Assembly (NCBI GenBank): GCA_015234045.1
Contig: JADFWU010000003.1
Location: 62,001 to 126,000, forward strand
Length of the DNA stretch: 64,000 bases
From: Magnetococcales bacterium
GTDB lineage: Bacteria; Pseudomonadota; Magnetococcia; Magnetococcales; JADFWU01
Direction: 5' to 3'
A model generated the notes under the pieces. The model had not been told where the DNA came from. It saw only the letters and a program-made list of their open reading frames with translations, and did not search any database. Shown one piece after another: positions 1 to 64,000 of the stretch. How positions within the stretch are numbered: the stretch's first letter is position 1; the number at the start of each line of letters is the position of its first letter. Made by a program: the position numbers and the translations under genes.

Positions 1-752
1 GGGCATTTGAGTGCATGTTCGATTACGCCTGAAAAATCATCCCCTTCAATAGTTTTAATGCCGGTCATACCCACTACTTTATAGCCGTACATACGGTCTT
101 GATAGGTGCTGTTTTTTTTAGGTGGTGCAATGCAATTGGTATTGACGATGGCAACGCCGGGCCATTTTTCAAACAGTGTGGTCTGATCATACCAAGCACC
201 ACCGATATTGCCTTTCAGGTGGCTATATTTTTTCAGTTCAGGATAACCATGGGCAGGCAACATCTCGGAGTGGGTGTAGATATTGATGCCTTTTCCATCG
301 GTGGCTTCCAGCAGTTTGGCCAGCATATCCAGATTGTGACCGGAGACCAGGATGCCTTTGCCTTCTGCACTGTTCTGCGAAACCGTGACCGGTGTGGGAA
401 TACCCATTGCACCGGTGTGTGCTTCACTGAGCAAATCCATTACTTCAACACCGGCTGAACCAATTTTCATCAGCTGGGCGATATGCTGATCAAAGTTGAA
501 GTTAACGTTGGTCATGGTGAAATAGAGAGTTTCAGAAATCACATCGTCAACGGATTGCGTATCCGCATTCAATTCACGTGCGTGTTCACGGTAGGCAGCC
601 AAACCTTTGAGGCCGAACACCATGATATCTTGAAGGCGTGCCAGATTTTCATCTTTGCCACAGGTGCCGAGTGTTTGACTCTTTGAGCCACAGCCTTCAG
701 GAGCGCTCATGGCGCATTGGTAGCAAAACATATTTTGTTCGTTGTTACTCAT
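1..752 (-). CDS. hcp: Hybrid-cluster protein (hydroxylamine reductase), 5' part only
   Basis: Seen: an open frame on the minus strand from ATG at 752 running off the window edge (250 full codons, C-terminus missing). The N-terminus MSNNEQNMFCYQC is followed by further cysteines (GCGSK, GTCGK), the four-cysteine motif that binds the N-terminal Fe-S cluster. Further in, a TNVNFNFDQ stretch, SGHNLDMLAKLLE, NIYTHSEMLPAHGYP and the NTNCIAPP segment (a ligand region of the hybrid Fe-S-O cluster) are typical of the family. Known: Hcp is a cytoplasmic enzyme of anaerobic nitrosative-stress defence, reducing NO and/or hydroxylamine, often under FNR/NsrR-type control. An FNR-like box lies 237 bp upstream. 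The family assignment is very secure; whether an Hcr reductase partner follows is outside the window. Confidence 0.95.
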   Translation of the reverse strand, partial: MSNNEQNMFCYQCAMSAPEGCGSKSQTLGTCGKDENLARLQDIMVFGLKGLAAYREHARELNADTQSVDDVISETLYFTMTNVNFNFDQHIAQLMKIGSAGVEVMDLLSEAHTGAMGIPTPVTVSQNSAEGKGILVSGHNLDMLAKLLEATDGKGINIYTHSEMLPAHGYPELKKYSHLKGNIGGAWYDQTTLFEKWPGVAIVNTNCIAPPKKNSTYQDRMYGYKVVGMTGIKTIEGDDFSGVIEHALKC

Positions 753-1040
753 TGATAATCCTCTCATTGAAATCGGCTAATGATTCACCGATTGGGGGGC
801 TGGTTAACTGTATAGTCACACCGTGAATTGCTGCTTGAAGGGATTCGCGGTGACTCATTGGATTGTTACCCTGTTTTTGTTGATGTGATGTAGACTGAGT
901 AACGCTGAAAACGTACTATTATCCGGTCATTGATAACGTCGTTTAGCGAAAGTGGTGTGGAGAGTAGCGGCTTGTCCAGAACAATGAATTGATTTGGATC
1001 AAGTTGTCATAAAGAAATATGTTTGAAGGAGAAATGGAGA
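753..1040. other. Divergent intergenic region hcp / NHL-repeat gene
   Basis: About 290 bp without a gene. Besides the FNR box at 989-1002 it contains an imperfect inverted repeat at about 820-852 (CACCG-t-GAAT against ATTC-g-CGGTG), which would fold in the hcp leader. A ribosome binding site AAGGAG at 1026-1031 serves the plus-strand gene. No other feature was recognised. Confidence 0.5.
989..1002. promoter_or_regulatory. Perfect FNR/CRP-family binding site
   Basis: TTGATTTGGATCAA matches the FNR consensus TTGAT-N4-ATCAA at every defined position. It lies between divergent hcp (minus) and the NHL-repeat gene (plus). On the minus strand a TACTCT (966-961) could be a -10 element, giving a start near 954 and placing the box centre at about -41.5, the class II activator position. 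For the plus-strand gene the box centre is only about 45 bp before the ATG, which leaves little room for activation. Inference: anaerobic activation of hcp with a roughly 200 nt leader. Confidence 0.7.
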
Positions 1041-2525
1041 ATGGACTCTTTGGGATCGGCTCAAGAAATCAATATTCCCAATCTAACGTGGTTTAATGTC
1101 TCTGATCCGCCGTGTTTGGATCGTTTGTCAGGTCATCTGGTTATTTTGAATTTTTGGAACTACAGTTCCATGACCAGTCTACATCTTCAGAATGAGTTAA
1201 AACGCATCGAACGGCGTTATCCTGATGAGGTCATCGTAATCAGCGTTCATTCACCCCGATTTTTGGTGGATAAGCGTGAGAAAAATCTCCGCGCTGCACT
1301 TGAACGCTATAGTATTACCTTTCCAGTAGCACAGGATGAGAATCTTGTTCTTTGGGAGCGTTACGGGATTAAGGATTGGCCTACGGTGGTAGTGATTTCA
1401 CCAAAGGGTGAGATACTATTCAAAGAGCTATGCGGGACTGATATCTCTGGATTGGACAAACGTATTCATACGTTTTTACAAGAAGCGAAAGCCCGTGGTG
1501 AGATGAGTTCTGAAAAACTCACGCTTTCTGCAACGGCAAAACCACCGGGCAATCTTTCTTATCCTACTCGAATCAAAGAGATGCCCTGTTTTACCAGCAA
1601 TCAAAAACGCTGGGCATTGGCAGATTCCGGGAATCATCAGATCGTAGTATTTGATGACGATGCTGATGAGATGGCACGATTTGGCTCAGGTCAAATCGGA
1701 ATGACCGATGGTGTGAAAGGTGTCGCCCGCTTTAATCAGCCTCAGGGATTGATTTGTTCTTCGCAAGAGATACTGGTTGCAGACACATTTAACCACGCCA
1801 TTCGCCGCATTGATCTCACCAAGGATGAAGTGTCAACCTTGGCTGGTAATGGACATTCAGGCAATGTTTTTCATCAGCAGGAGTCAACATCCCGTGCCAT
1901 GCTGGCCTCGGTGACCGATTTGGAACGTCTGGGAGATCGGGTCTTTTTCAGCAATGCCGGAACCCATCAAATCTGTGCATTGGATCTTGATTCCATGGAG
2001 GTTCGTCCACTGGCTGGATGTGGTATCAAGGGACTGAAAGATGGTCCGGGAACAGAAGCATATCTGGCCCAACCAGCTGGTTTGCATCTTGATGAAGCGG
2101 CTGGACGGCTCTATTTCACCGACTCTTCGACATCCGCTATCCGTTATATGACCTTGGAGCCACCCTATAATGTTACAACGCTAGTAGGACAGGGGCTCTA
2201 TAAATTTGGTTATGGTGGTGGTCCCTATGGGATGGCGTTAACACAACATCCAACCAGCGTTTTCATGTGTCCGATTAGTAAAAAACTCTGGGTGATGGAT
2301 AGTTACAACTCCATGGTCCGCTATCTGGACCTTGATATGGAAATGATGCTTGATCTGGGACGGGAAGGGGGCTGGAAATGTGCTGATCCGCACTGTGCGC
2401 CACTCTCCGAACCTATTGGTATGGTCGTGGATGAAGGTAACCGTATCCTGGTGGCTGACACGTTGAATCATCGGGTGGTTGAGTATTACATACCAAGGAA
2501 AATCCATTATACGTGGTACGAATAG
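1041..2525 (+). CDS. NHLRC2-like protein: thioredoxin-like domain plus NHL beta-propeller
   Basis: A 494-residue protein. The start is ATG 1041 because AAGGAG (1026-1031) is correctly spaced; an in-frame TTG at 1023 overlaps that site. Residues about 15-155 form a thioredoxin/TlpA-like fold (VILNFWNYSSMTSLH, then a YGIKDWPTVVVISPKGEI cis-Pro segment). Residues about 175-490 carry repeated NHL motifs (VADTFNHAIRRIDL, FSNAGTHQICALDL, VADTLNHRVVEYY), predicted to form a beta-propeller. This is the architecture of NHLRC2-type proteins. Oddity: the redox CxxC is absent; the active-site stretch reads WNYSSMTSLH (39-48), with Ser where homologues have Cys, so thiol-disulfide chemistry is unlikely. 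No signal peptide is visible, so it is probably cytoplasmic. It is divergent from hcp across the FNR box. Function is unknown. Confidence 0.8.
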   Translation: MDSLGSAQEINIPNLTWFNVSDPPCLDRLSGHLVILNFWNYSSMTSLHLQNELKRIERRYPDEVIVISVHSPRFLVDKREKNLRAALERYSITFPVAQDENLVLWERYGIKDWPTVVVISPKGEILFKELCGTDISGLDKRIHTFLQEAKARGEMSSEKLTLSATAKPPGNLSYPTRIKEMPCFTSNQKRWALADSGNHQIVVFDDDADEMARFGSGQIGMTDGVKGVARFNQPQGLICSSQEILVADTFNHAIRRIDLTKDEVSTLAGNGHSGNVFHQQESTSRAMLASVTDLERLGDRVFFSNAGTHQICALDLDSMEVRPLAGCGIKGLKDGPGTEAYLAQPAGLHLDEAAGRLYFTDSSTSAIRYMTLEPPYNVTTLVGQGLYKFGYGGGPYGMALTQHPTSVFMCPISKKLWVMDSYNSMVRYLDLDMEMMLDLGREGGWKCADPHCAPLSEPIGMVVDEGNRILVADTLNHRVVEYYIPRKIHYTWYE

Positions 2526-2704
2526 CCATCCTTCCCTGGTGATGTTTTGCTCTGATGATCTGCTTCGCATATCAAAAGCGGCGAAAAAACATCACCAGGG
2601 CTTCCGCTCAGGTTGTGATTTAGTGTCAAGTTTGGATCGAAATGACTATATAATGGGTAAGAGAAAGATGTGTGTAAGGCAATAAATAGGCAATAGATGC
2701 GGTT
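2526..2704. repeat. Intergenic region with a perfect 15-bp inverted repeat
   Basis: CCCTGGTGATGTTTT (2534-2548) is exactly complementary to AAAACATCACCAGGG (2586-2600) across a 37-base spacer, just after the NHL-gene stop. There is no U-tract after the right arm, so a simple intrinsic terminator is doubtful; it may be an mRNA 3' structure or the trace of a small palindromic element. The rest of the gap shows nothing recognisable. Confidence 0.6.
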
Positions 2705-5206
2705 ATGGATACTCAGAAAATTGGTAAAAATGAGGGCGTTGTTGGTTTAAAACCGTTCCGTTGTGGCGCTACTTGTCGATTGATGATCGGTTTAATTGGA
2801 TTGGCCATGCTGATTCTATTAGGCTATGGCGCAAGCCAGTTGATTGTCGGTGATGTATCTCAGAACCCTATCAGCTATCTCTCCATTACCCTGTTTGTCA
2901 CTCTGTTTGGCAGTGGTGTGCTCCTCTATTTTCTGTTCCATCGGCCTCAGTTGCGGGAAGTGATTGAAAATGAACAGATCCTTTCCAACAGTGCGCGATT
3001 AAATACACAGATGCGCGGTACGCATGATCCAGAACAGCTTTGTCAGGCTGCTTTGGATTTTCTGGCACCCAAACTTCACGCGCAGATCGGCGCTCTTTAT
3101 CTACTGAATGATGATGAACGCTCTCTTACTGTGGTTGCAGGTTATGGTATGGAACCGGGTTGGATAAAACAGGCTGATCTTTCTATCGGTGAAGGATTGA
3201 TCGGTCAGGTGGCGCGGGATAAAACCACACGCATGTTTCATGATTTGTCAGCGGATCAGGTATTGGTTCAAGCCGGGCCGCTTTCTTTGCATCCAAAAAG
3301 CATTTTGTTAGCTCCTTTGGTTCATGGTGAATTGGTTAAAGGGGTCATAATGCTTGGATCGATCCACGGCTTTGAGGATCTAAACCAGCGTTTTTTGGAT
3401 CGTGCATTCAGTTCAATTGCCATTGCGGTTGCGGGTGTCCGTTCTGCGCTACGTCACCAAGAACTGCTCAGTCAGACTGAAAAACAGAAAAACGAGCTGT
3501 CCAACCATCAACAAATGCTTCAGCACACCATCAAGGAACTGGAACAGGCCAGTCGGTACAAATCCCGATTTTTGGCCAGCATGTCTCATGAGTTGCGCTC
3601 ACCACTCAATAGTTTATTGATTTTATCTCAACTTCTGGAAGAGAACCGCGAGGGCAATCTGTCTGATAAACAGGTGGAGTTTGCCCAAACCATCCATTCA
3701 GCGGGAACGGATCTGCTTTCACTGATTGATGAAGTGTTGGATTTAGCACGAATCGAGGCGGGTAAGGTCCGTATCTATCTGGACCGGGTTAAGCTGAGTG
3801 AATTGGCGGATAGTCTGGATAGACTCTATCGCCATATCGCATTAAACAAAGGCATTGGGTTTCGGATTACGCTTAAAGGTGAGCTGCCCATCCATATCCA
3901 TAGTGACCGTCAACGGGTTGAACAGATATTAAAAAATCTACTCACCAATGCGATCAAGTTCACCGAGCAAGGTGCAGTGACCATGGATATCAGACCATGG
4001 ATTCCGCCGATTGAGCGTAAAGAACAGTTCAGCGCCGGTTCTCGTTGGATTGCTATTTCTGTAAAAGATACCGGTATTGGTATCCCGGAAGCACAGCAAA
4101 AGTTGATTTTTGAGCCCTTTAAGCAGGTGGATGATACCTCTACGAGAAAATATGGTGGAACCGGTTTAGGCTTGGCTATTTGTCAGGAGTTGAGCATCCT
4201 TCTGAAAGGTCAGATTGAACTGAGTAGTCGGGAAGGCGAGGGTAGTCGTTTTACCCTTTATCTGCCTTGGGAAGAGATGTCTGATGAAGAAGAGAGCCAG
4301 GAAGAGCAGGACAAGAAACAAGAGGATAAAAAGAAACTCACAGATACCGATGTAGAGTCTATTCGAGATGATCGGCGCAATATGCGTCCACATGACAAAG
4401 GTATCTTGATAGTCGGCAATGATCATGAGCAGGTCCGTCACCATCATGAAATCATTCAAAGCCGTGGTTTTGGTGTGGTGGTGGCGGGTGACTTGAGTTC
4501 TGCACTCTATCTTACCAACTATTTTCAGCCAATTGGTGTTGTGTTGGCAACAGCACTTCCGGGCGTGGACTCTAAAGGATTGATTGAAAAACTACGTCAA
4601 GCAATCGGTGGTGAGCGTGTATTGCCGGTATTTTTGCTCTCTTCCACCTCACTTCCAGCCATTGTTGGTAGTGATATCAAGGTGGTTAGTGCTGATGCAC
4701 CGAAAGAAGATGTTACAGCCCAGATTGAGGCATTTTTGGAGTTGGCGGTAACCAATCGAGTTAGTGATTCCAAAGAGGCGTTGACGAAAACAGTATCTGG
4801 CATATCTCAACCAAAAGAGGGACCGCATCAACTCAAGGGCCGTAAGATACTCATAGTTGAAGATGATTTGCGAAACATCTTTGCCATGACCAATCTGCTT
4901 GAAGGAGAGGGTGCAGAGGTGATTATGGCAAGAAATGGTTTGATTGGTTTGGAAAAACTCAAAGAGATTAAAGATATTGATATCGTTCTACTTGATATTA
5001 TGATGCCGGATATGGACGGCTATGAAGTGCTTCGTGAAATGCGGAGAGATCAGTCGTTACACGATATGCCGGTATTGGTTCTCACTGCAAAGGCGATGCA
5101 GGGCGAACGGAATCGCTGTTTGAAGGCTGGTGCGTCTGATTATCTGCCTAAACCTATTGATCCGCCAAAGCTTTTGGCTATGATTCACACTTGGCTGAAC
5201 CAATAG
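2705..5206 (+). CDS. Membrane hybrid sensor histidine kinase (GAF-HisKA-HATPase-pseudoREC-REC)
   Basis: 833 residues. Two transmembrane helices (about 25-48 and 58-78) with a very short loop between them argue against a large periplasmic sensor. A GAF domain follows (about 105-250), then a coiled coil and HisKA with the phospho-accepting His295 in ASMSHELRSP. The HATPase has the N box (NLLTNAIKF), G1 (DTGIGIP) and G2 (GGTGLGLAI). An acidic linker (about 522-540, DEEESQEEQDKKQEDKKK) leads to two receiver-like domains. The first (about 565-690) has VVLATALPGVD where the phospho-Asp should be, so it looks inactive. The second (about 715-833) is canonical (VEDD, VLLDIMMPDMDG, TAK). Input ligand and output partner are unknown. 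The ribosome binding site before 2705 is weak. The gene ends at a terminator shared with the convergent chemoreceptor. Confidence 0.9.
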   Translation: MDTQKIGKNEGVVGLKPFRCGATCRLMIGLIGLAMLILLGYGASQLIVGDVSQNPISYLSITLFVTLFGSGVLLYFLFHRPQLREVIENEQILSNSARLNTQMRGTHDPEQLCQAALDFLAPKLHAQIGALYLLNDDERSLTVVAGYGMEPGWIKQADLSIGEGLIGQVARDKTTRMFHDLSADQVLVQAGPLSLHPKSILLAPLVHGELVKGVIMLGSIHGFEDLNQRFLDRAFSSIAIAVAGVRSALRHQELLSQTEKQKNELSNHQQMLQHTIKELEQASRYKSRFLASMSHELRSPLNSLLILSQLLEENREGNLSDKQVEFAQTIHSAGTDLLSLIDEVLDLARIEAGKVRIYLDRVKLSELADSLDRLYRHIALNKGIGFRITLKGELPIHIHSDRQRVEQILKNLLTNAIKFTEQGAVTMDIRPWIPPIERKEQFSAGSRWIAISVKDTGIGIPEAQQKLIFEPFKQVDDTSTRKYGGTGLGLAICQELSILLKGQIELSSREGEGSRFTLYLPWEEMSDEEESQEEQDKKQEDKKKLTDTDVESIRDDRRNMRPHDKGILIVGNDHEQVRHHHEIIQSRGFGVVVAGDLSSALYLTNYFQPIGVVLATALPGVDSKGLIEKLRQAIGGERVLPVFLLSSTSLPAIVGSDIKVVSADAPKEDVTAQIEAFLELAVTNRVSDSKEALTKTVSGISQPKEGPHQLKGRKILIVEDDLRNIFAMTNLLEGEGAEVIMARNGLIGLEKLKEIKDIDIVLLDIMMPDMDGYEVLREMRRDQSLHDMPVLVLTAKAMQGERNRCLKAGASDYLPKPIDPPKLLAMIHTWLNQ

Positions 5207-5240
5207 CAGGCCATTTGACACGATCGGAAAATGGCCTGCT
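5205..5240. terminator. Bidirectional intrinsic terminator between convergent genes
   Basis: AGCAGGCCATTT (5205-5216) pairs perfectly with AAATGGCCTGCT (5229-5240) around a 12-base loop. The left arm overlaps the TAG stop of the plus-strand kinase. It lies before the 3' end of the minus-strand chemoreceptor (stop at 5266), so it probably ends both transcripts. Confidence 0.7.
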
Positions 5241-5265
5241 TGTTATCACTATCAGAGAAAGACTT

Positions 5266-6819
5266 TTATTGCTTCGATCGTGTGGCGGTTTGGAATGCAC
5301 CAACTGTTTCATGAAGTTCCTGCGCCATATTGGCCAAATCATCGGACATGCTGGCGATTTCTGAAGCAGATTTTGAACTCTCCTGCACAACCGCATCCAA
5401 CCGGCCAACGGATTCACTGATCTGTTTGGCGCTTTCGCTCTGTCCGCTGGATGATTCGCTGATCTGGCGTACCAATTGGAATGTGTTGTCAATTTCAGGC
5501 ACCAGATTGTCAAACACTTCCCGAGTGGATCTGGCCGCTTTTACGCTTTTTGCAGAAAGATGACCGATCTCTTCAGCCGCCTCTTGACTGCGTTCTGCCA
5601 GTTTGCGGACTTCCGCAGCAACCACGGCAAATCCTTTACCAGCCTCACCAGCACGGGCAGCCTCAATGGCTGCATTAAGAGCTAATAAATTGGTTTGACG
5701 GGCAATTTCTTGAATGATACCGGTTTTTTCAGCAATCTGTTCCATTGTTGACGCACTTTCAGCAATGATTTCACTACCGGATGTGGCACGTTCAGAGGCT
5801 TTACGGGATATTTTTTCTGTCTTCTGGGCATTTTCAGCACTTTCCCAGAGGTTCTTAATAATTACTTTCATGAAGCTTGCAACTTCTTCAGCAACACGGT
5901 GTGTATTGGTAGAGCCCTTTTCCAATTTTTGACGGATCTCAAGAAACGTATCCATATTGGCTAAAAGCCGGTCTGATTCAGTCTCAACAGCACCAATAGT
6001 GTTGGACAGATTTTCAGTCATGATATTTACATCACGCGAGATCATGCCTACTTCATCCAATTCACGGGCCGGCACATCAAGACGTTCCGTCAAGTTGCCT
6101 TGGGCGATGGTCTGAATGGCACCTTGTACCTTGGTTAGCTGTTTGGTCACCATAAAACGGAGGATCAAACCAAGCAGCCCAAGAAATCCAAGAACACTGA
6201 TCGCCAAAATGGTCATGGACCAAAAACGGGCCTCAGATACTTTGTTATTGATTTCATCAAGAGATACAGTCAGCTGAAAAATACCACGCACAGTGTGATC
6301 ATCACCGTGACACTCTTGGCAGGGCTTTTGGTTTTCCAGAGGAATTAAATAGGTCTCAAGTATCTGATCACTGTTGCTTTCTTCAGGATAAGCACTGGCC
6401 TTTAGAGTGGTTACCGCATCTTGAAACGCTTTTTGATTTGGTTCAAAGATTGGTTGAGGTTTGTTCGGTGTGGTTGGTGTCTCTTCTTCATCTTCTTCAT
6501 CTTCTTCAGAGGAGCGGAACGCCTCACTACCATCTGTTCTCAAGACTCTAAATGAAACCAAGCCCTCCACACCTTTGAGATTGTCTGCATAGGCGCGTGC
6601 GATATCCGAGTAACCTGCCAACATGATGGTTTGCAGACCTCGAATCATACTGTCAGCTGTTTTCCATTGGCTTTTATCGTTCTCTTCAAGCAGCGTGTCC
6701 TCCATATATTGCACAAATATCAGACCCATTGCCGTCAGACTGACAATGCCAACACTGCCTATGATAGCCAGAATTTTTAGCCCAACAGAACGACGTACTA
6801 CATTAAAAGCCCCTAACAT
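5266..6819 (-). CDS. Methyl-accepting chemotaxis protein with periplasmic c-type haem motif
   Basis: 517 residues. TM1 is at about 14-38 and TM2 at about 188-212, enclosing a periplasmic sensor of about 150 residues. It has a Glu/Asp run (about 105-113) and CQECH at 167-171, the CxxCH signature for covalent haem c. HAMP follows (about 213-265), then the signalling domain with a conserved hairpin tip ([20 protein letters not shown]). Known: DUF3365/Tll0287-like sensors with CxxCH in chemoreceptors bind haem c and act as redox or gas sensors. Inference: aerotaxis, redox-taxis or NO-taxis. Start at 6819 is supported by GGGGAG upstream. No C-terminal CheR pentapeptide is seen. A paralogue lies at 57198-59243. 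A CheX-like gene is just upstream on the same strand. Confidence 0.9.
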
Positions 6820-7119
6820 GGTTGATTCTGCTCCCCCACAGGATGTGTGCTTCTATATTAACTTTTTTGTTACCCCAAATTTATTTATACCCTGCTGACA
6901 CAGAAAATGCCCGTTTTTTTTATCAGTTTTCATTATAGCATTAAAGATTCAGTTATTCCTGATTCGCAACAGACTTGTGGTGACTGGGTGGTCACTGTTG
7001 TTGGTGTTGTTGGTATTGCTTGTAACTATTTGAAATAAAAGTATATTTATTGTATTGGATAAATAAAAAAATATTATTTAAGCATCAGTAAAATTGTCTC
7101 TGTTAAGAGCACTGAGGCG
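6820..7119. other. 300-bp intergenic region upstream of the haem chemoreceptor
   Basis: AT-rich DNA between the CheX-like gene and the chemoreceptor, both on the minus strand. The promoter of the chemoreceptor is expected here, but no convincing sigma-28 or sigma-70 pair could be picked. A short run of TGTTGGTGTTGT-like sequence at about 6990-7013 is low-complexity. Nothing else recognised. Confidence 0.3.
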
Positions 7120-7596
7120 TTAGTAATAGACATCCACAAAGAACTGATTCTTATCCGCAATGAAGTATTGACGCATCATATGTTCAGAAGTGGAGTAGTT
7201 CATGTTGATCCGGCTGTTAAGTAGAATTCGGGGTGTGGTTCTGCGGATTCTTTTCAGTAGTGAACCAGAAAGTTGAGACTTTACCGCGCCGCTAATCATG
7301 TTTGCCAATTCTGCCAGCGCATCTCTTACATTACTATTGAGTCGGTCATTGTATTGTTGTCCAAATGCATTGGCTAAACAGATAGCCATATTTGGTGGTG
7401 CGATCAGACAGAGACCACCATGAACATCTCCTTCAAAATCAATAGCAGCGGTAATGTGTTCACTTGGTATGATTTCAGGCGCATCGTTTGCCGTGGAGAT
7501 GGTCGGGCCAGGTTGAATGCCCATATAGGAGAAAAAGAGAGAAGATTCAATATCTGCCATCACAGCTATAATGGTACGACTCAGTTCCCGATGCAT
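7120..7596 (-). CDS. CheX-like chemotaxis phosphatase
   Basis: 158 residues, single domain. The fold pattern matches CheX/CheC: an N-terminal helix region, a central beta strand set (AIDFEGDVHGGLCLIAPP) and a long helix with ELANMISGAVKSQL. The E-x-x-N of ELAN corresponds to the catalytic Glu/Asn pair used by CheC/CheX/FliY enzymes to dephosphorylate CheY-P. The C-terminal strand pair is also present. Known: CheX-type phosphatases terminate the chemotaxis signal in bacteria lacking or supplementing CheZ. Inference: it acts on CheY or on one of the many stand-alone receivers. It lies upstream of the haem chemoreceptor on the same strand but 300 bp away, so co-transcription is uncertain. Confidence 0.72.
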   Translation of the reverse strand: MHRELSRTIIAVMADIESSLFFSYMGIQPGPTISTANDAPEIIPSEHITAAIDFEGDVHGGLCLIAPPNMAICLANAFGQQYNDRLNSNVRDALAELANMISGAVKSQLSGSLLKRIRRTTPRILLNSRINMNYSTSEHMMRQYFIADKNQFFVDVYY

Positions 7597-7890
7597 GACT
7601 TGTTTTCCTTGCTCTATTCTGAATTGGAAAGGGCATCAATTCTGCCTGATAACAACTCAAAATATGCGCCAATATCATGATTTATTTATCATTATTTGTT
7701 ATCTATCTGTTATTGTTAAGTTAATTGTTATAAAACATCATGATGGCAGATAAAAATAGAGTTGGGAAGGGGTGTGAAGAAATAGAAACAACTTTGTCAT
7801 TTGTGATGGATTGTTAATTAAAACAGTTTGTTATGTAGAATGTGAATTGCACACACTGTGAATATTTTCACACCTGTTTCAATTAATTTA

Positions 7891-7990
7891 GGCGTTACGC
7901 AGTTGAAATAGTTTGGTACTCGTCATTCCCGCTGAGTTGGGAGTTCAGTTTGGTTCCATGCTCCTTGAATTCCCGCTTCAGCGGGAATGG
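7891..7990 (+). repeat. Dispersed repeat, GGCGTTACGCAGTT-headed, copy 1
   Basis: Begins GGCGTTACGCAGTT (7891-7904), then CATTCCCGCTGA (7924-7935), whose exact complement TCAGCGGGAATG occurs at 7978-7989. Inside the right arm is a compact hairpin ATTCCCGC-TTCA-GCGGGAAT (7969-7988). The same 14-base head and a GTCATTCC-GC segment recur on the opposite strand at about 37478-37551, identifying a dispersed family. Probably a non-autonomous or REP-type element. Confidence 0.6.
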
Positions 7991-8130
7991 TGGTACACAC
8001 TTTGATGTTTGTTTCAACCGGCAATTGCTTAACTTTTATGGTGTTATAAGGGGGTTGGATCCGTCAGAAGGTCAGCTTGGTTAATTTTGTGTTCTGGTGT
8101 TCAAAACAGAAAAAAACGCTGGAAATAATG

Positions 8131-8328
8131 GATCCCCAGAGAATCCGGTCTAACTTCCCAGGCAGAAAGTCAATTTGGATCCATACTGGGGATCAGGGGG
8201 GGAGAAATTGATTAACAAATCGTACCGCAAAAAATAATAAGGTTGATCCCCAGAAAATCAGTTTGAACTTCCCAGGCAGAAAGTTCGTTTAGATCCATTC
8301 TGGGGATCGGGGGGGGAGAAATTGATTA
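8131..8328. repeat. Tandem pair of 84-bp units with inverted-repeat arms
   Basis: Unit 1 (8131-8214) and unit 2 (8245-8328) align without gaps. Each opens with GATCCCCAG, contains AACTTCCCAGGCAGAAAGT and a GGATCCAT/AGATCCAT, closes with CTGGGGATC, and ends in a run of 7-8 G followed by AGAAATTGATTA. The arms of each unit are exact inverted repeats, so each could form a cruciform or RNA hairpin. The spacer is 30 bp. They resemble palindromic intergenic repeats; no associated transposase is present. Confidence 0.7.
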
Positions 8329-8534
8329 AAAATTTCTCTACCTTTTCAGTGCAGTACGTTGGGGCGTTCTGCGCTGTGTAATGTTCTTATATACTACAAG
8401 AGACGCGCCAACATGGAATTTCTATGAAATTATATTTGTAACATGTTGTTTATATATTGTTTTATATGATCTGTTGTGAAGGTGTGATTGGTGTCTATAA
8501 GGGAAAATAGGGTGTGTAATTTCAAACATTTTTT

Positions 8535-8568
8535 TTGATTTTTATTGATTAATAACAATAAAAATCAA
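8535..8568. repeat. AT-rich inverted repeat
   Basis: TTGATTTTTATTG (8535-8547) is an exact inverted complement of CAATAAAAATCAA (8556-8568) with an 8-base loop. It lies about 250 bp upstream of the periplasmic protein gene and could be an operator or a weak bidirectional terminator. No match to a named regulator is claimed. Confidence 0.45.
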
Positions 8569-8815
8569 TAAGTTATATTTATTTTGGAATGAGTTATAAG
8601 TGTGAATTATTTCACACCCCTTTTGTTGAAGATAATTATCAATACAGGGGAACGATTGATTGGTCAGCTCTGTCAAATAAGTGTAGCGTATCGAAAGAGA
8701 TATTCGATCGCATTTTTGTATCTACATTCAGACGATTAAAATGTAGATATGCCTATTTCCACAATACCGGAAGGAGGACTATGTACCGATCCCATTAAAC
8801 CATAAGGAGGAGAAA

Positions 8816-9304
8816 ATGAAGCGCAGGAGTAAAACGCTCGCTGTGTGCTCAGTCGCTCTGTTTGTATCTGGCATGATGATCGCGCCTTCAGTTGCTGCTT
8901 ATGAAACTGAGGAGTGTGGTCCTATGTGCCATCATGCGGACAGTTGGGCAAATTCTCATGGTAAAACTGCGCCCTATGTCGGGGGAAAACAGGGTTCTTT
9001 CGCGGATATGAAACGTCATTTCCGCATTGGGCCAAAGCAGGAAAAAGCTTGGGATTCTTTCCAAGCGGCTGTCTTCAATCGTATGCTCGCCGCATTTGAT
9101 ACCGAAACACTCACACATAATAATCTCAGTACAACGCCTACCGATTTTAACACCGCCACATTGGAGCCCAGCATGTCTGTGAAAGAGCTGGCTAACTGGG
9201 ACCGGGTGCTGAAAGCGTATCGGGAAATGACGTTGGTCTTGCAGCAGGATCAGAAACAGATCGCACAACGCATCAATCTGATTTGTAAGGAGCTTAATCA
9301 ATAG
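8816..9304 (+). CDS. Secreted helical protein, Spy/CpxP-like
   Basis: 162 residues behind a strong ribosome binding site (AAGGAGGAG, 8803-8811). The N-terminus has a basic end and hydrophobic core (LAVCSVALFVSGMMIA) with a likely signal peptidase site after SVAA (about residue 27), so the mature protein is periplasmic. The mature protein has CGPMCHH, a CxxxCH variant that is not a standard haem site. Two mainly helical segments follow: IGPKQEKAWDSFQAAVFNRM and LVLQQDQKQIAQRINL. The G-P-K-Q-x-x-x-W pattern resembles the LTxxQ motifs of Spy/CpxP periplasmic chaperones. The gene stands alone, followed by a folded 3' region and a terminator. Function is a tentative family-level guess. Confidence 0.65.
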   Translation: MKRRSKTLAVCSVALFVSGMMIAPSVAAYETEECGPMCHHADSWANSHGKTAPYVGGKQGSFADMKRHFRIGPKQEKAWDSFQAAVFNRMLAAFDTETLTHNNLSTTPTDFNTATLEPSMSVKELANWDRVLKAYREMTLVLQQDQKQIAQRINLICKELNQ

Positions 9305-9319
9305 AGACAATCGCTGGAA

Positions 9320-9411
9320 CTATCGTGGTGGCCGTATGAAGAATTTCATGGTGTGTAAAAGGTGGAAAACACCCTCTCCATGGCGTGTTTATTCATACGG
9401 GCAGAATTTTG
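9320..9411 (+). other. Nested stem-loop in the 3' region of the Spy-like gene
   Basis: CCGTATGAA and TTCATACGG form a 9-bp outer stem. Inside it, CATGGTGTG against a CCATGG region with internal GTGG/CCAC-type pairing gives a second stem. It lies between the stop at 9304 and the terminator at 9460, so it would be part of the same transcript. It could be a stable 3' UTR or a processed small RNA; this is inference from base pairing only. Confidence 0.4.
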
Positions 9412-9459
9412 TAGTGGCTTTGGAAGCATCACAAATTTTTATGGAATGTGACTACTAAC

Positions 9460-9492
9460 GTCGGGCATAACTGCCCGGCGCTGTTTTTTTTT
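9460..9492 (+). terminator. Intrinsic terminator after the Spy-like gene
   Basis: GTCGGGCA-taac-TGCCCGGC forms an 8-pair stem (one G-T) followed by GCTG and a run of nine T at 9484-9492. Classic rho-independent terminator on the plus strand. Confidence 0.85.
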
Positions 9493-9530
9493 GCTAAATT
9501 TTTTTGGCTCAATTTTATTACTGCATGGCC

Positions 9531-10946
9531 TCATTTTTTGCGGAGTCGATGACTCAAAGCAGAGCGGGAAATGCCCAATAAACCAGCGGCAATGCTTTGA
9601 TTACCGTTGGTGCGCCGTAACGCTTCTTCGACCTGTTGGTGCTCAACCTCTTTCAATGTAGGAAAGGGGCCGGAAACCGATTGAAACAGGTTGGCCAGTT
9701 CAGTTTGTTGCTCTTCAGAGGGGGGATCAGTATCAGGATTGCGTAGCAAAGCTTCTCGAAGACTGTCCAGGGAGAGCACTTTTGATTGATGGCGGGCTAC
9801 TGAATCAAAGAGAAGCCCACGCAGTTCACGGACATTGCCGGGAAAGTGGTAGGTATTGAGCAGGCTGAACATCTCTTTTGGGGGGGTAGGTGGTTTTTTC
9901 TTCATGATTTTAGCGGACTCACCGATAAAGAAATCTACCAACAAAGGCAAGTCCTCTTTGCGTTCACGCAGAGCGGGGATGCGGACATGGTGAACCGAGA
10001 GACGATAATAGAGATCAGAACGGAATTTACCGGATTCCATGCGTTTTTTCAGGCTTTGATTGGTCGCCACCACCACACGCACATCACTGGATACCGGTAC
10101 GTCAGACCCTAAAGGCCGGTATTGACGTTCCTGAAGTAGTCGGAGCAGTTTTACTTGATTTTCTGGCTGTAAATCACCAATTTCATCAAGAAACAGTGTA
10201 CCACCTGCGGCTTGACTGATTAATCCTTCCCGATTGCTATCCGCACCGGTAAACGCGCCTTTTTTGTGACCGAATAGCGTATCGGAAAACATCTGTCCAT
10301 CCAAGCCCGCGATGTTTACCGCTTCAAAAGGGCCGGATAATCCACTGACTAGATGAACGGCCTCGGCAAACAGTTCCTTTCCGACACCGGTTTCACCGGT
10401 AATCAATACCGGTTCACCAGTTCCGCCGATGGCTTCGATATAGCGGAACTGATTGATCATTTTTCGGCTTCTGGTAATGATGTGAGAAAATGCATCACCG
10501 CGTGGGGGTTCATCACTGAGCAAAGAACGGCGCAGATTACCGACCTGTCGTCTCAAAGAGAGCGTTTCCCAAGCGCGTTTAACACAGGAGACAAAGCGGG
10601 TTTCTTCAGCAGGTTTGACAAGATAATCAAACGCACCATTGCGCATACAGTTGATGGCTGTTTCCAGCTCTTGAGTTGCAGTGTTGACGATGACTGGAAT
10701 ATGCGGATAACGCTCATGGATCATCGGCAGTAGTTCCTCACCGGTCAACCGAGGCATCATCAGATCAAGCACAACAACAGCATTATCCAACTTGGCCAGT
10801 TCATCCAGCACTTTGCGACTGTCAGAAAGGGTTATGATATTGCGAATTCCATAACTTTGCAGAATGACTTTCGAACTGAGCAGCATATGGGCTTCATCAT
10901 CAACCAGTACAACAGGTATTTGATGAATCGGTTGAGTCTGACTCAT
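9531..10946 (-). CDS. Sigma-54-dependent NtrC-family response regulator
   Basis: 471 residues. The receiver (about 10-125) has the phospho-Asp in VVVLDLMMPRL and Lys in YLVKPAEE. The central AAA+ sigma-54 activator (about 160-390) has Walker A GETGVGKE, the sigma-54 contact loop GAFTGAD, Walker B GGTLFLDEIGDL and the arginine-finger region. The C-terminus is a Fis-type HTH (NGNQSIAAGLLGISRSALSHRLRKK region). It activates sigma-54 promoters by ATP-driven remodelling of RNA polymerase. The start overlaps the stop of the upstream kinase gene by 4 bases (ATGA), so the two are translationally coupled and almost certainly a cognate pair. Target promoters are not evident in the window. Confidence 0.95.
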   Translation of the reverse strand: MSQTQPIHQIPVVLVDDEAHMLLSSKVILQSYGIRNIITLSDSRKVLDELAKLDNAVVVLDLMMPRLTGEELLPMIHERYPHIPVIVNTATQELETAINCMRNGAFDYLVKPAEETRFVSCVKRAWETLSLRRQVGNLRRSLLSDEPPRGDAFSHIITRSRKMINQFRYIEAIGGTGEPVLITGETGVGKELFAEAVHLVSGLSGPFEAVNIAGLDGQMFSDTLFGHKKGAFTGADSNREGLISQAAGGTLFLDEIGDLQPENQVKLLRLLQERQYRPLGSDVPVSSDVRVVVATNQSLKKRMESGKFRSDLYYRLSVHHVRIPALRERKEDLPLLVDFFIGESAKIMKKKPPTPPKEMFSLLNTYHFPGNVRELRGLLFDSVARHQSKVLSLDSLREALLRNPDTDPPSEEQQTELANLFQSVSGPFPTLKEVEHQQVEEALRRTNGNQSIAAGLLGISRSALSHRLRKK

Positions 10947-12640
10947 TGCGATGATCCTTGATCTTTCCAGGGAGGCAGGGTGAGCGTAACAATGGTACCT
11001 TTGTCGATTTCTGAGAAAAATGACATGGTACCACCGTGCTCCTGAATAATTCGTTTGGAAATGGATAGCCCGAGTCCGGTACCGCCTTTATCAATTCGGG
11101 TGGAAAAAAAGGGGTCGGTAATACGCTGAAGGTCAGCATCACTGATACCGCATCCCTGATCCTGGATGGAAAAGGAGATCATACCCTCATTTGATTCAGG
11201 TGGACTCATACTGATATGAATACCCTGATTCCGATTAGGTAAGGATTGGAGTCCATTCATCAAAATATTGATCAGAACCTGTTCCAGCCGTAGTGGATTG
11301 GCTCTAAGAAGAATGGGGCGATCGGGTAAAGTGATTTCAAAATGGTCGGTGTGTTTGCGAATCTGATGGCCAAGCAGAGAGATGACTTCATTGATGACAT
11401 CATTGATGTCCACTTTTTGAAAGCCGGTGTTGTCTGGATTGCTGCGGGACAGTCGTTTTACATCTTCAACAATCTGTTTAATGCGCTCAGAGTTGTCATT
11501 GATGCCGCTTAGTAGTTGGGGAATTGTCTCTTCCAACTCGTCAAAGGGGATCCCTCCCAGGTTATAAGCACCATTTTCCTTGGCATATTGTTTCAAGATG
11601 GGCATGGCATCCTTGAAGGCTCGGGTCAGGAAACTGGCATTGAAGTGAATGGAGTTATTCGGGTTATTGATTTCATGCGCCAAGCTGGCTGAAAGGGTAC
11701 CCAAAGTCGAAAGATGACTGCTTCGCATGGCTTGCGCCTGTGCTTTGCGGCGCTTTTTAACCTCTTGGGCCATTTCGGTATTCAGTTTTGAAAGCCTATG
11801 GGTACGCTCAGTAATCCGTTGTTCCATTTTCTCATTGGTCTGTTTGAGAAACTGTTCGGTCTGTTTGCGTAACGTGACATCACGTATCAGCGCGACAATA
11901 TATTGAACACCATCCTGTTCATGAAGTTTGATATTGGCTTCGGTATGACAAATCTGGTCACCGTTACCGGGTTGAACATTTTCTAGTAAAATACTGGAAC
12001 GTCTTGCCAAATCAGAGAGTAGGGCGTGATGATCATAGCCGTTGGGCAGAATACCGGTATCTGTCAGTGTCAACGTTTTCAGGGCTGTTTCATGATCCAA
12101 ACTCAGCCGATTAAGTGCGGTCATATTAGCTTCGACCAAGTTGCATTCTGGTGCCTGAAAGATCAGCATTTCATCATCAATATCATTGACCAGATCTTTG
12201 AAAAGCTGAAGTGCCTGTTTTTGTGATTCCAGTTCACGGGCCTGTCCACGAATAATTGCACCTTGTCGAAACAGGTCCAAAAACACTTTGATTTTGGTGC
12301 GTAAAATCTCCGGTCGAAACGGTTTGAGCAGATAATCCACAGCGCCCAGGTGATACCCTTCTGCCATGTGATCTTCATCTTTAAGAACCGCAGAGATCAT
12401 GATTATAGGTAGATTGCGCGTGCGTTCTGCTTGTCCCATCAGGCGGATGACTTCAAATCCATCCATTACCGGCATATGGGCATCAAGAAGCACCACAGCA
12501 AAATCGTGATCCAACATATGGGCAAGTGCTTCATAACCATCCGCAGCGGGAACCACTTCGGCATCCAAGTCTGAAAGCAGATTGCTGGTTGCCAGAATAT
12601 TTTCCGGCATGTCATCGACCAGAAGTATTTTTGGCTTCAT
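10943..12640 (-). CDS. Cytoplasmic receiver-PAS-histidine kinase
   Basis: 565 residues with no membrane segment. An N-terminal receiver (1-120; DDMPEN acid pair, phospho-Asp in VVLLDAHMPVMDG, KPF lysine) is followed by a PAS-like domain (about 155-265) and a coiled coil. HisKA has the phospho-acceptor in SLAHEINNPNNSIHFNA; the HATPase has NILMNGL, DQGCGIS and GGTGLGLSI. Such receiver-first kinases take phosphate from another kinase and relay it. It is the first gene of a two-gene operon with the sigma-54 activator at 9531-10946 (4-base overlap). HrpA lies 33 bp upstream on the same strand, so readthrough is possible. Confidence 0.93.
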   Translation of the reverse strand: MKPKILLVDDMPENILATSNLLSDLDAEVVPAADGYEALAHMLDHDFAVVLLDAHMPVMDGFEVIRLMGQAERTRNLPIIMISAVLKDEDHMAEGYHLGAVDYLLKPFRPEILRTKIKVFLDLFRQGAIIRGQARELESQKQALQLFKDLVNDIDDEMLIFQAPECNLVEANMTALNRLSLDHETALKTLTLTDTGILPNGYDHHALLSDLARRSSILLENVQPGNGDQICHTEANIKLHEQDGVQYIVALIRDVTLRKQTEQFLKQTNEKMEQRITERTHRLSKLNTEMAQEVKKRRKAQAQAMRSSHLSTLGTLSASLAHEINNPNNSIHFNASFLTRAFKDAMPILKQYAKENGAYNLGGIPFDELEETIPQLLSGINDNSERIKQIVEDVKRLSRSNPDNTGFQKVDINDVINEVISLLGHQIRKHTDHFEITLPDRPILLRANPLRLEQVLINILMNGLQSLPNRNQGIHISMSPPESNEGMISFSIQDQGCGISDADLQRITDPFFSTRIDKGGTGLGLSISKRIIQEHGGTMSFFSEIDKGTIVTLTLPPWKDQGSSQ

Positions 12641-12673
12641 GGAAACTCCGACTTCCTGGGTGCTAATAAAAAA

Positions 12674-15600
12674 TTATAAAATCAATCGCTTTTGCTTTTC
12701 TAATCGTTTGGCAGAGATAGGAATGCTGGTTTTTAACTCCTGAGCAAACAGTGAAACACGAAACTCTTCCAGCATCCAACGAAACAGTACCAATTCACCG
12801 TTGATTTCCCGATTTTTCCGAGCATGTTCCAGGCGTTGAGTGTACCAACTTTCCCAGTGTTTGAGTTCTGCTTGTTTTTGATCATCACGTCCAGGGTTTT
12901 CTGCACGGCGCTGAAGGCGTTTTCGGATTGCCTCCAGATAGCGTGGATAGCTGTTCAACCATTTCCACGGTGTTGTGGTAAGAAAACCGGGATGAATCAG
13001 TTCAGCCAGCTGGGCGTTGAGTTGTTCAACAATCGGTTTTTGATTGGGAATCAGTCTATTGCCTTTAAGCAAGGATTTGGTTTCCTGAAAGCTCAATAGA
13101 ATGCGTCCAGCCAGCTTGGAAACCGATTCAGACTGTCGAACAAACAAAGAACGACCCTGTTGCAGTTTGTTGTTAAACGTTTCTTGATCACGAATGCTGT
13201 TTGGTTTGTCACTGAGAAAAACTTGATCAGCGGTACGTTGAATGATTCCTTTGCGTAGCTGATCACATTTGCCTAACGGTGCAAAAGCCACACAGATTTT
13301 AGGATCTTTGATCAAGTTGCGTTCGATCTGTTTAACCTGTTGGTTCATCTGTATTAAAAATAGCCTGCGTAATCCGTTGTGTGTATGATTCCATGCCTGT
13401 TCCGGTGAATCAGCCAGAATGAGAGAAACACTTTTTTCTTCATCACGCAATGCAGGGTAGCCGTAGACTATCCGTGGTGTTTCCGTAATGGCAATACGGT
13501 CAGGTAGAGGTCCAAAATTCCATTGTGTAATCTGTGTGCGCTCGAAATCATTTTTTGGTAATGCCTGGAACTGCTCCCTAGTTTCACTGCCCAAATTTTT
13601 CCTAAGTTTTTCAATGTCTCGACCACGTGCCAGCACCTGTTTGTTCTTTTCATCAACAATGATGAACTGCATGCGAAGATGATCCGGCAGCGCGTCATCC
13701 TTCAAGGTGTTGGCAGGAATGCGTAATCCTTTGCGTCTGAACAGTACCTTTTCCAATGCCTGAATCAAGGCACCATCGGCTGTTTTTAGTTCCTGTATAC
13801 AGAGCTGAACCGTTTGTGGCAGCGGCACCAGAGGACGGCGTAAACTTTTTGGTAGCTGACGGAGTAGTGCTTGAACTTTCTCTTCCAAAAGACCAGGCAC
13901 CAACCACTGAAATGCCGATTCGGTCACTTTATTCAATAAAGAGATTGGAATACGCACACTGATTCCATCGGACTGGTTGCCGGGATCAAAGTGGTACTCC
14001 AAGCTGAACTCCTGACCACGAATGACCAAATGACCGGGATAGAGATCCGTTGTAATCTCCTCACCAGCATGACGCATCAAATCTTCTCGTGACAGATAGA
14101 GCAGGCGCGGTTTGTTTTTTTCTGCCTTGCGCCGCCAACTGTTGAGTTTGGTGACTGAATTGACGTTTTCAGGAATAATTTGATCAAAAAACTGATAGAG
14201 CGTTTCATCATCTACCAGCACATCACGACGTCTGGATTTATTCTCAAGTTGGCTGATTTCAGCAAGCAAGCGCTGGTTATGTTGAAAGAATTTTGCATTG
14301 ATCGTCATCTCACCAGCAACCAGTGCAGCGCGTATGAACAGCTCTCTGGATGTCTCTGGATCAATGGGACCAAAGTTGACTTTGCGTTGTGGTACGATGA
14401 TCAATCCGTATAGCGTCACTCTTTCATAAGCCACAACCTGACCGGCTCTCTTTTCCCAATGTGGATCAGAATAGCTTTTGCGGATCAGATGAACAGCCGC
14501 ACGTTCGATCCATTCCGGTTCGATGCGGGCACAGGTTCGGGCATAGAGTCGAGTAGTCTCCACCAGTTCTCCGGCCATCAACCATTTGGGCGATTTTTTG
14601 AACAGACCAGAACCAGGAAAAACATGAAAACGGCTCCCATGGCCGCCGGTATAGCTGTGTTTCTCGCTTTTAAAGCCAATATTGCCCAATAGACCCGTTA
14701 AAATCGCCTGATGAATCGAATTATAATCCGCTGCTTTTTGGTTGCGGTGGCCGCCCATACCTCGGATTTGGTGGCTGATCTGTCGGTGAATATCCTGCCA
14801 CTCTCGAATACGCATGTACGCTAAATAGTTTTTCTTGAGCCATTTACGGTATTGACTGCGTGTTGGTGCATTTTGTCGTTGGGTTTCAATGGTATTCCAC
14901 AGATTGACCAGGGTAATAAAGTCGGAATTGTCACCATTGAGCAGGGCATGTGCTTGTCTGGCACTCTCTTTGGCATGGGCTGGACTCTCACGCGGATCTT
15001 GCACACTCATGGCTGAAACGATAATCAACAGCTCGGTTAACGAACCATTCTCTCTGGCGGCTAACAGCATTCTTGCCAATTGTGGATCAGCAGAGAGTTG
15101 TGCCAGTTGTCGTCCGGTCTCAGTGAGTTGATCATCGTCATTGAGGGCGTTGAGTTCATGGAGTTGTCGCCACCCTTCACGCACCGCTTTAACTTCGGGT
15201 TGATCCACAAAAGGAAAATCCTCAATCACACCCAGCTTCAACCAAGCCATTTGCAGAATGACCGAAGCAAGAGAGGTACGTAGAATTTCTGGATCAGTAT
15301 AGACCGGTCGATTATTGAAATCCTGTTCCGAATAGAGCCGAATACATATGCCTTCGGAAAGCCGTCCGCAGCGTCCTTTGCGTTGATCTGCCGATGATTG
15401 TGAAATTCGCTCAACAGGTAGTCGCTGAACAGCCGGTCGCCCGGAAAATCGACTGATTCGTGCCAGACCAGAGTCCACTACATAGCGAATACCGGGCACT
15501 GTAATGGATGTTTCAGCAACATTGGTGGCCAGAACCACACGCTGCATTGATCCAGGGTGAAAGATCCGCGTCTGTTCTTTGGCAGAAAGTCGGGCGTAGA

Positions 15601-16594
15601 GTGGAAGAATTTCAACGCCAGGCCAGAACTGTTTTCTCAATAGATCAGCAGATTCACGGATCTCACGTTCACCGGGCAGAAAAACCAATACATCGCCCAG
15701 ATCTCGACGCAATTCATCAACCGCGCGGACAACGCCTTCACTGAGATCTAATTCCGCCTCTTGAGAGCCTTCTGCTTTTAGCGGTTGATAGCGCACTTCA
15801 ACCGGCCATGTACGGCCAGATACTTCTAAAATAGGTGCATTATTGAAATGTTTTGAAAATTTATCGGTATCCAGTGTGGCAGAGCTGATAATCAGTTTGA
15901 GATCTGGGCGTTTTTTTAGTAAATGATGGATATAACCCAGCAGAAAGTCGATATTCAGGCTGCGTTCATGGGCTTCATCAATAATCAGCGTATCGTAGCT
16001 GTTCAGCCAGGAATCACCTTGAGTTTCAGCCAGTAACATACCATCGGTCATGATTTTTATGCGCGTATCCGGTCCGGTCTGATCGGAGAAGCGGATTTTC
16101 ATGCCAACGCTTTGGCCCACTTGGGTTTTCAGATCTTCAGCCAGATAATTGGCAATGCTCCGAGCCGCAATACGGCGTGGTTGGGTCATACCGATCATGC
16201 CTACAACACCACGACCCAGCCCCAAGCAGATTTTAGGCAATTGTGTCGTTTTACCTGAACCGGTTTCTCCACACAGCACCACCACTTGGTTTTTTTTTAT
16301 GGTGTGTGCAATCTCATCACGGCGGTTAACAACGGGAAGATGCTCAGGAAAGTTAAGGGTAGGTTGACTCTGCCTACGCGATTTGGCGCGATTCATGGAC
16401 TTGTTGAATCGCTCTTGTAGTCCAATAACCATTTGGTCTACCGGCGCTTTTTTGCGAATGCGTCCGCGAATGCGTTGTAGTTGCTGACGAAGCCAACGTC
16501 GATCAGTCAGCATGGTTTTATCCAAGCTGCGTGAAATTCTATTGATAATTTGGTGTGGAGATTGGGCGTTTGGTTTGTCAGAGGTCATGAGCAC
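12674..16594 (-). CDS. hrpA: ATP-dependent RNA helicase HrpA
   Basis: 1306 residues, matching the roughly 1300 of E. coli HrpA. The DEAH-box core has Walker A GETGSGKTTQLPK, the DEAH box in LIIDEAHERSLN, motif III SATLD, and motif VI QRKGRCGRLSEG. After it come helicase-associated HA2 and OB-fold regions and the long C-terminal domain (about 700-1306; RLEKQKRLIL end) that distinguishes HrpA from shorter DEAH helicases. Known: HrpA works on mRNA and rescues collided ribosomes. It is cytoplasmic and not functionally linked to its signalling neighbours. Spacing is 58 bp from the upstream HD-GYP gene and 33 bp to the downstream kinase, all on the minus strand. Confidence 0.97.
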   Translation of the reverse strand: MLMTSDKPNAQSPHQIINRISRSLDKTMLTDRRWLRQQLQRIRGRIRKKAPVDQMVIGLQERFNKSMNRAKSRRQSQPTLNFPEHLPVVNRRDEIAHTIKKNQVVVLCGETGSGKTTQLPKICLGLGRGVVGMIGMTQPRRIAARSIANYLAEDLKTQVGQSVGMKIRFSDQTGPDTRIKIMTDGMLLAETQGDSWLNSYDTLIIDEAHERSLNIDFLLGYIHHLLKKRPDLKLIISSATLDTDKFSKHFNNAPILEVSGRTWPVEVRYQPLKAEGSQEAELDLSEGVVRAVDELRRDLGDVLVFLPGEREIRESADLLRKQFWPGVEILPLYARLSAKEQTRIFHPGSMQRVVLATNVAETSITVPGIRYVVDSGLARISRFSGRPAVQRLPVERISQSSADQRKGRCGRLSEGICIRLYSEQDFNNRPVYTDPEILRTSLASVILQMAWLKLGVIEDFPFVDQPEVKAVREGWRQLHELNALNDDDQLTETGRQLAQLSADPQLARMLLAARENGSLTELLIIVSAMSVQDPRESPAHAKESARQAHALLNGDNSDFITLVNLWNTIETQRQNAPTRSQYRKWLKKNYLAYMRIREWQDIHRQISHQIRGMGGHRNQKAADYNSIHQAILTGLLGNIGFKSEKHSYTGGHGSRFHVFPGSGLFKKSPKWLMAGELVETTRLYARTCARIEPEWIERAAVHLIRKSYSDPHWEKRAGQVVAYERVTLYGLIIVPQRKVNFGPIDPETSRELFIRAALVAGEMTINAKFFQHNQRLLAEISQLENKSRRRDVLVDDETLYQFFDQIIPENVNSVTKLNSWRRKAEKNKPRLLYLSREDLMRHAGEEITTDLYPGHLVIRGQEFSLEYHFDPGNQSDGISVRIPISLLNKVTESAFQWLVPGLLEEKVQALLRQLPKSLRRPLVPLPQTVQLCIQELKTADGALIQALEKVLFRRKGLRIPANTLKDDALPDHLRMQFIIVDEKNKQVLARGRDIEKLRKNLGSETREQFQALPKNDFERTQITQWNFGPLPDRIAITETPRIVYGYPALRDEEKSVSLILADSPEQAWNHTHNGLRRLFLIQMNQQVKQIERNLIKDPKICVAFAPLGKCDQLRKGIIQRTADQVFLSDKPNSIRDQETFNNKLQQGRSLFVRQSESVSKLAGRILLSFQETKSLLKGNRLIPNQKPIVEQLNAQLAELIHPGFLTTTPWKWLNSYPRYLEAIRKRLQRRAENPGRDDQKQAELKHWESWYTQRLEHARKNREINGELVLFRWMLEEFRVSLFAQELKTSIPISAKRLEKQKRLIL

Positions 16595-16651
16595 GCGTTG
16601 GTTGCAGGCGATTTACAAAGTCCCAATTGTGTTAAATCGGAATGAGGCATA

Positions 16652-17914
16652 TCAACCAGCAGATGCACCCATTGGCAGATGCGCCATTGGCGTGATACCC
16701 CACCGTTTGGGCTGTTCAAAATCATCAATCTGGTACTCAACGGTATGGCGAAAACGAATCAGATTGATGGTCTGTGGCCGGACAGGTGATTTCTTGTTGA
16801 TATCATAAAGAATTTTAACAACAGGATGCAATAAAGATGATCGATTATTCCGAACTACCAAGCCAAGAAGCTGATTCTTGAGTCGTACAAGCGAACCAAC
16901 AGGATAGATGCCAATGGTACGAATAAACTGCTCAAAAAGTGCTTCATCATACTGTGCAGGAGACCATTCCAGCATCTTTTTAAGCGCATTGTGACTATCC
17001 ATGCGTTTATGATAGATACGGTGTGTGGTGATGGCATCATAGGTGTCTACTATTGCTGCCATATGACCAAATTTATGGATACGAGCATTGGGCAGTTTGT
17101 TGGGATAACCTTGACCATTTTTTTGTTCGTGGTGTTGGGCTACAACGGTTAAGGTGTTGCGATTGATTCCGGGCAGTCCGTCAAGTATTTCCAGTCCGAT
17201 AGTAACATGCTGTTCAACAATGGCACGTTCACTACTACTCAAGGGGCCGGGTTTTTTGGATGGATCATTAAGCTGTTTGGCACGACCAATATCATGGAGC
17301 AGGCCACCGGAGCCCACATCAACAATGGTTTGTTCATCCATGCCCAGGCTTTGGCAAAATGCGGTCAGATAGATGGCAACATTAACAGAGTGTTGATAGA
17401 TGGTATCATCACTATCACGCAGAAGTGCCAAACTGATCAAAGCATCAGGATGTCGGCGAATGGAACCGATCATCCGGCCAACTGAACGCTGGACCAGACG
17501 ATTATCTACCTTTTTACCCAACCTTACATCATCCATCATCTGACGCATGATTTTCTGGGCATCATTGCCGATCCGGGCAGCTGAATGGATAGCGTTTTGC
17601 CATTCCTGTGCTGTGTAGTCCTCAGGACCATCGTGGACGATATCTGGTGGAGAAGGCGCAGCAGGCCCTTCAAGTTCCATTAACTGCTCATGCAGTAGTC
17701 TTTCAACTTCCTGTTGCGTTTGACCGGCCTCTGTACTCACTCCATCTGAAGTGTCAATCAAGACCTCTTTGATGCCGCATTTCAAAATAGTTTGAATTTC
17801 ATTATCAGATTCCAGCGTACCAATCTTCAGGTCGTTATTACCAACCTGATAGTCCACAAAACTGTGAACTTTCATACCAACGACTAACTGTTGGGTGGAA
17901 ATTTTTTTGACCAT
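16652..17914 (-). CDS. HD-GYP cyclic-di-GMP phosphodiesterase with DUF3391
   Basis: 420 residues. The N-terminal DUF3391 (about 1-130) precedes an HD-GYP domain (about 160-350). Metal-binding HD is at 207-208 (GGLLHDIGRAKQ), HHE at 261-263 and GYP at 269-271 (QHHEQKNGQGYP). All catalytic signature residues appear intact, so it should hydrolyse c-di-GMP to pGpG/GMP. No membrane segment. Known role: lowering c-di-GMP to favour motility over attachment, which fits the chemotaxis-rich context. It probably heads a transcript running into hrpA; the promoter lies in the 138 bp shared with the divergent hybrid kinase. Confidence 0.93.
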   Translation of the reverse strand: MVKKISTQQLVVGMKVHSFVDYQVGNNDLKIGTLESDNEIQTILKCGIKEVLIDTSDGVSTEAGQTQQEVERLLHEQLMELEGPAAPSPPDIVHDGPEDYTAQEWQNAIHSAARIGNDAQKIMRQMMDDVRLGKKVDNRLVQRSVGRMIGSIRRHPDALISLALLRDSDDTIYQHSVNVAIYLTAFCQSLGMDEQTIVDVGSGGLLHDIGRAKQLNDPSKKPGPLSSSERAIVEQHVTIGLEILDGLPGINRNTLTVVAQHHEQKNGQGYPNKLPNARIHKFGHMAAIVDTYDAITTHRIYHKRMDSHNALKKMLEWSPAQYDEALFEQFIRTIGIYPVGSLVRLKNQLLGLVVRNNRSSLLHPVVKILYDINKKSPVRPQTINLIRFRHTVEYQIDDFEQPKRWGITPMAHLPMGASAG

Positions 17915-18068
17915 AGATCAATTCCTAAGAACCCGTTTCGAAATGACTGAATATAGGTTACCATAAAATAAGCTACTTTGATAATGGCGTTCAGATTATT
18001 CAGCCTCTATAAAATATCACAATAAATAGAGAATCTGATGCAAAAATCTGAAGTTGGGGATCTATTGT

Positions 18069-20879
18069 ATGTCGATTTCTGGTGTAGGCAGTGTAGAAAA
18101 TCTACGAATCCTTCTTGTGGATGACCAGGCACTGACAGAAAAATTGTTGCGCCGTATGTTGGAAGGTGAGCGCGCTCTTACCCTGTTTTACTGCCAAGAA
18201 CCCACTCAAGCAATAAACAAAGCACTGAATATACAACCATCGGTTATTCTTCTGGATCTTGTTATGCCAGGTATTGATGGTATGACACTTCTGGAACAGA
18301 TTCGTGCTGATTCCTTATTGAGTCAGGTTCCAGTGATCATGCTGTCTGTTCAGGAAGATCCTGAAACCAAGGCGCAGGCTTTTGCCAAAGGGGCAAATGA
18401 TTATCTGATTAAACTGCCCAGTCGAGAGGAGATGATCGCTCGATTACGCTATCATGCTTCCACCTATGCCACACTCCTAAAGCTCCAAGAAACCGAATCC
18501 CGGTTTCGTAATATCTTTGAGCACTCTGGCGATGCTATTTTTATTACAAATTCAGAAACACAGTTGATTGAGGATTGTAATGATGTTGTTTGTTCTCTTT
18601 TGGCAATGCCAAGAGAGAAAGTGATCGGTTTTCCGCGTATTGCACTCTTTCCGCCCGGCAGTGACCAACGCCTGGACCAATTGGCCTTGCTCTATAACCA
18701 AACAGGCCATGGTCGTCTGAATGATATTAAGTTGCTGACGGGCAATGGAGATCATATTTCGGTTGATATCTCGGGCGTAGTCTACGCCCACAAGAACGGG
18801 CACTATTATCAAGAAATGGCCCGCGATATTACCGAACGTAAAAAAACAGAATCCGCCTATTTGGCTAAAGAGGCAGCTGAGGCGGCCAGCCGAGCAAAAA
18901 GTGATTTTCTCGCTGTGATGAGCCATGAAATCAGAACACCGCTCAATGTGGTGCTCGGTATGGTGGAGTTGTTGAAAGCGTCTGAAGATATGACAGGCCC
19001 TCAGCGCGAAAAAGCAGAACTGGCTTTTAGTTCAGGTCGGACACTGCTTTCACTGGTCAATAATATCCTTGATTATTCCAAGATTGAGGCTGGTCAGTTT
19101 GTTCTGGATAACATGGATTTCGATCTACGTGATCTGTTGGATGACGTAGCGCGCACGCTGGCACCTATGGCATCCAGTAAGCAAATTGAATTAACAGCCT
19201 TTATTCCTGCTCAACTGCCAACAGCCTTACGCGGTGATCCCAACCGATTACGGCATATTTTTAATAATCTCATCAGTAATGCCATAAAATTTACTCCGGA
19301 GGGCGGGCGTGTTGAGTTCCACGGCGGCCCGGTCAGCCAGATGCATGGCATGATTGAGTTTCTGTTCGAAGTGCGTGATACAGGGTTTGGTATTCCACGT
19401 GAGCAGTGGAAACGGATTTTCAGACGGTTTACCCAAGTTGATGGGCCAGGAGAAAATCCAACCGGTGGATCAGGTCTCGGATTGACCATCTGTCGCCATT
19501 TGGTTCAGTTAATGGGTGGAACCATTGGTGTGGATGATAATCATTTTTCCAGCTCTGGTAGTGTGTTCCATTTTACAGTACGTCTTCAAAAACAAAAATC
19601 AACCGCTGTAAAGTCTGAACATAAATCTTTGGCCGAGTTTCGAGCTTTGATTATTGGCAGTAGCGGCCTGCAATTGGCCATGTTGCAAAATAGCATGGAT
19701 TCCTGGGGTATCAAACATGGTTCAGTGGCTGAGTCTCAGACCGCTGGTGACCTGTTTTTTCAAACGCAGGATCATGAACAACCATTTAATCTGGTTCTGT
19801 TGAATCAAAAACCCAATCATGACTGTAGAATATGTCTCAATGCGCTGGCCGCACTGAAAAATCCACCAGCCTTTATTTTGATGGCCGATCTATTGGATCA
19901 GGGATTGGATAGAGCCAGTGAACTACCTGGAAATACGCTCTGTTTGAAAAAACCGTTCAGTGCTGATCAGCTTTACAACGCCATTACCTGGTTAAAAGAA
20001 GGTCAGAACAAAAAACCAGGCTCTCGAAAATTGGTTCCATTGAGAAATGATTCCTCAAATTCAATGCGTGGTCTGAACTATGTAGGACGTGTTTTGGTAG
20101 TGGATGATCATGAAGCAAATCTAAAAGTGTGTTCAGGTATGCTGCATAATTTGGGTATTAGCACAGACCGGATTGGACTCGCTGCCAACGGTGCCGAGGC
20201 GGTAGAGCTGTTTGAGAAGCAACAGGGCTATGATTTGGTTCTGATGGATTGTCAGATGCCGGTCATGGATGGCTATCAAGCCACCAAAAATATTAGACAT
20301 TGGGAAAAATCCCAAGGACGAGAGCGGATGCCGATCATCGCTTTCACTGCTGACATCACCCGCGAAAACCGACAAGCCGGAGCCGCGTCCGGCATGGATG
20401 ATTTTCTGGCCAAACCCATCATTATGGAAGATATGAAAGGGGTTCTGGATCGCTATCTGAAAACAGAGTCTGATCAGACCTCACTACAGTCCATAGAACC
20501 GGATCCAAAAAATCAACAACAGACAGATGATGATGCGATATCAGGCACAGATGAGTTGGTCACCATGTTCAAGTCCATTGGACTATTGGATAACGATGTC
20601 AAAGAGATAAGCCAACTACTACTCAGCCAGATACCAACCTTGTTGGATGGTATAGAACGGGATGTTGTCAAAGAGAACTTTGAGGCAGTCCGAGCCACCA
20701 GTCATGTACTCAAAGGGTCGATGGCAAACACCATTTTTCCTGATTTGCGCAAAGTAACATCAGAGTTGCACGAAAAAGTGCGTGAAAAAGCGTGGGTAGA
20801 GGTTTTGGAATGGATAAAAAAGGCCCACAGTGTGTTTATACCGTTAAAAGGACCTCTGGAAGTGTTGGCTAAAGGGTGA
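18069..20879 (+). CDS. Cytoplasmic multi-receiver hybrid kinase with HPt domain
   Basis: 936 residues from ATG 18069, preceded by GGGGA at 18056-18060; an in-frame TTG at 18054 is less likely. Order: receiver (phospho-Asp in VILLDLVMPGIDG), PAS (about 145-270), HisKA (FLAVMSHEIRTPLN), HATPase (NLISNAIKF, DTGFGIP, GSGLGLTI), degenerate receiver (about 515-635, NLVLLNQKPNHD with Asn where the phospho-Asp should be), active receiver (VVDDHEAN, DLVLMDCQMPVMDG), and a C-terminal HPt (about 815-936; active His in ATSHVLKGSMANT). No membrane helix. The chain can run a complete internal His-Asp-His phosphorelay and pass phosphate to a separate regulator, not identified here. Confidence 0.93.
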   Translation: MSISGVGSVENLRILLVDDQALTEKLLRRMLEGERALTLFYCQEPTQAINKALNIQPSVILLDLVMPGIDGMTLLEQIRADSLLSQVPVIMLSVQEDPETKAQAFAKGANDYLIKLPSREEMIARLRYHASTYATLLKLQETESRFRNIFEHSGDAIFITNSETQLIEDCNDVVCSLLAMPREKVIGFPRIALFPPGSDQRLDQLALLYNQTGHGRLNDIKLLTGNGDHISVDISGVVYAHKNGHYYQEMARDITERKKTESAYLAKEAAEAASRAKSDFLAVMSHEIRTPLNVVLGMVELLKASEDMTGPQREKAELAFSSGRTLLSLVNNILDYSKIEAGQFVLDNMDFDLRDLLDDVARTLAPMASSKQIELTAFIPAQLPTALRGDPNRLRHIFNNLISNAIKFTPEGGRVEFHGGPVSQMHGMIEFLFEVRDTGFGIPREQWKRIFRRFTQVDGPGENPTGGSGLGLTICRHLVQLMGGTIGVDDNHFSSSGSVFHFTVRLQKQKSTAVKSEHKSLAEFRALIIGSSGLQLAMLQNSMDSWGIKHGSVAESQTAGDLFFQTQDHEQPFNLVLLNQKPNHDCRICLNALAALKNPPAFILMADLLDQGLDRASELPGNTLCLKKPFSADQLYNAITWLKEGQNKKPGSRKLVPLRNDSSNSMRGLNYVGRVLVVDDHEANLKVCSGMLHNLGISTDRIGLAANGAEAVELFEKQQGYDLVLMDCQMPVMDGYQATKNIRHWEKSQGRERMPIIAFTADITRENRQAGAASGMDDFLAKPIIMEDMKGVLDRYLKTESDQTSLQSIEPDPKNQQQTDDDAISGTDELVTMFKSIGLLDNDVKEISQLLLSQIPTLLDGIERDVVKENFEAVRATSHVLKGSMANTIFPDLRKVTSELHEKVREKAWVEVLEWIKKAHSVFIPLKGPLEVLAKG

Positions 20880-20880
20880 T

Positions 20881-20923
20881 GTTATACGGAATGATTTGTG
20901 ACTATTTTTTCCGTGGCCCTAAC
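20881..20923. repeat. Partial REPIN-type repeat end
   Basis: GGAATGATTT...ATTTTTTCCGTGGCCCTAA directly after the stop of the hybrid kinase matches the right-hand end of the palindromic element at 23523-23670 with a small insertion. Only one arm is present, so this is a solo or decayed copy. Confidence 0.55.
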
Positions 20924-20926
20924 TTT

Positions 20927-20968
20927 ATGTAGCGTGCTCAAAAATCATACTGTTTGGGCACGCTACAT
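20927..20968. terminator. Stem-loop between convergent genes
   Basis: ATGTAGCGTGC (20927-20937) pairs exactly with GCACGCTACAT (20958-20968) over a 20-base loop. It separates the plus-strand hybrid kinase from the minus-strand rubredoxin gene. Neither side has a long T-run, so termination efficiency is uncertain. Confidence 0.5.
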
Positions 20969-20993
20969 GAACATCTCATTGATCAGTTAATGC

Positions 20994-21155
20994 TTACTCT
21001 TGCAGTTCAAAATCATCTTTGGTTACGCCGCAGTCCGGGCATAGCCAATCATTTGGTACATCTTCCCACTTGGTGCCAGCGGGAAGGTCATCTTCCGGTG
21101 CGCCTTCAGCTTCGCTGTAAACATATCCACAAACAGTGCAAACATACGTCTTCAT
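20994..21155 (-). CDS. Rubredoxin
   Basis: 53 residues from ATG at 21155, which has GGGAG upstream; a longer frame starting at 21179 is less likely. It has the two CxxCG knuckles [10 protein letters not shown] and [12 protein letters not shown] that hold a single Fe(Cys)4 centre, at the normal rubredoxin length. It is a soluble one-electron carrier. Known roles include electron supply to rubrerythrin, superoxide reductase, flavodiiron NO/O2 reductases and some alkane hydroxylases; no such partner is adjacent. It follows the guanylate-kinase-like gene by about 90 bp on the same strand. Confidence 0.96.
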
Positions 21156-21245
21156 TTTATGCTCCCAAATCCATATCAATAATGAGTAAAGCTTACTTCC
21201 AGTGTCAGACTGGCCGCAACCACTGGAAGTTCCTTGCGAATATTT

Positions 21246-22052
21246 CTACGCAGATTCAAAAACCGTACAAGGCCATTTTTCCATAATTGGGTGTTGATTG
21301 CTACCTTGTATGCATTCAGCAAAAGCTTCAATAGCCATTCTGGCGCTGCCAAGTGGTGTGCCGAACAGCTCCCAGTGGTCGTGGCTCTCTCCATCGTAGA
21401 GTGGAATGACATAGTCAAAGTTGGGTGCGTGATTCAACTCTTCCCACGCTTTGGCAGCACGTCGGGCCACATCGGCATAGTCGGGTAGGTGAAGCGATTG
21501 TTGGTTTCTGCTACGCAGTGTCAATTTACGTCGCTGGATACCTTCCACCACATCCTTGACCACCGTTAAGCCATGTCTTTTTATCAGGCGTTGCAGCTCT
21601 GACAGGCTGACAGGCGATAAAAATAGGGTGATGGTCTTTTGCTGCTCAAATAACCCGGCTTTACGCATGGCATCCACCATGAAGACATTGCCTTCATAAA
21701 TCGGCCAGTTGCCTTGGTTCTGAATGGTTTCTATCTGGCTGATTTCCAATCCTTGAAGATCGCCTCGATTCTCCACTACCAAATGTCCTGGTTTTTCTCT
21801 AAGCGCCTCAATTTCATTTCTATTTCGAAAGAAGTAAGCAACACTTTCCTTTTCACCGGGTCGTTTTGCTCGATCATTGTAAAGAACCAGCGGTTGAAGC
21901 TGTTTACCCAGGTCAGGAAAAAGTTGATTCAAGCCTTTTAGCAGAGGAGATTTTCCTATGCCGGATGGTCCAGCGATAACGATAAATGGGTTGGCTGAAT
22001 TCATGACCTGATACTCCGAGTATTCAACAGGATTAATTACCCTGTTATCCAT
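21246..22052 (-). CDS. Guanylate-kinase-like P-loop protein
   Basis: 268 residues. Walker A GPSGIGKS is at 28-35 (IVIAGPSGIGKSPLLKGL), and a guanylate-kinase-like lid/GMP region follows (NDRAKRPGEKESVAYFF), comparable to the STTRxPRPGE..G..Y.F motif of Gmk. The Ser-Thr-Thr of that motif is replaced (YND-R) and the protein is about 60 residues longer than housekeeping Gmk, so substrate and activity may differ. The start at 22052 is 5 bases after the stop of the upstream cNMP-ACT gene, indicating translational coupling. An alternative ATG at 22004 has CGGAG upstream. The pairing with a nucleotide-sensing-type protein suggests a shared signalling role, which is inference. Confidence 0.65.
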   Translation of the reverse strand: MDNRVINPVEYSEYQVMNSANPFIVIAGPSGIGKSPLLKGLNQLFPDLGKQLQPLVLYNDRAKRPGEKESVAYFFRNRNEIEALREKPGHLVVENRGDLQGLEISQIETIQNQGNWPIYEGNVFMVDAMRKAGLFEQQKTITLFLSPVSLSELQRLIKRHGLTVVKDVVEGIQRRKLTLRSRNQQSLHLPDYADVARRAAKAWEELNHAPNFDYVIPLYDGESHDHWELFGTPLGSARMAIEAFAECIQGSNQHPIMEKWPCTVFESA

Positions 22053-22057
22053 ATATC

Positions 22058-23407
22058 CTAGGATACAATTTTCAAAATGCTTAGTCGCAGGCGCTCCATA
22101 GCAGCTTCTTCCAGCTGTTTTCCCATCAAATCAGTAAGATAAAAAGTGTCATGAACATAGGGACCATCGGTTGTAACCGTCAGTGAACGCACCCAAACCA
22201 TTTGTTGTTCCATGATGCGACATATGACGTATAGAAAACCCAGTCGATCAAAGGTGTTGATGGAAAGAAAAGTGTGTGTGCCAGTGTGTTCATTGGTAAT
22301 TTGAACGTCGGAGAGATGGTGCTTTTCCTCTTCGGGTAAATGGGTATTCATCTGTTGCCAGGATTGGGAAAGCACCTGCTCACTGAGTCGTTCTTTACCT
22401 TTTAAACTGCGGTGAAGTGTTTTTTGAATTTTTTCAAATTGAGTACTGTTCTGAAGCCAATCACCTGCCGGACGGCGCACTATGACAACATGGAGAGTCA
22501 TGCCATTTCTCAAATTATGGCGATGAACGGTCTGGATTGAAATATCATGAAGTGCCAACGTTGCGGTTAGATCACCCAACAGAGCTGGATGGTCAGGCGC
22601 GTAGAGCATCAATGCAACTTTTGCAGGGCTGGAGTAGGGTATGAAGGCAATATGCTCTGCTTCGTCAATGTTGGGCTGTAGGACAGAAAGCACAGCTTTT
22701 TGACTCTCGAGCGTATGGCAAAGGTAGAAGTCCTGGTAAAACAGCTTGAGATGCTTACGCAATTCAGATGGATCATGTGATGTATCAAGTTCTTCCAGAA
22801 GCTGCTTGCGGCGACTGCTTGCCAGTCGTTTGCGTTCTTGATTTGAAAAAAGTCCGCGGGATAATGCCTCAGAAGTCATCCATTGTACTTGTTTTTGAAG
22901 CGTGCGTTGCCACTGGGTATGGATTTCATGATCCATAGAGTGTTTGTTTGACGAGGCCAGCTTGCGGACCAACATTCGATGATGTCGGCTCATCACCGAT
23001 GGATTGTTTTCAATAGGCAGATTCGGAGCAGGTAGAACACCTGCTTGATTTTCCATCCGCCGAAAAGCTTTGCCAAGAATGCGCATGGCAAGAGAAGGAT
23101 CTTGTGATAGACGCGCAATCAGCTGGCTCTGGTCCAGCTTCATTATCCTGCAATCCCCTTTTGCGCGGGCTGTTACAATACGAATATCAGAGCTAAAAAG
23201 GGCGGTTATGCCAAAGATCTCACCTTTTTTCAGAATTTCCAGATGATGTATTTTACCTTGGATCTCTTGGCTAAGTTCAACTTTTCCTTTTTGGATGACA
23301 AAGGCTTCATTGCTTATGTCACCTTGGCGAAAAATAATAGTCTGATCTGGATAGAGCTGACCCAATTGACGATTTTTCTGTAGGAAAGTAAAACCCAGTT
23401 TGGCCAT
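22058..23407 (-). CDS. cNMP-binding domain fused to GlnD-type ACT domains
   Basis: 449 residues. Residues about 15-120 form a cyclic-nucleotide-binding domain (IIFRQGDISNEAFVIQKGKV, then GEIFGITALFSSDIR where the phosphate cassette should be; the usual Glu after FG is Ile, so cNMP binding may be altered). A helical middle (about 150-250) resembles linker regions of PII-uridylyltransferases. Two ACT-like repeats follow: APDHPALLGDLTATLALHDI (about 268-335) and NTFDRLGFLYVICRIMEQ (about 372-445). The closest known arrangement for these repeats is the C-terminus of GlnD, but no nucleotidyltransferase or HD domain is present. Inference: a cytoplasmic sensor combining a nucleotide and an amino acid (for example glutamine). 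The gene is coupled to the Gmk-like gene. Confidence 0.72.
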   Translation of the reverse strand: MAKLGFTFLQKNRQLGQLYPDQTIIFRQGDISNEAFVIQKGKVELSQEIQGKIHHLEILKKGEIFGITALFSSDIRIVTARAKGDCRIMKLDQSQLIARLSQDPSLAMRILGKAFRRMENQAGVLPAPNLPIENNPSVMSRHHRMLVRKLASSNKHSMDHEIHTQWQRTLQKQVQWMTSEALSRGLFSNQERKRLASSRRKQLLEELDTSHDPSELRKHLKLFYQDFYLCHTLESQKAVLSVLQPNIDEAEHIAFIPYSSPAKVALMLYAPDHPALLGDLTATLALHDISIQTVHRHNLRNGMTLHVVIVRRPAGDWLQNSTQFEKIQKTLHRSLKGKERLSEQVLSQSWQQMNTHLPEEEKHHLSDVQITNEHTGTHTFLSINTFDRLGFLYVICRIMEQQMVWVRSLTVTTDGPYVHDTFYLTDLMGKQLEEAAMERLRLSILKIVS

Positions 23408-23726
23408 GAGAGAATATGCCGGAAAGGGAAAAATTAAAGCCCATTCAGGTCATATTAACATTCACCGGACGTTGGTCCATGGTTAAAAAAATCCAGTGAA
23501 TATCAATATGCCGAACACCTGTAGGGCCACGGAAAAAATGAATCATCCCAGTAGCGCAGGATATTGATTCGTCCGCAAGGCGCGTGCTTATTGCACGTAA
23601 CCCTTTCTGGAACGCAGTGGACGGATCAAGAGACCAGTGAATGGGATGATTCATTTTTTCCATGGCCCTTACTGTACCATTATGTGAATCAATACCGGCA
23701 AGTGTCAAACAGGCTTTTGTATTTTG
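23408..23726. other. Intergenic region holding a REPIN-like element
   Basis: Between the start of the cNMP-ACT gene and the stop of the chemoreceptor, both on the minus strand. The central 148 bp (23523-23670) is a palindromic repeat. The remaining flanks hold the upstream sequence of the cNMP-ACT gene and the chemoreceptor 3' flank; no clear promoter or U-tract terminator was identified. Confidence 0.5.
23523..23670. repeat. REPIN/MITE-like palindromic repeat, copy A (148 bp)
   Basis: Left end AGGGCCACGGAAAAAATGAA and right end TTCATTTTTTCCATGGCCCT are near-perfect inverted repeats extended by ATCATCCC/GGGATGAT. Inside are GATTCGTCCGC/GTGGACGGATC arms and a GCGCGTGC...GCACGTAACCC core, so the whole unit folds as one long hairpin. 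A diverged second full copy lies at 37567-37726, with shorter relatives at 20881 and 52512. No encoded protein and no transposase nearby; presumably mobilised in trans. Confidence 0.75.
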
Positions 23727-25262
23727 CTATTGATGGCTGATCAACGCTTGGCTGCTGTGGCCTTGATGACCCACTTTGAAGAATCTCAGTGCATCACGAA
23801 TTTCACCAATATGCATAGAGAATTCGTCAGCATTAGCGGAAATTTCTTCAGAGTTGGCAGCATTTTCCTGAATGGTTTTATCCAAACGCTGCAACGCTTC
23901 GTTGACTTGTGCCGCACCTGAATTTTGTTCCTGACTGCTGGCACTGATCTCTTGAACCAAATTGGCTGTTTTTTGGATATCCGGTACCAACTGCTCCAAC
24001 ATGGCACCGGCATTTTCAGCCACTTGAGAGCTGGAACTCGAGAGTTGAGTGATTTCCGCTGCTGCCGTTTGAGCGCGTTCAGCCAGCTTGCGAACCTCAG
24101 CCGCGACAACGGCAAATCCTTTGCCATGCTCACCAGCCCGGGCCGCTTCAATAGCGGCATTCAAAGCCAGAAGATTGGTTTGACGGGCGATATCTTCCAC
24201 GACAGAAATTTTCTCGGCAATCTCCTTCATGGCAACCATCGCTTCTGAAACAGCTTGGCCACTCTTTTCCGCACCTTTGGATGATTTAACGGCAATTGTT
24301 TCGGTTTGTTGGGCATTTTCAGAGTTTTGACGGATGGTCCCGGAGATCTCCTCCATTGTTGCTGAGGTCTCTTCAACAAAGGAGGCCTGCTGGGTAGAAG
24401 AGTCAGCCAGGTTTGTTGCAGCGTTGGAAAGTTCACTGGAACCATTGGTGATGCCATCAATTGAGGTTTGAATCTGATCGACGACATCTCTGATTTTTTC
24501 GGTCATGCCTCCCAGTGATCTGAATAACAGACCAATTTCATCATTTCTGTTCATGGTACAACTGACGGTCAGGTCACCATCAGCCAGTTTAGAAAAGAGA
24601 TGACGACAATTATTGAGAGGACCAGTAATATTGCGCGTCAGAACGGTGATGACGGTGGCACTGATTACCAGAATAATGATACTCATGGTAATCAATACAG
24701 TTCTTAAACCTTCGATCTCTTCAATCAGACCGTTGATCTTTCCGTCAGCATCTTCAAGGCGTGGATCACGCAGGCCATCCATTGATTCAATGAGCTTGGA
24801 AGAGGCTTCATCAAAGTCACCCATGATGACGTTGCCAGCGTCAATACCTTTTTCAATGTAGGCTTCAGCCATGGTAGAGCCAACCTTGTAAAGGTCGTCA
24901 AAAGCAGCATTCAAATCTTCAACCTGTCTCAGAGAATTTGGCTGGTTGGTGCGTTGGAAAAAGGCTTTAAATTCAGAGATGCCTTTTTTAAAGCCATCAG
25001 CAGAATCTTTAGCATCACCATAACCATCACGATTGTGTGTGGCTGACACATCAGTTAACCACTGTTGGGTTTCAGAAATATTCTTTGCCATCTCACCAGC
25101 TGTTACGACATAGGGTATGACATTATCTCTAATAGAAACAGTAGCGTTATGAGTAGTATTTAAAGCAGAAAGTGTAAAAATTTGGATGATAATGACCATA
25201 GCAATAATTATAAAAAATCCTACGGTCAATTTTGTTCCTACACGAAGATCATTAAGTCCCAT
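23727..25262 (-). CDS. Methyl-accepting chemotaxis protein (four-helix-bundle type sensor)
   Basis: 511 residues from ATG 25262, which has GGGAGA upstream; a longer frame from 25283 lacks this. TM1 (about 12-33) and TM2 (about 183-206) enclose a mainly helical periplasmic domain of about 150 residues, consistent with a 4HB_MCP-type ligand domain. HAMP follows (about 207-260), then the methylation helices and the conserved tip [20 protein letters not shown]. Ends SSQALISHQ with no CheR-docking pentapeptide. No CxxCH, unlike the other two receptors here. Ligand unknown. It is a single-gene transcript; the FKBP gene lies 270 bp upstream on the same strand, separated by a terminator. Confidence 0.93.
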
Positions 25263-25455
25263 GAGTTGTCTCTCCCAAAGCAAGTCAGGTTCCGGTTTCC
25301 ACTAATTTGTGATGAAAACTTGGGCGTACACCTGTGAATTTTCCTGTTTCTCCCCCGAAAAACAAGGTAATAGGCATAGCTTGTCTGACTTGAAATGTCA
25401 ATCATTCTCAACAGAATTGTGTATTTTATTCACATATCATAATAGCTGCAAAACA

Positions 25456-25488
25456 GACAAAGGAAGCCGATGAACGACTTCCTTTGTC
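25456..25488 (-). terminator. Terminator of the FKBP gene
   Basis: GACAAAGGAAG (25456-25466) and CTTCCTTTGTC (25478-25488) form an exact 11-bp stem. Read on the minus strand, downstream of the FKBP stop at 25535, it is followed by TGTTTTGC, a short U-rich tail. Probable intrinsic terminator. Confidence 0.65.
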
Positions 25489-25534
25489 AATGGGTAACGC
25501 TTTCTGAAATAATGGGCTGTCAACACGCCATAGT

Positions 25535-26014
25535 TTACTCAATACCTAACAGTTCAACATCAAAAATCAAGGTCGCATTTGGACCGATTCCAGCCTGAGG
25601 AACACCACTGCTGCCGTAGGCCAGGTCGCCAGGAATAGTCAAACGATATTTACTGCCTACGCTCATCAACTGAAGACCTTCTGTCCAACCCGCGATAACG
25701 CGATTTAGCGGAAAGGAGATGGGTTGGCCGCGCTTATAGGAGCTATCAAACTCTTTGCCATCGGTTAGCGTACCTGCATAGTGGACTTTAACTGTATCGG
25801 TAGCTTTCGGTTTGGCACCATCGCCCTCAATAAGTACTTCATACTGAAGTCCGCTATCTGTAACCGTAACGCCTTCTTTCTTTGCATTTTCTTCCAGAGC
25901 CATTGTGTCACCTTCGTTGGTTTGTTGAACCTGATCCGAGCATCCTGTCAAAGCACTGATGAACAGTGCCAAAACCAGTGCAAGAATCCTGAAATGGGTA
26001 AGTCTGATATTCAT
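25535..26014 (-). CDS. FKBP-type peptidyl-prolyl isomerase lipoprotein
   Basis: 159 residues. A lipoprotein signal peptide (hydrophobic [14 protein letters not shown]) has its lipobox cysteine at 25, and the next residues are SD rather than a DD retention signal. The C-terminal FKBP domain (about 65-159) has [19 protein letters not shown], the [20 protein letters not shown] segment and [13 protein letters not shown], which cover the conserved active-site aromatic and hydrophobic residues. It lacks the long N-terminal dimerisation region of FkpA/Mip, so it is a short membrane-anchored periplasmic isomerase. Role: folding of exported proteins. Monocistronic with its own terminator. Confidence 0.93.
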
Positions 26015-26084
26015 GAATCTACCTGTATCATTAGATAGGGATACTTAATATATGGATCATAGTGTTACACCATTATGTATTATT

Positions 26085-26230
26085 GCCAACTGAACAACCA
26101 CCCGATAAAGCGGCTGGGTTCGTCTTGCGGACGGAAAGTCCTGATACCGGCTAAAGCCGGTGGTTTGAACCGTGCCTTGGATAATCATAAAAATGCGTAT
26201 AGCCCAACCCTCAGGACTATTGGAGCAATC
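26085..26230. other. Structured element resembling an IS200/IS605 right end
   Basis: The gap between FKBP and hypF carries AAAGTCCTGATACCGGC, then a perfect hairpin ACCGGC-TAAA-GCCGGT (26146-26161) and GGTTTGAACC. A downstream TCAGGACT (26212-26219) pairs exactly with AGTCCTGA (26137-26144). The order 'AGTCCxGA - GC-rich hairpin - GGTTTGAAC' resembles the terminal hairpin of IS200/IS605-family right ends and TnpB-associated RNAs. No tnpA or tnpB is present, so if correct it is a relic or a non-autonomous unit. Confidence 0.4.
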
Positions 26231-26236
26231 TAACTA

Positions 26237-28516
26237 TTACCTACAAGCCATCTCAATCAGTTGACCAAAGGCAAGACCTGCATCATTACACGGTACGATC
26301 TCATGGAGCAGGGTTGAAAATCCATTGTTGTCCAATAATGTTACTGCCAGTTCAGTTAAAATACGGTTTTGAAACACGCCTCCGCTTAATCCAACACGAT
26401 TCACGCCTGTGTGATGGCGAATCGTAATGGCTTGGTCCAATAGGGCTTGAGCCATTGTGATATGAAAGAGCATACTGGAATGGGTTTTATCTTGGTTTTG
26501 ACGATCCAACAGAGAGATAAATAACGGTGCCCAGTCAGTCACCCACAGGGCGTTTTGTTCATCCCAATCCAAAGGTAGAGCGATTGGATTAACTGGTGAT
26601 GAGTGGTGTGCAGCGGCTTCCAGACATATGGGGCCTTGGCCTTCATAACTGACGGTATTCATACCCAGAATCAGCGCTGAGGCACCATCAAACAGCCTGC
26701 CAACCGCACTGGTGGTTGGTGCGTTGATACTGTTTTTCCAAGCATGTCGCAGGAGTGCTTTGTTCTGTTTAGTCAGTGGATCCGGGTTGTATGTTTGTCC
26801 TATTTCCCAGCAGACAGCCAACGCGCTACGCCAAGGTTGTCGAGCCGCTTTGTCAGCACCGGGTGGTCGAAAGGGACGGAATGTTGCTTGACGATGCCAA
26901 GATCCTGGACGGCCTAAAAGTGCTTCACCGCCCCAAAGTGTACCGTCAGATCCCAATCCAACACCATCCCAGGTAAAAACCAAGGTATCTTCTTGGATAC
27001 GTCCGTGTTCGCCAACCAATGCACTGGCATGGGCGTGATGATGGAACACTGGAATAGTGATCTTTTGTTGCTGTTTGGCCCAGCGGGTTGCGTCATGTCC
27101 TGGGTGAGCATCATGGCAGAGGATTTCTGCATGAATGCCAAACAGATTCTGTAAATCATGGGCTATTTGATCAAAAACCTGCATACCGCGCAGGGTATCC
27201 AACTCTCCGATATGGGGTGAGAGGATGGCGCTGTTATTCCAGGCCAAACAGAGAGCGTTTTTCATTTGTCCGCCCACCGCTAACACAGGGCGGGGCACTG
27301 TTAAGGGGAGCGGAATAACCACCGGTGCAATACCGCGTCCCAAGCGGATAGGGCGTGCTTTATTGTGGATAATTCGGAAAACCGCGTCATCGGCTGGACG
27401 TCGTATTGGTCGATTATGGTGTAAAAAATAGCGTGTTACTGCACCTAACCGTTGTTCTACGGTTTCAGCATCAGTTAACACTGGTTCGCCGCTGATATTG
27501 GCAGAGGTGGCCACTACCGGATGTCCAATTGCCTTCAACAGAAGATGGTGTAAGGGGCTGTATGGCATCATCACACCGATTTCATCAAGTCCGGGTGCGA
27601 TGTTGTCGGCTAAGGGGGTTTCCAGATGCTGTGGTAGCAGCACAATGGGACGCATGGGGTCCATCACCAATTTCAGATGAATTGGTGTGGGTTGGGTGAT
27701 GCGTTTCAGCCAGTCCAGCCCTCTTGGTCCGCTCATGGGAACCATGATGGCTAATGGTTTGTGTGGTCGTTTTTTATTGTCGCGTAGGCGCTGTATTGCA
27801 GCGCTGTTCAGTGCGTCACAGATCAGATGGTAGCCACCAATCCCTTTGACAGCTACCGTCAGTCCTTCTTTAATTTTCTGAACGATCAGTGAAAGGGCGG
27901 CTTCATTATCGCTTATGACTAAACCATCAGGCCCATGAAGTTCAAGGGTTGGACCGCATACTGGACAGGCCAGCGGTTGTGCATGAAAGCGTCGGTCCAG
28001 CGGGTTTGTATACTCCGTCAGACAGGCAGGACAAAGCGGAAACCCAGCCATGGCCGTATTGGGTCGGTCATAGGGCAGGGCATCGATAATGGTATAGCGT
28101 GGTCCACACTGGGTGCAGTTGATAAAGGGATAGCGATAGCGCCTTTCTGACCGGGTACTCATCTCTTCCAGGCAGTCATCACAGAGAAAGTAGTCGGGTG
28201 GAATGACTGGAATTGAAGCCGAACCGGCTTGGCTGGGTTGGATGATAAATGCATCTTGCCGCGAGAGTGCGCATTTTACACTGTTGAGTAACTGAGGCTG
28301 TGCCAATGGTGGCGGGTTGTTGATCAGTATGTTTTCGAATGCGCTGATGTTTGTTGAGCTTCCTTGAACCAGGATTTCCACACGTCCAGTTTCGTTGCGT
28401 ACCCAGCCGGTTAGCGCACACTCATGGGCAATGCGATAGACAAAGGGACGAAAGCCAACGCCTTGAATGCGTCCGGTTACTGAGATACGTCGGGCAGACT
28501 GGTGTTCAACTGACAC
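26237..28516 (-). CDS. hypF: Carbamoyltransferase HypF
   Basis: About 759 residues, starting at GTG 28516 (SVEHQSARR... follows), which overlaps the hypD stop by 11 bases with GGTGGA upstream. The frame is open to 28600 but that would overlap hypD deeply. Domains: acylphosphatase (GRIQGVGFRPFVYRIAHE), two zinc fingers (CDDCLEEM, CTQCGPRYT, CPACLTEY, CPVCGP), a YrdC-like nucleotide domain (ADNIAPGLDEIGVMMPYSPL, TSANISGEP) and a Kae1-like C-terminus (HHHAHASALVGEH, GLSGGVFQN). It makes thiocarbamate on HypE's C-terminal Cys from carbamoyl phosphate, supplying cyanide for the NiFe(CN)2CO site. Last gene of the hypCABDF operon. Confidence 0.95.
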   Translation of the reverse strand: MSVEHQSARRISVTGRIQGVGFRPFVYRIAHECALTGWVRNETGRVEILVQGSSTNISAFENILINNPPPLAQPQLLNSVKCALSRQDAFIIQPSQAGSASIPVIPPDYFLCDDCLEEMSTRSERRYRYPFINCTQCGPRYTIIDALPYDRPNTAMAGFPLCPACLTEYTNPLDRRFHAQPLACPVCGPTLELHGPDGLVISDNEAALSLIVQKIKEGLTVAVKGIGGYHLICDALNSAAIQRLRDNKKRPHKPLAIMVPMSGPRGLDWLKRITQPTPIHLKLVMDPMRPIVLLPQHLETPLADNIAPGLDEIGVMMPYSPLHHLLLKAIGHPVVATSANISGEPVLTDAETVEQRLGAVTRYFLHHNRPIRRPADDAVFRIIHNKARPIRLGRGIAPVVIPLPLTVPRPVLAVGGQMKNALCLAWNNSAILSPHIGELDTLRGMQVFDQIAHDLQNLFGIHAEILCHDAHPGHDATRWAKQQQKITIPVFHHHAHASALVGEHGRIQEDTLVFTWDGVGLGSDGTLWGGEALLGRPGSWHRQATFRPFRPPGADKAARQPWRSALAVCWEIGQTYNPDPLTKQNKALLRHAWKNSINAPTTSAVGRLFDGASALILGMNTVSYEGQGPICLEAAAHHSSPVNPIALPLDWDEQNALWVTDWAPLFISLLDRQNQDKTHSSMLFHITMAQALLDQAITIRHHTGVNRVGLSGGVFQNRILTELAVTLLDNNGFSTLLHEIVPCNDAGLAFGQLIEMACR

Positions 28517-29597
28517 GATGGGTCCACCAGATACGACAGGCACCTTCTTCAGAAACCATACATGGGCCAACAGGATGTCGTGGTGAACATGCCTCACCAT
28601 ATAGACGACAATGTGTTGGCGGTATACGACCCAGAATTACGGCGGCACAATCACATCCTGGTGGCATCTGTCTTGCTCTGAGTCGATTTTTTTCTTGATC
28701 GGGGATGGGAAAGCGGCGCTGTGCATCATGATCCTGCCACGCTGATTTCAGTTGATAGCTAGAGTTTGGAATAATGCCCAGACCACGCCAGGGCGCATCA
28801 ACGATATCCAGTGTGTCTTGAAGCAATTTTATGGCACCGGGATTACCGCCGGGGCGCACCACACCACCATAACAGTTATCCAAAAAGGCCTGTCCTTCAA
28901 CCACCTGTTTGAGTACGGAAAACAGACCAGCCAGAAGTTGATCCGGTGTAAAGCCTGATACCGCCACAGGCAGGTTATGGTGTTGGGCAACAAACGCCCA
29001 CTCCTCTGGACCTGCTACGGTTGCCACATGTCCAGGCGCGATTAACGCATCAAAGTTAAGGTGTTCAGAAGAGAGCAGCAGTTTGACCGCTGGCCAAGTG
29101 AGTCGGCCAGAGATCAACAGAGAGAGATTGTCAGGCAGATCCTGTTGGATCATAGCGGCCACTGGGGCCATGGTGGTTTCAAAGCCAGCGGCAAAAAAAA
29201 CGATTTGTCGATCAGGGCGTTTTTTGGCCAGTTGTACTGCTTCCATGGGTGATGCGATTGGCAGGATATCACCGCCAGCGGCTTTGGCCTGTTCAAGGGA
29301 GCGCGGCATGGTTGGGGGCAGGTTAACGGGAACCCGTAACATGTCACCAAAAGCAACTACTGTAACAGGGTTGTTCAGGGCAATGTGTATGGCGGCGAAA
29401 ATGTCCTCCTCCGGGCAGACGCAGACCGGGCAACCAGGACCGGGAATCAATACCACCTGGTCCTTGAGAATAGTGCGTATACCGGTCTGGGTTATAGTGC
29501 GTTCATGACCACCGCATACATTGATAACGCGGATTTTTTTATCCGGAAACGCAAGGGATGTAATGCGTTGCAGCCATGTGTGAGCAGTTAATGACAT
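28506..29597 (-). CDS. hypD: Hydrogenase maturation protein HypD
   Basis: 363 residues, the normal family length. Conserved segments: VCGGHERT near the N-terminus, GPGCPVCVCPEEDIF, GFETTMAPVAA, NCYGGVVRPGGNP, and the C-terminal Fe-S cysteine region CDCAAVILGRIPPTHCRLYGEAC-type stretch. HypD carries a 4Fe-4S cluster and forms the HypCD scaffold on which the Fe(CN)2CO moiety is assembled. It lies 18 bp after hypB and overlaps the start of hypF, in one operon. Confidence 0.96.
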   Translation of the reverse strand: MSLTAHTWLQRITSLAFPDKKIRVINVCGGHERTITQTGIRTILKDQVVLIPGPGCPVCVCPEEDIFAAIHIALNNPVTVVAFGDMLRVPVNLPPTMPRSLEQAKAAGGDILPIASPMEAVQLAKKRPDRQIVFFAAGFETTMAPVAAMIQQDLPDNLSLLISGRLTWPAVKLLLSSEHLNFDALIAPGHVATVAGPEEWAFVAQHHNLPVAVSGFTPDQLLAGLFSVLKQVVEGQAFLDNCYGGVVRPGGNPGAIKLLQDTLDIVDAPWRGLGIIPNSSYQLKSAWQDHDAQRRFPIPDQEKNRLRARQMPPGCDCAAVILGRIPPTHCRLYGEACSPRHPVGPCMVSEEGACRIWWTHRVS

Positions 29598-29615
29598 GTC
29601 TGATTGCCTGAAATG

Positions 29616-30326
29616 CTATGTAAGCTTTTCTTCAAGCAATGCCAGCCATTTATCCATGCCATTACCTGTTTTTGCACTGAGTGCCATGATTGGAATATCG
29701 CGCCCCAATTTTTGCATTGCGTTCCGAACGTGTTCACTATCAAAGTCATCGATAACGGCCAACAGATCGGTTTTGGTAATCAGGGTTAAATCCGCTGCGC
29801 GAAACATGACTGGATATTTGGCAGGCTTGTCATCTCCTTCCACCACGGATAACAGAACCACATTCAAATGATGACCCAGATCGTAAGACGCGGGACAGAC
29901 CAGGTTACCAACATTTTCAATAAACAACAGATCAACGGTGTTGAGATCGAGTTTATGAAGCGCATTGTGGATCATGTTGGCATCAAGATGACAGGCGCTT
30001 CCGGTGTTGATTTGGACTGCTTCGATACCATGAGCGCGGATGCGTTGGGCATCGTTTTCTGTCTCCAGATCACCTTCGATAACAGCAATACGATACCGGT
30101 CTTTGAGTTTTATAATAGTGGATTCAAGTAACGCTGTTTTACCGGAACCAGGAGAGGACATCAGATTGATGGCCAGGACATTATGTTCATTGAGATGATC
30201 CCGGTTATGTTGAGCCAAGCGGTCATTTTCCGCCAACAATCCTTTCATCACCTTAACAACGTCATTATTTTCTGTAGCAGAAGGGGATGGTTGATCAGGA
30301 ATGCCACAGCCACATGTATCACACAT
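29616..30326 (-). CDS. hypB: Hydrogenase nickel-insertion GTPase HypB
   Basis: 236 residues. N-terminal MCDTCGCGIP holds the CxxCGC nickel site. There is no His-rich storage segment between it and the G domain, so this is the short form. G-domain motifs: P-loop SSPGSGKTALLE, IEGDLETENDAQRI, the metal-binding GSACHLDANM, FIENVGNLVCPASYDLG and TKTDLL. It works with HypA to deliver Ni(II) to the large subunit in a GTP-dependent step. 13 bp separate it from hypA. Confidence 0.97.
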   Translation of the reverse strand: MCDTCGCGIPDQPSPSATENNDVVKVMKGLLAENDRLAQHNRDHLNEHNVLAINLMSSPGSGKTALLESTIIKLKDRYRIAVIEGDLETENDAQRIRAHGIEAVQINTGSACHLDANMIHNALHKLDLNTVDLLFIENVGNLVCPASYDLGHHLNVVLLSVVEGDDKPAKYPVMFRAADLTLITKTDLLAVIDDFDSEHVRNAMQKLGRDIPIMALSAKTGNGMDKWLALLEEKLT

Positions 30327-30339
30327 AAATCAAGCCTCT

Positions 30340-30693
30340 CTAATTTTCATTCGGTTCCAACTCAACTTGGGCTAGTAATAGCCGATCTCCTTGAATAATC
30401 TCCGTATGCCAATCACCGCAGTGTTGGCAGGTTAGATTATTTGCGACAACATCGCTTTCCAAACCGCAGATTGTGCATCGTACACGTAAGGTTTCTGACT
30501 CTATTTCCAACTGCGCTTCATCTGCAACCGTACCCTGACAAGCTATGGTATAGGCTTGTTCCAAAAGCACTGTTTCCACGCCGGACAAGGGCCCATTAAT
30601 GACAGAAATTCGACACACACTTTTTGAGTTGTGCTGTATGGCAATAGCGTGGACCTGATCCAAAAGAGCCAGACAGATTGATAATTCATGCAT
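30340..30693 (-). CDS. hypA: Hydrogenase nickel chaperone HypA
   Basis: 117 residues. Starts MHELS, with the invariant His2 nickel ligand. The zinc site is CTICGLE...CQHCGDW (two CxxC pairs). Length and architecture are standard. It carries nickel between HypB and the hydrogenase large subunit. It is preceded by hypC (3-base gap) and followed by hypB, so they are co-translated. Confidence 0.97.
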   Translation of the reverse strand: MHELSICLALLDQVHAIAIQHNSKSVCRISVINGPLSGVETVLLEQAYTIACQGTVADEAQLEIESETLRVRCTICGLESDVVANNLTCQHCGDWHTEIIQGDRLLLAQVELEPNEN

Positions 30694-30696
30694 TAT

Positions 30697-30951
30697 TTAC
30701 TCATCCGTTATTGGCTCTGATTGTTCATCCGCTCGGATCAGCATTTCATCATACAGGGCCCAAGCTGAACCTGCCTCTTCACTGGTCATTTTCTGGATGG
30801 CATAGCCCACATGCACCACGACAAAATCACCGACAGTGACTGGATCATGCTGGAGTAGAAATAGATTCACCTGTCGTCGAATACCTTTTGCTTCACAGCT
30901 TGCCATCAAGCCATCTATTTTTTCCACGCACATGGGAATACCCAGACACAT
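30697..30951 (-). CDS. hypC: Hydrogenase maturation chaperone HypC
   Basis: 84 residues. Starts MCLGIP; Cys2 is the essential residue that, with HypD, binds the iron fragment. The beta-barrel core GDFVVVHVGYAIQKM is typical. First gene of the hypCABDF operon with a strong AAGGAG ribosome binding site. The promoter is in the 164-194 bp shared with the divergent hydrogenase structural operon, so both transcripts are probably regulated together. Confidence 0.97.
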   Translation of the reverse strand: MCLGIPMCVEKIDGLMASCEAKGIRRQVNLFLLQHDPVTVGDFVVVHVGYAIQKMTSEEAGSAWALYDEMLIRADEQSEPITDE

Positions 30952-31145
30952 GAGCGTCTCCTTAAACTACTATTACACATCTAAGATATTGATTGTTCAT
31001 ATTTCGACCAGTATTAACTATTGTATTAGATAGATTTATGGAACTATTTGCAACAATTTCCATTCAAAAGTAGCAGTATCAGAATTTAATGAATCTCTAA
31101 TCTTTGCCATTGTGAGTGCGTGACATGGTCAATAGGCGAGATGAA
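30952..31145. promoter_or_regulatory. Divergent hydrogenase control region
   Basis: About 190 bp of AT-rich DNA separate hypC (minus) from the protease/structural operon (plus). A TTGAT at about 30988 is not followed by the matching ATCAA half, so no full FNR box is claimed. Promoters for both operons must lie here or within it; no sigma-54 -24/-12 pair was recognised. Confidence 0.45.
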
Positions 31146-31682
31146 ATGCGTATCATGGTTCTTGGGATTGGTAACACTCTCATGAAAGATGATGGTGCTG
31201 GTGTAGCTGTTGTCACCTGTTTGTCTGCTCAGGTGTATTCTGATGCCTATAGTTCGATTGTAACCTTCCTTGACGGCGGCACGCTCTCTTTTCCGCTGAT
31301 ACCCGATTTAACAACGCACGATGGCTTGATCCTTGTAGATGCCATCAATCTGGCTAAGCCGCCAGGCACAGTCCAGATTTTTTTTGGTGACCAAATGGAT
31401 CAATTTCTCACCACTCATAGAGCCAGCGCCCATGATATCTCCCTGATGGATCTTTTTAACATGATGGCCATGTTGGGACATAAACCAAAGAATCGGGCGC
31501 TGATTGGTATTCAGGTAGAAGAAATTGGATGGGGGGATCAACTCACAGCAGTCGTTGAACGGGCCATTCCCACGGCAGTACACAGTGTCCTAAGTACGAT
31601 TCGACAATGGGAGACCCAGAACCTGCCATTTATGGAGGATCAGGCTAATGTTCGGCACCACGAAGTTGATCAAAGCGCTTGA
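31146..31682 (+). CDS. [NiFe]-hydrogenase maturation endopeptidase (HynD/HupD family)
   Basis: 178 residues from ATG 31146 (MRIMVLGIGNTLM) with AGGCGAG upstream; in-frame GTG 31116 and ATG 31125 are weaker alternatives. Family features: LGIGNTLMKDDGAGV, where the Glu/Asp binds nickel, the central DAINLAKPPGT with the second Asp, and RASAHDISLMDLF with the ligand His. It removes the C-terminal tail of the large subunit once the NiFe centre is inserted. The tail of HynL (15 residues after His561) is its expected substrate. Its 3' end overlaps the start of hynS by 35 bases, so it opens the structural operon. Confidence 0.93.
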   Translation: MRIMVLGIGNTLMKDDGAGVAVVTCLSAQVYSDAYSSIVTFLDGGTLSFPLIPDLTTHDGLILVDAINLAKPPGTVQIFFGDQMDQFLTTHRASAHDISLMDLFNMMAMLGHKPKNRALIGIQVEEIGWGDQLTAVVERAIPTAVHSVLSTIRQWETQNLPFMEDQANVRHHEVDQSA

Positions 31683-32730
31683 AGAAAAAGGGGTCACACG
31701 CCGTGATGTACTGAAGTTTTGTGCCATTACGGCTTCGGTGATGTCTCTGCCTGCCGGATCGGTCAGAGCAATGGCCAGAGCCTTGGAGAAGGCGCAACGC
31801 CCTTCGGTTGTTTGGCTTTCTTTTCAAGAGTGTACAGGGTGTACCGAGTCGTTGACCCGCTCCCATGCCCCTACCGTAGAATCTCTCATTCTTCAAAGTA
31901 TCTCCCTCGATTATCACCACACGTTACAAGCCGCCGCCGGAGAAGCCGCAGAAGCTGCGCGTCTTGAGGCTATGAAAGCGCACCATGGAAAATACATCCT
32001 GGTAGTGGATGGTGCGATACCGCTTGGTAATCCGGGATTCTCTACGATTGCTGGTATTGACAATCTCAGCATGCTCAAAGAGACCGCCAAAGGCGCTGCT
32101 GCTGTGATTGCTGTGGGTAGCTGTGCGGCGTTTGGTGGTCTGCCCATGGCACAGCCAAATCCGACTGGTTCTGTCGGTGTCTCAGAGGTGGTAACCGACA
32201 AGCCTGTGATCAATATTCCAGGCTGCCCGCCCATTCCACAGGTGATTGTCGGTTTGCTGGCCTATTTTCTCACCTTTGGCAAAATCCCCGAATTAGATCA
32301 TCTCAACCGCCCAAAAGCATGGTATGGAGAAACCATCCATGATCGTTGCTATCGTCGTCCTTTTTATGATCAGGGGCTGTTTGCTGAAACCTTTGATGAT
32401 GAAGGCGCTAAAAAAGGCTGGTGTCTCTATAAACTGGGGTGCAGAGGACCAACCACCTATAACGCTTGCGCCACCTTGAAATGGAATGGGGGTGTGAGTT
32501 TTCCCATTCAATCAGGTCACGGTTGTCTTGGTTGTTCTGAACCAAAATTCTGGGATGGCGGTGGATTTTATCAAACAGTTGCCACACCTTTCAGGCCAAC
32601 AGGTCGGATCATTGCCATCACCGCAGTAGGTGCCGCAGCGGTTGGGTTTGGTGTTATTGCGGCCAATCATGCGCTTAAAAATAGAGCACACAAAGCCCAT
32701 GAGCCGGTTACTGTTGATGACCTGGAGTAA
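31648..32730 (+). CDS. hynS: Isp-type [NiFe]-hydrogenase small subunit
   Basis: 360 residues. A Tat signal peptide (TRRDVLKF at 17-24) precedes hydrophobic residues. ECTGCTES (C62, C65) begins the proximal 4Fe-4S ligand set, followed by GSCAAFGG, GCPPIP, and the medial/distal cluster cysteines in DRCYRRPFYD, WCLYKLGCRGP and GHGCLGCSEP. Near the C-terminus a hydrophobic helix (IIAITAVGAAAVGFGVIAA) would anchor it in the membrane. The enzyme faces the periplasm and passes electrons from H2 to Isp1/Isp2. Assigned to the group 1e/Isp class because isp1 and isp2 separate it from hynL. Confidence 0.95.
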   Translation: MFGTTKLIKALEEKGVTRRDVLKFCAITASVMSLPAGSVRAMARALEKAQRPSVVWLSFQECTGCTESLTRSHAPTVESLILQSISLDYHHTLQAAAGEAAEAARLEAMKAHHGKYILVVDGAIPLGNPGFSTIAGIDNLSMLKETAKGAAAVIAVGSCAAFGGLPMAQPNPTGSVGVSEVVTDKPVINIPGCPPIPQVIVGLLAYFLTFGKIPELDHLNRPKAWYGETIHDRCYRRPFYDQGLFAETFDDEGAKKGWCLYKLGCRGPTTYNACATLKWNGGVSFPIQSGHGCLGCSEPKFWDGGGFYQTVATPFRPTGRIIAITAVGAAAVGFGVIAANHALKNRAHKAHEPVTVDDLE

Positions 32731-32735
32731 ATCAG

Positions 32736-33404
32736 ATGAACGCTTTTGCAACCGAGTTACTGCTATGGGTTAAAGGGCCGGGTTTTACCATAGCAGTCAT
32801 CATATTGATGCTGGGTCTGTCCATCCGTTTGATGGAAATATTCGGTATGAAAGCGCCGGATAAGTTGGTGTACTCGCAATCGAATAGACAATCCGGTTCA
32901 GGTGTGCAAACCATCTTTCGTCGCTTTCTTATCCCCAAAGGGATGTTGAGTCGTGCGCCTGGAATCTATTTGGCAGGAATTCTGTTTCATATTGGCTATG
33001 CGGTTGTATTTTTTCTGTTTGAGCCGCATATCGCTCTGTTGAACAATCTGACAGGACTCAATTGGCAAGGGCTGCCCAATAGTGTCATAGACTTTGTGGC
33101 AGTGATGACCTTGTTTAGCATGATAGTGGTGCTGGTTTGCCGGATGGGGCGGCGTGCGATGCGTTTTCTATCCGATCTGGAAGATTATCTGGTCTGGTTG
33201 TTGACTTTTCTACCGTTATTGACCGGTTTTGTTGCTTTCCGTCATGTTTTGTTGCCGTATACCTGGGCATTGGCGCTGCATCTGTTATCAGTAGAGTTAC
33301 TGATGATCGCCATTCCTTTTACCAAATTGATGCACACGGTGACTGCTTTTTCTTCACGTTGGTATAACGGTGATATCTACAGTCGAAAAGGGGTGATGTC
33401 ATGA
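32736..33404 (+). CDS. isp1: Isp1: NarI-type cytochrome b membrane subunit
   Basis: 222 residues with about five predicted transmembrane helices (VIILMLGLSIRLMEIFG, YLAGILFHIGYAVVFF, FVAVMTLFSMIVVLVC, LVWLLTFLPLLTGFVAF, WALALHLLSVELLMIAI). Histidines in helices (FHIGY, ALHLLSVE) fit haem b ligands as in NarI/DsrM. Known: in hynS-isp1-isp2-hynL operons of purple sulfur bacteria, Isp1 is a b-type cytochrome that takes electrons from the hydrogenase to quinone or to Isp2. It starts 6 bases after hynS and overlaps isp2 by 4, confirming one operon. Confidence 0.92.
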   Translation: MNAFATELLLWVKGPGFTIAVIILMLGLSIRLMEIFGMKAPDKLVYSQSNRQSGSGVQTIFRRFLIPKGMLSRAPGIYLAGILFHIGYAVVFFLFEPHIALLNNLTGLNWQGLPNSVIDFVAVMTLFSMIVVLVCRMGRRAMRFLSDLEDYLVWLLTFLPLLTGFVAFRHVLLPYTWALALHLLSVELLMIAIPFTKLMHTVTAFSSRWYNGDIYSRKGVMS

Positions 33405-34690
33405 GCGCATCATTTACGCGTGCTATCAATGTGCTGAGAGAACAGGTTGATGCCTCTGTGGCCAGCTTTTTTTCAGCATGCACGCATTGTGGTCTCTGTT
33501 CTGAAGCGTGTCTGTTTTATACGGAAACAGGTGATCCAAACTATATCCCAATCTACAAGTTAGAGCCATTTCGGCATCTATATGAACAGGATTTCACTCT
33601 GGCTGGCAGGGTGAAACATATATTCGGATTATCGCCCGAGCTAACTGATGTGGCATTGGCTCAATGGAGTGAACTGGTCTATGACAGCTGCACACTATGT
33701 GGTCGTTGCGCCATGGTTTGTCCGGTGGGCAATAATCCGGGAGCCATGGTACGCAAGCTTAGAGAAGGTATGTCTGTAGCGGGATATGCACCGGATAGCT
33801 TGGTAGATGCGACTCAGCGGAACGTCCATCTTGGCAGTGCCATGGGTGTATCGTATAAGACTTTGAAGGCACAACTCATTCATCTGGAAACGGATATTGG
33901 TTTAACCGTACCTGTTGATGTGCAGGGAGCAGACTACATGTTATTGCTCTCTTCAATGGAGATTGTGCAATTTCCAGAGTTTATCAGTGCGGTAACACGC
34001 ATCTTTCATCAAGCGGGTGTTTCCTGGACCATTTCAAGTACCGCTTTTGAGGCATCAAACAGTGGTATTCAGATCGGTGCTTCTGATATTGCCCAACAGA
34101 TCGTCGAACGAACGATCAAGGGTGCCCAAGCATTGGGTGTTAAGACTGTAATTACGCCGGAATGTGGGCATTCCTACACCGCTCTGCGTTGGGAAGGGCC
34201 CACGCTGATGGGTAAACCGCTTCCCTTTAAAGTACGCCACATCCTGGAGGTGGTAGACCAGCTGCATCAGCAAGGCCGAATTCATTTTGATCCCAATACA
34301 AAGGATACCAGGCCGTTGACCTATCACGACCCGTGTCAGATAGCCCGTCAAGGCGGTGTTATTGAGGCACCTCGGCGCTTGCTCAATGCCGTTGCATCTG
34401 ATTTTCGTGAAATGGCAGCCCATGGAAAAATGAATTGGTGCTGTGGTGGTGGTGGTGGTGTCAGTGCCATTGAGCGTGCTGATCCTCTTCGTAGCACGGT
34501 ATTTAAAAAGAAAAAACAACAAATTGAAGAGGTTGGTGTGCACACGGTCGTTTCAGCCTGTTCTAACTGTCGTATGATGTTGGAACAAGGAATTGAAGAC
34601 AATAGTATGGATGTTGAAGTTATCAGCCTGACTGAACTGGTTGCTGATCATCTTGTGTCTGTCGAGCAAACAGTAAGGGACGTTGCATAA
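33401..34690 (+). CDS. isp2: Isp2: HdrD/DsrK-like iron-sulfur subunit
   Basis: 429 residues, no signal or membrane helix, so cytoplasmic. Two ferredoxin-type 4Fe-4S sites: C27-x2-C30-x2-C33-x3-C37 and C97-x2-C100-x2-C103-x3-CP. The C-terminal CCG domain has HDPCQIARQGG, NWCCGGGGG and SACSNCRMML, the noncubane 4Fe-4S site of heterodisulfide reductase type proteins. The first CCG repeat is degenerate (TPECGHSYTALRW). Known: Isp2 is required for electron flow from HynSL to sulfur or other acceptors in Thiocapsa. Inference: electron bifurcation is unlikely; a thiol/disulfide or sulfane acceptor is plausible. Confidence 0.93.
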   Translation: MSASFTRAINVLREQVDASVASFFSACTHCGLCSEACLFYTETGDPNYIPIYKLEPFRHLYEQDFTLAGRVKHIFGLSPELTDVALAQWSELVYDSCTLCGRCAMVCPVGNNPGAMVRKLREGMSVAGYAPDSLVDATQRNVHLGSAMGVSYKTLKAQLIHLETDIGLTVPVDVQGADYMLLLSSMEIVQFPEFISAVTRIFHQAGVSWTISSTAFEASNSGIQIGASDIAQQIVERTIKGAQALGVKTVITPECGHSYTALRWEGPTLMGKPLPFKVRHILEVVDQLHQQGRIHFDPNTKDTRPLTYHDPCQIARQGGVIEAPRRLLNAVASDFREMAAHGKMNWCCGGGGGVSAIERADPLRSTVFKKKKQQIEEVGVHTVVSACSNCRMMLEQGIEDNSMDVEVISLTELVADHLVSVEQTVRDVA

Positions 34691-34726
34691 GCGTATAATG
34701 TGGCATCACGGTGGAGAGTGGCCGTC

Positions 34727-36457
34727 ATGAACAAACGCATCGTTGTTGATCCTGTTACCCGTATTGAAGGGCATCTGCGTATTGAGGCTGAAATGGATGG
34801 CAATACCATCAGCCAGGCTTACTCTTCTGGCACCATGGTGCGTGGTATTGAACTAATCCTGAAAGGGCGTGATCCTCGGGATGCATGGGCCTTTACTCAA
34901 CGTATCTGCGGTGTTTGCACCTTGGTGCATGCGATAGCCTCTGTACGGGCGGTTGAAGATGCACTGGATTATCCGATTCCTAAAAATGCACAGATTATCC
35001 GCAATCTGATGATTGCCGCCCAATATGTCCACGATCATGTGATGCACTTCTATCACCTGCATGCGCTGGATTGGGTGGATGTTGTTTCAGCGCTGAAGGC
35101 TGATCCGAAAGCAACATCGGAATTGGCCCGTTCAGTGGGCGGATATGCCAAATCGTCTCCCAGCTATTTTGCCGGAATTGCCAAACAATTGAAGACATTT
35201 GTCGAAGGTGGACAACTGGGTATCTTTGGTCACGGATACTGGGGTCATGAAGCCTATCGACTACCACCCGAAGCCAATCTGATGGCTGTTGCACACTACC
35301 TGGAAGCGTTGGAATGGCAGCGGGACGTGGTTCAAATTCACACTATTTTCGGCGGGAAAAATCCACATCCGAATTTTTTAGTGGGTGGTGTGCCTTGCGC
35401 CATCAGTCTGGAATCTGGTGCACAAGCTGGGACAGCCTTGGATATGGCTGGTCTGGAAACCATTCGCAACGTGATCAAAAACATGCAAACCTTTGTCAAT
35501 CAGGTCTATGTGCCTGACACCTTGGCCATTGCCGGGTTTTATAAGGATTGGGGTGCTATTGGTGAAGGGGTTGGTAACTTTCTGAGTTATGGGGATCTGC
35601 CTGAAAATGGTGTGTATGATCCTAGCAATTTCCTCTTGCCACGCGGTGCAATTCTTAACCGGGATCTCTCTACGGTACATGATGTAGATTTGCACGATTC
35701 TGAACAGATTCAGGAGTTTATTTCACACTCCTGGTATGATTACAACAAAGGAAAAGATAAAGGGCTGCATCCTTATGAGGGGGAAACCAACCTCAACTAT
35801 TCTGGACCCGTACCACCCTATGATCAATTGGATGTTGGTGGTGCCTACTCCTGGTTGAAATCGCCTCGTTGGAAGGGGCATGTCATGGAGGTTGGGCCGC
35901 TGGCACGGGTGTTATTAATGTATGCCAAGGGACATGCACAAACCAAAGAATTGGTAGGTATGACGTTGAGTAAACTGGATATTCCAGTCACTGCCCTGTT
36001 TTCCACCCTGGGACGAACCGCGGCGCGAACGCTGGAAACAAAAATTATTGCTGATAATCTCATGTCATGGCTGGATCAACTCATCAACAATATCAAAGCA
36101 GGTGATACCAAAACCTTCAACAGTGATCTGTTTGATCCGGCAACATGGCCCAAGGAGGCTAAAGGGGCTGGATTTATGGAAGCACCCAGAGGAGCATTAG
36201 CCCATTGGGTGGTGATCAAGGAGGGTGTCATTGACAACTATCAAGCCGTGGTGCCCAGTACGTGGAATGCAGGACCAAGAGATAACAAAGGACAGAGTGG
36301 TCCTTATGAAGCAGCGTTGCAGGGGCATGTACTACATGATCCCAAACAACCCATTGAAATTTTACGGACCATTCATAGTTTTGATCCGTGTATTGCATGT
36401 GCTGTGCATGTCAATGATCCTGAAAAGGGCGAGTTGGTACAGGTTAAGGTGAGGTAG
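34727..36457 (+). CDS. hynL: Isp-type [NiFe]-hydrogenase large subunit
   Basis: 576 residues from ATG 34727 (MNKRIVVDPVTRIEGHLRIE), with GGAGAG 8 bases upstream; an in-frame GTG 34700 has no such site. NiFe ligands: CGVC at 61-64 (L1 motif RICGVCTLVHA) and DPCIAC at 553-558 (L2 motif). The chain extends 15 residues past His561, the expected protease cleavage point, so a maturation-dependent C-terminal tail is present. It catalyses H2 = 2H+ + 2e- in the periplasm after Tat export with HynS. It follows isp2 by about 35 bases and precedes hypE. Confidence 0.96.
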   Translation: MNKRIVVDPVTRIEGHLRIEAEMDGNTISQAYSSGTMVRGIELILKGRDPRDAWAFTQRICGVCTLVHAIASVRAVEDALDYPIPKNAQIIRNLMIAAQYVHDHVMHFYHLHALDWVDVVSALKADPKATSELARSVGGYAKSSPSYFAGIAKQLKTFVEGGQLGIFGHGYWGHEAYRLPPEANLMAVAHYLEALEWQRDVVQIHTIFGGKNPHPNFLVGGVPCAISLESGAQAGTALDMAGLETIRNVIKNMQTFVNQVYVPDTLAIAGFYKDWGAIGEGVGNFLSYGDLPENGVYDPSNFLLPRGAILNRDLSTVHDVDLHDSEQIQEFISHSWYDYNKGKDKGLHPYEGETNLNYSGPVPPYDQLDVGGAYSWLKSPRWKGHVMEVGPLARVLLMYAKGHAQTKELVGMTLSKLDIPVTALFSTLGRTAARTLETKIIADNLMSWLDQLINNIKAGDTKTFNSDLFDPATWPKEAKGAGFMEAPRGALAHWVVIKEGVIDNYQAVVPSTWNAGPRDNKGQSGPYEAALQGHVLHDPKQPIEILRTIHSFDPCIACAVHVNDPEKGELVQVKVR

Positions 36458-36466
36458 GCATCGGTA

Positions 36467-37474
36467 ATGGATGAAACCCATATCAGTTTGGCTCATGGTA
36501 ATGGTGGACGCTTCATGAGAGCGTTGATCCGTGATGTGTTCGCCCGTCATTTGTCCAATCCTCTATTAAATACCGATCTGGATGCCGCTATCCTGCCATG
36601 GCATGTTCAAGGGGAGATGGTGGTAACAACGGATGGTTTCACCGTGGAGCCGCTCACCTTTCCAGGTGGTGATATTGGTGCGCTTGCAGTCCATGGAACG
36701 GTAAATGATTTGGCTGTAGCTGGCGCAGATCCGCTCTATCTGACGGTGAATGCCTTTATCGAAGAGGGGTTTCCCATTGAGCAGTTGGAGCAGTTTGTTG
36801 TTTCCATGGCGCAGGCGGCAAAGCATATGGATGTCAAAGTGATTGCCGGTGACACCAAAGTGGTTCCTCGCGGTGGTGTGAGTGGTGTTTTCTTTGCGAC
36901 AACCGGTATTGGTGTGCGCCCTGAGTCGATCAGATTGATGCCTGAAGAGATTCAGGATGGTGATGTGATATTGGTCAGTGGGCCTATAGGTGATCATGGA
37001 ACAGCTGTGATGTTGGCTAGAGAACAGTTTGGTCTGTCTGGTGATTTGTTATCTGATGCGGCTTCAGTCTACCCGATCACTCGGATGATCCGTGATATTG
37101 AAGGTGTGCGCTTTATGCGTGATCCAACCCGAGGTGGCTTGGTGACAGTGGCACACGAAGTGAGTCGGATGACCGGTATGACGGTGCGCCTTAAAGCGGG
37201 TGCTATTCCGGTTCGTGATTCTGTCAGAATGGTTTGCGAGATATTGGGATATGATCCTTACTACCTGGCCTGTGAGGGAAGATTAGTGGTGATTACCTCA
37301 CCTGATTCTGCCGCTGAGGTGCTGAAACGCATGCGTCAAGCGGAAGGTGGAGCAGAGAGTTGTATTATTGGACAGTTACAAACCGGTGCTGCCCAGGTTG
37401 TGATGGAGACAGAACTTGGTGGTGAACGGATTATTCCTGAGTTGGAGGATGATCCTTTGCCGCGTATTTGTTAA
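36467..37474 (+). CDS. hypE: Hydrogenase maturation protein HypE
   Basis: 335 residues of the PurM/ThiL/SelD fold: ISLAHGNGGRFMRALIRDVF, TTDGFTVEPLTFPGG, VNDLAVAGADP, GDTKVVPRG, DPTRGGLVT. The C-terminus is PLPRIC; the terminal Cys is thiocarbamoylated by HypF and dehydrated with ATP to thiocyanate. It sits at the end of the structural operon rather than with hypCABDF, so the two divergent transcripts together supply the complete maturation set. Confidence 0.96.
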   Translation: MDETHISLAHGNGGRFMRALIRDVFARHLSNPLLNTDLDAAILPWHVQGEMVVTTDGFTVEPLTFPGGDIGALAVHGTVNDLAVAGADPLYLTVNAFIEEGFPIEQLEQFVVSMAQAAKHMDVKVIAGDTKVVPRGGVSGVFFATTGIGVRPESIRLMPEEIQDGDVILVSGPIGDHGTAVMLAREQFGLSGDLLSDAASVYPITRMIRDIEGVRFMRDPTRGGLVTVAHEVSRMTGMTVRLKAGAIPVRDSVRMVCEILGYDPYYLACEGRLVVITSPDSAAEVLKRMRQAEGGAESCIIGQLQTGAAQVVMETELGGERIIPELEDDPLPRIC

Positions 37475-37726
37475 TTGAACAACCATCTGCTTCCGCAGGA
37501 ATGACAGGTTAACGGCCTGATGCGTGTTCCAACTGGTAACTGCGTAACGCCTGGATATTCCGGATTAGGGTCACGGTAAAATTAAACATCCCAACCGCGC
37601 GGTATATTGGTTCGTCCGCTAAGTGCAGAAAGGGGGCGCGTGCTGATTGCGCGTACCCCTTTCTGGAATGTAGCAGACGAACCAAGAGACCAGCGACCAG
37701 GATGATTCGTTTTTTCCGTGGCTCTT
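37475..37726. other. Intergenic region of repeats between convergent operons
   Basis: Two repeat types fill the gap. 37478-37551 is an inverted copy of the GGCGTTACGCAGTT-headed family (AACTGCGTAACGCC at 37538-37551; CTTCCGCAGGAATGAC nearer hypE). 37567-37726 is the second full REPIN-like element, which overlaps the stop codon of the last antiporter gene. The long palindrome may act as a terminator for both operons. Confidence 0.6.
37567..37726. repeat. REPIN/MITE-like palindromic repeat, copy B (160 bp)
   Basis: AGGGTCACGGTAAAATTAAA at the left and CGTTTTTTCCGTGGCTCTTA at the right are the diverged equivalents of copy A at 23523. The middle includes GGTTCGTCCGC...GCAGACGAACC arms and a strong central stem AGAAAGGGG-x-GCGCG / CGCG-x-CCCCTTTCT that copy A has in a shorter form (copy A lacks about 11 bp before it). 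The right end carries TTA, which on the minus strand is the TAA stop of the adjacent MrpD-like gene. Confidence 0.75.
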
Positions 37727-39419
37727 ACTGCATTTGGTAAAAGATGCCTAAGCACAGAGCCAATACAATCAACCCCAAAGCGCCAGCGGAGTTAGTAGAG
37801 ACAGTCCGAGCCAGAATGCCATCTACACCATTGTAGCGTTCCACCAGGGAAATCAAACGATCCAGGCGATTTTTGAACAGATCAATAACGCGACCATAAA
37901 TCGGATAGATGATTCTGCCTAGTAGATCAAATAGCGCTGGAAACAGACGGCGATAGAACCAATCAAAGTCCAACGAAATGGTCAGGGTACGTTTCATCAT
38001 CGGCAGCATGACAAAGAATGCCAAACCAGCCATCAACAACAGTTGCAGCATATTGACCACATGCGTCACCGTGTAGGGCACATAATCAACCTGATAAGGC
38101 AGCAGTGCATAGAGTTGTTCTGGAAAGAGTCCGATGACAATACACAGCGTTGCTAACAGAATCATAGCCGATTGCATGGATACAGGTGGATCCGGTGGGC
38201 GCATTCCAGAGTCTTTCTGGAAAAAGACAAACCACGGAAATTTAATGCCCGCATGCAAAAACACGCCTGCTGACGCGGCTTCAAGGAAGTACCATACATA
38301 GGCCATATGCTGATCTGCTGCGGCCTGGGCGATCATTGATTTGCTGACAAATCCAGAGGTAAATGGAAATGAAGAGATGGCCAACGCACCGATGGTGCCA
38401 CAAATGGCAGTAACCGGCATACTCTGAAATAAACCACCTAAATCAGTACATTTACGCTTGCCAGTACGATAGAACACAGCGCCAGCAGACATCAACAACA
38501 GCGCCTTATAGATGATATGGGCAAAGGCATGGGATGCGGCACCATTGAGCGCCATCTGTGTACCAATGCCGATTCCCGTCACCATAAAGCCAACCTGATT
38601 GATGATCGAATAGGCCAGAATACGGCGCATATCGTTTTCAAGCAGGGCATAGATGATGCCGTAAAACACCATGTAGAGTCCAAAATAGATCAGTACCTCT
38701 TCACCAGGAAAGCCACGAATCAACACATAAACAGCGGTTTTGGTAGTAAATGCAGAGAGAAATACCGAACCACTGAACGAGGCTTCAGGATAGGCATCCG
38801 GCAACCAGGCTGAAAACGGCGGCGCACCAACATTAACCAGAAATCCGATCAAAATTAACCAGGTGCTCACTGAGTTCAGAGACATGGCCTCAAATAAGAC
38901 AGGATTTCCTTCGCCCAGATAACCTGCTAAACCCGCCATCAGAATCACGCCGCCCAACAGATGGATTTTGAGATACCGCATGGAGGCTTTAATCGCGCCG
39001 GGCGTATTGGCAGAGCGGATAACCAGCGTAGAGCCAATGGCCATCATCTCCCAGAAAATGAACATGGTGATGAGATCGCCAGCCATGACCACGCCAACCG
39101 CTGAACCCATATAGAAAAGGGCGGCAACCAGTTCGGTGGTGCTTTTCTGCTTGAAGGCGAACAGACCGCCTGCAAAGCCCATCAAGGTAAAAATCGTACC
39201 GAACAGGCGACTCAAGGCATCACCACGCAAAGGGATGAGTTCAAAGCCCATAAACGAGGCGGTTATCACTGGACCATCCGGAACCATCCAGACCAGCCCT
39301 AAAGCCATTAACGGAATGATCAGCATCAGCGGACGACGCAAAGCACTCTGAGACGCGAGAGCCAGTATCGGCGCACAGATAATCAAAAATAAACCGGGTG
39401 GAATGACACTATCCATCAT
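37725..39419 (-). CDS. MrpD/NuoN-like proton-conducting subunit (third copy)
   Basis: 564 residues, about 14-15 transmembrane helices, with the proton-conducting membrane transporter core: MFIFWEMMAIGSTLVIR (conserved Glu in helix 5), ASMRYLKIHLLGG, the PPFSAWLPDAYPEAS segment and AFAHIIYKALLLMSAGAVFY with key Lys and His. The C-terminus is longer than in the other two copies (LFKNRLDRLISLVERYNG plus a last helix, GALGLIVLALCLGIF), reminiscent of NuoL-like extensions. It overlaps the preceding 84-residue membrane gene by 11 bases. Last gene of the operon; its stop lies in a REPIN-like repeat. Confidence 0.85.
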   Translation of the reverse strand: MMDSVIPPGLFLIICAPILALASQSALRRPLMLIIPLMALGLVWMVPDGPVITASFMGFELIPLRGDALSRLFGTIFTLMGFAGGLFAFKQKSTTELVAALFYMGSAVGVVMAGDLITMFIFWEMMAIGSTLVIRSANTPGAIKASMRYLKIHLLGGVILMAGLAGYLGEGNPVLFEAMSLNSVSTWLILIGFLVNVGAPPFSAWLPDAYPEASFSGSVFLSAFTTKTAVYVLIRGFPGEEVLIYFGLYMVFYGIIYALLENDMRRILAYSIINQVGFMVTGIGIGTQMALNGAASHAFAHIIYKALLLMSAGAVFYRTGKRKCTDLGGLFQSMPVTAICGTIGALAISSFPFTSGFVSKSMIAQAAADQHMAYVWYFLEAASAGVFLHAGIKFPWFVFFQKDSGMRPPDPPVSMQSAMILLATLCIVIGLFPEQLYALLPYQVDYVPYTVTHVVNMLQLLLMAGLAFFVMLPMMKRTLTISLDFDWFYRRLFPALFDLLGRIIYPIYGRVIDLFKNRLDRLISLVERYNGVDGILARTVSTNSAGALGLIVLALCLGIFYQMQ

Positions 39420-39663
39420 AGTAAGTGTCCTTTCTCTTCAGGAAAAAACCGAGTCCTTTGGCAAAGATCACCATGGCCACACAGGTAAGAAAACCGTACC
39501 AGGAGAAAAAGCCAAAAGTGCCATCCAAGCCAAAATGAGGATGGTGTTCAATAACGAGATCCATCAGGGTCAAGATCACCAGAATACCGATCAGCAAACG
39601 CCACAGCAGGCGAATGGTCGATGGCCTTACCAACCAGTGTTTATCTTGAGTATTCATAGTCAT
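39409..39663 (-). CDS. Small membrane protein of the antiporter operon
   Basis: 84 residues with two predicted transmembrane helices (RLLWRLLIGILVILTLMDLV and GFFSWYGFLTCVAMVIFAKG) separated by a short loop with EHHPHFGLDGTFG, and a basic cytoplasmic C-terminus (LKRKDTYYDG). Not a subunit of the standard MrpA-G set. It is enclosed by MrpD-like genes, overlapping the third and 31 bp after the second, so it is probably an accessory subunit of the same complex. I do not recognise a named family. Confidence 0.75.
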   Translation of the reverse strand: MTMNTQDKHWLVRPSTIRLLWRLLIGILVILTLMDLVIEHHPHFGLDGTFGFFSWYGFLTCVAMVIFAKGLGFFLKRKDTYYDG

Positions 39664-39694
39664 ACCTTGCTAGTTGTCCAGTTGGAACACCCAT

Positions 39695-41173
39695 TCAGGG
39701 AATCACCATCAAACCCGTAACCATTTTGGCCAGAGTGAGCGGTATTTCGTGGAAAAAAAACAGCGCTATGGTCAAAGCAGCCGTAGAAGTCAGAGCAATG
39801 ACAATGGGCAATGGTGCCTCGCCATGGTCATGATGGGGATCTTCCACCGGCGGAGGTGCCTTGAAAAAGGCACGAAACACGATGGGAAACAGGTAACTGG
39901 CTGCAAGCAGTGAACTACCCGATAAAATAGCCACCACCACCAGTTGATCCGATTGTAACGCGCCCACCAGCATATGCCATTTACTGATAAAACCCGCTGT
40001 AGGCGGTAAACCCACCATACAGAGCGAACCCACGGCAAAAGCACCCATGGTCCAGGGCATTTTACGCCCGATACCATCCAATTGACTGATTTCTGTCTTA
40101 TGAGCTGCGGTGTAGATGGAACCCGCCGCAAAGAACAGCGTAATCTTGCCAAAAGCATGCGCCATGATATGAAATATCGCACCAACCACCGAGATCGGTG
40201 TCAGAATGGCCGTAGCCATCACCACGTAGGAGAGTTGACTAATGGTGGAGTAGGCTAATCGCCGTTTCAGGTTGTCTTGAAACAGCGCAATGGTTGAGGC
40301 GATGAGAATGGTTCCTCCGGAAACATAGAGCAACCATTCGCTATATGCATTGTTGGCCAGTAGATCAATACCAAACACATGGACAACAATGCGGACTACC
40401 GAGAAAACACCGGCTTTAACCACTGCCACCGCATGTAACAGAGCACTAACAGGGGTAGGGGCAACCATCGCCGCAGGCAACCAACGGTGAATAGGCATTA
40501 AAGCCGCTTTACCAATGCCGTACATGTAGAGGAAAAGCAGTATGCCCACAATGACACCATCCGCCTTGCCAGCGAGGATGCCGCCTTCGGTAAAATCCAA
40601 ACTACCGGTGATGATCCAAGTGAGTAGAATAGCCAGTAATTGTAATCCCACCGATGTTGCCAACAGGATGCCCAGATAGGTACGCCCGGCTTTTTTGGCC
40701 TTTTCAGTGCCGTGGTGGGTGACCAGAGGAAAGGTAACCAGGGTCAGCACTTCATAAAATACAAACAGCGTTAACAGATTCGATGCCATGGCGATACCCA
40801 TGACACTGGAGAGTGCCAGAGCAAAACAGAGATAGAACCGGGTTTGGTTTTTCTCTTTGTTGCCACGCATATAGCCGATGGAATAGATCGAGTTAATGAT
40901 CCATAATCCAGAAGCTACCAAAGCAAACACCATTCCCAAAGCATCGGCTTTAAGAGTGAGGCTCAATCCGGGCATCATTTTCCACAAGTGCAATTCCGGC
41001 TGTGCGCCACCCATAACGATGGGCAATAGTTGCAGAACAGTCCAAAACAGCGCACCTGCCGTGATCAGCGTTGCTCCTTCGCGTACATTGGGTATGCGTC
41101 CGGTGATGACAATTGCCACACCACCGATCAAGGGAATTAAGAGTAATAGTAGGAGTAAATTTTCCGGGCTCAT
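39695..41173 (-). CDS. MrpD/NuoN-like proton-conducting subunit (second copy)
   Basis: 492 residues of about 14 transmembrane helices. Core motifs: LLTLFVFYEVLTLVTFPLV (conserved Glu), GKAALMPIHRWLPAAMVAPTPVSALLHAVAVVKAGVF (residues spanning the conserved Lys and His), and AHAFGKITLFFAAGSIY. Typical of the antiporter-like subunits of complex I, Mrp and Mbh. It starts within the stop codon of the first copy (ATGA overlap). Cytoplasmic membrane; a proton or sodium half-channel. Confidence 0.9.
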   Translation of the reverse strand: MSPENLLLLLLLIPLIGGVAIVITGRIPNVREGATLITAGALFWTVLQLLPIVMGGAQPELHLWKMMPGLSLTLKADALGMVFALVASGLWIINSIYSIGYMRGNKEKNQTRFYLCFALALSSVMGIAMASNLLTLFVFYEVLTLVTFPLVTHHGTEKAKKAGRTYLGILLATSVGLQLLAILLTWIITGSLDFTEGGILAGKADGVIVGILLFLYMYGIGKAALMPIHRWLPAAMVAPTPVSALLHAVAVVKAGVFSVVRIVVHVFGIDLLANNAYSEWLLYVSGGTILIASTIALFQDNLKRRLAYSTISQLSYVVMATAILTPISVVGAIFHIMAHAFGKITLFFAAGSIYTAAHKTEISQLDGIGRKMPWTMGAFAVGSLCMVGLPPTAGFISKWHMLVGALQSDQLVVVAILSGSSLLAASYLFPIVFRAFFKAPPPVEDPHHDHGEAPLPIVIALTSTAALTIALFFFHEIPLTLAKMVTGLMVIP

Positions 41174-42675
41174 TGTCCGCCTCCCAGAAGATATTCAGCG
41201 GCCATCTGAGAGATCAACCCGGTGGTTTCAGCATCAATACCGAAGTAAACCGCCAATAAGGTCAAACCCCACATCGGCAACAGCATGCTGAGCGGTGGAT
41301 CGGAAACCGGTTGTGCATCAGCCGGTGCAGATTGAAAATAGGCGACTTCTATGATTTTCCAGATATAGAAAATCGCCAAAAGTGAGCTGAACAGAATTAA
41401 AATGGCAACCAGCCAATGACCACTCTGCAAAACACCAGTGACCAAATACCATTTACTGATGAATCCCGCAGTTAACGGTACGCCAATCAAGCTGAGACCC
41501 GCTGTGGTAAAGGCTGCCATGGTCAAAGGCATCTGTTTGCCCAAGCCACGCATATCATCCAATGTGCTGGAGCCAACACGGTAGAAGACCGCACCAACTG
41601 CCATAAACAGTGCGCCTTTGATCAGCGCATGGTTGAACATATGGACGATACTGCCAGCCAGCGCCATCTTGTTGCCGATGGAGACACCCAGAATGATGTA
41701 GCCGATCTGAGCAATACTGGAGTAGGCCAGCAGACGTTTAAGATTGACTTGCCAGATTGCCGAAAGCGAACCAACAAACATGGCCATAACAGCCAAAATA
41801 AGCAGTGCTTCATCAAACATTGTGGTCGCAAACAGATCAACACTGCCAAACACGGTAAACAGCACGCGCATCATCAGATAAACAGCAACTTTAGTGGCTG
41901 TAGCTGCCAGAAAGACAGAGACCGATGAAGGTGACTGTGTATAGGCTTCAGGCTGCCAGAGGTGGAGCGGAAACAGCGCCATCTTCAGGCCCAGACCGAC
42001 AATCAGGAAAGCCAGAGCAACTTGTAATGTTCGGCTGTCAGCCACACCGCCAAGCTCTTGAATACGTGCAGCCATATCCAACAGGTTGAGCGCACCGGTT
42101 GCCATATAGATCAGACCGATACCAATAACAAAAAAGGTGCCGCCGATAGTACCAAGGACCAGGTAGCGGAATGAGGCGACCAGTGCTTTTCGGTTGATCC
42201 GATAGCTACTACCAATAGCGATCAGGGTATAACTGGACAGTGCAGCAACTTCCAGATAGACAAACTGATTGAACATGTCACCGGTTACCGTCATACCTAA
42301 CAGACCGGAAAGCGCGAGTAGATAAACGGTGTAATAGAGATAAACCCGTGATTCAGGAATCTCTTTCTCCACCGGAAAGCGTCCATAAATGGAGACCAAC
42401 GCACCAATGATGGTAATGATGATCAACAAAAAAGCGTTGAGCAGATCAATACGATATTCAATGCCCAATGGTGCGGCCCAACCGCCAAGAACATAGCGGA
42501 TCGGGCCATCATCCATCACGCGCATCATGAGCTGAGTGGCAATAAACAGTGCTATCCAGGAGGCCAAGGTGGCCACATAACGGACGATGATATTATTGCG
42601 AACAATGACGCACAGTGGTGCAGCCATCAGAGGAACGATCACCTGAAGAATGGGATAGTGGTTGGCAGCAATCAT
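41170..42675 (-). CDS. mrpD: MrpD/NuoN-like proton-conducting subunit (first copy)
   Basis: 501 residues, about 14 transmembrane helices. Motifs: MFNQFVYLEVAALSSYTLI with the key Glu, GLGLKMALFPLHLWQPEAYTQSPSSVSVFLAATATKVAVY with Lys and conserved PLH-WLP-A-like loop, and HMFNHALIKGALFMAVGAVFY. Of the three copies this stands at the usual mrpD position right after mrpC, with a 4-base overlap. Predicted to move protons coupled to Na+ exchange. Confidence 0.9.
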   Translation of the reverse strand: MIAANHYPILQVIVPLMAAPLCVIVRNNIIVRYVATLASWIALFIATQLMMRVMDDGPIRYVLGGWAAPLGIEYRIDLLNAFLLIIITIIGALVSIYGRFPVEKEIPESRVYLYYTVYLLALSGLLGMTVTGDMFNQFVYLEVAALSSYTLIAIGSSYRINRKALVASFRYLVLGTIGGTFFVIGIGLIYMATGALNLLDMAARIQELGGVADSRTLQVALAFLIVGLGLKMALFPLHLWQPEAYTQSPSSVSVFLAATATKVAVYLMMRVLFTVFGSVDLFATTMFDEALLILAVMAMFVGSLSAIWQVNLKRLLAYSSIAQIGYIILGVSIGNKMALAGSIVHMFNHALIKGALFMAVGAVFYRVGSSTLDDMRGLGKQMPLTMAAFTTAGLSLIGVPLTAGFISKWYLVTGVLQSGHWLVAILILFSSLLAIFYIWKIIEVAYFQSAPADAQPVSDPPLSMLLPMWGLTLLAVYFGIDAETTGLISQMAAEYLLGGGQ

Positions 42676-43076
42676 GATCCCTTCTCCTGAGCAGATTTAA
42701 GGCGTTCAAGGGATTCGATCTCGCTGATATCCTCTTCTTCAATAGTGTCATAGGCGCGTCGAATACGTACCACCAGAGAGAGTCCCAAAGAGGTTGTCGC
42801 AATGCCCACCACAATCGCCGTCAGAATTAACACATGGGGAACAGGATTGGAGTACACACTGAATTTGGCATCCAAAATCGGTGCAGTGCCACCCTGTACT
42901 TTGCCCATGGTGATGTAAAAGAGAAATACCGAGGTCTGAAACAGATTCAGGCCAACCAGTTTTTTAACAAGGTTGGAACGTGAGATAACCACATAGAGTC
43001 CGGTCATCATCAGTATCACTGAAACCCAATAGTTGAATAGACCGGGTAGATAGTCGGGAATATTCATGAGTATCAC
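42672..43076 (-). CDS. mrpC: MrpC/NuoK-like subunit
   Basis: 134 residues, three transmembrane helices: YWVSVILMMTGLYVVIS, LNLFQTSVFLFYITMG and PVPHVLILTAIVVGIATTSLGL. The PHVLILTAIVVG segment is the typical MrpC/MnhC motif related to NuoK. The cytoplasmic tail is charged (EEEDISEIESLERLK). It overlaps both neighbours by 4 bases, showing tight translational coupling. Confidence 0.92.
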   Translation of the reverse strand: MILMNIPDYLPGLFNYWVSVILMMTGLYVVISRSNLVKKLVGLNLFQTSVFLFYITMGKVQGGTAPILDAKFSVYSNPVPHVLILTAIVVGIATTSLGLSLVVRIRRAYDTIEEEDISEIESLERLKSAQEKGS

Positions 43077-44053
43077 TTCCGGGGGTTGTGACCAATAAAC
43101 GTGAAAAATATGGTGATCATGGCCGCAGCCACGGTGACACCAACACCAAACTCCACCAGCAAAATACCCAGATGTTGGCCATGAATCGGATCATGAGCCA
43201 AGGCTGCATAGTTGAGAAAGTTTGACCCGTTGAACAGACTGTAAACACCGACACCCGCGTAGAGCAAAACACCCACTCCCAGAGAGACGCGTAACAGGCC
43301 CATGGGTACAACCCAACGCCCGTGACCAATGCCGAAGATCAAGGCGTAAAGAATAAAGGCCGAAGCGAAGATAACGCCCGCCTGAAATCCACCACCAGGT
43401 CCAAAATCACCATGAAATTGAACATATAGGGAAAATACCAGAATGAACGGAATCATCAGTTTGGTCAGTGCTCGCATGATCGAATGATCTTTTAACGAAT
43501 GCGTCGCTTGATCGGTCTGAGGAATCAGTTTTGGTAGTTTTTTCAGAATCGGTTTTTTAACCCGGCCCAAGATGGCAAGAACGCCAATAGCCGCAGTGAA
43601 TACCACGCATGTTTCACCCATGGTGTCGTAACCGCGATAGCTGGCCAGCACCGAAGTGACGATGTTAGGTAAACCGATTTCAGCTTCAGAGTGATTGATA
43701 AAATGTGGCGCCATGAACTGATTGACAGCGGCGTTGGCATCGCCCCACATCGGCATATCCATCGTGCCGTATATCAGCGCAGCACCGGTGACAATACAGA
43801 TAAGCATCGGCACCAACACGCGCCCTGGGGCATGTTCTGCTTCATCCCGTGAGGTGAGAGAGAGGGTTGCCAGCATCAGCATTGGCGTTACACCTGCGCC
43901 CACCGAGGCTTCGGTAAACGCCACGTCAACCGCATCCAAAACCACAAAGATGGATGCCGATAACAAACCAAAGATCCCAGATAACATCACCACAGCATAG
44001 AGACTGCGCAATCGCACGATCTCATAGGCAGTGATCATCAGAAAGATCAACAA
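43073..44053 (-). CDS. MbhD (DUF4040)-MrpB fusion subunit
   Basis: At least 326 residues. The N-terminal part (to about 65) is a DUF4040/MbhD-like three-helix unit (AYEIVRLRSLYAVVMLSGIFGLL...VGAGVTPMLMLATL), which in classic Mrp is the C-terminus of MrpA. The second half (about 195-326) is MrpB (VFSLYVQFHGDFGPGGGFQAGVIFASAF). Start is uncertain: the annotated TTG 44053 has no ribosome binding site. A perfect AGGAGG lies upstream, 7 bases before an ATC at 44077 in the same frame, and the frame between reads IEGLINIAL, like DUF4040 N-termini. The true start may be that ATC. Confidence 0.85.
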   Translation of the reverse strand: MLIFLMITAYEIVRLRSLYAVVMLSGIFGLLSASIFVVLDAVDVAFTEASVGAGVTPMLMLATLSLTSRDEAEHAPGRVLVPMLICIVTGAALIYGTMDMPMWGDANAAVNQFMAPHFINHSEAEIGLPNIVTSVLASYRGYDTMGETCVVFTAAIGVLAILGRVKKPILKKLPKLIPQTDQATHSLKDHSIMRALTKLMIPFILVFSLYVQFHGDFGPGGGFQAGVIFASAFILYALIFGIGHGRWVVPMGLLRVSLGVGVLLYAGVGVYSLFNGSNFLNYAALAHDPIHGQHLGILLVEFGVGVTVAAAMITIFFTFIGHNPRK

Positions 44054-44061
44054 AGCGATAT

Positions 44062-44409
44062 TTATGAGGCCTTCGATGACACTTCCTCCTGGTTGGAAAG
44101 TGTGTGATTCACTTTCGGTTCAAACTTGTCCGTTAGTGCGGCCCGCGCCAATGCATGGGTTGTCACCGGACTGGTAAAAAACAGAAAGGCGATTATCAAG
44201 CCGAGTTTCAGGGTAGGGGTTCCCCAATCACCCAATAACATCAAACCAATAAACACCAAACCGGAACCCAGCGTATCGTTGATTCCGCCAGCATGAATCC
44301 GGGTATACATATCCGGTAGGCGAATGAGACCAATACCGCTGATCATCATCATAATGGTGCCGCTGATTAGAAAAAATCCGCTGAGAATTTCAATGGCCAG
44401 ATCCATCAC
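44062..44409 (-). CDS. mrpG: MrpG subunit
   Basis: 115 residues, three helices. The MrpG/MnhG signature is MISGIGLIRLPDMYTRIHAGGINDTLGSGLVFIG. The C-terminal LIIAFLFFTSPVTTHALARAA is also typical. It overlaps mrpF by 4 bases; its 3' end contains the AGGAGG that probably drives the next gene. Confidence 0.95.
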   Translation of the reverse strand: MMDLAIEILSGFFLISGTIMMMISGIGLIRLPDMYTRIHAGGINDTLGSGLVFIGLMLLGDWGTPTLKLGLIIAFLFFTSPVTTHALARAALTDKFEPKVNHTLSNQEEVSSKAS

Positions 44410-44696
44410 ATGTCTCCAATATCATCTTCATAGTGCGGCGCACCAAGATGGTTGTAGGTGACAAATTTCACCACGGCGAGTGTGCCGATGAAGTTGATAC
44501 CCGCGTAAATAATGGCAATGTCAAGAAAATCAGGTCGGCCTGTGAGATAACCATAGACACCGATAAAAACCACCGTGGTCGTACCAAACATATTGACCGC
44601 CAGAATGCGGTCATAAATGGTTGGTCCGCGAATCGCCCGAAACAGCGCCATTCCCAAAGTCAGCATGATACCGATGGTTACAATCGACAAAATCAT
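44406..44696 (-). CDS. mrpF: MrpF subunit
   Basis: 96 residues, three helices, with the MrpF motif RAIRGPTIYDRILAVNMFGT and YLTGRPDFLDIAIIYAGINFIGTLAVVKF. Follows mrpE after 3 bases and overlaps mrpG by 4. Small membrane subunit required for assembly of Mrp complexes. Confidence 0.95.
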   Translation of the reverse strand: MILSIVTIGIMLTLGMALFRAIRGPTIYDRILAVNMFGTTTVVFIGVYGYLTGRPDFLDIAIIYAGINFIGTLAVVKFVTYNHLGAPHYEDDIGDM

Positions 44697-44699
44697 GGG

Positions 44700-45263
44700 T
44701 TACTCCTTGGTTGAATAGAGCTGTTCATTTGAAAGGGTCAGAATGCCTTTTGACGGCATTGGCTTGATATATTTATCAATTTCAGCAACACGTCGATCCA
44801 TTTCTCCCTCCATGAGAGATTCAGCAGCCTGCTTTGTAATGGCATGGATCATCATACCGCCGTCCTCAGCGATAATCGTGGCCGTACCTGGTGTTCGAGT
44901 AATAGAGTCAGCATAGATAACGCGACCCAGTTCTGTCTGTTGACTGACTTTGATATGTGCCACAGTTGGATCAATGGGCAGCTTTGGATTGATGATGATT
45001 TTGGCAACATCAAGACTGGATATGATGATTTCCTTGACCAGCCAAGGCATATAGAAAACCGTCAGGCGTAACAGATAGAGCGGATGTCCTTCATGATCCA
45101 TTACATCCATGCGATGCACGATCAAGACAGTCACTGCACATGAAACAGCGCCCAATGTTAACAGTAAAATATTGTCATAATATCCTGATAATAAAAGCCA
45201 AAACCCATATAGAAAAAACCAAAGAGTGATGCTGGGTACAATTCTGTATTTTAGTTTTTTCAT
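44700..45263 (-). CDS. mrpE: MrpE subunit, first gene of the antiporter operon
   Basis: 187 residues. N-terminal helices (TLWFFLYGFWLLLSGYY, ILLLTLGAVSCAVTVLIVHRM) and the MrpE core (FYMPWLVKEIIISSLDVAKIIINP; SITRTPGTATI) followed by a soluble C-terminal domain. Ribosome binding site AAGGAA upstream. The operon promoter lies in the roughly 490-bp gap before it. Confidence 0.93.
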   Translation of the reverse strand: MKKLKYRIVPSITLWFFLYGFWLLLSGYYDNILLLTLGAVSCAVTVLIVHRMDVMDHEGHPLYLLRLTVFYMPWLVKEIIISSLDVAKIIINPKLPIDPTVAHIKVSQQTELGRVIYADSITRTPGTATIIAEDGGMMIHAITKQAAESLMEGEMDRRVAEIDKYIKPMPSKGILTLSNEQLYSTKE

Positions 45264-45750
45264 GATTATCTGAATTCCTTATGAACCGTTATCAACCTTG
45301 CCATGAAAGCGGCTAAGAGTGTGACGTTTCTATGATTCTGTTATTATGTTCCTATGACACCACTATGAAGTATTTTGACGTATTGCTCAATTTAATTTGA
45401 ACAGAAGGATATAGCTACAAGATAAACTGAACCTGAACTAGAAGCTGTTTTTATTAAGAAATGGATAGTGTGTTTTGAAGTATCATTTTTTTGTATACCA
45501 CATCCACATGGGAGTTACGCAGGCGGGTGGGTGTTCAGTATTTGATGAAAAGTGTAGGGCGCTGTCGAGTTGATAACAAAATTACAACAAAAAAAACAAT
45601 AAAATCAGTCAATTGATTATATTTTTATGTGTTAAGGTACTTTTTTGTCAGTATTCAACTTGGTTTTAACTTGATGTCTTATCATGTGACTCAGTTGTAC
45701 AGCGGAGGTGAACGGTTCCTAAGACAAAACACAGTTTCTGGAGAAATGAC
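45264..45750. other. 487-bp divergent intergenic region
   Basis: AT-rich DNA between mrpE (minus) and the small coiled-coil gene (plus); it must hold both promoters. A GAGTTACGCAGGCG at about 45514 is a partial match to the head of the GGCGTTACGCAGTT repeat. No convincing -35/-10 pairs, riboswitch or RNA gene were recognised. GGAG before 45751 is the ribosome binding site of the next gene. Confidence 0.4.
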
Positions 45751-46002
45751 ATGAGTGAATTGGTGTGGATTCAAAAAACGTTGAATGAGCAGACTGAAGA
45801 GATGAAAAAATTTCAGAAATGGCAACAGGACGTCGGCCAGAAACTGGAACAGCTGTCCGAACGTCATGCTGCTTTGCTGCGCCGCCAACACAAGATTCTC
45901 CAACGGATGGAAAGTAGCAGTGAGCCTAAAAAGAAGGTGCGGTTTCCTGCTTTTGCCACATCTCGGCGCAATGCGACTTTTGCAGCCGTGTCAAGTCGGT
46001 AA
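45751..46002 (+). CDS. Small coiled-coil protein of unknown function
   Basis: 83 residues with GGAGA 8-10 bases before the ATG and an intrinsic terminator about 95 bp after the stop. Residues about 5-58 are Glu/Gln/Lys-rich heptads (TEEMKKFQKWQQDVGQKLEQ, LLRRQHKILQRMES), predicted to form a coiled coil; the C-terminus is basic (KKKVRFPAFATSRRNATF) and may be disordered. No membrane segment or known motif. It is a stand-alone transcript. The frame on the opposite strand is probably a shadow. Confidence 0.6.
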   Translation: MSELVWIQKTLNEQTEEMKKFQKWQQDVGQKLEQLSERHAALLRRQHKILQRMESSSEPKKKVRFPAFATSRRNATFAAVSSR

Positions 46003-46329
46003 ACCATTTTGGATTAGATCGTTGACAGTTCGTTGCTCTACCTAAAAGGATACAGATTCGCTTAAGCAATCTTAACATTGAGTGTGTGACGAATCGGCGC
46101 TGGAATAGTTTATCTATCGGAATGGTTAGAACGATTCCAGCGCTAATTTTTTATTTATTTCAAACCTTCCTCGACAAAACTGAATATTATTCAGGTTCAA
46201 TTTATAAATAGCCTCTATACTCTTTGAGCAAGGGACAGGCACCACTCATTTTTGCAGGGCGCCATGTTTCCGGAACAGCTCACTCAGAGCATGTCTGTCA
46301 ACCGACAAACCATGTGAGGCAATGGAATC
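46003..46329. other. Intergenic region with terminator
   Basis: About 330 bp. The first half holds the terminator at 46096-46160. The second half is the leader of the CNNM gene; sequence such as CAGGGCGCCATG is GC-richer but no M-box or yybP-ykoY signature was recognised. GAGG at about 46317 precedes the ATG at 46330. Confidence 0.4.
46096..46160 (+). terminator. Intrinsic terminator after the coiled-coil gene
   Basis: GGCGCTGGAAT (46096-46106) pairs with ATTCCAGCGCT (46134-46144), 11 pairs with one G-T, and is followed by AATTTTTTATTTATTT. The loop of 27 bases is long but the T-rich tail is clear. Confidence 0.75.
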
Positions 46330-47679
46330 ATGGAGATAACATTCGTATTGGTGATTCAACTCATCGTCTTTGCAGTTCTGCTGGGATTTTCAGGTTTTTT
46401 TTCCAGCTCTGAAACCGCATTCTTTTCCCTGAATCAGATCCAACTGGAACAGATGAACCGGGATGGCAATCCCAAAGTACCATTGATTGAAAAATTGTTG
46501 TCAAAGCCACGTCAACTGATCGTCGCTATATTGATTGGCAATGAATTTGTCAATGTGGCAGCCTCTAACTTATCAGCAACCATTTTGCTGGCATTTTTGG
46601 CCTCACCGGACGATATGTGGTGGGCTAATATTGCTATCATGTTGCCATTGTTGCTCCTGCTCGGAGAGATCACGCCTAAAACGCTGGCTGTGCAAAATAA
46701 CGTCGCGTTTGCGTCGTTCCTATGTCGTCCAATTGATCTGTTTTCCAGAAGTGTTGCACCGCTACGTTGGATCATTCGGCACATCGCCGAGTTTTTTACC
46801 ACGCTGTTGATTGGTAAAGATCGTGGAGCCGGCAGTCTGGTTACTCAGGATATGGTGCGTACACTGGCTAAACAAGCGGCGGATGAAGGCGCGATTGATT
46901 CCACTGAACACAAGTATATCGATAATATTTTCAATTTTGGCATTCAGACTGTTGGGGACATCATGACCCCACGTGGCAACATAGATTTTGTCCGTCTGAA
47001 TACGCCAATCAACGAAATGCTTACGATACTCCGAAAAAGTCACCATACACGTATTCCTGTCTACAATCTCACTCGAGATGACATTGTTGGTATTCTTCAC
47101 TATCGGGACCTGCTTAAAACAGACATTAACGCGCTAAACAGTTCAGAAGATATTAGCGCTTTGCTGAGAAAACCGGTGATGGTGCCTGAAGGGCGTCTTG
47201 TTACCGACTTATTTAACACGTTTTGCCAACGTAAACTGTCCATTGCTCTGGTTGTGGATGAGTTTGGAAGCGTCACCGGCCTAATTACCATGGAAAACAT
47301 GCTCAAGAGTATTTTTGGTGAGATCGGCGGTATTCATCATTCTGCGGGATCGACTGATGACGTGGCAGGCATTGTTGAAGAACCGGAACCCGGTGTTTTC
47401 TTCATTGATGCTGCTATGCCTGTGGCTTCTTTTAATCGCAGTCTGTCTGCGCAATTAAATGCAAATGGAACCACAACAATTGCTGGTTTGTTACTCAATG
47501 CTTATGGAGAACTTCCTGGCGTGGGTGAGCATATCATTATCAATAAATGGCGTTTTCATATTGAACAAGTGGCCGCCAACCGGATCACTTTGGTCAAAGC
47601 GTCTCAGGTTGATATAGAGGAAGAAGAAGAGCCAGTTGAAGAACAAGACGAGCAGATGCCTCTGCCTGTTCATCACTGA
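46330..47679 (+). CDS. CNNM/CorC-type membrane transporter with CBS pair (1)
   Basis: 449 residues. DUF21/CNNM membrane domain (about 1-190) with FSGFFSSSETAFFSLNQIQLE and LLGEITPKTLAVQ; then a CBS pair (about 210-335; DIMTPRGNIDFVRLNTP, RIPVYNLTRDDIVGIL, VVDEFGSVTGLITMENML) and a CorC/HlyC C-terminal domain (about 350-430) with an acidic tail (DIEEEEEPVEEQDEQ). Known members transport or regulate Mg2+ (and Co2+) across the inner membrane. Next to a close paralogue and a PhoPQ-like pair. Confidence 0.92.
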   Translation: MEITFVLVIQLIVFAVLLGFSGFFSSSETAFFSLNQIQLEQMNRDGNPKVPLIEKLLSKPRQLIVAILIGNEFVNVAASNLSATILLAFLASPDDMWWANIAIMLPLLLLLGEITPKTLAVQNNVAFASFLCRPIDLFSRSVAPLRWIIRHIAEFFTTLLIGKDRGAGSLVTQDMVRTLAKQAADEGAIDSTEHKYIDNIFNFGIQTVGDIMTPRGNIDFVRLNTPINEMLTILRKSHHTRIPVYNLTRDDIVGILHYRDLLKTDINALNSSEDISALLRKPVMVPEGRLVTDLFNTFCQRKLSIALVVDEFGSVTGLITMENMLKSIFGEIGGIHHSAGSTDDVAGIVEEPEPGVFFIDAAMPVASFNRSLSAQLNANGTTTIAGLLLNAYGELPGVGEHIIINKWRFHIEQVAANRITLVKASQVDIEEEEEPVEEQDEQMPLPVHH

Positions 47680-47747
47680 TAATCACACTACGCTGAACTG
47701 TTTTGTGAATACTCAAGAATCGACCCATCGTTTGGGAGAATAAAATA

Positions 47748-49004
47748 ATGTCTATCGAACTCATTATCTCGCTTATGTTCGTCTGTCTGATCCTCGAAGG
47801 ATTTTTTTCCGGTTCGGAAATTGGTGTCGTTAGTGCTGATAGAATGAAATTGCGTCATATGGCTGCCAAAGGAAACCGAGGCGCTCGTCTGGCAATGGAG
47901 ATGCTCAATAAACCGGAATGGCTGCTTTCAACCACGCTGGTAGGTACCAATATCGCCATTGTAACCAATACAACATTGGCTACATTGCTGTCAGTGGAGT
48001 TGTTTGGTCAGCAGTATAGCTGGTTGGCAATTCCTCTTGTCGCACCGTTAATCTGGGTGTTTGGTGAGATTGTGCCTAAAAGTGTCTTTCAACAGCGGGC
48101 AAATGTTCTGACACCCAAAGTGATATACATTTTAAAAGCCGCCTCAATTCTATTTTTCCCACTTCTGATCATTTTCACCACAATGACTCGAATTTTGACT
48201 AGAATTGTGCATGGAAAACAAGAGAAAAGCATGTTCACTCTGAAGGAAGAGTTGGATTTGATGTTGCAAATGGGCGGAACAGGTGGCGATATCTCTGCAA
48301 CAGAGAAAAAGATGATTCGCCGCGCTTTTGATTATGGAGCTTCCAGCGCCAGAGATATCATGATTCCCTATATGGATGTCAGTTCAGTACCCAATACCGC
48401 AACATGTCGGCAAACGTTGGATATTGCTGGTAAACAGGCCCATCCATTGGTGCCTGTATATGATGGTCGTATTGATCGTGTTGTTGGACAGGTCAATACC
48501 ATTGATTTGCTTGGCCAGTCAGATAAAACGCCGATTAAGTCTTTCATTAGGCCGATCCGCTTTGTTTATGGTTCAAAAAAGCTTGAAGCGCTTTTGACCG
48601 CTTTCCGTCGTGATGGTGATCGCATTGCCATCGTTGTTGATGAATTTGGCGGTGCGGAAGGATTGATCAGTATGCAAGACATTGTGGAACGGATTGTGGG
48701 TGACATCGAAGATGAACATGCCATTCCTCACGGTGGTGATAAAATGGCTCAGGACGTTTCCAAACTGGAAAATGGTGAATTCCTGATTAATCCGCGCCTC
48801 GACCTGGTAGCATTAAAACAGGCCACAGGCATTCAGTTGGACAATCAAGGCGGTTTTGAAACGCTGTCTGGCTTTCTTCTGGAACAGTTCGGTGATATCC
48901 CGACCCAGGGAGCTCAGTACGAACATAACGGTGTAACGTTTACTATTAAAACATGTACCGAAAAGCGTATTGAATCCGTGCATGTTTGCTTGTCAACCAG
49001 CTAA
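47748..49004 (+). CDS. CNNM/CorC-type membrane transporter with CBS pair (2)
   Basis: 418 residues with the same order: CNNM domain (EGFFSGSEIGVVSADRMKLR, VFGEIVPKSVFQQR), CBS pair (DIMIPYMDVSSVPNT, VVDEFGGAEGLISMQDIVE) and CorC/HlyC domain (about 325-410). Excellent ribosome binding site (GGGAG, 6 bases before ATG). It follows copy 1 by 68 bp on the same strand, so they are probably co-transcribed. The two proteins are clearly diverged, so the pair is an old duplication and may be a heteromeric system. Confidence 0.92.
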   Translation: MSIELIISLMFVCLILEGFFSGSEIGVVSADRMKLRHMAAKGNRGARLAMEMLNKPEWLLSTTLVGTNIAIVTNTTLATLLSVELFGQQYSWLAIPLVAPLIWVFGEIVPKSVFQQRANVLTPKVIYILKAASILFFPLLIIFTTMTRILTRIVHGKQEKSMFTLKEELDLMLQMGGTGGDISATEKKMIRRAFDYGASSARDIMIPYMDVSSVPNTATCRQTLDIAGKQAHPLVPVYDGRIDRVVGQVNTIDLLGQSDKTPIKSFIRPIRFVYGSKKLEALLTAFRRDGDRIAIVVDEFGGAEGLISMQDIVERIVGDIEDEHAIPHGGDKMAQDVSKLENGEFLINPRLDLVALKQATGIQLDNQGGFETLSGFLLEQFGDIPTQGAQYEHNGVTFTIKTCTEKRIESVHVCLSTS

Positions 49005-49058
49005 CGTATGTCGATTGTGTAAAATTCGCCATAATTTCGTATCGTTTATCTCTCTTCG

Positions 49059-49089
49059 ACCATGGAAGCTGTTTGTAGGCTTCCATGGT
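49059..49089. terminator. Stem-loop between CNNM genes and the PhoP-like gene
   Basis: ACCATGGAAGC (49059-49069) and GCTTCCATGGT (49079-49089) form an exact 11-bp stem with a 9-base loop. There is no T-run after it, so it may be a weak terminator or an mRNA-stabilising structure rather than a strong stop. Confidence 0.5.
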
Positions 49090-49169
49090 ACGATGGACCA
49101 GATACTAATCTGTTAATTGAATGAAAAATTTAATGAAACAATGGCTCCACCATTTATGGAGAGCGTGTC

Positions 49170-49838
49170 ATGCGAATTCTGATAGTGGAAGATGATCCCA
49201 CATTGAGCCATCGCCTTAAAAGAGCGCTGGATCATGCCGGTTTTGCTGGTGATGTGGCCGATAACGGTACTGATGCTGAATGGATGGTAGATCATACCGA
49301 CTACCAAGCCGTTATTCTTGATCTGGGTTTGCCAGGTCAATCAGGATTAACCGTGCTGAAAATATGGCGTCAACGCCGGTTGCCAATTCCGGTGTTGGTT
49401 CTGACTGCGCGTAATGCGTGGCATGAACGGGTGGAAGGGTTCCATGCTGGGGCAGATGATTACCTTGGTAAACCGTTCCATATGGATGAGTTGATTGCAC
49501 GCCTTCAGGCATTGATTCGTCGCTCAACGACCGGTGAACAGAGTGCTATCCAGATCAGTGGATTCAGGTTGGATGAACAGCGTCAAACAGTAAAAACACC
49601 TGAGGATGAGATCCATGAATTGACTGGTATGGAGTTTCGTTTATTACGCTGCTTTATGCTGCGCCCTAATGTCATCCTGTCAAAAGAGGTTTTGATTGAT
49701 CAAATTTATGATCATGATGCGGACAATACGCCCAATATCATTGAGGTGTATGTCAATCGTTTGAGAAAAAAACTGGGTCGGGAAATTATTCGCACCAAGC
49801 GCGGGCAGGGATATCAGTTTCAAGGAAGCATTAGATGA
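49170..49838 (+). CDS. PhoP/QseB-like OmpR-family response regulator
   Basis: 222 residues. The receiver has acid residues VEDD, phospho-Asp51 (VILDLGLPGQSG), TAR and KPF. The C-terminal OmpR winged helix ends in VNRLRKKLGREIIRTKRGQGY. TGGAGA lies 7 bases before the ATG. It overlaps the kinase gene by 4 bases. Closest known type is PhoP/QseB. Context suggests control of divalent-cation homeostasis (inference). Confidence 0.93.
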   Translation: MRILIVEDDPTLSHRLKRALDHAGFAGDVADNGTDAEWMVDHTDYQAVILDLGLPGQSGLTVLKIWRQRRLPIPVLVLTARNAWHERVEGFHAGADDYLGKPFHMDELIARLQALIRRSTTGEQSAIQISGFRLDEQRQTVKTPEDEIHELTGMEFRLLRCFMLRPNVILSKEVLIDQIYDHDADNTPNIIEVYVNRLRKKLGREIIRTKRGQGYQFQGSIR

Positions 49839-51229
49839 TTACAGCACAGCGCTCGATGAGATATCGATTCTCCTTTATCATGGGGATTATCCTGGTTATC
49901 TCTCTGACTATACTCTGGATCATAACCGGAATGGCGACGCGCATGCTAACAGAAGAGTACATTACTGAACGTGTAGAACACGAGATTGATAGCCTGCTTA
50001 CCGAACTCAATCTTGATGATCATGATTATATAAAACTGGATGAGGGGCATACGGATGTGGTATTCCATCATGCTTTTTCCGGTCACTATTTCCAAATTCG
50101 ATTACTGAATGAAGTAGGGCAGGTGACACAGTCCCAGCGCTCCCGTTCTTTAGGAGAAATGGATCTTGCGCCGTTGGATATACAGGTGGTGCGCGAGAGT
50201 CGTTTTAAAGTTACAGGTCCGCAGGGTACGCATTTATTGGGTGTAACAAGAACGTTACCTCTTCGAGAACAGCGGCTTGTGATTTCAGTTGCTGAAGAGG
50301 TGGATCTTTATGAACAGCATTTCAGATGGTTTCAAGTTATATTTGCGCTGTTTTGTTTAACGTTATTTATTGGAGTGTTTGGTGCGCTTGTCTTTCTTTT
50401 GAAGAGAGAGTTTCGTCCTTTCAAGCGATTGGAGAAACAGCTAACACTGCTTTCATCCGGTGAAATACGCCGTTTGGATACAGAAGTACCCAATGAGATT
50501 CAGCCTCTGATTCATCAATTTAATTGGATGTTGGAAACAGCGGAACAACGGGTCAAACGTACCCGCATTGCTTTGGATAATTTGGCCCATAGCTTAAAAA
50601 GGCCATTGACGATATTAATGCAGACGGCTGATGATCCTGAATTGGCTTCTTTAGATGAACAAAGAACTTTGCTGACGAACAACTCCCGTCTGATGCATGG
50701 TATAATAGAACGCACATTGCGTCGTGCTCGATTGGTGGATATCTCTCTACCAGGTCAGCAGTTTGTCATTAGTCATGAAGTACCCATTTTGATACACACC
50801 GTAAAAAGTCTTTATTATCAAAAGAAACTTGAAATCGATTTGGATTTAAAAGTCGATACAATCTGTTTGTGTGATCGGGAAGAGATGTTAGAGTTGTTAG
50901 GTAATCTTCTTGATAATGCATGTAAGTGGACCAAGATGAAAATTTTACTCACCATTGAAGCAGATGATGAGGAAATTCGCTGTATCGTTGAGGATGATGG
51001 TCCAGGTTGCTCAGAAGAGTTAATCCATTCCCTGACCGAGAGAGGTCGGCGCCTGGATGAGGAAGTTGAAGGTCATGGCCTGGGGCTCGCCATCGCCAAA
51101 GAGATCATTGACCAACTGGGCGGACACTTGGAACTTGGCAGATCCAATCAACTGGGTGGTTTTCTTGCCCGATGTCATTTGCCAAAAGTATGGGATCAGA
51201 TGGGTATGCATCCACCATCACCAAAATAG
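49835..51229 (+). CDS. PhoQ-like membrane sensor histidine kinase
   Basis: 464 residues. TM1 (about 12-32), a periplasmic domain (about 33-165) and TM2 (about 172-195), then a short HAMP-like linker. The HisKA motif is IALDNLAHSLKRPLTILM, matching the PhoQ-type DNLAHSLK-PL. The HATPase has NLLDNACKW, EDDGPGCSEE and GHGLGLAI. The sensor domain lacks an obvious acidic Mg2+ patch of the enterobacterial kind, though several Asp/Glu are present near residues 48-65. Co-translated with the regulator. The signal is therefore not established. Confidence 0.92.
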   Translation: MITAQRSMRYRFSFIMGIILVISLTILWIITGMATRMLTEEYITERVEHEIDSLLTELNLDDHDYIKLDEGHTDVVFHHAFSGHYFQIRLLNEVGQVTQSQRSRSLGEMDLAPLDIQVVRESRFKVTGPQGTHLLGVTRTLPLREQRLVISVAEEVDLYEQHFRWFQVIFALFCLTLFIGVFGALVFLLKREFRPFKRLEKQLTLLSSGEIRRLDTEVPNEIQPLIHQFNWMLETAEQRVKRTRIALDNLAHSLKRPLTILMQTADDPELASLDEQRTLLTNNSRLMHGIIERTLRRARLVDISLPGQQFVISHEVPILIHTVKSLYYQKKLEIDLDLKVDTICLCDREEMLELLGNLLDNACKWTKMKILLTIEADDEEIRCIVEDDGPGCSEELIHSLTERGRRLDEEVEGHGLGLAIAKEIIDQLGGHLELGRSNQLGGFLARCHLPKVWDQMGMHPPSPK

Positions 51230-51299
51230 TTGGTATTTGATCGACTGTGAATGCTTTTCGGAGATTACCTATCTAAAAAAGTGCCTTGGCAAATCAGAC

Positions 51300-52475
51300 T
51301 CAGCTCTCCACGGGTTGGAACCAATGACTTGTATTCAAGCAAAACCTTACAAGCATCAGCATCAGAGGTACTTCGATTAAAACACCCACAACGGTTGCAA
51401 GTGCTGCCCCGGATGACAGTCCGAAGAGCATGGTTGATGTGGCTATGGCAACCTCAAAATGGTTTGATGCACCGATCATTGCCGCAGGCGCAGCATCTTC
51501 ATAACGAAGATTGAGTAGCCGTGCCATCCAATATCCGATACCAAAAATCAGTACTGTCTGTATGAAGAGAGGAATGGCAATCCAGAGAATGGTTAAAGGA
51601 TTTGCCAGAATGACATCTCCTTTAAATGAGAACAGTAGAACCAATGTTGCCAGCAGGGCAATGATGGTGATGGGTGTCAAAATGGGTAGAAATGTCTGTG
51701 CAAACCATATTCTGCCTTTTGTGGCAATGATCCATTTTCTTGAGAAGTATCCCGCTACCAAAGGCAAAGCCACATAGACAGAGATCGAAAGAAGAAGCGC
51801 CTGCCAAGGGACAGGAAGACGACCAACGCCTAACAGAAAGCCTCCAAGAACCCCATACAGAACCAACATGGTCAGAGAGTTGATTGCAACCATAACCAAC
51901 GTTAAACCGTCATTGCCGCGTGACAGATATCCCCAAACCAATACCATGGCGGTACAAGGCGCAATGCCCAACAGAATGCACCCTGCCAAATAACTACGCC
52001 ACAAAGGTACTTCCAACATTTTGATTCCATTGTGCATGACGACTTGTCCAGAGCCGTAAACCTCTCCAGGTTGAAGATCTAACCCAAAAGGCATCTTTAC
52101 CAAATCGGTTGCTTCTGGTCCTATAAACCCATGAAACAACATACCGAGAAAAAGTGATGCAATGCCATACATGGTGAACGGCTTTACACACCAGTTGATA
52201 AACAGGGTCAGTGCAACGGGTTTTCCGCTTTTTCCTGCTTTAACCACTTCTGTAAAATCGATTTTAACCATGATGGGATACATCATGAAAAACAGACAGA
52301 TCGCAATGGGAATAGAAACCACCGGGGCATCATTGACGTAAATGGCCATGCCATCCAAAGTGCTGGCAAAGTTGGGAGCCATTTTTCCCAATAGAATACC
52401 ACCGAGAATACACAAACCAACCCAAACGGTTAGATACCGTTCAAATATCCCCATGTCCCGTTTGACGCTATTCAT
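51300..52475 (-). CDS. arsB: ACR3-family arsenite efflux transporter
   Basis: 391 residues, about ten transmembrane helices. ACR3 hallmarks: the conserved [20 protein letters not shown] segment with the essential Cys, [11 protein letters not shown], and [19 protein letters not shown] near the C-terminus. Exports As(III) using the proton gradient. Unusual for having no arsR, arsC or arsenic operator-like neighbour in view. The 3' end is 70 bp from the convergent PhoQ-like gene. Confidence 0.95.
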
Positions 52476-52511
52476 GATACATCTTCCTTTCAGGTGTACA
52501 CCTATGCGCGC

Positions 52512-52554
52512 TAAGGGGCGCGGAAAGGATAATTTATTTTTTGCGCGACCCTAA
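52512..52554. repeat. Short REPIN-related palindrome acting as terminator
   Basis: Read on the minus strand it starts AGGGTCGCGCAAAAAATAAA and ends TTTCCGCGCCCCTTA. The first 26 bases match the end of the REPIN-like copy A at about 21 positions, and the two arms are inverted, with little between them. It overlaps the TAG stop of the hybrid kinase (52551-52553), so it probably also serves as that gene's 3' hairpin. Confidence 0.55.
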
Positions 52555-55500
52555 ATCTGATGGAACGAAGACACCATTTGTTGAATTGCGTTGATCAGAT
52601 CTTTTTTCTTTATGGGTTTAACCAGATGACGATCACAACCTGCTTCCAGGCTTTTCATCTTTTCCGATTTCAATGCATGGGCGCTCAATGCAAGAATAGG
52701 TAGAGGTGATTGGTTTTGCAATTTTTCCCAAGCACGGATTTCTCTGGTTGCTGTATACCCATCCATGATGGGCATTTGGATATCCATCAGGACCAAATCG
52801 AATTTTTCGTTATCTTTCACTTTTGTAACTGCTTCTAGACCGTTCACAGCTGTGATTATCTGCCAAGGCGTTTTTTTCAGATAGGCCTGGATTAATAATT
52901 GATTATCAGGAGAATCTTCTACAAGCAAAATGGTTAGAGGCGAGTACGGTTCAGATGAAACAGCCAGATTTTGATCATTAACCTTCGAGACAGGAGATTC
53001 TATAGTAGGTAAGGAAATTGTGAATTTAAAAGAACTTCCTTTATTCACATGACTTTCAACCAGAATGGTGCCACCCATCATTCTAACCAGATTGTTAGAA
53101 ATAGCCAAGCCCAATCCGGTGCCGCCATAACGCCGGGATATGCTTGCATCCGCTTGGGTAAACTTGGCAAAAACATGCTCAAGATGTTCTGGAGCGATGC
53201 CGACACCCGTATCCGTTATGCTGATTTGAAACAGACTGCCTTGAGACACATACGTTACACTGAGGACAATCTGCCCTTGGTCAGTAAATTTGATCGCATT
53301 GCCCAATAGATTAATTAAAATCTGCCGCAATCGTCCTTCATCTCCCAGAATCCATGACGGTAGATCTGGTGGAATGTCGATGGCAAACGACAATCCCTTA
53401 TCTTCAGCGCGGGGTTTCATCATATGGCTGACTGTTGAGAACAGCTCTTTGATTTGGAAAGGCGCAATCTCTAAGACAACAGCACCGACTTCAATTTTGG
53501 AAAGATCAAGAATATCGTTGATAAGATTAAGGAGATGATTGCCAGCTTTATGAACCAGTGCCAGTTGTGTGCTCTGTTCATCTGTCAGACTGCTTTCCTG
53601 GAGGATATCACTCATTCCCAATAGCACATTGAGCGGCGTTCGAATCTCATGGCTCATGATCGCTAGAAATTCACTTTTGGCAAGATTGGCTGCTTCAGCC
53701 TGAATACGGGCCTCTTTAAGAGCCTCTTCAGCTCTCCTGCGCATAATGAATTTGTGTATTTCTTCAGCGACCAGTTCAAGCTGTTTAATATCACTGTCAG
53801 TATAGGGTTGATTTTTATTGCCCACGCCAACAATCATATATACGCGTCCCGCTTCCATGACCGGGGCACTCATATGACGCAGTACCTGGAAATGACCTTC
53901 TGGATATCCTTTTTTATTGGGTTCATTGGGATAATCATTGTGAACCACAGTCTGTTTCAGTCTAAATGAGTCTGCCCAAATGCCTGCCTCTGAAATAGGA
54001 TAATGTGTGGCATGTACAGCAGTGCATAGCTTTAATGCAGCAGCATTCCAGGTCACAAGTTGTATGGTTTCCTGGTCTTCATTGATCATATGAAGATAGC
54101 CGATTTTACTTCCTGTCACCTCCACTGCAATATCCAATGCACGTGTACAGAGCTCTTTTTCGTCCAATTTTGAAGCAACTCGGTTCAGATCGAGCAGCAT
54201 TGAAAGGCGGTGTTCGTTGATGCGCCGGTATTCATCCGCTTTTTTGCGCTCGGTGATATCTTGTACGCTGGCGATAAACACAGGCGGCACTTCGATTTTG
54301 GAAAGCTGAAGATGAATTTCAACATCATATGTTGAACCGTTCTTGCGCTCATGCCTGGTTTCAAAAACAATAATCTCAGTATTATCTTGATATAGGGTTT
54401 GAATCTGGTTCTGAAAAATTTCCAACGTAAAATCAGGTTTGATATCAACGGGGGTCATGTGTTTCAGTTCATCAAGACTGTATCCGAGATTTGTTCGTGC
54501 ACCTTCATTGACAAGAATAAATTTAAGGGTTGTGGCATCGAAGATAAAAATTTCATTGAGTGAACCTTCGACAATACGACCAAAACGTGTTGCCAACTGC
54601 TCAGCCTGTTTACGTTGTGTAATATCTTGAATTGTACCGATAATTTTTACCGGATTTCCTTCAGGAGTACGAACGATTTCAGCCAGTTCGTGAATAACTT
54701 TTTCCTTATTTTCCGGCAATACAATTCTGTATTCAGCTCTGTATGTGTTGTCGCTTGTTAATGCCTTGTCCAGGCTATCAGAAATAAGGGTACGATCATC
54801 TGGATGGATGAATTCAAATAACGATTCATAGGTAATGACTTTATTGGTTTGCACGTCCAATCCAAGAATACGACACGCTTCATTGGACAATTGAAGTCGA
54901 TTGGTTTCAAGTATCCAAATCCAGTGACCGGTATTGCTGATTTGTTGTGCTTTGGTTAATCGATCCTCATTTTCTCGAAGTTCTTGTGTGCGTATATCAA
55001 CTTGTTCCTCCAGTTCCTGTTTGGACTGAGTCAGTGCAATAAGATATCTGTTGGAGGATTTGAGCAACCTGTTGACCGTATCCACAAGGATATTTAATTC
55101 GTCATTTTTATGCCCTTTTGGAAAGTCAATCAGTTTAATATCAGGTGATTCAGGATCAATTTTTGAAATGGTCTGAATAATTCGAACCAGCGGTTTGGAA
55201 AGGAAGAAAAAGAATATGATGGATAAAACAAATGCAAGAAAAAGGTTACGTACAATGCCTGAAACAAGGACGACTGCGGATCTTTCAATGAAACCCTCTG
55301 CCATTCGGTTTACATCTGTAAACACGATCATCTTGCCAATTTCACGTGCTGGTTCATCTAACATAGTCAACGATGTGTAGTAGCGTCGATCTTCTCCAAA
55401 AATGATTCTCAAGAACCAGCCATATCTGTATGTGGGTGCTGTCTTGGTTTTATTAATGAGTAGTTCATCGGTATCGGTCAGAATTTGTACTTCAGAGATC

Positions 55501-55760
55501 GCCCCAAACTGAAAAAGCCCATCGACGACATCAGCCGCTGCATCAGCATCCAACACATAGGCTGCACGAGATGCCGACGATTTTGTTATTTCGATAACCT
55601 GTAAAATTTCATTGTCAAAATGTTCGCTATGCTGGTTAAAATCCAGATAGATCTGTAACACGCTGAGTAGTACACCAATAATGAAAGCCGCTAAAACAGC
55701 GTATTGAGTTTGACGGAAAGCTATTCCGGAAAAAATAGATGAACGAGTTTTCGAATCCAT
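52551..55760 (-). CDS. Membrane hybrid sensor kinase (PAS-PAS-GAF-HisKA-HATPase-REC)
   Basis: About 1069 residues from ATG 55760; an in-frame TTG 55787 has AGGA upstream and is the alternative. TM1 (about 20-42), periplasmic domain, TM2 (about 150-180), HAMP-like linker, then two PAS/PAC domains (the second ends ITERKKADEYRR), a GAF (about 520-680), HisKA (FLAIMSHEIRTPLNVLL), HATPase (NLLGNAIKF, DTGVGIAPE, GGTGLGLAI) and a receiver (VEDSPDNQ, DLVLMDIQMPIMDG). Histidine and phospho-Asp are intact. It could respond to the divergent solute-binding protein. The output partner is unknown. Confidence 0.93.
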   Translation of the reverse strand: MDSKTRSSIFSGIAFRQTQYAVLAAFIIGVLLSVLQIYLDFNQHSEHFDNEILQVIEITKSSASRAAYVLDADAAADVVDGLFQFGAISEVQILTDTDELLINKTKTAPTYRYGWFLRIIFGEDRRYYTSLTMLDEPAREIGKMIVFTDVNRMAEGFIERSAVVLVSGIVRNLFLAFVLSIIFFFFLSKPLVRIIQTISKIDPESPDIKLIDFPKGHKNDELNILVDTVNRLLKSSNRYLIALTQSKQELEEQVDIRTQELRENEDRLTKAQQISNTGHWIWILETNRLQLSNEACRILGLDVQTNKVITYESLFEFIHPDDRTLISDSLDKALTSDNTYRAEYRIVLPENKEKVIHELAEIVRTPEGNPVKIIGTIQDITQRKQAEQLATRFGRIVEGSLNEIFIFDATTLKFILVNEGARTNLGYSLDELKHMTPVDIKPDFTLEIFQNQIQTLYQDNTEIIVFETRHERKNGSTYDVEIHLQLSKIEVPPVFIASVQDITERKKADEYRRINEHRLSMLLDLNRVASKLDEKELCTRALDIAVEVTGSKIGYLHMINEDQETIQLVTWNAAALKLCTAVHATHYPISEAGIWADSFRLKQTVVHNDYPNEPNKKGYPEGHFQVLRHMSAPVMEAGRVYMIVGVGNKNQPYTDSDIKQLELVAEEIHKFIMRRRAEEALKEARIQAEAANLAKSEFLAIMSHEIRTPLNVLLGMSDILQESSLTDEQSTQLALVHKAGNHLLNLINDILDLSKIEVGAVVLEIAPFQIKELFSTVSHMMKPRAEDKGLSFAIDIPPDLPSWILGDEGRLRQILINLLGNAIKFTDQGQIVLSVTYVSQGSLFQISITDTGVGIAPEHLEHVFAKFTQADASISRRYGGTGLGLAISNNLVRMMGGTILVESHVNKGSSFKFTISLPTIESPVSKVNDQNLAVSSEPYSPLTILLVEDSPDNQLLIQAYLKKTPWQIITAVNGLEAVTKVKDNEKFDLVLMDIQMPIMDGYTATREIRAWEKLQNQSPLPILALSAHALKSEKMKSLEAGCDRHLVKPIKKKDLINAIQQMVSSFHQI

Positions 55761-56111
55761 TGGCCAACGACCTGATAGGAATTTCAATATGTTCCTGCAT
55801 GCTAGCCAGGAAAATCAGCTTACTTCATATGGTTATTGCTCAACATCTTATACAGGACAAAATGACTACACAGTGTTAGTCACTACCATCGCATTTCAGG
55901 TTCCTAGATTTGTTATCAGTATTTATTATAGCAGACGAAGTTATGCTTTTCTTGGATTTGCATGGTAGGTTAGTGACAACCTCTTGAGAGGTTTAGACTA
56001 AAATTGTCAACGGGCTTGAAAACGATGTAACCATCGGTGCTACCGTGTCGATTCGAACACGCTCATACCGTAAACAAGACTCGTAGTGAATGGATCACAA
56101 TAAAGGAAACG
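55761..56111. other. 351-bp divergent intergenic region
   Basis: Between the hybrid kinase (minus) and the solute-binding protein (plus). A small hairpin AACCTC-TTGA-GAGGTT lies at 55978-55993. Two related words, GTTAGTCACTACC (about 55876) and TTAGTGACAACC (about 55970), might be regulator half-sites, but no assignment is made. AAAGGAAACG precedes the ATG at 56112. Confidence 0.4.
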
Positions 56112-57077
56112 ATGATGAATTATAAAATACTATTGTTTCTCATAATGGCTGTTTCTCCTCTTATATCCATTGCTGCACCGCTTCCAGAATCAGAAAAACC
56201 GATCCGCATCATCACAAACAATTGGTCCAGCCAGATTGTTCTATCGTATATTCTAGGCGGTCTGTACCAAAAAATGGGCTATTCTGTTGAATATGTGGAA
56301 AAAGAGATATCTACGCAATGGGGCGGGATACATCGAGGTTCAGAGCACATTCAAGTGGAAGTTTGGGAAGGCACCATGCAGGAGGCTTTTTACCGGATCA
56401 GCAAATATGGTCAGATGGTGGATATGGGCTCGCATGATGCCATTACTCGGGAAGAGTGGTGGTATCCATCCTATGTTGAGGACGTGTGTCCTGGGTTGCC
56501 GGATTGGAAGGCGTTAAAAAAATGTGCCGCGCTATTTGCCACCGATAAAACCGCACCAAAGGGACGTTACTTGGCTGGACCTTGGGAAAAGCCGGAAAAA
56601 GCACGTATCCGCGCTCTTGAATTGGATTTTGAGGTAGAAGTTGCCAAAACAGCTGATGATCTTTGGATTGAGCTGGAAAAAGCCTATAAACACCGTAAGC
56701 CCATCGTCCTTTTTAACTGGACACCCAACTGGGTAGATGTGCGTTATGAAGGAAAATTTATCGAATTTCCAGTTCATACTGCTGAATGTGAAACAAATCC
56801 CGAATGGGGCGTGAATAAGAAGTGGACTTTCGATTGTGGCAACCCGCCATCAGGATGGCTAAAAAAGGCAGCATGGGTTGGCATGAAAGAGCGTTGGCCT
56901 TGTGCTTGGGGTGTCCTTCAGAACATGAACTTTACCAACATCATGATCGGCACGGTTGCTGCGATGGCAGACAAGGATGGAATGAGCCACCAACAGGCCG
57001 CCCAAAAATGGCTTTCTGAAAATGCAAAAGTTTGGTCATCCTGGCTGCCGAAGCAGTGCTCATTACCTATGAAGTGA
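56112..57077 (+). CDS. Stand-alone glycine-betaine/choline-type solute-binding protein
   Basis: 321 residues from ATG 56112 with AAAGGAA before it; the frame is open further upstream. Signal peptide (about 1-22; hydrophobic ILLFLIMAVSPLISIAA), so periplasmic. The OpuAC/ProX fold is indicated by IRIITNNWSSQIVLSYILGGL, VEVWEGTMQ, GSHDAITREEWWYPSY, FNWTPNWVDV and many Trp residues that form the aromatic cage for trimethylammonium ligands. No ABC permease or ATPase is adjacent. It is divergent from a membrane hybrid kinase and followed, convergently, by a chemoreceptor, so it might serve as a ligand sensor for one of them. Ends at an intrinsic terminator. Confidence 0.85.
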   Translation: MMNYKILLFLIMAVSPLISIAAPLPESEKPIRIITNNWSSQIVLSYILGGLYQKMGYSVEYVEKEISTQWGGIHRGSEHIQVEVWEGTMQEAFYRISKYGQMVDMGSHDAITREEWWYPSYVEDVCPGLPDWKALKKCAALFATDKTAPKGRYLAGPWEKPEKARIRALELDFEVEVAKTADDLWIELEKAYKHRKPIVLFNWTPNWVDVRYEGKFIEFPVHTAECETNPEWGVNKKWTFDCGNPPSGWLKKAAWVGMKERWPCAWGVLQNMNFTNIMIGTVAAMADKDGMSHQQAAQKWLSENAKVWSSWLPKQCSLPMK

Positions 57078-57119
57078 TGACCTTTTGTATCGTTATTTCG
57101 ACTTAAAATTATACAGTAA

Positions 57120-57154
57120 GCCAGGACCTTAACGAAGGTCCTGGCGATGTTTTT
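57120..57154 (+). terminator. Intrinsic terminator after the solute-binding protein gene
   Basis: GCCAGGACCTT-aacg-AAGGTCCTGGC is an exact 11-bp stem with a tetraloop (57120-57145), followed by GATGTTTTT. Strong rho-independent terminator on the plus strand. Confidence 0.88.
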
Positions 57155-57197
57155 AAGTGGAGCAGATCATCGGTGTGATTCAAAAACAGCGGATTTC

Positions 57198-59243
57198 TCA
57201 GACAAGGAAACGATTCAATTGGTTGTTCAAGGTGCGTCCCAGTTCCGCAAGCGTATTGGCTTGTGTCTGTACTGAAGAACTTAACGCTAAAATCCCTTTC
57301 GCAGATTGCGCGCTGGTTTCCATTGCCGTGACAATATGTTGAGCAGAATTAGCTACTTTTACAACAGTTTCAGCTGATCCTTTTCCTTGGTCAGCACCGA
57401 CTGTTACAGCCTCAGAGAGTTCTTCCATATTGCTGCTGATTAAAACGACATTCCTGGTTACCTCATCAATACCCAAAGAAATTTCACTCACATTTCTAGC
57501 CGATTCTGAGATTCCGGCTGTAGAGTCGTTGATGAGACCTGTTACATCAACCATTTCCTTAACCGATTCAGAAATGGCATGGTTGATCTCTTTTAGAGTG
57601 TTATTCTGTTCATCAATCGAAAGGGTGATTTCGCGGTTGATGATACCAACAGCATTAATCATCTCTGAGACGTTGTTTGTTGCATTAATTGCTTTTTTGC
57701 TCTGGGATTTTATTTTTTCAATGTCTTCGGAAATAGTGTCCGTTGCGTGAGATGTTCTATTGGCCAAGTCTTTCACCTCATTGGCAACGACGGCAAACCC
57801 GCGTCCAGCTTGTCCAGCGCCTGCTGCTTCAATTGAGGCATTCAACGCAAGCATATTTGTTTGCTCTGAAATCTCGCGTATTTCATCGATTATACTGGAT
57901 ATTTTATTGGTCTCTTCATTCAAAGATTCAACAACAGCTGAGGTTTCTTTAGAAAGTTTGATTGCTTTATCTGAATCCTCTTGAGCCTTTTCGCAGTTGG
58001 CTTCAACATCATTAAAAGATCTACCAAGTTCTTCTACGGACGATGCAATAGTATTGAAATTGGAAGTGCTTCGATTGGCGGCCTCACGGACTAATTCCAT
58101 ATGAGCGCTCATCTCTTTTGAGTTGTTTGCAACGCTACGCAGATTGATATTCGCTTCTTCAGAGGCGGCAGAGATTGTTGACATGCTTTCTCGCGCTTCA
58201 TCAACTTTGTTAACACTTGATTCCAGCATGGCAACTGCGCCCATAGTCGCTCGAGAAACATCTTCCATTTGATTTCTCATCGTATGAGCCAAGTCGGTTG
58301 AAGAGATGGACTGTTCATTGACCCCATCCACACCATCGCCCATATACTCAGAAGCTTGTTTGAGCCTATCAGCCAAATCATCAAGTGTTACGGCACTCTG
58401 CTTAACGCTTGTAATGATTTCACGAATGACGCTAAGAAACTGATTGAACCAGTGTACCAACTCTCCCATTTCATCCTTTGAAGAAAAAACGAGAGGTTGG
58501 GTAAAGTCAGGCTGATCTCCCTCTGCAAACTCACGCATCCTGGATTTGACCGTGTTTAGTGGGATGAGTACCAATTTCCGCAGAGAAATACCAAGAAGGA
58601 GGAGAAAAATCGTAATGCTCACCAGCAACATAATGATCAGATCAATACGTGTTTGAGAAATATTGCTGACCAGGCTGTCAATGGATACTGTGAGTTTCAA
58701 TACACCACGAACAGCGTGTTTATCACCATGACAAGCATGGCAGTCCTCTTTGTTTAGAATTGGGACAAGATAAGTTTGTTTGTTTTCACCAGTAGTTTCT
58801 TTTAAATTAAGGGTTACGGGGTTTTGTGTTTCAACAGCCCGAGCAAAATCTGGATCGACTATAGTCGGATCAAATTTGGTAAAACCCGCCCATTCTGATT
58901 CTTCTTCATTTGCCGAGTCAGCCAAACTTCCAGCGGCATCCTGATCTTGTTCAGAAAATGCTTCCTGACCATCAAGACGAAGGATTCGGAAGCTTTCTAC
59001 TCCCTGCATTTTCTTGAGTCTATGAGCTAAATTCCGTGCTAATTCCGCATCACCGGCCAGCATGATATTCTCAAGACCATTCACAACGCCAAAAGTTAGT
59101 TTATTGACTCCTTGGGCGTTTTCTTCAAGGATAGCTTGCTCCATTTTATACATGGAAAAAGCACCCATACTGATGAGGGCCAAGAGACCAGCAAGGCCGG
59201 CACCAATCATGATTTTTGTGCCGAGAGAGTGTCTACTAATCAT
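57198..59243 (-). CDS. Methyl-accepting chemotaxis protein with periplasmic c-type haem motif (2)
   Basis: 681 residues. TM1 (about 12-32) and TM2 (about 203-225) enclose a domain homologous to that of the chemoreceptor at 5266-6819: LENIMLAGDAELAR, an acidic stretch with EEESEW, and CHACH at 168-172 (CxxCH) followed by GDKHAVRGVLKL. HAMP follows, and the long cytoplasmic part has the tip SEQTNMLALNASIEAAGAGQ. Inference: a redox or gas chemoreceptor. The cytoplasmic domain is longer than in the first haem receptor, so it probably belongs to a different length class. Confidence 0.9.
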   Translation of the reverse strand: MISRHSLGTKIMIGAGLAGLLALISMGAFSMYKMEQAILEENAQGVNKLTFGVVNGLENIMLAGDAELARNLAHRLKKMQGVESFRILRLDGQEAFSEQDQDAAGSLADSANEEESEWAGFTKFDPTIVDPDFARAVETQNPVTLNLKETTGENKQTYLVPILNKEDCHACHGDKHAVRGVLKLTVSIDSLVSNISQTRIDLIIMLLVSITIFLLLLGISLRKLVLIPLNTVKSRMREFAEGDQPDFTQPLVFSSKDEMGELVHWFNQFLSVIREIITSVKQSAVTLDDLADRLKQASEYMGDGVDGVNEQSISSTDLAHTMRNQMEDVSRATMGAVAMLESSVNKVDEARESMSTISAASEEANINLRSVANNSKEMSAHMELVREAANRSTSNFNTIASSVEELGRSFNDVEANCEKAQEDSDKAIKLSKETSAVVESLNEETNKISSIIDEIREISEQTNMLALNASIEAAGAGQAGRGFAVVANEVKDLANRTSHATDTISEDIEKIKSQSKKAINATNNVSEMINAVGIINREITLSIDEQNNTLKEINHAISESVKEMVDVTGLINDSTAGISESARNVSEISLGIDEVTRNVVLISSNMEELSEAVTVGADQGKGSAETVVKVANSAQHIVTAMETSAQSAKGILALSSSVQTQANTLAELGRTLNNQLNRFLV

Positions 59244-59464
59244 GATACGCTTTCATAATTGGAGGTGAACCGGTGCAATTCAGTCGCCATGTCCATTGCC
59301 ATCCGATAGCCTCATAGTGGCGAAAAATCGTAACACCACCACAATAGAACAGAGTTGAAAATCTATCAAAAAAATAATGTCATGTTCTTGAAATTAGTTT
59401 CAGTATAAGTAGTCGATGATATGGCATTTAAAATGTGTGTTGGCGATATAATGAAGTTCAAAAC

Positions 59465-59752
59465 ATGCTTCAAGTGCATGACGACCAGCAACTGCTTCCT
59501 GAGTTTCTGGCCTGGCAGATCAACCAGGAGCCTGTTCAGCGATATTTACAGAGGTCGGCTACGGGAACCATTCAGCGTGGTCTACGGCGTGGTGACCTGG
59601 AGAGTCTACCGGTTTCGGTTCTCAGTTTGGAAACTCAGAGAGTGGTTATCGCTCTTCAGGATGTTGTTCAACGGGAAAAACAGCTTTTTCAAGATTTGAT
59701 CCAGAATCGGAAACAACAAATGCTGGCAGTGGTCCAGCAGGTTCTCAAATAA
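59465..59752 (+). CDS. Type I restriction S-subunit fragment
   Basis: 95 residues from ATG 59465 (MLQVHDDQQLLPEFLAWQIN). The sequence resembles the C-terminal part of an HsdS target-recognition domain plus the start of its coiled spacer: an LPEFLAWQINQEPVQRYLQR segment, GTIQRGLRRGDLESLPVSVL and a long helix (VVIALQDVVQREKQLFQDLI). It has no second half. It precedes hsdM by only 25 bp, on the same strand. Either an independent short S-like protein or the residue of a deleted hsdS; the short length alone does not decide. Confidence 0.6.
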   Translation: MLQVHDDQQLLPEFLAWQINQEPVQRYLQRSATGTIQRGLRRGDLESLPVSVLSLETQRVVIALQDVVQREKQLFQDLIQNRKQQMLAVVQQVLK

Positions 59753-59776
59753 CGACTTGTGAAATGGATAACGACA

Positions 59777-61288
59777 ATGGTCAGCAAGGCAGTTAGTCAG
59801 GATGAAATCAATAAGGCGGTTTGGAACGCTTGTGATACCTTTCGAGGAACGGTGGACCCGAGTATCTACAAGGATTTTGTTCTCACCTTACTGTTCGTCA
59901 AATACATCAGCGATGTTTGGCGTGACCGTGAAGAACACTATCGATCAGAGTATGGCAACGAGCCTGCTTTGATTGCTGAGATGATGAAGAATGAGCGGTT
60001 TGTTCTCCCTGAAGCCGCTGGCTTCTACTCTCTTCACAAGCACCGTCACGAGCCTGGTAATGGTGAGCGTATTGACAAGGCGTTGCATGCCATTGAAGAA
60101 GCGAATATCAACAAGCTGCGTGATGTCTTTCAGGACATCTCTTTCAATAGCAATAAGCTGGGTGATGAGGCTCAGAAGAACGATATCCTTCGCCACTTGC
60201 TGGAAGACTTCGCCAAGTCTGAACTGGATCTTCGTCCCAGTCGCGTGGGTAAGTTGGACATCATCGGCAATGCCTATGAATTCCTTATCAAGAACTTTGC
60301 TGCGACATCGGGTAAAAAGGCTGGTGAGTTCTACACACCACCAGAGGTTTCAGAACTGATCTCTGAGTTGGTAGAGCCTCAGGAAGGCGATGAGATCTGT
60401 GACCCGGCTTGTGGTTCAGGCTCTTTGTTGATGAAGTGTGGACGGCAGGTATTCAATAAGATTGGTTCCAGAAAATATGCCCTGTTCGGTCAGGAGGCTA
60501 TCGGCAGTACCTGGGCATTGGCAAAGATGAATATGTTCCTTCACAGTGAAGACAACCACCGAATCGAGTGGGGAGACACCATCCGCAACCCCAAGTTGCT
60601 GGATGGTGATGATAAGCTGCGTCACTTCGATATCGTCGTAGCCAATCCACCCTTTAGCCTTCAAAAATGGGGGCATGAACAGGCGGAAACTGATCGTTTC
60701 AGTAGATTCCGCCGGGGCGTTCCACCCAAGACCAAGGGTGACTACGCTTTCATCCTCCATATGATCGAGACTTTGAAACCAGGTAGTGGACGCATGGGTG
60801 TTGTTGTTCCACACGGCGTTCTCTTTCGAGGAGCTGCTGAAGGGAAGATCCGAAAGAAGCTGATTGAAGAGAACCTTCTGGATGTAGTGATTGGGCTCCC
60901 TGAAAAACTCTTCTACGGCACCGGAATTCCAGCGGCGATTCTGATTTTTCGGAAGAAGAAGAGCGATAAAAGCGTTCTGTTTGTCGATGCCAGTCGAGAG
61001 TACCGTGACGGCAAGAACCAAAATTTCCTTGAAGAAGAGCATATCAACAAGGTTGTGGAGACAGTTGGTGCACGGGAAACAGTAGACAAATACGCTTACC
61101 TTGCCACCCCTGAAGAAATCGCTGAAAACGACTTCAATCTCAATATTCCTCGCTATGTAGATACCTTTGAAGAGGAAGAAGAGATCGACCTGATGGCGGT
61201 ACGCGATGAACGGGAGAAGTTGAAAGCAGAATTGGTGGAGCTTGAGGTGGAGATGGAAGGGTATTTAAAGGAGCTGGGGTATGAGTAA
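59777..61288 (+). CDS. hsdM: Type I restriction-modification DNA methyltransferase subunit
   Basis: 503 residues from ATG 59777 (MVSKAVSQDEINKAVWNACD); a GTG 59759 in frame is possible. N-terminal HsdM_N helical domain (about 8-140), then N6-adenine methylase: SAM-binding DPACGSGSLLMKC, catalytic NPPF (ANPPFSLQKWG), and TGIPAAILIFRKKK. The C-terminal coiled coil (VRDEREKLKAELVELEVEME) contacts HsdS. Known: HsdM2S methylates one adenine on each strand of a bipartite site. The final 93 bases recur after dinD. No hsdR is in the window. Confidence 0.95.
   Translation: MVSKAVSQDEINKAVWNACDTFRGTVDPSIYKDFVLTLLFVKYISDVWRDREEHYRSEYGNEPALIAEMMKNERFVLPEAAGFYSLHKHRHEPGNGERIDKALHAIEEANINKLRDVFQDISFNSNKLGDEAQKNDILRHLLEDFAKSELDLRPSRVGKLDIIGNAYEFLIKNFAATSGKKAGEFYTPPEVSELISELVEPQEGDEICDPACGSGSLLMKCGRQVFNKIGSRKYALFGQEAIGSTWALAKMNMFLHSEDNHRIEWGDTIRNPKLLDGDDKLRHFDIVVANPPFSLQKWGHEQAETDRFSRFRRGVPPKTKGDYAFILHMIETLKPGSGRMGVVVPHGVLFRGAAEGKIRKKLIEENLLDVVIGLPEKLFYGTGIPAAILIFRKKKSDKSVLFVDASREYRDGKNQNFLEEEHINKVVETVGARETVDKYAYLATPEEIAENDFNLNIPRYVDTFEEEEEIDLMAVRDEREKLKAELVELEVEMEGYLKELGYE
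61191..61283 (+). repeat. 93-bp direct repeat, copy 1 (hsdM 3' end)
   Basis: Covers the last part of hsdM, from TGATGGCGGTACG to the ATG that starts dinD. It aligns without gaps to 62139-62231 with about 14 mismatches (roughly 85% identity). Confidence 0.85.
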
Positions 61289-62141
61289 GGAATTACAACA
61301 GCAGCATGTTATGACGTTTGAGGAACTCAAACAAAGTGATCAAAATGGCGTCGAATTTTGGTTTGGTCGGGATCTCCAAGGACCACTGGACTATGATTCA
61401 TGGCGCTCTTTTGAGCGCGTGATTATCAAAGCGCAAACCGCTTGCAAGAACTCTGGTCAGATGATCGAGGACCATTTTGTTCAGGTGGACAAAATGGTCC
61501 CAATCGGATCGGGAGCGGCACGCAACATATTGGATTATAAGCTATCTCGCTACGCCTGTTATTTGATTGTACAAAATGCTGATGCGGCTAAGCCGGTTAT
61601 TGCACACGGTCAAAGCTATTTTGCCGTTCAAACGCGCCGTCAGGAACTTCAGGACAATGATTCGTTCAGAAGTATGTCCGAAGATCAAAAGCGTTTAATG
61701 TTGCGTAATGAACTGAAAGAGCATAACAAAAATCTGGTTGCCACAGCTCATAGAGCCGGAGTTGAGAGCAATCTCGACTTTGCCATATTTCAAGACCATG
61801 GTTACAAAGGGCTTTATGGCGGTCTTGGTGCCAAAGAGATTCATACTCACAAAGGGTTGAAAAAAAGTCATAAAATATTGGACCACATGGGCAGCACCGA
61901 GCTAGCAGCCAACCTGTTTCGCGCAACACAAACTGAAGAAAAATTACGTCGAGATGAAGTCCAAGGGAAAAAACAGGCCAACAGCACCCATTATCAAGTG
62001 GGGCGCAAGGTGCGACAAACCATTGAGGAGTTGGGTGGTACCATGCCGGAAGATCTTCCTGTTCCAGATCAATCCATTCAGCAGCTGGAGCGCTCGCAGA
62101 AAAAGAGGGGCATTGCCTCCAAGTCACGGGGAAGTAAATGA
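61281..62141 (+). CDS. dinD: DNA-damage-inducible protein D (DinD) homologue
   Basis: 286 residues, similar length to E. coli DinD. Family segments: GVEFWFGRDLQGPLDYDSWR (N-terminal BRO-N/P63C-like segment), ILDYKLSRYACYLIVQNAD, YFAVQTRRQEL, and FQDHGYKGLYGGLGAKEIH. Basic C-terminus. Known: E. coli DinD is LexA-regulated and inhibits RecA filaments. No LexA box is seen at this internal position, so expression would follow the RM operon. Its ATG overlaps the hsdM stop by 8 bases, exactly where hsdS would be expected to start. It is flanked by the 93-bp duplication, so it appears inserted. Confidence 0.9.
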   Translation: MSKELQQQHVMTFEELKQSDQNGVEFWFGRDLQGPLDYDSWRSFERVIIKAQTACKNSGQMIEDHFVQVDKMVPIGSGAARNILDYKLSRYACYLIVQNADAAKPVIAHGQSYFAVQTRRQELQDNDSFRSMSEDQKRLMLRNELKEHNKNLVATAHRAGVESNLDFAIFQDHGYKGLYGGLGAKEIHTHKGLKKSHKILDHMGSTELAANLFRATQTEEKLRRDEVQGKKQANSTHYQVGRKVRQTIEELGGTMPEDLPVPDQSIQQLERSQKKRGIASKSRGSK

Positions 62142-62239
62142 TGGCGGTACGTGATGAGCATGAGAAGTTGAAGGCGGAGTTGTCTGCACTTGAGGTGGAG
62201 ATGGAAGGGTATTTGAAGGAGCTGGGTTATGGTTCCTGA
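62138..62239 (+). CDS. 33-codon duplicated hsdM tail (translational-coupling mini-gene)
   Basis: ATG 62138 overlaps the dinD stop (ATGA) and encodes MMAVRDEHEKLKAELS... ending LKELGYGS, a near copy of the HsdM C-terminus. It terminates 11 bases inside hsdS. If translated, it would reproduce the hsdM-hsdS coupling. Too short to act as an enzyme; may instead be an untranslated relic. Confidence 0.55.
   Translation: MMAVRDEHEKLKAELSALEVEMEGYLKELGYGS
62139..62231 (+). repeat. 93-bp direct repeat, copy 2
   Basis: Matches 61191-61283 in a gapless alignment; the end coincides with the ATG of hsdS just as copy 1 ends at the ATG of dinD. Confidence 0.85.
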
Positions 62240-63512
62240 GGGGTGGAAACTATGGAAACTTTGCGATTTGAGTCAAACAAAGATCGGAAATGGTGCTTTT
62301 AATGATCCGAAACGAGTTGGTAAAGGTTACAAGTTAATAAATGTCGTGAACCTTTATACTCCAAGGCAAATCAATCCTAACGAATTGAAAAGGCTTGATT
62401 TATCAGAAAAAGAATTCCGGACTTTTAAAGTTGAAAAAGGAGATGTTTTTTTTACCCGCTCATCTCTTAAGGTCGAAGGGATTGCGCATTGTAATATTTA
62501 CGACACATATGAAGAAGATGTGGTTTATGAATGCCATATAATGCGTGTCCGACCTAAACAGAATCTTGTTGTTCCAAAATTTCTCCTTGAATTTTGTATA
62601 TCATATCAAGCAAGAAAATATTTCATGTCTCACGCAAAAACTGGGACGATGACTACAATTGACCAAAAAGGTGTTGGTGGTCTTTCAGTTCCACTTCCAC
62701 CACTCCCCGAGCAAAAGAAAATAGCCCGCATCCTCTCCACCTGGGACCGAGCCATTGAGACCGTGGAGCGGCTGATCGAGAACAGTAAGGCGCAGAAGAA
62801 AGCCCTGATGCAGCAGTTGCTGACGGGGAAGAAGCGGTTTCCTGGGTTTGGTAAGCCGAGTGTTGATGGTGAGTTGCCTGAGGGGTGGGAAGACATTCGA
62901 CTTGGCATGCTAGGTTCAAAATCACGGCCTGCAATTAAAGCTGGTCCATTTGGATCATCCCTCAAGAAAGAAACTTACTCAATAACGGGATACAAAATAT
63001 ATGGTCAAGAACAAGTCATAGCCGATGATCCCTTCTATGGGGACTATTATATCCCTGAAGAAAAATACCAAGAACTAATTTCTTGTTCTGTACAGCCTGG
63101 AGATATCCTGATTAGCCTTGTTGGAACAATTGGCCGTGTTCTTCTCATACCTAATGATGCAGAGTTGGGCGTCATAAACCCGAGACTTCTCCGTCTTTCA
63201 TTTGATAGTAAACGAGTTTTTCCACAATTTGTGAGACACCTCTTTGACTTTCAAATAATTATTAACAAGCTCCGGAGTTGGGCACAAGGTGGCACGATGG
63301 GAGTTCTGAGTGCAGCTACACTAAAAGCACTACCAATCCTACTTCCATCCCTTCCTGAGCAAAAGAAGATCGCTCACACTCTCTTTTCCTGTGATCAAGG
63401 TATTCAAAATCTAGAACAGCAATTCACCAAACTCCAAACCCAGAAAAAAGCCCTCATGCAACAACTCCTCACTGGCAAGCGGCGGGTGATGGTCGATGAG
63501 GTGGCTGCATGA
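62229..63512 (+). CDS. hsdS: Type I restriction-modification specificity subunit
   Basis: 427 residues. Two target-recognition domains: TRD1 (about 1-155) and TRD2 (about 218-370). Each is followed by a conserved coiled spacer: PLPPLPEQKKIARIL...AQKKALMQQLLTGKKRF and LPSLPEQKKIAHTL...TQKKALMQQLLTGKRRV. The two spacers are near repeats of each other also at DNA level, allowing domain shuffling. The start ATG 62229 lies inside the duplicated hsdM tail, overlapping the mini-gene. The recognition sequence cannot be read from the protein. Its stop overlaps the DUF3800 gene start. Confidence 0.95.
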   Translation: MVPEGWKLWKLCDLSQTKIGNGAFNDPKRVGKGYKLINVVNLYTPRQINPNELKRLDLSEKEFRTFKVEKGDVFFTRSSLKVEGIAHCNIYDTYEEDVVYECHIMRVRPKQNLVVPKFLLEFCISYQARKYFMSHAKTGTMTTIDQKGVGGLSVPLPPLPEQKKIARILSTWDRAIETVERLIENSKAQKKALMQQLLTGKKRFPGFGKPSVDGELPEGWEDIRLGMLGSKSRPAIKAGPFGSSLKKETYSITGYKIYGQEQVIADDPFYGDYYIPEEKYQELISCSVQPGDILISLVGTIGRVLLIPNDAELGVINPRLLRLSFDSKRVFPQFVRHLFDFQIIINKLRSWAQGGTMGVLSAATLKALPILLPSLPEQKKIAHTLFSCDQGIQNLEQQFTKLQTQKKALMQQLLTGKRRVMVDEVAA

Positions 63513-64000
63513 GTGGTTGTGTCTATGTATTCCTGGATGAAGGGGGTAACTTTGATTTTAGTGTCAATGGAACCAAGCACTTTGTGATCACCAGCGTGAC
63601 CGTCTCCCGCCCCTTTCCGGGTCATCAAAAGCTTGATGTTTACAAACATGATTTGATTGAGGATGGTTACCCTCACGAATACTTCCACTGCTCGGAAGAC
63701 AACAGCCATGTTCGTGGAAAGGTTTTCGGTATCATTGCTGATCATCTGGGCGGTATGCGAATCGATAGCCTGATTGTTGAAAAATGTAAAACCGGTCCAT
63801 CTCTTCGAGAAGAGAGTCAGTTTTACCCCAGAATGCTGGGCTATCTTCTGAAACATGTCCTTGAGAGAATTCAGGCTGCCAATGACCGTGAAATTGTGGT
63901 GATCACCGATACCATACCGGTTCAGAAAAAGCGAAGAGCCATTGAAAAAGCAGTGAAGGTGACGCTCAAGGAAATGCTGTCAGCAGACACACCCTTCCGA
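63509..64000 (+). CDS. DUF3800 protein, 3' part cut off by window edge
   Basis: 164 codons visible, running off the window. The ATG 63509 overlaps the hsdS stop (ATGA), so it belongs to the RM operon. N-terminal VYVFLDEGGNFDFS is the DUF3800 acidic motif (D-E-x-G-x); later HCSEDNSHVRGKVFGIIADH and EIVVITDTIPVQKKRRAI. The family has a RNase H-like core, with the Asp/Glu residues as probable metal ligands, and occurs often in defence loci. Inference: a nuclease or accessory factor of this type I system. Confidence 0.85.
   Translation, partial: MSGCVYVFLDEGGNFDFSVNGTKHFVITSVTVSRPFPGHQKLDVYKHDLIEDGYPHEYFHCSEDNSHVRGKVFGIIADHLGGMRIDSLIVEKCKTGPSLREESQFYPRMLGYLLKHVLERIQAANDREIVVITDTIPVQKKRRAIEKAVKVTLKEMLSADTPFR

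Follow-up and report, generated by a model that had tools for sequence, protein, structure and literature searches.

Within a type I restriction-modification (RM) operon that fills the last 5 kb of the window (the whole 64,000-nucleotide stretch of DNA that was analysed), the gene dinD lies at the junction of hsdM and hsdS, and the 3' end of hsdM is repeated behind it. The order hsdM-dinD-hsdS is of a known kind, seen many times; the duplicated methylase tail is a rare and informative variant. The account preferred here, which is on balance probable when its parts are taken together, combines an accessory-gene slot bounded by the hsdM 3' end, a relay of translation through the repeated tail, an origin by recombination, and a role for DinD in binding DNA breaks. 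Defence genes are often embedded in RM operons, and that position serves as a hint for predicting new ones. The features of the locus are:

59435-59752, plus strand: half-HsdS remnant with one TRD, 5'-truncated (matches HsdS C-terminal parts in PADLOC)
59777-61288, plus strand: hsdM, type I m6A methyltransferase, the ORF being open from 59759 (TIGR00497, 277 bits; PF02384; PF12161)
61191-61283, plus strand: tail copy 1, the hsdM 3' end, bearing AAGGAG, 7 nt and the dinD ATG (repeat search)
61281-62141, plus strand: dinD, 286 aa, start codon within hsdM (NF008573, 444.9 bits; PADLOC PDC-S13, 405.6 bits)
62138-62239, plus strand: 33-codon frame of tail copy 2, with an ATGA overlap with the dinD stop and its own stop within hsdS
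62139-62231, plus strand: tail copy 2, the hsdM 3' end repeated, bearing AAGGAG, 7 nt and the hsdS ATG (repeat search)
62229-63512, plus strand: hsdS, specificity subunit with two TRDs (PF01420, 98.6 bits, two stretches)
63509-64000, plus strand: DUF3800 gene, running past the window end (profile match)

Beyond the window, on the same contig and 3' of the DUF3800 gene, lie hsdR and a SprT-like metalloprotease gene. The type I gene set (hsdM, hsdS with its TRDs, and hsdR) is complete in one locus, and methylation and restriction activity are predicted from it. The DUF3800 gene lies between hsdS and hsdR and shares bases with the hsdS stop; its match to PADLOC DUF3800_VII is weak (33 bits). DinD passes the curated cut-off of NCBIfam NF008573 over residues 1-276 (444.9 versus 242 bits) and matches PADLOC PDC-S13, a candidate defence label with no mechanism attached, over residues 1-277. 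It also matches PADLOC Specificity_I PDLC03083 (384.8 bits), a model of 717 positions whose N-terminal part corresponds to DinD, whereas dinD in the window is a separate gene. The half-HsdS upstream of hsdM lacks its N-terminal half; full-length versions of 208-209 aa lie 5' of hsdM in two related loci (L080 and L081), and intact forms of ~200 aa occur 5' of hsdM or of dinD-hsdM in most relatives. Such proteins may represent a small, conserved specificity-type subunit that belongs to the window's HsdM subfamily.

A preliminary description of this DNA had reported a 93-bp repeat of the hsdM end behind dinD, the placement of dinD exactly at the hsdM/hsdS junction with both following genes starting at a tail ATG, and a 33-codon frame overlapping both the dinD stop and the hsdS start; all three observations are confirmed. 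The direct repeat is gapless over 93 nt, with 79/93 positions identical (14 mismatches) at a spacing of 948. Elsewhere in the 64 kb, on both strands, the best 93-nt placement reaches 43/93 (mean 23.2, sd 4.4); the observed value lies 12.8 sd out, which rules out a chance repeat. Its edges are sharp: there are 0 nt of extension on either side, and the 30 nt upstream agree at only 7/30 positions, that is, at background level. The last codon of each copy is the ATG of the next gene (61281-61283 for dinD, 62229-62231 for hsdS). The mini-frame at 62138-62239 comprises 33 codons and a stop (translation MMAVRDEHEKLKAELSALEVEMEGYLKELGYGS); its start shares ATGA with the dinD TGA (62139-62141), and it terminates 8 nt beyond the hsdS ATG.

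Because the two copies differ at 14 sites, the repeat is not a single copy that was assembled twice. A chimera, in which hsdM-dinD of one strain was joined by the assembler to hsdM-hsdS of another, is very improbable: the source assembly is indeed MAG-like and fragmented (117 contigs) and the junction is known from this genome only, but neither joint breaks a frame, stops and starts overlap exactly, and upstream of the joint between dinD and copy 2 the copies have no sequence in common that could mislead an assembler.

The point of the repeat becomes apparent from the final codons of hsdM. In the window's HsdM subfamily these encode Lys-Glu-Leu-Gly-Tyr as AAG GAG CTG GGN TAT G, and the same codons constitute a Shine-Dalgarno sequence (AAGGAG), a 7-nt spacer and the next gene's ATG, which lies inside GGN-TATG; both window copies thus have an overlapping stop/start with the Shine-Dalgarno sequence inside hsdM tail sequence (AAGGAG-7-ATG). 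The Glu codon within the Shine-Dalgarno sequence is GAG in 19 of 21 hsdM genes, where the codon use of these genes would predict 8.4 (simulated P < 5e-6; GAG makes up 9-80% of the Glu codons elsewhere in them), and differs from the other Glu codons of the same tails, which are GAG in 45% of cases (Fisher P 5e-5), both P values treating as independent related genes that are not fully so. The geometry is kept in relatives whatever gene comes next: hsdS (L124, L129-L133), a Bro-N gene (L127/L205, with GGATATGAGTAAGG, which matches window copy 1), an ORF6N/RhuM gene (L128/L204) or PDDEXK nuclease genes (L207, L211). The nearest direct hsdM-hsdS locus, L080 (89% HsdM identity), has the same junction as copy 2 and hsdS of the window, with TATGGTTCCTGA in both and an HsdM ending in GYGS. 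At the level of sequence, this establishes a dual use of the hsdM tail, as peptide and as Shine-Dalgarno sequence, that is new here for the window's HsdM subfamily. Because the last codons of hsdM are at once Shine-Dalgarno sequence, spacer and start codon, a guest gene placed at the tail ATG is positioned for translation along with hsdM and would capture the initiation signal of hsdS. The hsdM 3' end likewise overlaps the hsdS start in EcoKI, where the overlap is known to be translationally coupled (PMC3510504); coupling is established for EcoKI, whereas in the window the geometry points to it. EcoKI further differs in having a 1-nt overlap, no inserted gene and no second tail (PMC3510504).

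The preliminary description knew of no account of this exact arrangement, but the arrangement is not a one-off. Among 76 dinD loci obtained by scanning bacterial and archaeal genomes for DinD, hsdM lies immediately 5' of dinD in 18 (16 of which have hsdS visible downstream) and dinD immediately 5' of hsdM in 7; moreover, Btr190I of Bibersteinia trehalosi 190, in which dinD is fused to the hsdS 5' end and the methylase is active, has been published (PMC4996451). Like the window, Btr190I has dinD between hsdM and hsdS, where it is replaced as a block with hsdS (PMC4996451); unlike the window, in which dinD is a separate gene, it has the fusion, and no hsdM-tail repeat is reported for it (PMC4996451). 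Hosts of RM-linked dinD include Geobacter, Methylomonas, Acinetobacter, Campylobacterales, Clostridia, a spirochaete and Fermentibacteria, and hsdM-dinD-hsdS is found in many phyla. On a DinD tree the hsdM-dinD label needs about 11 changes, of which strongly supported branches force at least 3; RM-linked dinD is polyphyletic, and dinD has therefore entered type I operons repeatedly.

In several Clostridia (L046, L057, L066) dinD and hsdS share a frame with little beyond a stop codon between them, a state near the Btr190I fusion. A Neisseria gonorrhoeae locus (L142) has the order hsdM-dinD-two short hsdS ORFs-hsdR and looks like NgoAV; a search of the NgoAV paper for dinD found no mention of it.

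Many unrelated genes besides dinD also occupy the slot, among them Bro-N, ORF6N/RhuM, PDDEXK nuclease and TIR-like genes. The TIR-like genes, another defence-type insert in the same slot, separate hsdM from hsdS on an IMG/VR contig (L171:6768-8372). Judging by analogy, part of the pattern may simply reflect a landing place for defence genes, as PrrC and DarTG2 have found elsewhere. EcoprrI/PrrC resembles the window in having an accessory defence gene inside a type I operon (PMC12707154), though the gene is a different one and no tail repeat is described in the available part of that source (PMC12707154); likewise the RptR island has DarTG2 defence genes embedded in a type I locus (PMC12255303), but between hsdS and hsdR, and the available part of its description mentions no tail repeat (PMC12255303).

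The preliminary description had also called for a search for hsdM-X-hsdS loci and for tail repeats around X. Such loci are many, with dinD or another gene as X, but a tail repeat brackets X in the window alone: when each locus was scanned with its own hsdM tail, a repeat was found in 1 of 41 distinct hsdM-X-hsdS loci (23 with detected dinD; one broken-hsdM locus was counted twice by the script) and in 0 of 42 direct hsdM-hsdS loci, counts that are not natural frequencies because many loci were found via dinD. In most dinD loci of this kind the end of dinD itself overlaps or abuts hsdS. Hence the earlier proposal that dinD was inserted, by recombination or duplication, without breaking the coupling survives in part: the overlap is preserved and recombination fits best, but a tail repeat is not generally needed, since the dinD end usually meets hsdS.

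One further locus has extra tails. In L069 (Omnitrophota), whose contig ends before hsdS and which is therefore outside the 41-locus set, the order is hsdM, a DUF1016/PDDEXK-type gene, an hsdM-tail copy, a KilA-N gene, an hsdM-tail copy and dinD, the guest genes being named from a reading of their sequences. Three hsdM tails lie within L069:1560-3760: the gene's own end and copies at about 2780-2833 and 3683-3737. The extra tails score 67 and 66 versus a shuffled maximum of 36, and share 14 nt upstream (ATTAAAGATATAAA) that the hsdM of this locus does not have, as though the guest genes had brought their donors' hsdM tails with them. A search for phage DNA matching the L069 tail found none. 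A general rule that inserts are bracketed by tails was considered and dropped, with 1 of the 41 loci and L069 as its only instances. L069 is an independent parallel to the window; two unrelated loci do not yet make a class, though they justify looking for more.

How the window came by its second tail is suggested by the differences between the copies, 10/14 of which fall at third codon positions (dN 0.068, dS 0.866, dN/dS 0.08). Such a bias and such a ratio are expected of two diverged working hsdM alleles, although selection on the mini-frame could equally explain them; the divergence of the copies suggests the joining of two such alleles. A plain tandem duplication of the hsdM 3' end within one genome, with dinD between the copies and divergence afterwards, would account for the fact that the window copies are nearer each other (85% identical) than to any other hsdM tail examined (68-81%); it is nonetheless improbable, inasmuch as neutral drift predicts about 1/3 third-position changes instead of the 10/14 seen. 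Just as improbable is that the mini-frame is translated into a working peptide, namely the HsdM C-terminal helix on its own, which would bind HsdS or compete with HsdM. The third-position bias would agree with this, and the helix has been modelled beside HsdS, with a proposal that in type IB systems it became part of HsdS (PMC3510504). Yet the bias fits two hsdM alleles equally well, the L069 copies have no convincing start codons for the whole helix, and a tail-peptide search of 274 gammaproteobacterial genomes found no standalone hsdM tail. DNA identity to relatives gave no decision as to the ancestral copy, both being about equidistant, and comparison of hsdM with L080 and L081 revealed no clear step of the kind a mosaic breakpoint would leave.

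According to the preferred account, the type I operon has an accessory-gene slot that is bounded by the 3' end of hsdM. An hsdM-dinD segment from a related type I locus would have recombined into a resident hsdM-hsdS locus. The exchange would have been homologous at its hsdM end and closed by a short illegitimate joint (TGA) within the tail of the resident hsdM, so that the final 93 bp of that gene remained in place together with hsdS as one coupled unit. In the window dinD holds the first tail signal; the second hsdM tail, opened by the dinD ATGA, gives hsdS an equivalent one, its mini-frame running through the copied Shine-Dalgarno sequence. Translation would be relayed from hsdM to dinD, to the 33-codon tail frame and to hsdS, a path whose geometry is seen in the window and from which coupling is presumed.

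The events may also have occurred in the reverse order: hsdM-dinD-hsdS would have come first, and a new hsdS, carrying 93 bp of its own hsdM, would have replaced the old one in a switch of specificity. This is possible but rather doubtful. Type I S genes do swap through conserved hsdM and hsdR flanks, as in Btr190I versus Btr188II (PMC4996451); repeat-free hsdM-dinD-hsdS is the commoner state; and the dinD end in the window gives ATGA as in L003, L007 and L010, as if it had once served hsdS directly. On the other hand, hsdS replacement and dinD insertion leave an identical product, and nothing in the window separates the two. Somewhat less probable still is the broader idea that hsdM 3' ends are cassette boundaries, each defence gene travelling with the preceding tail as a portable ribosome-binding and recombination element; if this were true, type I operons would gain, stack and lose genes at the hsdM/hsdS junction, with every downstream gene staying coupled. 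An example of stacking is L069, where three accessory genes follow hsdM in succession and two of these have a tail copy of their own in front.

As to what DinD contributes, the last and weakest step of the preferred account is that DinD would be a DNA-break-binding accessory protein, produced in step with the methylase and acting on restriction-made ends. DinD is known as an SOS protein. No perfect E. coli-type LexA box was found at RM-linked dinD genes; most stand-alone relatives also lack one and the E. coli control has one, which makes the absence no guide to SOS control. Conservation of the protein is strong, with 56-68% identity to the window's DinD across phyla, and its AlphaFold model (mean pLDDT 89.8) resembles DdrC of Deinococcus radiodurans (8u0g, 7qvb, 7udi) along most of its length (Foldseek E down to 1.4e-5, probability 1.00), as well as, weakly, phage antirepressor-type Bro-N/KilA-N proteins. 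The structural hits to DdrC (E <= 0.001) have TM-scores of 0.31-0.47 over all domains, an rmsd of 17-20 A and about 18% identity; a sequence profile built from 42 DinD sequences did not find the DdrC chains, and a search of solved structures by DinD sequence found none relevant. Because it is invisible to the profile and its global TM-scores are low, the likeness to DdrC is best treated as a lead. Single- and double-stranded DNA are both bound by DdrC, which shields DNA from nucleases and promotes the circularisation of linear DNA (PMC5436757); unlike the window's DinD, it is part of a radiation response and not of RM. Among the papers listed by a literature search, a single one names both DinD and DdrC, each once. 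A reasonable hypothesis is that a break-binding DinD works alongside an enzyme that makes breaks, to whose specificity subunit it is joined in some systems.

The preliminary description had instead proposed a related idea, a module in which DinD, co-produced with the RM enzyme, would prevent RecA from repairing cleaved DNA, or host DNA while an RM system is being acquired. In its favour, dinD is recurrent and polyphyletic at the slot and is fused to hsdS in Btr190I, and PDLC03083 has a DinD-like N-terminal part, so that a physical or functional tie of DinD to the RM enzyme is likely; in E. coli, moreover, RecA filaments are a target of DinD (Uranga 2011, cited in PMC10602874). No connection with RecA is known for the other inserts at the slot (PDDEXK nucleases, RhuM, TIR-like genes), as would be expected if the slot took up defence genes in general, and in pneumococcus a dinD-like gene was not the main cause of a mobile-element block to transformation. 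The module is regarded as rather doubtful, and a break-binding DinD remains the preferred reading.

The entry of a gene into the middle of a translationally coupled operon is rarely visible, and the window keeps the joint. The methylase tail encodes protein and at the same time serves the next gene as ribosome-binding site, and its copy would admit a guest while hsdS keeps its signal; extra hsdM tails accordingly offer a simple search rule for recently acquired guest genes. More generally, DinD emerges as a recurrent partner of type I RM systems in many phyla.
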